This document shows, in pieces, positions 1 through 24,546 of a DNA stretch of 24,546 bases. A model generated the notes under the pieces. It saw only the letters and a program-made list of their open reading frames with translations, did no database searches and was not told where the DNA came from. The position numbers were made by a program, and so were the translations under genes. Source of the stretch: a virus. Numbering within the stretch: the stretch's first letter is position 1; every line of letters begins with the position of its first letter. The stretch lies in IMG/VR virus record IMGVR_UViG_3300042558_001485, positions 1 to 24,546 of that record; one strand, given 5' to 3'.

Positions 1-268
1 TTGCAACTTGATTCTTTAGGGCTTTATTTTCTTCTAAAGCAGCATTAAGTTGGGATTGCATACTTAAAAATTCAATTTTTAAGTTTTCTAAATCTGTAGG
101 AGTTAAATTATTTCCTACTGTGCTTTCTACATAACTCTTGTACGTATCTCTCTCGTCATTAGCCATCTGCAATTGAGACTCAAGTACAATGATCTGAGCC
201 TGAAAGGAATTTAATTTTTGATTTGTCTTATCAATAATTACATTAAAAAATTTACTCTGGTCTTCCAT
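1..268 (-). CDS. Coiled-coil protein, 5' part only (runs off window)
   Basis: An open frame starts at the ATG at 268 and stays open to base 1, giving 89 codons. It begins MEDQSKFFNVIIDKTNQKLN. Upstream of the ATG is a purine-rich GGGGTGA stretch that can serve as ribosome binding site, and an exact late promoter box lies 31 bases upstream. From about residue 23 the protein is rich in Leu, Ile, Gln, Glu and Lys in heptad-like spacing (IIVLESQLQMANDERD, then LKIEFLSMQSQLNAALEENK), so a long helical coiled coil is likely. It follows the tail-fibre genes and is expressed as a late gene, so a virion or fibre-associated role is an inference. I do not recognise the family. The 3' end is missing, so full length and any C-terminal domain are unknown. 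Confidence 0.75.
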   Translation of the reverse strand, partial: MEDQSKFFNVIIDKTNQKLNSFQAQIIVLESQLQMANDERDTYKSYVESTVGNNLTPTDLENLKIEFLSMQSQLNAALEENKALKNQVA

Positions 269-281
269 ATTCACCCCATAA

Positions 282-317
282 AAAATAACGTTATAGTATA
301 TTTATAGGCGTTATTTT
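282..317 (-). terminator. Terminator hairpin after the last tail-fibre gene
   Basis: On the minus strand a perfect 9-bp inverted repeat, AAAATAACG and CGTTATTTT (arms 309-317 and 282-290), encloses an 18-base loop and ends in a run of six T. The first arm overlaps the stop codon of the 464-aa fibre gene. The stem is AT-rich, so strength is uncertain. The loop contains the late promoter for the next gene. Confidence 0.5.
299..306 (-). promoter_or_regulatory. T4-type late promoter box TATAAATA
   Basis: The minus strand reads TATAAATA exactly, the octamer recognised in T4-like phages by the gp55-type late sigma factor. It lies 31 bases upstream of the ATG at 268 and inside the loop of the terminator hairpin at 282-317. 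Confidence 0.7.
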
Positions 318-1710
318 AATAGGTTCCCCCATCAATACCACCAAACTCAGGCGTACCATTTGTACCTGCTTTAAGTACTTGCCCAGAAGTACCTGCAGCA
401 GTTACTTTTAATGCACCACTTGTGTTGCCAAACAATATACCATTCGTTGTAAATGTTCCTCTACCTGTACCACCATCTCCGACTGCAATATTAGCAGTCA
501 GACCTGATACTGTTCCGCCGGTTAAATTAGCAACTAATGATGCTATAGTATACCCTGCATCTGCAGTACTAATAGTATTACCAGTAGGATTAACTGTAGA
601 TCCTTCAAAGACTCTAAACTTACCATCATTATGGTCTCTATAAAGACCAGAGTAATTAACATTACCCCCGCTTGTATACTCACCAAAGAAGCCAAGATCT
701 AATGAATTACCAGGGTTAGCATTTCCAAACTTAACCAATGAGTCATTAATACTGACCGTGGCTGTCTGTAATGTGGTTGCTGTACCTCTGATGAACAAGT
801 TACCCTGTACAGTTAAGTTATTGTTAACTGTAACATCGTTAGGTAAGCTTAATGTAATTCCCCCAGTACTTGCAGATGCAGTAATCTGATCGGCAGTTCC
901 TGTAATAGAGGTAACACCAGAATTGGTAATTGTAATGTTTGCATTTTCACCAGCAGCACCAGATAAAGTTATACCTGTACCGGCTGTAATATTACCAACA
1001 AAATAACCTGTTGTATCAGTACCAAGTGCTACTGAATTGGCAGCAATAGTTGCAGTTAAGGTAACATTACCTGATCCGTCAAAAGAAACATTACCCGTTA
1101 GGTCACCTGCAAGTCCAATGTCTCTTGCATTAGTTAATGCATTAGCAGTATTGGCTACGTTAGAGGATGCAGAGGCAGATATACCTTTTGTACCAATATA
1201 ACGATAACCAGTTATAAAGATAACTTTAGAAGCAGTTAAGGTGGCAGGAATTGTACCGCCAATGAAGTTTAATACGCCGGATACATAATCGAAATACCAT
1301 TCACCGACCCCAGAGATACCAGCATCAGAAAGAGCAGTATTACCAGTAGGGTCTGCGGTTCCAGCAGTATCAGCATATACTTTAACAAAGTAAGTAGAGC
1401 CAAATTCAGGTGGAATCCAATCTGTTAACCCGGTCTTCCAAGTAGGGAAAACGCCTCCGACAACCGTTGTTGTTGCGTCTGCATTACACTGAACTCTTGA
1501 TGTAGTCTGATATGCTTCTACAACGTTTGCAAGAGCGGCCGCGGTTGCAGGTATACTGGACGATTGAACCCAGACTGTATCCCCACGAATAAGTAATGGG
1601 CTTGCTATCGCTTCATTACTAGGGCTCTTATTAGTTGCAAGATCGGTCTTAGTTGCGCCAAATAACTTTTTATAAAGTAAATCAACTTTTTGTGTATCTG
1701 AAATTGCCAT
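316..1710 (-). CDS. Tail fibre protein, 464 aa
   Basis: A large fibre protein of the type common in marine T4-like phages. The N-terminal part (about residues 1-176) has the landmarks KVDLLYKKLFG, KSPSNEAIASPLLIRGD, DWIPPEFGSTY and FDYVSGVLNFIGG; in related phages such an N-terminus is thought to attach the fibre to the virion. Residues 186-265 are a module shared with the upstream 886-aa protein. Residues 293-385 contain the LTVQGNLFIRGTATTLQT and DLGFFGEY motifs of many marine fibre proteins. The C-terminus has GDGGTGRGTFTTNGILFGN and ends DGGTY, resembling the VDGGRY end of the 100-aa protein nearby. The start follows directly on the stop of the 886-aa gene (TAA at 1711-1713, ATG at 1708-1710), so co-translation is likely. 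Family call is firm; the receptor and the exact fibre type (long or short) are not known. Confidence 0.85.
   Translation of the reverse strand: MAISDTQKVDLLYKKLFGATKTDLATNKSPSNEAIASPLLIRGDTVWVQSSSIPATAAALANVVEAYQTTSRVQCNADATTTVVGGVFPTWKTGLTDWIPPEFGSTYFVKVYADTAGTADPTGNTALSDAGISGVGEWYFDYVSGVLNFIGGTIPATLTASKVIFITGYRYIGTKGISASASSNVANTANALTNARDIGLAGDLTGNVSFDGSGNVTLTATIAANSVALGTDTTGYFVGNITAGTGITLSGAAGENANITITNSGVTSITGTADQITASASTGGITLSLPNDVTVNNNLTVQGNLFIRGTATTLQTATVSINDSLVKFGNANPGNSLDLGFFGEYTSGGNVNYSGLYRDHNDGKFRVFEGSTVNPTGNTISTADAGYTIASLVANLTGGTVSGLTANIAVGDGGTGRGTFTTNGILFGNTSGALKVTAAGTSGQVLKAGTNGTPEFGGIDGGTY
941..1156 (-). repeat. Paralogous fibre block, copy 2
   Basis: This 216-bp stretch of the 464-aa gene aligns without gaps to 3821-4036 in the 886-aa gene, with roughly 70 percent DNA identity by eye. 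The shared protein motifs include LTGN, TATIAA, SVALGTDTTGY, GTGI and AGENAN. Confidence 0.8.
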
Positions 1711-4371
1711 TTAGTTACTCGCAGTCTCTAATGTGAGAGCAGTAACGGTCTGCCCGCTTGTTAATTTTATCCTCACATATATCTCATTAGTAGCTGTATC
1801 AGAACTAGAGACCGTACCAAAAGTACATGTCTTACTGTGAGCTGATACTGACGAATTCAAAGTTACAACACCACCTAGTGCACAACCATTAGATCCATTA
1901 CCCCCTGCTCCAGCACCCGGTACACCTGCACCTCCATAGGCAATACTCATATCCACCCAACCATTAATGGTAGAAGATGTATCGATTGTACTTCCTGGTA
2001 ATGCAACCCAGAGACCGGCAATAGTACCTGTAAATTTAATATTGAACTTCGATACCGATGTTCTTGCAAACTTAAATGTGAAGTATTGAGCCCCAGTGCG
2101 ACCAGAACTTAAGTCAGGTCCAACAGGTAAGTAACCTGAAGAGTAGTTTACTTGATCGTGCTTTAATACAGCGCCTACAATAGTTGCACAGTTAGCTGTT
2201 AGCGTACCAGACTGGCTGTTAAATGTAGTCGCATTAGCAGAGTAAGCTGGATTATCTGTTGTACCAGGATTAACAATACGAGCAGCTAGGCCTGACCCTG
2301 TACCTACTGTAGAACCAAAGGTAAGAGTTGTCTCTTCCATTGAACTGGCAGTACCTGTCTTATACAGAACCGTTGGTGTACCTGTGACAGTAAATGCAGA
2401 AGCACCACTGCTGTTATAACCGTTGGTACTGGTTAAAGAAGGACCACTTGCACTAGAACCAAACCCTGTTGTAATAGAAGAGGTTGTAGATATTGCAACG
2501 TTACCAGAAGCAACATACAAGTTCTGAGTCAGAGGTGTTGAGACCCCAGCTGCAGAATATGTAATACTTGCAGGAGCTTGGAATGCTCCACCTGCCGTTC
2601 CAGTTACAAATGTATCGGTAGTTGGGTACGTGTTACCGCTCAAATTATTAATGTAAGCAGCTAACGTGAAAGAAGTAGCGCTAGTATAATGAGGTACTGT
2701 ACTAGAATAAATCTTAGTATTAGAAGTCTCAGTAAGCGTTTTATTAGCAAATACAGGCGCAGAAGGATTACTATCATCATAATACCATGTCAAGGTATTT
2801 GTTGTTCCTGCAGCAGAATGAGTTATGTAAACACTGTTCCAACCGGGCTTAGCAACCCCGGAACCATTTGCATCAAAACTTTCCCAGAACCCTGTAGCAG
2901 CTCCAGTCTTAGTACCGTAATCTACGTTATCACCAATAACTAAGTTAGCACCATAGGTACCATTATCACTACCAGTGGCAAGTGCTCTCGAACCTGCAGA
3001 TGCATCATTTAAAAACAATGTTAATGTACCACTATCTCCAGGACCTTGATCAGGTATGGTAGAGGTTACATAAGCAGCCGCTCTTCTAGCAGCAATCGTT
3101 GTACCTGCAGCAACCGTTGTATTAGCAGATGTGTTATAGAATTGTGCAAACCCTGTAGCCATTCTACTAGATGTAGTAGCAGAACTCATCGTCAATGTGT
3201 TTGAACCAGACGGGAATGAAGGAGGAGATGCAGGAACAAGTTTACCAAGCACCTGATTTAATTGTGCAATACTATTTGACAATGTAGATCCTGTTGTTAA
3301 TGTAACTGCATTACTAATTAAATTTCCCTGAGTGGCAGTACCGACAGGTATATCTGAACCAGCAATACTGGCAGAAAAATCAACTCCTGATTCATTAATA
3401 GTAAATGTATTACCTGAACGTGTAAATGAACCAATGGTTCCAGAGCTTGTATTACCACTTGTACCGGCTGTTGCAACCGTATACACATTAGACACTCTAC
3501 CGTATACGTCAACGGTAATTATTGGTGTATAGGTGGTGTTACCGTATGTACCAGCAACAACGCTAGTGTAGGCATTTGCAGCAAGTAAGTTGGTTTGGAA
3601 GGCACCAAGACCAGAAATACCTGTTGATACAGGTAGACCAACACCGTTAGTTAAATTAATGTAGTCTGGTGTACCAAGATTGGATGTATTAAAAGATACA
3701 GTGTTGTTAGAGATAGAAGTAATTCTACCGTATTGGTCAACAGTAACCGTTGGTATGCTTGTTGCATTACCATAAGTACCAGCTGCAACCCCAGATGTAT
3801 CAAGAGCAACTGTTAGGTTAGCATTCTCTCCTGCTGTACCAGTTATCGCAATACCTGTACCTGAAGTTAAATTACCAAGGTAATAACCTGTAGTATCAGT
3901 ACCTAGTGCTACGGAATCAGCCGCAATTGTCGCAGTAATCGTAATATCTGCTGAACCATTAAAGAATGCATTACCGGTTAGATCACCACCAAGGGTAATG
4001 TTTCTAGCTGTAGTTAATGTATTGGCGGTATTAGCAATCGTAGCACTAGCAGCCGAACCTGATATGTTACCAGTAAATGTATTAGCGGTAATAGTGTTGG
4101 CAGAGAAGTTACCTGAACCATCTCTCTTAACCAAGTTACCAGCTGTATTATTAGCGGTAGCACCATCAACGATATCTGTGTAGTACTTACCACCAACCTT
4201 ATGAATCGAAGGAGATGCATTGGCATTAACCGATTCAATATAAAGTATAGCACCTGCGCCATCGGCGGATGCGTCCTGAGAGTAAGCTAATTCTGCTTCC
4301 GCAAGATCGCTTACCGTTGGAGCGGCAATATTAGCCGTTCGTTTTATCTGAATAATTGTTCCGGTAGCCAT
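1711..4371 (-). CDS. Large tail fibre / virion structural protein, 886 aa
   Basis: A modular tail-fibre-like protein. The N-terminus MATGTIIQIKRTANIAAPTV...DLAEAELAYS is the start seen on many marine phage fibre proteins. Residues 112-190 are the module shared with the 464-aa fibre. Residues 197-218 and 273-294 are two copies of an AGTYGN...TVD.YGR repeat. Residues 385-690 are Ser/Thr/Gly-rich and likely beta-structured. The C-terminal part (about 760-886) contains FARTSVSKFNIKFTG, WVALPGSTIDTSSTINGW, AYGGAGVPGAGAGGNGS and EIYVRIKLTSGQ, a combination I associate with marine phage structural proteins. An AGAGGATAG ribosome binding site precedes the ATG at 4371. It lies in the unit driven by the late promoter at 5052-5059 and sits just before the 464-aa fibre. 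Fibre identity is well supported; the precise role (shaft, tip or receptor binding) is not. Confidence 0.82.
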   Translation of the reverse strand: MATGTIIQIKRTANIAAPTVSDLAEAELAYSQDASADGAGAILYIESVNANASPSIHKVGGKYYTDIVDGATANNTAGNLVKRDGSGNFSANTITANTFTGNISGSAASATIANTANTLTTARNITLGGDLTGNAFFNGSADITITATIAADSVALGTDTTGYYLGNLTSGTGIAITGTAGENANLTVALDTSGVAAGTYGNATSIPTVTVDQYGRITSISNNTVSFNTSNLGTPDYINLTNGVGLPVSTGISGLGAFQTNLLAANAYTSVVAGTYGNTTYTPIITVDVYGRVSNVYTVATAGTSGNTSSGTIGSFTRSGNTFTINESGVDFSASIAGSDIPVGTATQGNLISNAVTLTTGSTLSNSIAQLNQVLGKLVPASPPSFPSGSNTLTMSSATTSSRMATGFAQFYNTSANTTVAAGTTIAARRAAAYVTSTIPDQGPGDSGTLTLFLNDASAGSRALATGSDNGTYGANLVIGDNVDYGTKTGAATGFWESFDANGSGVAKPGWNSVYITHSAAGTTNTLTWYYDDSNPSAPVFANKTLTETSNTKIYSSTVPHYTSATSFTLAAYINNLSGNTYPTTDTFVTGTAGGAFQAPASITYSAAGVSTPLTQNLYVASGNVAISTTSSITTGFGSSASGPSLTSTNGYNSSGASAFTVTGTPTVLYKTGTASSMEETTLTFGSTVGTGSGLAARIVNPGTTDNPAYSANATTFNSQSGTLTANCATIVGAVLKHDQVNYSSGYLPVGPDLSSGRTGAQYFTFKFARTSVSKFNIKFTGTIAGLWVALPGSTIDTSSTINGWVDMSIAYGGAGVPGAGAGGNGSNGCALGGVVTLNSSVSAHSKTCTFGTVSSSDTATNEIYVRIKLTSGQTVTALTLETASN
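3490..3783 (-). repeat. Two AGTYGN / YGR repeats in the 886-aa fibre
   Basis: Two 22-residue copies, encoded at 3718-3783 (residues 197-218) and 3490-3555 (residues 273-294), share the pattern AGTYGN-T--P--TVD-YGR. Between them lies an LGTPDYINLTNG segment like the repeats of the 387-aa protein. Such units probably form shaft segments. Confidence 0.8.
3821..4036 (-). repeat. Paralogous fibre block, copy 1
   Basis: This is the counterpart of 941-1156: same length (216 bp), same reading frame, no gaps. It encodes residues 112-183 of the 886-aa protein. Confidence 0.8.
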
Positions 4372-4391
4372 GCTATCCTCTTATTGTTATT

Positions 4392-4694
4392 TTAATAGCG
4401 CCCACCATCAACAGAAGTAACTGCTGATGTAACTGCCTGGGCTACCCATTTATTTGTATCGGAATCATAAACTAAAGTAAACCCATCTTGCACTGAAGAG
4501 GTATTAACATCACCAAGAGAGGTCAATGTACCCCCGGTGGATTTTCTTACAATTAAACTTGAAGGTGACGCACCACCCTGGTTCATTGCAATGGTAGAAG
4601 AGTTAACTGGGGAACCAATAGATACAGAACTAACTGTAGCTGCCGGTTGAATGACGATCGACTGATTGGTAGACGGTCTTATTGTTACTGCCAT
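4392..4694 (-). CDS. Small tail-fibre-like protein, 100 aa
   Basis: A short protein whose second half reads LTSLGDVNTSSVQDGFTLVY, DSDTNKWVAQ, then VDGGRY at the C-terminus. The LGDVN...L.YD....W pattern and the DGG-aromatic end are found in fibre proteins of marine phages; the 464-aa fibre here also ends DGGTY. The start overlaps the stop of the 111-aa gene as TAATG, which suggests translational coupling. It probably is a small virion protein associated with the fibres; the exact role is unknown. Confidence 0.7.
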   Translation of the reverse strand: MAVTIRPSTNQSIVIQPAATVSSVSIGSPVNSSTIAMNQGGASPSSLIVRKSTGGTLTSLGDVNTSSVQDGFTLVYDSDTNKWVAQAVTSAVTSVDGGRY

Positions 4695-5029
4695 TATTTA
4701 GTCGCCTCTGGGTACACCGTTATAATACCCTCTACAACTCTTTCAACAGTCAACGTGTTAGAGTTAACCAATTCGAGATCATAGACATAGCGCCCGGCTT
4801 TAACGTTAGCCGTTTGTGCTGCGGTCAAGTTAAGGGTGATTTCCCCGTTAGCAGGGTTAGTAATTGCTACTGTAAATGCAGTATTTGAAGAAGTATAGTA
4901 CGATCGTCTCATCTGAGAGCGACCGACATAGCCGGTTAGATTCCTGGCTGAACCCGTATCATCGTTAACTGCAATAGAAACCGTGTACGTAGTTCCCTGG
5001 TCTATAGTAAGATTGGATACACTTGCCAT
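4694..5029 (-). CDS. Ig-like / BppU-N-like virion protein, 111 aa
   Basis: The protein begins MASVSNLTIDQGTTYTVSIA and contains DDTGSARNLTGYVGRSQMRR, GEITLNLTAAQTANVKAGRY, VYDLEL and VEGIITVYPE. This ordering of strands resembles the small beta-sandwich domain of phage baseplate and fibre-adaptor proteins, similar to the N-terminal domain of BppU; that comparison is from pattern memory. The frame can be extended to a TTG at 5041, but a TGAGGG ribosome binding site at about 5035-5041 covers that TTG and sits correctly for the ATG at 5029, so the ATG is chosen. It is the first gene after the late promoter at 5052-5059 and its stop overlaps the next start (TAATG). Probably a virion adaptor or decoration protein; not proven. 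Confidence 0.72.
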   Translation of the reverse strand: MASVSNLTIDQGTTYTVSIAVNDDTGSARNLTGYVGRSQMRRSYYTSSNTAFTVAITNPANGEITLNLTAAQTANVKAGRYVYDLELVNSNTLTVERVVEGIITVYPEATK

Positions 5030-5051
5030 TTTTTCCCTCAATATTATGGTA

Positions 5052-5059
5052 TATTTATA
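5052..5059 (-). promoter_or_regulatory. T4-type late promoter box TATAAATA
   Basis: Exact TATAAATA on the minus strand, 22 bases upstream of the ATG at 5029 and directly downstream of the hairpin at 5064-5081. It would drive the 111-aa, 100-aa, 886-aa and 464-aa genes. Confidence 0.75.
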
Positions 5060-5063
5060 AGGA

Positions 5064-5081
5064 AAGGGCCCTAAGGCCCTT
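5064..5081 (-). terminator. GC-rich hairpin upstream of late promoter
   Basis: A perfect 7-bp stem AAGGGCC / GGCCCTT with a 4-base loop, followed on the minus strand by TCCTTATAAATA. It is the most GC-rich short hairpin in the gap. It may be a second terminator that insulates the next unit; the T-run is poor, so a purely structural or processing role is possible. Confidence 0.45.
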
Positions 5082-5110
5082 GCAAATTATTCTATATTAT
5101 AACTTAAAAT

Positions 5111-5144
5111 AAGCTGTTAATATTTGGTTTATATATAACAGCTT
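5111..5144 (-). terminator. Terminator hairpin after the cupin gene (possibly bidirectional)
   Basis: A 9-bp perfect inverted repeat AAGCTGTTA / TAACAGCTT with a 16-base loop lies just after the cupin stop at 5148-5150. In the minus direction it is followed by TTATTTT, a moderate T-run. In the plus direction it is followed by seven T, which would be the stronger terminator and could stop antisense transcription. Confidence 0.55.
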
Positions 5145-5147
5145 TTT

Positions 5148-5579
5148 TTATGCAGTTAGTTTTTCATTTAGTGCTGGAAAATGCCATTGCTTCCCCGTTT
5201 TTGCGGTTATTGTTTTGGAAACTATACCTTCATTATCACCCGTCAGTTGATCTACTAAAAAATCTGGATCTAATAACACCCCATCATTTGTTTTTAAAGC
5301 ATGTATACACGCACAAACGGTATTATCTTCTAACGAAGTAATTTGATGTAATTTGTGTTTTTCAATATACACAAAATTTGGAGCTAAAACTTTTCTGTGC
5401 GATATTACTTCTTTTGTGTCAGGATCAATTACTTCAACAAGTACTGACCCGCTGCTTATTAAAGTTCCGTGGTCAAAATCGTGGCTATGCCCATATTCAA
5501 TATCACCTTTGTTTACAAAGTACATTAACCGTGTATATACATTACTAATACACATAATTCTAATTAAAGGTGTTGCCAT
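5148..5579 (-). CDS. Single-domain cupin-like protein, 143 aa
   Basis: The sequence carries a recognisable cupin pattern: GDIEYGHSHDFDHGTLISSG (H31, H33, H37 and G44 in the positions of cupin motif 1, with His in place of the usual Glu), then VLAPNFVYIEKHKLHQITS (P67 and H78, motif 2). H31, H33, H37 and H78 could bind a metal. About 25 residues precede and 50 follow the core. The start overlaps the stop of the 158-aa gene as TAATG, and a terminator follows the stop, so it is the last gene of the adhesin unit. Small cupins can be sugar isomerases, dioxygenases or only binding domains; nothing here tells which. A role in fibre maturation or as a virion component is inference from position only. 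Confidence 0.68.
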   Translation of the reverse strand: MATPLIRIMCISNVYTRLMYFVNKGDIEYGHSHDFDHGTLISSGSVLVEVIDPDTKEVISHRKVLAPNFVYIEKHKLHQITSLEDNTVCACIHALKTNDGVLLDPDFLVDQLTGDNEGIVSKTITAKTGKQWHFPALNEKLTA

Positions 5580-6055
5580 TAAATCACTACCTCATTCCAC
5601 ACTCCTGTTATAAAATTAAATTTATAATTTTTTCCATCATCAGGTCGATCCGGTTGTATCTGCCATGAGTTTGTCGTTCCTTGCCAAAAATAATTACCAG
5701 GTGTTGGGCGCGGGATTGGAGGTACCATTGTATTAGTAGCCTCATCAAATGTCCACGCTGTAAGGTTCTCAGCATTAGGGTGTACTGCCCAAGCATCTTT
5801 TGTAATTTGTTGCTTGGCTGCTTTTTCTGCATCAGACATATCACGTAACATCCACACATCAGACCACACCCCATTAACCTTTTGATAGGTAACCCTAGGG
5901 CTATCAAACGTCTGATATAATGCAGGTTCGGGCTGCTCAACACGAGTAAATGCTTCCCAATGAGCCGGTACAGAACCAAGTGCATCGATTAGATTATCCT
6001 CATACGCTGGGTGATTTATAGCTACACCGTTTTCAATTTCAATATACAAATTCAT
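5579..6055 (-). CDS. Possible tail fibre accessory/assembly protein, 158 aa
   Basis: The protein starts MNLYIEIENGVAINHPAYED, continues with a Pro/Glu-rich stretch and VWSDVWMLRDMSDAEKAAKQ, and ends with three tryptophan-containing segments: AWTFDEATNTMVPPIPRP, YFWQGTTNSWQIQP and YKFNFITGVWNEV. The N-terminal IE-NGV-NHPA and RDMS-AEK patterns are seen in small proteins next to phage tail-fibre genes, some annotated as fibre assembly chaperones or minor fibre components. It is coupled to both neighbours by TAATG overlaps (6053-6057 and 5577-5581), directly behind the adhesin gene, which fits a helper of that adhesin. The alternative is a minor virion protein. No enzyme motif is seen. Confidence 0.6.
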   Translation of the reverse strand: MNLYIEIENGVAINHPAYEDNLIDALGSVPAHWEAFTRVEQPEPALYQTFDSPRVTYQKVNGVWSDVWMLRDMSDAEKAAKQQITKDAWAVHPNAENLTAWTFDEATNTMVPPIPRPTPGNYFWQGTTNSWQIQPDRPDDGKNYKFNFITGVWNEVVI

Positions 6056-7452
6056 TATAAATCTCCTGTATTTGTTGATGGGAATGAGCGTGTTGTTCCA
6101 GGCCAGATTATTCGAACTGCGCCACCAGCACGCTCGCCGCGCGCAGCATTAACAGTTCGCGAACCACCACCACCGCCGCCACCGTAAAGACCACCAGCAC
6201 CACCAACCCGTGGAGATGAACCGCTACCCGATGTACCTGAGGCACCACCACTACCTCCACCACCGCCTGGACCACCACCAGACCCTAATACGCCTCCAGC
6301 GCCATTAGATCCTTGGCCAAGAAGCCCGACTCCACCGCCGCCGCCGCCGCCTCCAGCTCCAGTGCCAGTCTCACCCCTAGATGCACCACCGCCACCGCCA
6401 CCTGATCCTGCTGAACCACCAGCGCCTGCAGCTCCACCATTTCCTGCGTATCCACCTGCGCCACCGCCACCGCCACCGCCGCACCCACCTGCTGTGCCAC
6501 CTGTGCCACCATTACCGCCGCCATCCCCTGTACCCCTCGTACCACCAGATGGCCAGAAGCCGTCATTAGCACTCCAGCCGCCTTGTGCGGTCACCGCTGC
6601 GGCAAAAGAACTTGGGTTCGAGCAAGCAGAAACAATTGCCTGATATGAACTGCCGGGTGTAACAGAATAATTGTTTAAATATGATAATGAGCCACCACTT
6701 CCTCCACTTCCAGAGCAGCCAGCGGAATAACAATTTTGATTGAAGCCGGCAGAGCCCCGGCCGCCTGCACCCACAACTACCACAGAGACTGATGTTACAC
6801 CAGCTGGAGCTACCCAATAGTACGCTCCTGGTGAGGTATAGGCATACTGACCGGTTGTTACTGCCGTAACGCTATTACTTGCTGCGCTGGCCGAACCTGT
6901 ACCTGCTGCACTAGTAGCTGTGACGGTGAATGTGTATGAAGTACCTCCAGACAGACCGGATACAACTACTGAACCAGAACCTGCTTGAGATAGGGTACCT
7001 GTAATACCACCCGGTGAACTTGTAGCTGTGTATTGCGTTATCGTTGCACCGCCATTATCTGCAGGAGCAGTAAACGGCACTGTTGCTGTTTGACCGGAAA
7101 TAGTGGCTGTTCCAATAGTAGGTGCACCAGGAACAACCCCCGCTACAGCAGCAGTCGCATTCGAATTTGCTGACACAGCTGATACAACGTTTGTAGCAGT
7201 TACTACACATCGAATTGCATTTCCTACGTCCGCAGTAACTAACGTATATGTACTTGACGTCGCACTACCAATGTTAGAACCTGCTCTTTGCCACTGATAT
7301 GTAAAAGTTGGTGTAGGTGCACCAGTCCAGGTACCAGTAGTTGATGAGAGAGTCTGTCCTCTGGTTGCAGTACCAGATACTGCAGGAGCAACTGTGTTGA
7401 TTGGGGCCGAGCTATACGTGCCCCCGGCAATCATTGATAATATTCCTGACAT
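6055..7452 (-). CDS. Ig-like / Fn3 / polyglycine-rich adhesin, 465 aa
   Basis: A likely receptor-binding adhesin in three parts. Residues 15-105 are a bacterial Ig-like domain with VSGTATRGQTLSSTTGTWTG, FTYQWQRAG, STYTLVTADVGNAIRC and VVTATN. Residues 107-198 are a fibronectin type III-like domain (PGAPTIGTATISG, FTAPADNGGATITQYTA, GLSGGTSYTFTVTATSAAGT). Residues 200-465 are a glycine-rich domain that opens with a beta segment (WVAPAGVTSVSVVVVGAGG), has long Gly runs between about 303 and 430, and ends GGAVRIIWPG..RSFPSTNT, a tail often seen on marine phage glycine-rich proteins. Polyglycine helices of this kind are known from the gp38-type distal adhesin of phage S16. Cysteines occur at 241, 246, 277 and 323. 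The gene follows the 143-aa fibre-tip-like gene by one base and overlaps the next by TAATG. Receptor unknown; equivalence to gp38 is by architecture only. Confidence 0.82.
   Translation of the reverse strand: MSGILSMIAGGTYSSAPINTVAPAVSGTATRGQTLSSTTGTWTGAPTPTFTYQWQRAGSNIGSATSSTYTLVTADVGNAIRCVVTATNVVSAVSANSNATAAVAGVVPGAPTIGTATISGQTATVPFTAPADNGGATITQYTATSSPGGITGTLSQAGSGSVVVSGLSGGTSYTFTVTATSAAGTGSASAASNSVTAVTTGQYAYTSPGAYYWVAPAGVTSVSVVVVGAGGRGSAGFNQNCYSAGCSGSGGSGGSLSYLNNYSVTPGSSYQAIVSACSNPSSFAAAVTAQGGWSANDGFWPSGGTRGTGDGGGNGGTGGTAGGCGGGGGGGAGGYAGNGGAAGAGGSAGSGGGGGGASRGETGTGAGGGGGGGGVGLLGQGSNGAGGVLGSGGGPGGGGGSGGASGTSGSGSSPRVGGAGGLYGGGGGGGSRTVNAARGERAGGAVRIIWPGTTRSFPSTNTGDL
6160..6546 (-). repeat. 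Low-complexity Gly-codon island
   Basis: The region encodes residues 303-431 of the adhesin, mostly GG, GGA, GGS and GGT units. The DNA is a run of near-repeats of GGTGGC-type hexamers (ccaccg on the plus strand) and is far richer in GC than anything around it. Such DNA can change length by slippage or recombination. Confidence 0.85.
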
Positions 7453-7453
7453 T

Positions 7454-7885
7454 TTAGGTCAATCCTGTTCCAGTAATAATCCAAGAAGTAGAAGTTATCT
7501 TAAGGGCATTTGCAAGCCCGTATTGAGCAAGTGACCTATTCCCTGTTGTGCCCTGTCCTCCAAGATACATTGTATCTGTGGCTATAACAATGGTTACAAC
7601 CTGAGAGGTCATATTACAAAAAGCTATTACAGTACCAATAGGATATTCAACTGAGCTATTTGCAGCAATTGTGAATGTTCTTGCATTTGCGTCGGATGCT
7701 GGGTGAAAGATAACCTTACCAGCGTCAGCTAAAACTGTGGTATAAGCAGCCGATTGGCTGTTTTGAGGTACATTTATAAACCCTATTGCATTCGTACCAT
7801 CAACCGTCGTACCAGTACCCATTGTAGTTGACGTCAAATTTCTTGAATCATCAATGACGGTTGTTCCGCCTATTTTTATTGCCAT
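7454..7885 (-). CDS. Fibre-tip-like virion protein, 143 aa
   Basis: After a short N-terminal segment (MAIKIGGTTVIDDSRNLTST) residues 30-143 form a beta-rich module: GTNAIGFINVPQNSQSAAYT, ADAGKVIFHP, ARTFTIAAN, PIGTVIAFCN, VTIVIATDTMYLGG, then WIITGTGLT at the end. This GK.I ... TIPAN-like ... W...G pattern occurs at the C-terminus of many phage fibre proteins. The same module forms the C-terminus of the upstream 387-aa protein, so the two are paralogues. An AAGGAACGAAG ribosome binding site precedes the ATG at 7885 and an exact late promoter lies 35 bases upstream. One base separates its stop from the adhesin start. Probably a short fibre or adhesin-carrier protein. Confidence 0.75.
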   Translation of the reverse strand: MAIKIGGTTVIDDSRNLTSTTMGTGTTVDGTNAIGFINVPQNSQSAAYTTVLADAGKVIFHPASDANARTFTIAANSSVEYPIGTVIAFCNMTSQVVTIVIATDTMYLGGQGTTGNRSLAQYGLANALKITSTSWIITGTGLT

Positions 7886-7919
7886 CTTCGTTCCTTATTA
7901 TTATTAAACTCGGCTTTAC

Positions 7920-7927
7920 TATTTATA
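7920..7927 (-). promoter_or_regulatory. T4-type late promoter box TATAAATA
   Basis: Exact TATAAATA on the minus strand, overlapping the stop codon (7923-7925) of the 387-aa gene and lying 35 bases upstream of the 143-aa gene. It would drive the 143-aa protein, adhesin, 158-aa protein and cupin as one unit. Confidence 0.7.
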
Positions 7928-9086
7928 ATATACTTCCAGACACTAATGCAACAGTAGATGTAATAAACACTATAGTTGCAATACCACGGGTAGAAAGATC
8001 AAATGTATCTACATCAGTATCAAACCCGCTCTTATATACAGTTGAAATTGCTTGAACATTACATGTTATTGTACTAGATGTGTTGTTAAATATTGAGAAA
8101 GCATCTCCAGCAGCGAAAACGTTTGCTGTAAGGGAAACGTTTCCTCCAGAACCTAAAATAAGAATCTTGCCTACATCGCTTGCAATTGGATTATATATGG
8201 ATGTTATACTACTAGAAGCTGGTAGATTTTTATAACCGACCGGATTTGTACCATCCGCTGTACATGAAATAAGGTTACCCGAAGCAGGAACACCAAGTAT
8301 AGGAGCTACAAAAGTAATATTACTTAATTCTCCGGAAGCGTTTGTTAAATTTAAGTAAGATGGGGTACCAACGTTGGGTGTTACTAAAGTAAGATTAGTT
8401 ACTGTACCGGAAGCATTTGTTAACACAATAGCTGATGGGGTACCAAGAGCCGGAGTAGTTAATGTAGGGCTAGTTAATGTCTTATTAGTTAAGGTTTGTA
8501 CACCATCTAAAGTAACTGCTGTTCCTCCATTGGCACCAAGCTGGGTATATACTTCCCATGTATTACCTGAATATACTAACTGTACACTGATGTCGTTAAT
8601 ATCGCAAACTAAATCTTCTGCTACATTAGCAATCGTGGATCCATTTCGGGCAATAGTTACAGCGTTAGCGCCAAAATCGCCACCTGCATCAGCAACTACG
8701 ACTTGATTACCAGTTGCAGGTGTCGCAGGTAGTGTTATTGTAAATGCCCCAAGAGCGGTATTGGCTAAAACACCTTCGTTATTACTAAGAGTATAATTGG
8801 CAGACTTAGCAACATAAGACAAACCGCTGGCTGGTAACGATGTACTCGCCCACACATTACCATTACTAGTTAACACGTTACCACTGGAACCAACAGCATA
8901 GGTAATTGAGTTAATTGCAGAAACTAAGTTAGCATTAGCTGTAGTGCTTAGATTAGACAGAACCCCTAATGTAATATTAATATTAGAAAAGTTATTATCC
9001 ACTTCCGAATTAGTCAGAGGTGTACCTTTAACAGTAGACCCCGGACTAGAGATCGAATTAGCGGTTCTTAAGAGTATCGTTGCCAT
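7923..9086 (-). CDS. Tail fibre-like protein, 387 aa
   Basis: Four parts can be seen. Residues 1-85 start MATILLRTANSISSPGSTVK and include PLTNSEVDNNFSNIN, a start typical of phage fibre proteins. Residues 88-181 (YVAKSANYTLSNNEGVL, FTITLPATPATGNQVVVADA, VTIARNGSTIA, VQLVYSGNTWEVY) form a beta domain common at the ends of marine phage fibres. Residues 205-274 hold about three LGTPS..LTNASG repeats. Residues 279-387 are the module shared with the next gene. A GGTAATTAC-type ribosome binding site precedes the ATG, and a near-consensus late promoter lies 27 bases upstream. It probably is a fibre or fibre-connector protein; which fibre is unknown. Confidence 0.8.
   Translation of the reverse strand: MATILLRTANSISSPGSTVKGTPLTNSEVDNNFSNINITLGVLSNLSTTANANLVSAINSITYAVGSSGNVLTSNGNVWASTSLPASGLSYVAKSANYTLSNNEGVLANTALGAFTITLPATPATGNQVVVADAGGDFGANAVTIARNGSTIANVAEDLVCDINDISVQLVYSGNTWEVYTQLGANGGTAVTLDGVQTLTNKTLTSPTLTTPALGTPSAIVLTNASGTVTNLTLVTPNVGTPSYLNLTNASGELSNITFVAPILGVPASGNLISCTADGTNPVGYKNLPASSSITSIYNPIASDVGKILILGSGGNVSLTANVFAAGDAFSIFNNTSSTITCNVQAISTVYKSGFDTDVDTFDLSTRGIATIVFITSTVALVSGSIL
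8265..8474 (-). repeat. LGTP...LTNASG tandem repeats
   Basis: Three degenerate 26-residue units in the 387-aa protein begin TPALGTPS, TPNVGTPS and APILGVPA; the first two continue with LTNASG and the third is cut short. Such proline-containing repeats are common in phage fibre shafts. Confidence 0.8.
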
Positions 9087-9113
9087 GTAATTACCTTACA
9101 GTATTCGTTTGAA

Positions 9114-9121
9114 TATTTATT
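9114..9121 (-). promoter_or_regulatory. Near-consensus late promoter AATAAATA
   Basis: The minus strand reads AATAAATA, one mismatch from TATAAATA, 27 bases upstream of the 387-aa start. A second one-mismatch box, GATAAATA at 9125-9132, overlaps the stop of the preceding gene. One of them probably serves the 387-aa gene. Confidence 0.4.
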
Positions 9122-9123
9122 GT

Positions 9124-9369
9124 TTATTTATCTGTCTTAGATTGACTGATTAAAATACGAAGCATATCTTTGAGTTCGCTCAGTTCTTGCTTCATATTTG
9201 ACATCTCAGACTGCAGGTTATCCGATGCCTGCGCATTTCTCTCAGCAATATTTCTCTGATTAATATAGTTTTGTCTTGCATTCTGATCAACAATCAAAAT
9301 TGCTTTAGAGTCAGGATCACGAAACAACGTTGGGTGATCCTTAACCTTCATTACTTGTCTGTTTATCAT
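9124..9369 (-). CDS. Small coiled-coil virion-associated protein, 81 aa
   Basis: The N-terminal half contains MKVKDHPTLFRDPDSKAILI, and the C-terminal half (about residues 33-74) is a helical, heptad-like stretch with LQSEMSNMKQELSELKDMLR. Short proteins with a MKVK.H....RD..S.AI start and a coiled-coil end are frequent in T4-like marine phages next to structural genes, but their role is not known to me. The ATG at 9369 overlaps the stop of the 2096-aa gene as ATGA, which favours it through translational coupling. An in-frame ATG at 9351 would match the usual start of relatives better; neither has a strong ribosome binding site. Confidence 0.7.
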   Translation of the reverse strand: MINRQVMKVKDHPTLFRDPDSKAILIVDQNARQNYINQRNIAERNAQASDNLQSEMSNMKQELSELKDMLRILISQSKTDK

Positions 9370-12300
9370 ACCAGCATGATCGCTCTTAAGTTCTTACATT
9401 TCGGAATATCAGCAGAATCTTCAGATAGAAGCACGATCTTAAACACAATAGATGTAAACTGTGTAACATTGTCTATTTGCTTTTCAACTTCGAAGAACTC
9501 ACCATTTAATGATGTAGGAATAACTAAACCAGACAATTCAACGTACTCTTTAGTTGCAAGATCTGCAGACTCACCAACAGTTTTTACTTTGTAATAAACT
9601 TTAACACTAGCGTTTTCAGGTTTAGAAATATCTAGTCTGAAATTAATCGAGGTAGATGGGTTAATTAAATCAACCTGTCTTGTAATGTACTTGGCTAGAG
9701 CAGAACCACCAGTAGCGGCTTCTTCAGCAATAAACGCCCTACCATTGGTAACGGTGATAACATTACCGGCTGCAGCGGTTGTAATAGCACCTGCAACTAA
9801 GATGTTAGCACCAGACTCTAAGACATCTAACACTCTGTATGCAGCGCTATTTACCGATGAGTTAGCAACCGTAACTGTTGTACCTTTTACGATACCAGAT
9901 ACGTTAGCCTTATCATTAACAGCTACGATACTTATGTAACCTGTATCAGAAGAAACTCTTGTAAAAGAAATATTACTATTTCTTGCAACCGTGGTAATAT
10001 CGTTCTCTAGATTTTCCGAAGTATACGTAGGGTTATTAACCAGGTTCCTAATAAACACAGCCGATAATTGCTCCATATCTATGATAGGAGAAAGGAAAGG
10101 AGTTGCGTTGTTTAAAGTAATGCGTAGTGTAAGAGGTCTTGCACCTGCTAAATTATTAGCAATATTTGTTGTACTTGGTAATACCGATGTAGTATACAAC
10201 TCTGATGCACTTGCACCATTAAGAGTAATAAATGATGATTGTGGGGTATAACCTTTATCAACACCTTTTACACTCACCCTTGCAGCAGTATCTGCAAATT
10301 GAAGTGATGAGATAGCGGGATAGACAGCATCATAAAGGAAGTCACGGGTAGCCACAATACCGTTACCGCCTCCTCGTACAATTGTGTTACTGGTAGAGGC
10401 GGTTGGTAAAATAATTGTATAGGAATTTGGCTTTACATTTGATACTAAGTATTCAACATTATTAATAGTTTGAACATTAACACCGTAGATATTACCCCTA
10501 CCACTTAAGGTCAAACTAGGTTCATCACTTAGTAAATTGACCAGCTTAACTGTTGATCCATTTACAAAGCCGTTGTCAGTATGGTATACTTTTAAAACTC
10601 GACTTGCAGGATAGAATTCTAAAGGATCATTATCTAGTTTAACATACTGATAGTCATTTGTATTAACTTCAAAATCTATAGTAGCAGCTGACGTAGTAGA
10701 AAATATTGCGTTATATATTCTAAATTTAAGATCTTGATTTTGATTTGCTTCCCATGAAGAAGCATTTTGAGATTTAAATAATACACCAATAAATGGTTGA
10801 TCATTAATCACTCTACCTGTAGCAACATCGGTTTCCCCGATTTGTGAAATCCATACTTTGTAATTAATAGAACCTGATAAAAGAACCAAAGCGTATTCAC
10901 CTGGTTCAAGATAAACTAGGCCATCAAAGGCAAGATAGGTTGCAACAGAACCATCATCTGATGTAGTAATTTCTTCAGGTCTTACTACTCTACGTGAGAA
11001 TGGAATAACTGTCTGCGACGGAGCTCCGTTAACCACAGTACGTAATTCAATGTACATAGGTGCAGAGGTATCAGTATCATAGAAGAACAGATCCACACCG
11101 GTAAGTACTGTTGGATTACCCGAAATAATAAATGTTTGCGCCAAAGGATCTTGAGACCAACAGTCTAAAGGAACCGCAATTCCATCAGGAGATGTGGCTG
11201 CTAAATTAGATGTAGCACGATCAGGATTTGAATTTACTGCAGCAACAATTGAGGCAATAGAATCCCCTCCTGATGCCGGCCAGTACGGGCCAGTACCTGT
11301 AACAGGTGGTACTTGGTCACCAGCTAACAAAGCAAGGACAATTTGTGTTGAGGCAAGACCTGCGGCTGTTTCCGGGCTATATCCCGCAGATACAAACTGC
11401 CCCATTTGACCGGATGGCAATATATACTCGCCATTAGGTATACCTGCATATGTAATGGTATTAACAGCATGACCTGCAAGTCGAATAGCTTGTTGATCTG
11501 AAGCAGACAAAGCATTAACTACTGAGTCATATGAGGCAATAGCTTGAACAGCATCAATACCAGAACCGTCAGGATTAATTAATGCTGCTAATGCTTGCTT
11601 ACCTGCTGATGATATAGTATTTACAGAGTTAGAAATAGTATTAAAAGTACCTTGAGACGCCCAGTAGTCTGCACCTCCCTGGTCTGGTAACCTACCAAAC
11701 GCAGCACCGTAAATCACATCGCAGTATGTTAACCCCGGTTTTGGTGGTGGTACTGGATCTGGAACATAAGGGTCAGGAATCGGAAGACCGGTGACCGGAG
11801 TTGGATAATATTCCGGTTCAGGGTAGTATATCGGTGGAGGTACATACGAAGATGCTCTCCTATCATTTACAGCTTCTGCAGTAGTATAGCCATTTCTGGT
11901 TGATACAATTTGATTCTGCAATGTTGTTAATTGCCCAGAGGTATTAAATTTAGCCTCTGCTGCAGTCTCACTATCTATCCCGTTTGTAGGGGAATCGGTT
12001 AATCTAAAGACTTTTTCGCCAGTTGAGAAGTTAAAGTGGGATGCATCATAAAAGAATGTTCCTGATACAGTACCTGTAGAGTCTGTAAATACATTACCCT
12101 TGTTAACAATATAACCACCAAGGAAAGAATTAGCTTGGAACGCTACATTACCAGATGCGTATGTTCCGGTTACAAAATCCGTTACTTTATAGTCATCAAA
12201 ATATACTTGTAATTTTGTATTAGGTTTTAACCCTGTACCTGTAAACTTAATACTGACATTCCTCATTTTTGGAATAACTGTATTACTTACTACAACATCA

Positions 12301-15300
12301 TTATTTGTTGTAGTATCAATGGTTTCTTTAACCTCGTATGTTGTGCCCTGTCTTTCGTCTACATAACCACCACCGTAGTAATTGGTTTGCCATGAGTTCC
12401 AAACTGTACCATATAAGCCGGAAGATTGTGCAGAAGCTAACAATGTGCTGTAATTACCCTCTCTATCTATATGAACTTCAGGTAATCTAGTCGTATCAAA
12501 AAATACATCTGACGGAGGATCTAATACGACTGAACCAGTAAATGATATAACACTGAACGGGTTAATGTTTTCAATTCTTGATGCTGCATTACTTTGTACG
12601 AATACATTACTGGTGTATGCTAAGGAAACAATGTTACCTGTCATTGCGTAATTATTAGATGTACGCTGTGCGGTAGTAGTTGCAATCTCTTTCAATCTCA
12701 AATTAGTTTGATTGTAAGAGGGTCTTAAAATACCCTTTTGGAAGTCCATAGATACTTTATAATCAGAATCTAAAGGATTACCAACCTTGTGCCCGGTAAA
12801 GTTGTCGACAACAAAACCGTTTTTAAATCTATCAAAACCTAAACCGTCTTTAATTTGATATAAAGAAGTATCAGTCTCTAACAGAGATAAGGTTGTATAG
12901 TATTCTAATGTTTTAATACGACTTTCAAGCTTACCAATATCTCTCATCGTAAAGCGTCTGTTATCTATAACAGTAACGTCGATGTCTTTCTTAACATCAA
13001 ATACATAAGGCTTTTGTGCAAGCACAAACAAAGCCATAGAGTTCTGTGGGGTAGCAGGTTCTTGGGGTGTAAGAGAACTTACTCCATTAACTACCTGCAT
13101 AACCCCAGAAGAATTTAATACAATCTTATCTGTTCTAGGTAAGTAATAACTATAATCAGTTAAAATATCTACATCTTGATCTAAGAATTCAGAAGGGCTT
13201 GTAAACGTTGTACCGTTGGTATCAATTCTTGGTCTAAAATCTAAGCAGTCTCTTAAATTATAAGTCTTTGAACCAGATACAAATGTTGGAATATCTTTAT
13301 ATTCAATATCACCATAAGAGTCTACAGAGAAGAAATCCCCGCTAGAATGTGTAAAGTAACTAAACGTTACCCGTACTGGACCTGTCGGTGCAGGTTGACC
13401 TGGAAGTAAATTAATACTAGCTAAATCATAATGTGAAGTTCTCTGACCGTTATCTAAAGTATAACGGGAAGTGATATCTACAGAATTAGAAGCACTATAT
13501 GCGGTTCCAAAGGCATTAGCTGACATTCTAACATTAGATAGGACATATGCATCAGCTTGTCCTAATGAAAGAACAGTTGCGGTAGCTGTTGTATTATCGG
13601 TATAATCAATTGTAGCCCCGCTAACAAGGGTCTTAGTCTTTTTATTTGCTGCAGAATTAGTTTTTGCAATGGTAGAAATAATACGGACATCGCTTGAGGC
13701 GTATCCACTACCCAAGGTAAAGGTAACGGTCTTACCTGTCGGTGATCCGGATCTTGTAACATTACCTGTAAGAGGCAGGTATGAACCATCCGACTTATTA
13801 ACTACAAGATAGTTAGTTACAGAAAATGGAGCAAACACCTCATCTGTACCAGCAGTAATCGATACATTGCCCCCGCTTAACGTTCTATCATATACCCGGC
13901 TTGTACTATATGAGGTCTCAGTATCTGTTGGATCAACGGTTTTAATTATAGGGTATGGGAATTCAAACAAATAAGTTGCATCATTCTCGGATGGGTTATT
14001 TGTAATTACAGATGTATGCTTAGATGCGCTGATACCAGAAATATTACCGACTAAGCTAGCGCCGGCATAAACAAAAGTATCGCTTACAACACTACTAATA
14101 GCTGAAATATTACCATTAATAGTAATATAGTCACCACTTCTAATATCGGTATTAAATTTTGTACCAACACCTGTAATAACGTTACTTGCGTCAGTGGTTG
14201 TAACTGTACCGGTAATAGTAACCAAAGTTGGAACAACGTTAGCTGTTGAGTCTACAAACCCACTGTTGTTATAATAAATTTGTCTTACATCTTTATCAAA
14301 AGCATACCCTGTTAACATCTTAATGTTAAACAGGTAGGCGGTATAGGTGGCAGACATACCAGAACCAGATACATAAACAATGGATCTGATTCTTGCAGTA
14401 CCTACTTTGGTACCTGTAGGTGAACCCGGGGTAGACGTATATCCGTTGTATAGGTCTACTTCACTTAACGTTATTAGATCAGGTACTGAATAAAGCCCGG
14501 TGATTGTAACATAACTACCTACTAATGTTGAAACAGTGCTGTTATTAACTGCGGTAAAGTCTCTTGCCTTAGTGTTTACAATATACTTGCTTTTTAAATT
14601 ATCAATTTCATAACCTAAAACATAAGCCTTGCCAGGTGAAACTATACTTGCAATAAGATCTGCATTACCGTTAGCATTTGCTGTAAACAACCCGTCCCTG
14701 ATACCCGCAGCCGAGGTTCTTAGGTGTTCAATAATTTCTAAACCATATGGCTTAACGGTATAGTTACCTGACTCATCAAAAGTACGTCTTGCAAGTACAT
14801 CCCCCAAAACATTGTAATCAGAAGCGGACTTCTGATAAACCATAATACCATTTTCTATCTTAGAAATTTCTACATAGTTATTATCTACGGTGTCAGCTTC
14901 TGGTAAAGTTCTAGATTGAAGAGACAGACTTATTGAGTATCGATCGGCGCCAGGTGCAAAATAGTTATTTGAACCGGCTGCAGGATCTAATAAACTTTCA
15001 TCTTCATCTGATGTAAGAATACTTTCTGTAACTAAAAAGCCAACAGATTTTGACGGATTATCAGTGTACTTAGAAACAATAAGGGTCTCGTCTGCAAAAT
15101 ATACAAAATTGTTCTTACAAAAGATAACACCTGCAGCAATTGAAAACGCAACACCTTTACCAGTAGCTGATGAAGCGGCAGCTTGCAAGACCGCAGTACT
15201 GTTAACACCATAATTAAAAGTTAACAACTCCCCATCTGCAAAGACAGCGGTTGTCTTATCTGTACCCGAGCCCGTATACTTTACATAGATGGTAGAAGGG

Positions 15301-15656
15301 TCACCGTTTTCAGTGACAGCATGATTAACAACACGAGCTGTAACACCAGTTGTTTGACCTACAACTGTTCCGCCTATTAAATTAACAATAATATCATCTG
15401 AAACCACACTGTTAAAGCTATCAGTAAGCTTTACATAGCTATAAAATTTATCAAATATTTGCTGGCCAGGTATTACAATTGCACCGTCTTTAAATATATT
15501 CTGACCAAATCTTGCAATTTGATTTTGTAAAGTAGTCTGTAATTGCGTCAGTTCACGGGCTTGTACAGCACGCCCGGGTTTAAAAAGAATACGATAAAAT
15601 TCTTTACTTTCACTGAAGTCATCGTAGTACGGGTCGGTGTTAAAATTAATCGCCAT
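9366..15656 (-). CDS. Giant DUF4815-type baseplate/tail protein with DUF4214-like insertion, 2096 aa
   Basis: The N-terminus MAINFNTDPYYDDFSESKEF, then RILFKPGRAVQARELTQLQT and FGQNIFKDGAIVIPG, is the classic start of DUF4815 phage structural proteins. About residues 885-960 carry IDNRRFTMRDIGKLESRIKT, LEYYTTLSLLE and FKNGFVVDNFTGH, and residues 1500-1660 carry DPLAQTFIISG, FFYDTDTSAPMYIELRT and LEPGEYALVLLSG, all typical of this family. The C-terminus has RQVDL..PSTSINFRLDISK and KVYYK. Between these, residues 1268-1308 are proline/tyrosine-rich and residues 1309-1332 read YCDVIYGAAFGRLPDQGGAD, a DUF4214-type motif. It sits between gp8 and the fibre genes, where T4-like marine phages keep gp9/gp10-type genes, so it probably links wedge to fibres. 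The start has an AGGTAAGAG ribosome binding site. Exact T4 equivalence is uncertain. Confidence 0.82.
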   Translation of the reverse strand: MAINFNTDPYYDDFSESKEFYRILFKPGRAVQARELTQLQTTLQNQIARFGQNIFKDGAIVIPGQQIFDKFYSYVKLTDSFNSVVSDDIIVNLIGGTVVGQTTGVTARVVNHAVTENGDPSTIYVKYTGSGTDKTTAVFADGELLTFNYGVNSTAVLQAAASSATGKGVAFSIAAGVIFCKNNFVYFADETLIVSKYTDNPSKSVGFLVTESILTSDEDESLLDPAAGSNNYFAPGADRYSISLSLQSRTLPEADTVDNNYVEISKIENGIMVYQKSASDYNVLGDVLARRTFDESGNYTVKPYGLEIIEHLRTSAAGIRDGLFTANANGNADLIASIVSPGKAYVLGYEIDNLKSKYIVNTKARDFTAVNNSTVSTLVGSYVTITGLYSVPDLITLSEVDLYNGYTSTPGSPTGTKVGTARIRSIVYVSGSGMSATYTAYLFNIKMLTGYAFDKDVRQIYYNNSGFVDSTANVVPTLVTITGTVTTTDASNVITGVGTKFNTDIRSGDYITINGNISAISSVVSDTFVYAGASLVGNISGISASKHTSVITNNPSENDATYLFEFPYPIIKTVDPTDTETSYSTSRVYDRTLSGGNVSITAGTDEVFAPFSVTNYLVVNKSDGSYLPLTGNVTRSGSPTGKTVTFTLGSGYASSDVRIISTIAKTNSAANKKTKTLVSGATIDYTDNTTATATVLSLGQADAYVLSNVRMSANAFGTAYSASNSVDITSRYTLDNGQRTSHYDLASINLLPGQPAPTGPVRVTFSYFTHSSGDFFSVDSYGDIEYKDIPTFVSGSKTYNLRDCLDFRPRIDTNGTTFTSPSEFLDQDVDILTDYSYYLPRTDKIVLNSSGVMQVVNGVSSLTPQEPATPQNSMALFVLAQKPYVFDVKKDIDVTVIDNRRFTMRDIGKLESRIKTLEYYTTLSLLETDTSLYQIKDGLGFDRFKNGFVVDNFTGHKVGNPLDSDYKVSMDFQKGILRPSYNQTNLRLKEIATTTAQRTSNNYAMTGNIVSLAYTSNVFVQSNAASRIENINPFSVISFTGSVVLDPPSDVFFDTTRLPEVHIDREGNYSTLLASAQSSGLYGTVWNSWQTNYYGGGYVDERQGTTYEVKETIDTTTNNDVVVSNTVIPKMRNVSIKFTGTGLKPNTKLQVYFDDYKVTDFVTGTYASGNVAFQANSFLGGYIVNKGNVFTDSTGTVSGTFFYDASHFNFSTGEKVFRLTDSPTNGIDSETAAEAKFNTSGQLTTLQNQIVSTRNGYTTAEAVNDRRASSYVPPPIYYPEPEYYPTPVTGLPIPDPYVPDPVPPPKPGLTYCDVIYGAAFGRLPDQGGADYWASQGTFNTISNSVNTISSAGKQALAALINPDGSGIDAVQAIASYDSVVNALSASDQQAIRLAGHAVNTITYAGIPNGEYILPSGQMGQFVSAGYSPETAAGLASTQIVLALLAGDQVPPVTGTGPYWPASGGDSIASIVAAVNSNPDRATSNLAATSPDGIAVPLDCWSQDPLAQTFIISGNPTVLTGVDLFFYDTDTSAPMYIELRTVVNGAPSQTVIPFSRRVVRPEEITTSDDGSVATYLAFDGLVYLEPGEYALVLLSGSINYKVWISQIGETDVATGRVINDQPFIGVLFKSQNASSWEANQNQDLKFRIYNAIFSTTSAATIDFEVNTNDYQYVKLDNDPLEFYPASRVLKVYHTDNGFVNGSTVKLVNLLSDEPSLTLSGRGNIYGVNVQTINNVEYLVSNVKPNSYTIILPTASTSNTIVRGGGNGIVATRDFLYDAVYPAISSLQFADTAARVSVKGVDKGYTPQSSFITLNGASASELYTTSVLPSTTNIANNLAGARPLTLRITLNNATPFLSPIIDMEQLSAVFIRNLVNNPTYTSENLENDITTVARNSNISFTRVSSDTGYISIVAVNDKANVSGIVKGTTVTVANSSVNSAAYRVLDVLESGANILVAGAITTAAAGNVITVTNGRAFIAEEAATGGSALAKYITRQVDLINPSTSINFRLDISKPENASVKVYYKVKTVGESADLATKEYVELSGLVIPTSLNGEFFEVEKQIDNVTQFTSIVFKIVLLSEDSADIPKCKNLRAIMLV

Positions 15657-15666
15657 CTCTTACCTG

Positions 15667-17829
15667 TTATAATTTGATTACTGTTCTTAATGTAACTAGT
15701 TGCTGGGCGCTATAGCTAACAGCTGTTCTGTTATCGATGTATAGCATGTCTCCACTAAATTTATTTATAGTAGGTTCCGCATTGATTGTATCAATAGTAT
15801 ATTCCGTATCTGTAATAGTATCTAGCAGAATATCACCTACAGCTAAATCATGAGTATCTTTGTACATTAAAAGTATTTGATTTGAAGCATCAAGCACTTC
15901 AACTACTTCTAAATTAAGGGTTGAAGCACCCATGCTGTGTTGAAGAAGAGTATCTGCCGCTAACCCACTTACGGTATCGAGAGTTAGCAAGTAACATGCG
16001 CTACCTGAAACATTAGCAAATGCTCTAGCACTATTTGCTAGAGGAGCATAGGCTTGTTCTGAACCATACATTTTAATGTCTTTTAAAATACCAAATTGTC
16101 TATAGTCATTACTGACTGTAATGCCTTGGTTCTTTTCATTATTTATGGTTGAGGTTAGCATCAACGTATCAGCATTAAGTTCTCTAACAACATCACTACC
16201 ATGACCACCATAGGGTGATATGATTGCAGATACGTTAGCATTTGCTCCGTTACCAGTAATTACGACATTAGCATAGTTGTAACCAGCCCCTGGTGATGTT
16301 ACGGATATGTAACTAATCGTGTTATTTACTATAACTGGTTGACCTACGAAACCATCTCCGTCTCCTGTAATTACAACGTTAGCATATGAGTAACCTGACC
16401 CAACGTTGCTTACTTTAAATGCATGAATACCGCCTCTGATTGCAGACAGCTCTACAATTGTTTGTAAGGTATCTAAATCGTCAATAGAGAGATTAGCGTG
16501 TGCTGAAGCACCAGTACCGGTAGCGCTGGCGAAAGAAATATCTAAGCTTGTATACCCCGTACCTCTCTCTTCTATAATTATATCTTCTATTTCTCCGGCT
16601 GCGTTGATAAATGGGGTTGCCACAAACCCTGTACCATCACCAATAGTAGAAATAGTTGTCTGAATGTTAGAGTTGTACCCTGTACCTTCATCTTCAATAA
16701 GAACCGAATGAATAGCACCGTTGCGTAGCACGGGGGTTAAAACAGCAGAGGTAGCATAATAGAGATTAGCAGATGCATTAGATGTTGGTTGAGTATTACC
16801 TGTAGTAGATATTGTTATTGATGTATTTGCAATAACGTTGGTATTATACCCCGTTCCTTTATTTGTAATAACGATATCAACAAGAGAGTTACTACTGAAT
16901 ATTAAGTTTGCAAATGCATTAGCAGTAGGTTGAATGTTACCAGTGGTTACTATAGTTGCAGTTGTATTAGCAACAGCGGCCGCCGTATACCCTGTACCAG
17001 GGTTATAGATTCTAACATTGCTTATATTTTTAAGAAGACTGGTACCCGTACCAGAGGCATCAGTGATATTAATGGTTGCAGTTTTATAGTTTGCACCAAC
17101 ATTATCAATAATAACATCAATAAATTCACCAGAGGTATTAAATACAGGTGTTAAATTTGCAATTGAATTACCCGTCAGACCTAAAAACTGGCCTTGTACA
17201 GAAAGTGTAACGGCTGAATTACCAATATAACCAGAACCCGCGGTATCAATAGTAATACTACTAACCTCACCCTTAGAGTAATAGGCATTTGTAACCGCTC
17301 TTTGAACTGGCATAAAGTCTACAGTTAAAAAGCGATTTTGTGATGAAAGAGGAATTGTATAAAGGTACTTCCAAATATAACCATCTGATGTAGTAATAGT
17401 CGTTATGTCTTGTCCAAAAGGTTCTTCAGTAGATGCTGCGCCATTGTTATTAAAGATACATTTATAAACACCGAAAGAGGTTGTCAATACATAAAAGTTT
17501 GCAGTCTTTAGGCTTGTAGCCCCGCTTGCTGAAGTAAAACTTGTACTATAATTACCGTCGTACTGGTCATAAACTGTTCCTGTTGCCCAATTTACTCTAG
17601 GAATTACATATGAGATATCTCTAAAATTTATCTTCTTTACGCTTAAGATACCATTACGGGTATAACGCTCATAATCACTTGTAGCTTCCGGCGAAGCTGG
17701 ATTCTGAGGATCAGGCCAATCTAATACATTACCTATAAAGTAATAGTAATTAGATCGGCGAGATAAAATTTCGTTATACACCGTCTCCACCAAAGAATGG
17801 TGGATAGTATCTTTTAAGAGAAAAGCCAT
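15667..17829 (-). CDS. 8: Baseplate wedge subunit gp8-like, 720 aa
   Basis: Homology to T4 gp8 is visible in ordered motifs: VIPRVNWATGTVYDQYD at residues 75-91 (T4 gp8 has VIPRRDWGDTRYPDPY), YKCIFNN at 122-128, and DGYIWKYLYTIP at 149-160 (T4 gp8 has DGYVWEYLFEIP). A GGHGSD segment at 541-546 follows the repeats. gp8 is a wedge protein that connects gp6/gp7 with gp10 in the T4 baseplate. T4 gp8 is 334 aa; this one is more than twice as long because residues 190-535 hold about eight GxGY repeats, and about 170 residues follow GGHG. The start lies one base after the stop of the 146-aa gene, and the 2096-aa gene follows after 10 bases. Confidence 0.85.
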   Translation of the reverse strand: MAFLLKDTIHHSLVETVYNEILSRRSNYYYFIGNVLDWPDPQNPASPEATSDYERYTRNGILSVKKINFRDISYVIPRVNWATGTVYDQYDGNYSTSFTSASGATSLKTANFYVLTTSFGVYKCIFNNNGAASTEEPFGQDITTITTSDGYIWKYLYTIPLSSQNRFLTVDFMPVQRAVTNAYYSKGEVSSITIDTAGSGYIGNSAVTLSVQGQFLGLTGNSIANLTPVFNTSGEFIDVIIDNVGANYKTATINITDASGTGTSLLKNISNVRIYNPGTGYTAAAVANTTATIVTTGNIQPTANAFANLIFSSNSLVDIVITNKGTGYNTNVIANTSITISTTGNTQPTSNASANLYYATSAVLTPVLRNGAIHSVLIEDEGTGYNSNIQTTISTIGDGTGFVATPFINAAGEIEDIIIEERGTGYTSLDISFASATGTGASAHANLSIDDLDTLQTIVELSAIRGGIHAFKVSNVGSGYSYANVVITGDGDGFVGQPVIVNNTISYISVTSPGAGYNYANVVITGNGANANVSAIISPYGGHGSDVVRELNADTLMLTSTINNEKNQGITVSNDYRQFGILKDIKMYGSEQAYAPLANSARAFANVSGSACYLLTLDTVSGLAADTLLQHSMGASTLNLEVVEVLDASNQILLMYKDTHDLAVGDILLDTITDTEYTIDTINAEPTINKFSGDMLYIDNRTAVSYSAQQLVTLRTVIKL
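15762..15769 (-). promoter_or_regulatory. Possible internal late promoter box TATAAATA
   Basis: An exact TATAAATA occurs inside the 3' end of the gp8-like gene, 106 bases upstream of the 2096-aa gene. It could add late transcription to the giant gene. It lies in coding sequence (codons for P-T-I-N-K), so chance occurrence is possible. Confidence 0.35.
16225..17262 (-). repeat. Eight GxGY beta repeats in gp8-like protein
   Basis: Units centre on a hydrophobic strand followed by GxGY or a variant: AGSGY (197-201), VGANY (244-248), PGTGY (277-281), KGTGY (324-328), EGTGY (381-385), RGTGY (422-426), VGSGY (476-480) and PGAGY (513-517). Most are followed within 25 residues by a G.G or TTG turn. 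Two pairs are closest to each other: units 3 and 4 (STTG/VTTG with QPT.NA.AN) and units 7 and 8 (YANVVITG). Confidence 0.85.
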
Positions 17830-17830
17830 A

Positions 17831-18271
17831 TTAAGCTACAGTAACGTTCCAGGTAATAATAACAGTGTCGCTAGCAGTTTTAGTTACTACACCAAAAGAT
17901 GTACGGCAGAGCATATTTCCGCTAGACGAATCGTTTAAAATGCCGGCTTCTGTAAGTGAACCTGTACCGGTACCAGCCGGGAATGTTGCAACGTATGTCA
18001 CAGTATTTGCAGCACGAGATGTAGAGTCAAGTACAACTCTTCCTAATTCAGTACCAAGAGCGGTTTGAGAGGTTGCAGGTGATGTATTAGAAGAACCCAC
18101 AGCCATATGACTCATAATTGCAGTAGTGTTACCTACCATTCTAGATGCAATTGTATCTTTACCAACCGCAACAACTAAGTTATTGATTTTGCGGTAGTCT
18201 TTTTGATTGCCGGACTCGTCTAAAAGAATAACTTCTAAGTTACCTTTGACATTTATCGATTCTGTGAACAT
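17831..18271 (-). CDS. Small phage virion protein, 146 aa
   Basis: The protein reads GNLEVILLDESGNQKDYRKI, NLVVAVGKDTIASRM, MSHMAVGSSNTSPATSQTAL, GTELGRV, then FPAGTGTGSLTEAGILND and TWNVTVA. This order (N-terminal strands, a NLVV..GK..IA.RM helix, a MAVG....A....L..EL.R segment, and a C-terminal beta region with EAGI) is widespread in phages in baseplate and fibre regions, without a firm function. It is the first gene after the exact late promoter at 18301-18308, has an AGGA ribosome binding site, and is followed one base later by the gp8-like gene. A baseplate or fibre-junction role is inferred from position. Confidence 0.7.
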   Translation of the reverse strand: MFTESINVKGNLEVILLDESGNQKDYRKINNLVVAVGKDTIASRMVGNTTAIMSHMAVGSSNTSPATSQTALGTELGRVVLDSTSRAANTVTYVATFPAGTGTGSLTEAGILNDSSSGNMLCRTSFGVVTKTASDTVIITWNVTVA

Positions 18272-18300
18272 GTTTTATTCCTATAAGAAGTTCTGTGTTA

Positions 18301-18308
18301 TATTTATA
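18301..18308 (-). promoter_or_regulatory. T4-type late promoter box TATAAATA
   Basis: Exact TATAAATA on the minus strand in the 53-base gap between the 571-aa gene and the 146-aa gene, 30 bases upstream of the ATG at 18271. It would drive the 146-aa, gp8-like, 2096-aa and 81-aa genes. No clear terminator is seen in this gap. Confidence 0.75.
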
Positions 18309-18324
18309 CAAGCTATCATGTATG

Positions 18325-20040
18325 TTAACTAAACGAAATTGACGCAATAGAAGGTACACTCTCAGTGTACATTTCTAAGAAATACCTTGCATCCCCAGAT
18401 GTAGGTTCTACATAAGATTGTCCTGAGTCTTCTGTCTGATCACTTACAATAGCATCGTCTAACTCTACCTTATTAAGGGTAAAGATGTTGTTATCACTAA
18501 ACTGGAGATCATCAGTAAGAGCTTTAATTACACTAATTGTAATTACATCTGAGATTGTTGTATCATCAGTTAGAGGCTTTGTTAACTGATAATCAGTAAT
18601 TACTGCTGATGTAACTACATTATCATTATCTGCTAATTTTCTTATTAGCCTAGATGCAGCATCTAGTGTTGTAAATACACTGTTCAGTTCAGAGTTAACG
18701 TTCTTTCTGCTTTGAACACTGATGATTCCTGATATATCAGCAGTTGCAGATAATACTCGATCAACAAATAAATTAGTACCTGCTTGGTGTATAAGTTTCT
18801 TAACTATATCATAGAATACACTAATATCTAATTCAGATACAATTTGGTATGCAAACGGTTGATACAGTTCATCATCTTGAATTCTATTATCAGATTCAGA
18901 TAAGAACCCTTGTGTCGATGTATACTCACCGGGGTATCTTGCAATTGCTCCAGTACTAAATGACAGAACAGCATCATTAGGATTTTCTGTACCTGTTGTA
19001 GTAACTGATGTTAATAACTGCGATGTAATATTCTGGGCTATAAGATCATCACCAGTAAAATCATAAGGGCTTATATAATCTGTATCAAAATATCTATTTG
19101 CATTTGACGTTGAGTGAGGTCTTAAAATTGTAATAGTTTCGGAGAAACCACCACCTTTTGTATTTAGGTATTTGGTTCGGGCCGAAACACCTCCAGAATT
19201 TGAGAGATTAATAGAAATAGTCTCATTAAACCCAAACCCATAACTTAATATTTTTAGTCTTTCAACTGCACCGGTACTACTAACTTTAGTAATTCTAACA
19301 AGAGTATTTAATCCACCTGCAATAGAAAGTGTAAAGACTTGACCGGCTTTAAAGTTACTACCACCGGATATAATTCTTGTCGTTGTTAAAGTAGGCTGTA
19401 ATGTACCGGTAAATATAACACCGGTGGCGTTACTTATTGATATTGTATCATTTAAATCAAACGGTACAGGGTAGGGTGCATGAAAAAATATCTCATACAA
19501 ATTAGTATCAAGTGTCTTTACCCTAATTACTTCTGCTGTATATTCAATTCGATTTTTAGTAAAAGTAATAAAGCGATCTTTAATATCAACTGCACTACCC
19601 GATGTTCTAAGTACACGAAGTGAATTTCGTTGATTCCATTTACCATTAGAAGGTCTTAATACAGAGTCGTAAGGGTATCTAGTTAACGCGGCAGTATCAT
19701 ATAAGATTCTAAATAACGTCTCAATGGATAATGTTCCACCCTTGGCAGCATACAGACCTTTAATTCTCTTAATTAAAAGTCCCTTATCAACCAGTAAGCT
19801 TTGTGGTAGGTCTTTTGCGTAATTATTTAAAAAATAATTTACAAATGAATCTGCAGTCTGATCTATGTCACTGTACTGTCTTGCATTTTGTACCAATTCT
19901 AAAGCGTTTTGATCCTGCTCTAAAAATTGATAGTAGTATTCTAGAAAAGCAACAAACGTAGTATAGTCAGACCTGATAAATTCAGGTAACTGGCTGTTAA
20001 CCAGTTGCGATACTTTTTCTTTAATTCGTGTTGTTGCCAT
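18325..20040 (-). CDS. Baseplate wedge protein in the gp7 position, 571 aa
   Basis: The N-terminus has a conserved phage structural motif: LVNSQLPEFIRSDYTTFVAF, LEYYYQFLEQ, NYAKDLPQSLLVDKGLLIKR and KGLYAAKGGTLSIETLFRIL. It is helical for about 125 residues, then beta-rich, with two FKAGQ/GFNE-type segments around residues 230-300. Residues 488-541 are three 18-residue K-LTDD---SD repeats. The gene lies directly after gp6 (one base gap) and before gp8, where T4-like phages encode gp7, but T4 gp7 is 1032 aa and I cannot align it by eye, so no symbol is given. Role as a wedge subunit is likely from motif and order; identity with gp7 is inference. Confidence 0.7.
   Translation of the reverse strand: MATTRIKEKVSQLVNSQLPEFIRSDYTTFVAFLEYYYQFLEQDQNALELVQNARQYSDIDQTADSFVNYFLNNYAKDLPQSLLVDKGLLIKRIKGLYAAKGGTLSIETLFRILYDTAALTRYPYDSVLRPSNGKWNQRNSLRVLRTSGSAVDIKDRFITFTKNRIEYTAEVIRVKTLDTNLYEIFFHAPYPVPFDLNDTISISNATGVIFTGTLQPTLTTTRIISGGSNFKAGQVFTLSIAGGLNTLVRITKVSSTGAVERLKILSYGFGFNETISINLSNSGGVSARTKYLNTKGGGFSETITILRPHSTSNANRYFDTDYISPYDFTGDDLIAQNITSQLLTSVTTTGTENPNDAVLSFSTGAIARYPGEYTSTQGFLSESDNRIQDDELYQPFAYQIVSELDISVFYDIVKKLIHQAGTNLFVDRVLSATADISGIISVQSRKNVNSELNSVFTTLDAASRLIRKLADNDNVVTSAVITDYQLTKPLTDDTTISDVITISVIKALTDDLQFSDNNIFTLNKVELDDAIVSDQTEDSGQSYVEPTSGDARYFLEMYTESVPSIASISFS
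18418..18579 (-). repeat. Three 18-residue K-LTDD---SD repeats
   Basis: Residues 488-498 KPLTDDTTISD, 506-516 KALTDDLQFSD and 524-534 KVELDDAIVSD recur at an exact 18-residue period near the C-terminus of the 571-aa protein. The DNA copies have diverged, so selection on the protein rather than recent duplication maintains the pattern. Confidence 0.85.
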
Positions 20041-20041
20041 A

Positions 20042-21889
20042 TTAAACTAATGCAGTAACATTTACAATTGTACCGGCTACTAATCCACCGGTTCTAGTTG
20101 TTGTGGTATCGTCTTGGATTAATATTTCATTCCGGGATACTGATAGATTATAACTTGCCTCTTGTACGCTGCCGGTAATTCTAATGTCGGTGGTACCTGC
20201 AGGAAGACCCGTAGGTGTAATACTCGCTATGCTTACAATACCTGTACCGTAGCTTATAGTTCCAATGCTTGACAATAAAATAGCATCCGTTGTAGCATTA
20301 AGAATTCGCAAAGTACCAGTACCTGTATCACTTGAAGGTGTTGTGTCTGGCAGATCGGTTATTTTTACTAATGTTGTAACTCCGTTTATCGTTATAAAGA
20401 AGTAACTAGAAGTTAATGTACCAGGTTTAATAGCATTTCTAAACTTAATTGAAGTATCACCACTGAAGACGTTAACTGTGTTTAAAGTTGGTAATACTCT
20501 TCTTTGTAGCTTTACAGTTAACAATGCACTTGTAATAGAATTATTTTTAGATAAAATGGCATTAATTAACGATGAATGAATATAATTTTTATTAAATTTC
20601 TGTAAACTTGTAGAAAAATAATTTGTAATAGCTTCATTAACTTGAGCTTTAATTTGTTCTGAAGACAAAGTTGTAACTGAAGAGTTATAAATTACATCCG
20701 CATTTATACCTACATGGAAAAAGACTGGGTCTACAAATACAGGTGTAGTAGTGAGTGCTTGTTTGGATTTTAAAATATTAGTCGCAATAGATTCTTTTGT
20801 TGCATCAGAAATTGTAAACCCAGAGAACGGTTTGAGGGAAATTATTACTCTACCATAAAATGGAGGATCATTATCCTCACCACCCCATACCGATACAGAT
20901 TCTGCACCCGCATAATTAGATAAGATTAAAGACTCATAGTCAGTAGCTGTAACCGCTCTATTTTTAGATGCATTAACTCTTGGTGCATTAAATTTAATTG
21001 AGGTAATGCTTTCAGCATCTGCGCCACCTGTAGAGTTACTGTTAACGGTAATAGCAATACTACTCGAACCACCAATAGTAGTCCCGGCTGTAAAGGATTG
21101 AGATACAGTACTTGATACATTAACAGCTGAACCTGTAGCTACCATATATTGAATTGTAACAATGTTGCCAGCAGATAGGTTCTTACCTATAATTCCATCA
21201 CCAAAATATATTTGATATTTACCTTGTGGGTTTTGTTCCAGGAAATATACTTTTGATGTACTATCTAGACCGGTTATATCAGTAGTTAGTGAATATGTTG
21301 TAGTTGTAGTATCGGATGATGACGTCTGTACGCTTACTAGAATTGTAGTTGTATCAACAGCAGAATTTGGTATCTCATATTTACTGTTGGGTGTTGTATC
21401 TGATATAACATAGCTATAGTTTAATAATGTTCCTTCAGTTACATTAACATTTGCAAAAGTATATGTTGTACCCACTCTTAAAGCAGATTTTGCTTCAGTA
21501 GTTAAAAACGTGTATACTACCCCGTCGACGGTAGACGTGAATGGGGTGTAGCGATCCATGGTAAGGGATGCTGGAAGGTTAGTTGGATTAGTAACAACTA
21601 TATCTAAATTTGCAACAGACCCCCTTGAAGATACAGGTGTATATCCTAGGTGCTTAGCAATTGAAACTGCAGACGATCTTTTAACTGCAGAATCTAAAAA
21701 CATCTCATTAACTACCATATTTGCCAAATAAGCATTATAGTGGGTATTGTATGCAAGAACATCTAACAGGGTAGAAAGCCCAGACCCCTCAAAGTCATAG
21801 TCAGTGAACTCATTCTGAGCTTTCAAGAATGTTTTTAGGTTGGTCTTGATCTGATCAAAATCAAGTTCTGAAATTCTTAAGTTAGACAT
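20042..21889 (-). CDS. 6: Baseplate wedge subunit gp6, 615 aa
   Basis: The N-terminus contains LDFDQIKTNLKTFLKAQ, FEGSGLSTLLDVLAYNT, YLANMVVNEMFLDSAVKRSS and AVSIAKHLGYTP, the hallmark of T4 gp6 and the gpJ family of baseplate wedge proteins. About residues 305-345 (FNAPRVNASKNRAVTATDYE) also fit. gp6 forms the ring that joins the baseplate wedges and controls sheath contraction. T4 gp6 is 660 aa, so length is normal. The start overlaps the gp25 stop as TAATG, and gp25 and gp6 are usually adjacent in contractile phages. The C-terminal 110 residues are beta-rich and less conserved. Confidence 0.93.
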   Translation of the reverse strand: MSNLRISELDFDQIKTNLKTFLKAQNEFTDYDFEGSGLSTLLDVLAYNTHYNAYLANMVVNEMFLDSAVKRSSAVSIAKHLGYTPVSSRGSVANLDIVVTNPTNLPASLTMDRYTPFTSTVDGVVYTFLTTEAKSALRVGTTYTFANVNVTEGTLLNYSYVISDTTPNSKYEIPNSAVDTTTILVSVQTSSSDTTTTTYSLTTDITGLDSTSKVYFLEQNPQGKYQIYFGDGIIGKNLSAGNIVTIQYMVATGSAVNVSSTVSQSFTAGTTIGGSSSIAITVNSNSTGGADAESITSIKFNAPRVNASKNRAVTATDYESLILSNYAGAESVSVWGGEDNDPPFYGRVIISLKPFSGFTISDATKESIATNILKSKQALTTTPVFVDPVFFHVGINADVIYNSSVTTLSSEQIKAQVNEAITNYFSTSLQKFNKNYIHSSLINAILSKNNSITSALLTVKLQRRVLPTLNTVNVFSGDTSIKFRNAIKPGTLTSSYFFITINGVTTLVKITDLPDTTPSSDTGTGTLRILNATTDAILLSSIGTISYGTGIVSIASITPTGLPAGTTDIRITGSVQEASYNLSVSRNEILIQDDTTTTRTGGLVAGTIVNVTALV

Positions 21890-22284
21890 TATCTTACTCT
21901 TGTTAGTAGTGTTGTTAAAGTAATGGGTCTATCAGAGTTATTGAGTCTAAAAATTATGTCACAAACAACTTCATTATCATCTACTTTTTCTCGCAATTTA
22001 ACTTCCAATACTGTTACTCTCGGCTCGAACTTATCGATTGTATCAAGTATAGCCCTCTTCATAACCTGTGCAGTTACAGGATTAAAGTTTTCAAACAAGA
22101 GACCATGTATCTGACAGCCAATTTCAGGATGAAAGGGACGCTCATAATGTCTCGTAGAAATTAAATTTCTGAGAGATTGCTTAACAGCTTCCTCATTATT
22201 CTTTCTCGCAACATCACCAGTTACGGGGTGAGAAGAGAAAAGAAGATTAAAATCTGAATATTGTCTGGTATTTCGTGTAGCCAT
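21889..22284 (-). CDS. 25: Baseplate wedge subunit gp25, 131 aa
   Basis: The motif RPFHPEIGCQIHGLLFEN matches the T4 gp25 signature RPFDPEFGC....LFEN, and EPRVTVLEVKL follows in the expected place. gp25 is a small wedge protein at the sheath-baseplate contact, with relatives in type VI secretion (TssE). The frame can be extended to a TTG at 22314 that overlaps the PAAR gene, but the ATG at 22284 gives 131 aa against 132 aa in T4 and lies just outside the PAAR gene, so it is chosen. No strong ribosome binding site is seen for either. The stop overlaps the gp6 start. Confidence 0.93.
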   Translation of the reverse strand: MATRNTRQYSDFNLLFSSHPVTGDVARKNNEEAVKQSLRNLISTRHYERPFHPEIGCQIHGLLFENFNPVTAQVMKRAILDTIDKFEPRVTVLEVKLREKVDDNEVVCDIIFRLNNSDRPITLTTLLTRVR

Positions 22285-22303
22285 GTTTATATTTATGGTA
22301 GCG

Positions 22304-22612
22304 TCAGCTGGCAAATACCGTAGTTGAGCCCTGAGTTATCACATTATTCCCCATGGTATCTCCAATTCGCCCTATACCCTTACCGTCTACAAAAACTTGA
22401 CTTGATCCAGAATCCAGACTAGAATCATCATTAGAACATCCGGATTTTGGGTGCGGGGTAACTTTATTACCTTGAACTGTAATTAAGATACCGTTAGCAT
22501 ATACATTTTTGGAATTAGCTTCACCAACACTCGTCTGTAAAGGCATACGACATTTGTAACCAGATCCATCTGGAGATAGTACAGAATCGCCTAGTCTAGA
22601 TACAGCCGGCAT
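22304..22612 (-). CDS. PAAR-type spike tip protein, 102 aa
   Basis: The sequence is a PAAR domain from end to end: PAVSRLGDSV at the start, EANSKNVYANGILITVQGNK in the middle, TPHPKSGCSN, and VFVDGKGIGRIGDTM near the end. PAAR proteins form the conical tip bound to the beta-helix of the central spike; T4 gp5.4 is the phage counterpart. H54 and C59, and perhaps C21, are candidates for metal binding at the tip. Its place just downstream of the spike gene fits. A TTAGGACC ribosome binding site precedes the ATG, and the start follows the upstream stop with no gap (TAAATG). Confidence 0.93.
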   Translation of the reverse strand: MPAVSRLGDSVLSPDGSGYKCRMPLQTSVGEANSKNVYANGILITVQGNKVTPHPKSGCSNDDSSLDSGSSQVFVDGKGIGRIGDTMGNNVITQGSTTVFAS

Positions 22613-23182
22613 TTATGGTCCTAATTGTACTAGTGTACCTATATTGGTAACAGCTGTTTGATAATTCCAAACAACCCATTGCCCAATATTAGTTTGTAAT
22701 GTTACGTTTCCTGTCTCCCCGGGGCCTGTAACGCTGAATGCATATGCATTATTCTGGGTTACTGGGGTCGGCATTTCATATCGAACTAATGCTTTGAAAT
22801 CTTCAGTAGTAGTAGGAGGTAAAGCTTGAACTGTACCATCATCAAATACAAACTCATAATACTCACCATCAAAAGTACCTGAAAAAGTACCAGAAAGCCT
22901 AACTACATTACCTATAGAACTAACATTTATTCCTTTGGCAGCAAAATCATATAAAGCAGTTACCGATGTTGCAGGAGCTGAATTACTACCCTCAGGCATT
23001 ATCGGATATACAATATTAAACCCTATATCTATTGATATAGTTTGACCGCCGTATATCGTTGGTATATATCGATTTGGTGCAGGTGATTCCCCGTCATTAG
23101 TTAATTCGGTTGCAGGATCAGGGCTAATGGAAACAAAACCAATAGCATTTGAAGTATTTATTGTTACGAATTCATTCGCCAT
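22613..23182 (-). CDS. Unrecognised virion protein between spike and PAAR genes, 189 aa
   Basis: I do not recognise this family. The protein starts MANEFVTINTSNAIGFVSIS, has a proline-containing linker (PAPNRYIPTIYGG), and continues as mostly beta segments: TISIDIGFNIVYPIMP, VVRLSGTFSGTFDGEYYEFV, FKALVRYEMPTPV and VTLQTNIGQWVVWNYQT. No signal peptide or membrane segment is seen. Its start overlaps the spike stop as TAATG and its stop touches the PAAR start, so the three are probably made together. A role at the spike, for example as an adaptor or spike-associated baseplate protein, is inferred from this position. Confidence 0.7.
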   Translation of the reverse strand: MANEFVTINTSNAIGFVSISPDPATELTNDGESPAPNRYIPTIYGGQTISIDIGFNIVYPIMPEGSNSAPATSVTALYDFAAKGINVSSIGNVVRLSGTFSGTFDGEYYEFVFDDGTVQALPPTTTEDFKALVRYEMPTPVTQNNAYAFSVTGPGETGNVTLQTNIGQWVVWNYQTAVTNIGTLVQLGP

Positions 23183-24546
23183 TATGCCAACTGAGTTAAG
23201 CCTTGAGAATGGACAGCTTGATTAAAGAACGTTAAAAGTTGGCCTCTATTATTTGCAGCAAACCCTACGTGTATCCATGGAAGGCCTGACCCCGTAGACT
23301 TATACTCCAATAGTAGCTGATCATACTTAAGTACTTTTGCAAGCTTTAAAGCTATATTATAGTATTCTTTTTTATCGATGCCGGGAAATTGAATATCAAC
23401 CCCTTGCCCCTTAGGATGAGGTGATGTTACTGCATTAGATTTATTTCCTGCAGATCTAAATGCTGATGTAACTATCATATTAGGGTATAGCTTTTTAACA
23501 GGCTCTAAAACGTTTAGTGCAACAGCTTGAAGATTAAACACAATTTCACCGTAGGTTAATCCTAATTGAGCTTGTATTGGGTCTCGAGTTACTGCAGCTT
23601 TACTCGATAACATCTCAACTGTAAAGTTAGGAGATAAATTATAATTGCCTGGTAACTGAGTAACAGATTTTAATTTTTCATCTGGTTTAATAAATAGTTG
23701 CTGCTCAGAGGGCACGGATTTGCTTTCTGTACCAATTGGTTTTTCATCTAAAATTTCAGCAGTTGCAAAACCTTCTTTTATAAGTCTATTTTTATGCTCT
23801 AATTTTTCAGTTGGTGTATGTGTATCTACTTCTATTTCAATCGAAGACGTATCTGCAGGAGTAAGAACTGCAGGGTCAATTTTATCATTATCTGATATAT
23901 CTTTACGGCCAGTCATATTACCAATGTTAGAAATACCCGCAATAGTAGCAGGTTTACTGATTACAGAGGCTGCAGCCTCTCCTGCAGCTACAGAGTTGCC
24001 AGAATTAAGGTGTACAGCGCTACCGTCTGCTGCAAATTGACCAGCTGCTTTATTACTAATAACCCCTCCTGCCTGTTGTTTTATATCTGTTGTAGCTTTT
24101 GTATTAATACTAGCAAGTGATTGTGTATTAATATCTTGTTTTGCTTTAAGGTTAATTTTACTTTCGGATTCAACAAAAACACCATTACCGCCTTCGTTAG
24201 TCTTGATGTAAACATTACCAGATTGATTATAGATACTAGAGGTATTTTGATACAAGTCTACAGCACTTACAAATATATTGGCATTTGAAAGCATATTAAT
24301 ATCTACCGTCGCATGCAGGTTCAATGCAACGTTAGAACTTAAATTCATTAAATTATATGCTTGTATGTTAACATTGCTACTTGTAATATTAACTTCTTCG
24401 GTTGCAGAAAGGTTTAATTTACCCCCAGCCATGGCAGTAATATCGTTATGACATTTAAGGTTTACATCACCTTCGACCTCGATATTTGCATCATTACCAA
24501 CAAAGATATTACAAGCTCCATTAACAGAAATGTCTGCCCGACCTGC
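23182..24546 (-). CDS. 5: gp5-like central spike with C-terminal M15 peptidase, 3' part only
   Basis: The frame is open to the window edge, giving 454 codons; the internal ATG at 24432 is not the start, since the 38 codons before it (with IEVEGDVNLKCHNDIT) carry the same repeat. Counting from that Met, residues 1-125 and the preceding stretch are octapeptide-like repeats (VNIQ, LNLH, INML, INLK, INTQ, INTK), the triple-stranded beta-helix of T4 gp5-type spikes. A low-complexity linker follows (about 126-262). Residues 265-400 match peptidase M15: TSAFRSAGNKSNAV, then SPHPKGQGVDIQF (H339, D346), LLLEYKS (E376) and WIHVGF (H388), the expected zinc and catalytic residues. It probably cuts peptidoglycan cross-bridges during infection. 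The N-terminal part (OB-fold and any lysozyme) is outside the window. Confidence 0.88.
   Translation of the reverse strand, partial: AGRADISVNGACNIFVGNDANIEVEGDVNLKCHNDITAMAGGKLNLSATEEVNITSSNVNIQAYNLMNLSSNVALNLHATVDINMLSNANIFVSAVDLYQNTSSIYNQSGNVYIKTNEGGNGVFVESESKINLKAKQDINTQSLASINTKATTDIKQQAGGVISNKAAGQFAADGSAVHLNSGNSVAAGEAAASVISKPATIAGISNIGNMTGRKDISDNDKIDPAVLTPADTSSIEIEVDTHTPTEKLEHKNRLIKEGFATAEILDEKPIGTESKSVPSEQQLFIKPDEKLKSVTQLPGNYNLSPNFTVEMLSSKAAVTRDPIQAQLGLTYGEIVFNLQAVALNVLEPVKKLYPNMIVTSAFRSAGNKSNAVTSPHPKGQGVDIQFPGIDKKEYYNIALKLAKVLKYDQLLLEYKSTGSGLPWIHVGFAANNRGQLLTFFNQAVHSQGLTQLA

Follow-up and report, generated by a model that had tools for sequence, protein, structure and literature searches.

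The window, that is, the whole stretch of viral DNA analyzed here (24,546 nucleotides), carries the 3' part of a gp5-type spike gene, followed on the same strand by genes for a 189-residue protein, a PAAR tip protein and gp25- and gp6-type baseplate wedge proteins (Table 1). The spike frame (23182–24546, minus strand) is open from the contig edge through to its stop and encodes 454 residues, and because it stays open to the edge, the Met at 24432 is internal. The window has no 5' end of this gene of its own, and the initial annotation had proposed retrieving it. Two IMG/VR contigs (L007 and L008) encode a protein that equals that of the window across 454/454 residues and contain the upstream DNA, from which both the missing part and the upstream gene are known. 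The full-length spike protein in these contigs has 803 residues and starts 349 residues ahead of the first residue of the window.

Table 1 Features of the spike locus in the window (residues in window numbering)
Feature	Position	Strand	Basis
gp5-type spike gene, 3' part	23182–24546	-	454 residues; full 803 aa in identical contig, L007:4954-7365
Distal gp5 beta-helix, octapeptide repeats, residues 1–183	23998–24546	-	PHROG 430; lag-8 autocorrelation; Foldseek
Helix–peptidase linker	23656–23997	-	model, mostly low pLDDT; pN/pS 0.21–0.62, weakly constrained
M15-type (LAS) metallopeptidase domain, residues 298–454	23185–23655	-	PHROG 894; model; 1lbu match; pN/pS
Predicted metal ligand H377 (H339 from internal Met)	23416–23418	-	kept in 114/115
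Predicted metal ligand D384 (D346 from internal Met)	23395–23397	-	kept in 114/115
Predicted general base E414 (E376 from internal Met)	23305–23307	-	kept in 114/115; hedgehog alignment
Predicted metal ligand H426 (H388 from internal Met)	23269–23271	-	kept in 114/115
189-aa protein between spike and PAAR genes	22613–23182	-	no family match; absent in many relatives
PAAR tip protein, 102 aa	22304–22612	-	PF05488 4.3e-6 (above cut-off); PHROG 281 1.9e-17; NCBIfam NF033420 6e-9
gp25-type baseplate wedge protein	21889–22314	-	PF04965 3.6e-16
gp6-type baseplate wedge protein	20042–21889	-	PHROG 219 2.9e-160

The 803-residue protein begins with an alpha-helical N-domain, after which the gp5 helix opens with its antiparallel part and continues in octads as far as residue ~532; a linker and an M15 domain (residues 645–803) follow. 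A model of the whole protein finds T4-type gp5 as its best PDB matches (9f4a, 1k28 and 1wth), then other contractile-system spikes and then, via the M15 part, hedgehogs. Searched against the PDB as a single sequence, the window protein gave no match, and a profile was needed; an NCBIfam search of the spike proteins gave no M15 or gp5 match and one weak phosphatase match, which is probably spurious. The N-domain (approximately residues 1–205, L007:4954-5568) is confidently modeled, with pLDDT mostly 77–93, and is carried by the split lineage to which the window belongs; a search for relatives of these ~205 residues found none.

The PAAR gene lies two genes downstream of the spike gene in the same operon, where the initial annotation had placed it. 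The protein encoded between the two has no match in Pfam, PHROG or NCBIfam, and in many relatives this gene is missing and PAAR directly follows gp5. In some relatives, such as L011, the PAAR protein after gp5 has 81 residues with three short PAAR-like repeats, and in L048 no PAAR gene was found between gp5 and gp25.

Beta-helix and M15 domain

The repeat region had been read as a beta-helix from the sequence alone, and this reading held in three analyses: PHROG 430 (gp5) matches window residues 2–195 at 1.8e-9 and the helix part of the full protein at 4.5e-51, the lag-8 hydrophobic autocorrelation over residues 335–545 of the full protein is 0.36 (0 of 5,000 shuffles as high), and Foldseek matches the helix to T4 gp5 (1k28) at 1.5e-5. 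The helix of the window terminates in a GSAVHLNSG stretch. Unlike in the T4 gp5 family (PHROG 430) it is not the C-terminus, and approximately 270 more residues with the M15 domain lie behind it, beginning with a linker whose pLDDT is 43–59 across most of residues 531–590 in the full-protein model. Comparison of the window lineage with seven relatives gives a pN/pS of 0.38–0.65 in the distal helix and 0.02–0.31 in the M15 domain, the latter indicating strong constraint. The distal helix (residues 441–545 of protein P0003 and its relatives) is the fastest-changing part and differs in length among relatives, so that spike length appears to change. In one relative an in-frame TAA inside the gp5 helix (L014:2700-2880) separates helix from M15, and may reflect either a misassembly or a disrupted gene.

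The initial assignment of the C-terminal part to peptidase M15 was borne out by an HMM search, with PHROG 894 (endolysin) matching window residues 290–449 at 4e-16. Pfam Peptidase_M15_3 reaches 21.1 bits in the window against a curated cut-off of 23.2, exceeds the cut-off in relatives (L116, 28.0 bits; L111, 25.5 bits) and matches 74 of 115 aligned relatives at E<=0.01. A model of the domain alone, built with 115 sequences, has a mean pLDDT of 95.1 and a pTM of 0.89. Its best PDB match is the zinc DD-peptidase of Streptomyces albus G (1lbu, E 4.3e-4, TM 0.50), with hedgehogs next; among viral proteins the best matches are pf16 gp5 and others that UniProt names 'Peptidase M15A'. The metal motif HxxxxxxD ... 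WxH is present (H377, D384 and H426), and each of the three ligands, like the Glu, is conserved in 114 of the 115 aligned domains. The initial numbering of these four residues from the Met at 24432 was exact. Chance occurrence of an M15 motif was considered and is ruled out by the 115-domain alignment and the fold.

The domain shares the LAS fold with 1lbu and the hedgehog N-domain, and with hedgehog also the aligned metal ligands and Glu, but identity is only approximately 15–22% and the domain of the window is tethered to a phage spike. The profile alignment pairs H377, D384, E414 and H426 with the residues of Sonic hedgehog's zinc site. M15A/B enzymes usually have a Glu or Asp three residues ahead of the last ligand. 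In the window this close spacing is not seen: the position holds a Pro, and the conserved E414 sits twelve residues before the ligand. E414 would have to take over this role, as in hedgehog.

Two gp5-M15 proteins (L189:1481-4402 and L207:1572-4481) retain the fold family with the metal ligands replaced, in L189 by H to F, D to N and H to S substitutions. Going by these residues they are predicted natural pseudo-enzymes on a spike, and, since the fold is kept while the ligands are lost, the M15 domain can persist without catalysis. In L048:5782-7161 the equivalent of E414 is a His, and no second M15 of this type was found in this 163-kb contig. In bacterial contigs the M15 domain is also encoded by genes of its own.

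Split gp5 and an upstream muramidase

In the identical contigs the upstream gene encodes a Gp5_OB domain (4.9e-18) and then a T6SS_VgrG3-like_C domain (PF21277, 4.9e-52), of the family that includes the C-terminal domain of VgrG3, which is lysozyme-like in V. cholerae. The gene overlaps the 803-codon spike gene by one base, and an OB-VgrG3-like gene is directly upstream in every contig of the window's clade that covers this place. The lineage thus resembles T4 gp5/gp5.4 in having an OB domain, an enzyme ahead of the gp5 beta-helix and a PAAR gene nearby. It differs in that gp5 is split at gene level, between muramidase and helix, in that the muramidase, although placed as in T4 with the OB domain before it and the helix after it, is VgrG3-like and not GH24, and in that the second product carries the helical N-domain and an M15 domain behind the helix. 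T4 gp5 is a single chain that is cleaved between its lysozyme and helix parts during maturation. The OB domain, found in the window lineage on the adjacent upstream gene, is fused in L077 and L080, which with L132 (filed under a bacterial MAG) have the single-chain order OB-VgrG3-like-helix-M15; given these relatives, the two split gene products belong to one machine. The alpha-helical N-domain may re-join both halves of gp5.

The initial annotation implied that the peptidase took the place of the T4 enzyme and cut another peptidoglycan bond, and had named a lysozyme in the missing N-terminus as a finding that would make M15 redundant. This condition came true in part: a muramidase is encoded directly upstream, so the peptidase adds to it and is not a relocated replacement. 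By family, M15 would cut a different bond than the muramidase, and is therefore not simply redundant.

Domain order among relatives and M15 on PAAR proteins

The domain order proposed for the window, helix then M15, is found in all 152 of 152 proteins with both, a set that includes redundant contigs and was searched with HMMs built from these same proteins. When proteins were selected only by the start of the helix, 59 of the 76 with an intact 3' end had M15 behind the helix, a share that is not a census because the seed consisted mostly of M15-bearing proteins. Among the other 17, five have a separate M15 gene of the same type immediately behind gp5, in two the following gene encodes a VanY-type domain, and one each has GH24, CHAP plus GH19 or a different M15 after the helix; the remaining seven are short, with no enzyme seen. 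Proteins with such other enzymes behind the helix are L181:2453-4399 (GH24, 3.6e-12), L183:4479-7007 (CHAP plus GH19) and L218:1-1932 (a different M15, 7.8e-9), and this place thus takes several enzyme types. In L145, L198, L200, L201 and L211 M15 is a gene of its own immediately 3' of a gp5 without M15, and the gp5 proteins of L198 and L201 have approximately 1730 residues.

The enzyme before the helix varies: GH24 (L120, 7.6e-41), GH19 (L100, 1.4e-6), VgrG3-like, Phage_lysozyme2 (Cr30, 5.5e-29), VanY-type M15 (Melnitz) or none (pf16). Judged from these domain matches it appears to be exchanged freely among relatives. The order OB-GH24-helix-M15 (L120 and L144) amounts to T4 gp5 plus an added M15. 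Of 50,697 phage records, 1930 match the helix and 48 match the window protein, most of the latter via M15 on PAAR proteins or endolysins; the layout is therefore rare in isolates and common in the environmental set, and by its matches it is probably widespread among uncultured relatives of phage T4. The baseplate region of cyanophage S-CREM2 also looks split.

Fusions of PAAR with this same type of M15 occur in Vibrio phage 1.244.A, P. putida phage Aura, Pseudomonas phage Milchi and PA5oct. In the first three the PAAR-M15 gene adjoins baseplate genes, and for the PA5oct protein the record notes mass-spectrometric detection ('ESI-MS/MS'). The presence of M15 on either tip partner, gp5 helix or PAAR, is the best evidence for where it works. 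The initial claim of a cell-wall enzyme near the spike tip hence has indirect support, from topology and from the PAAR fusions of other phages. A 2021 survey found that most myovirus jumbo phages have a stand-alone PAAR, unfused to effectors (PMC7824862); PA5oct (287 kb) is an exception.

Comparison with known systems

A similar layout is found in Caulobacter phage Cr30, in which gp242 (YP_009098974.1) has OB, Phage_lysozyme2, helix and M15 in one chain, followed by a PAAR gene; unlike the window lineage it is unsplit, its muramidase is of another family, and its annotation says no more than 'baseplate hub subunit and tail lysozyme'. In gp208 of Pseudomonas phage pf16, M15 also comes after the helix (OB-helix-M15), but only OB and M15 were detected and no muramidase or glycosidase domain was found. 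Methylophilales phage Melnitz (gp154/gp155) shares M15 after the helix and a split, which falls after the OB domain, but a VanY-type M15 occupies the muramidase place.

The likeness to an evolved VgrG, noted initially, extends further than had been proposed. V. cholerae VgrG3 likewise has an enzyme domain behind a gp5-type helix, and the enzyme of the upstream gene in the window lineage belongs to the family of the VgrG3 C-terminus. However, the spike of the window lies in a phage baseplate operon with gp25 and gp6 and not in a T6SS cluster, profile searches found no gp27 part in the 803-residue protein, whereas an evolved VgrG has gp27 and gp5 in one chain, and no immunity gene was seen by the spike, unlike in evolved VgrG.

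Discussion

We consider it likely that the window lineage has a puncturing spike with two enzymes, a muramidase and a peptide cutter tethered at the tip, used in entry through the cell wall. This reading draws on the parts, their order, the gene split, the conservation of the metal-binding residues, the signs of purifying selection and the PAAR proteins of other phages that bear this M15, all taken from sequence comparison. The upstream gene would supply the OB domain and the VgrG3-like muramidase, corresponding to parts that T4 gp5 has in a single chain until it is cleaved. The window gene would supply the triple-stranded beta-helix with the helical N-domain ahead of it and, on a linker that extends from the tip end, an M15-type zinc peptidase, presumably in three copies around the tip, with the PAAR protein predicted to cap the helix. 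Sheath contraction would drive the PAAR-capped spike across the outer membrane, where the muramidase would cut glycan strands and M15, tethered beyond the helix end and if catalytic, would cut a bond predicted to lie in stem or cross-link peptides. Both enzymes together would free a patch of wall and open it for the tail tube, a use in entry rather than lysis.

That M15 merely replaces the T4 lysozyme, as the one enzyme of the spike moved behind the helix, is highly improbable: pf16 gp5, with OB, helix and M15 and no glycosidase domain found, would fit such a replacement, but the VgrG3-like muramidase is upstream in every window-lineage contig covering the place and many relatives have both enzymes. 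For the window lineage replacement is refuted by the upstream muramidase, and it is viable only for pf16-like phages. It is also unlikely that the domain is inactive here and kept mainly for structure or binding, as wall anchor, PAAR docking site or trimer registration. The L189 and L207 versions without ligands would agree with such a role, as would the report that C-terminal domains often assist the folding of fibrous trimers (PMC4576200), but the ligands and E414 are all intact here and nearly everywhere among the 115 domains, and M15 also stands free in bacterial contigs and beside gp5, with no helix to fold.

Release of M15 after assembly, with a main use as a late lysis enzyme, has very little probability in our view, even though the linker is of low model confidence, PHROG 894 is labeled endolysin and T4 gp5 is itself processed, going by the title of Kanamaru 1999 as cited in PMC4576200. 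Against it, the same module sits on the PAAR tip protein, detected by mass spectrometry in PA5oct according to its annotation, and the spike gene sits in a baseplate operon. Separate lysis enzymes are moreover reported for pf16, next to a gp5-like tail-associated lysozyme (PMC5587285), and for Melnitz (PMC9004378), which makes the gp5 enzyme dispensable as an endolysin in these phages. These considerations leave the two-enzyme entry spike as the preferred reading.

A search of open-licence papers found no description of gp5-M15 or PAAR-M15 in phages, which does not prove that none exists. The components are familiar ones, and their combination is present but unremarked in deposited genomes (Cr30, pf16 and Melnitz) and UniProt names. 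Two annotations are amended: pf16 gp208 is called a tail lysozyme, yet no lysozyme domain was found in it, and Melnitz is said to be without lysin-like genes besides gp67 (PMC9004378), yet both of its spike genes, gp154 and gp155, carry M15 domains. According to a review (PMC6116005), virion endopeptidases are found nearly exclusively in phages that infect Gram-positive bacteria. Cr30, pf16 and Melnitz infect Gram-negative hosts and, provided that the enzyme is active, would be counter-examples.

The usual view of tail lysozymes in contractile phages is that each spike has a single glycosidase. Here glycan and peptide cutting would be combined, with the first enzyme site freely exchanged, the second conserved, and the tip enzyme carried in three ways. 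We lean slightly towards a general arrangement in T4-like phages of uncultured bacteria, in which the spike would have two stations, an exchangeable glycan cutter near its base and a conserved peptide cutter at its tip, the latter movable among the gp5 C-terminus, PAAR and an adjacent gene. If true, this would contradict both the view of jumbo-phage PAAR proteins as unfused (PMC7824862) and the confinement of virion endopeptidases to phages of Gram-positive hosts (PMC6116005). It would be the phage counterpart of T6SS effector mounting, resembling the way in which effectors are loaded onto VgrG and PAAR, and it makes testable why some phages must cut peptide cross-links at entry.
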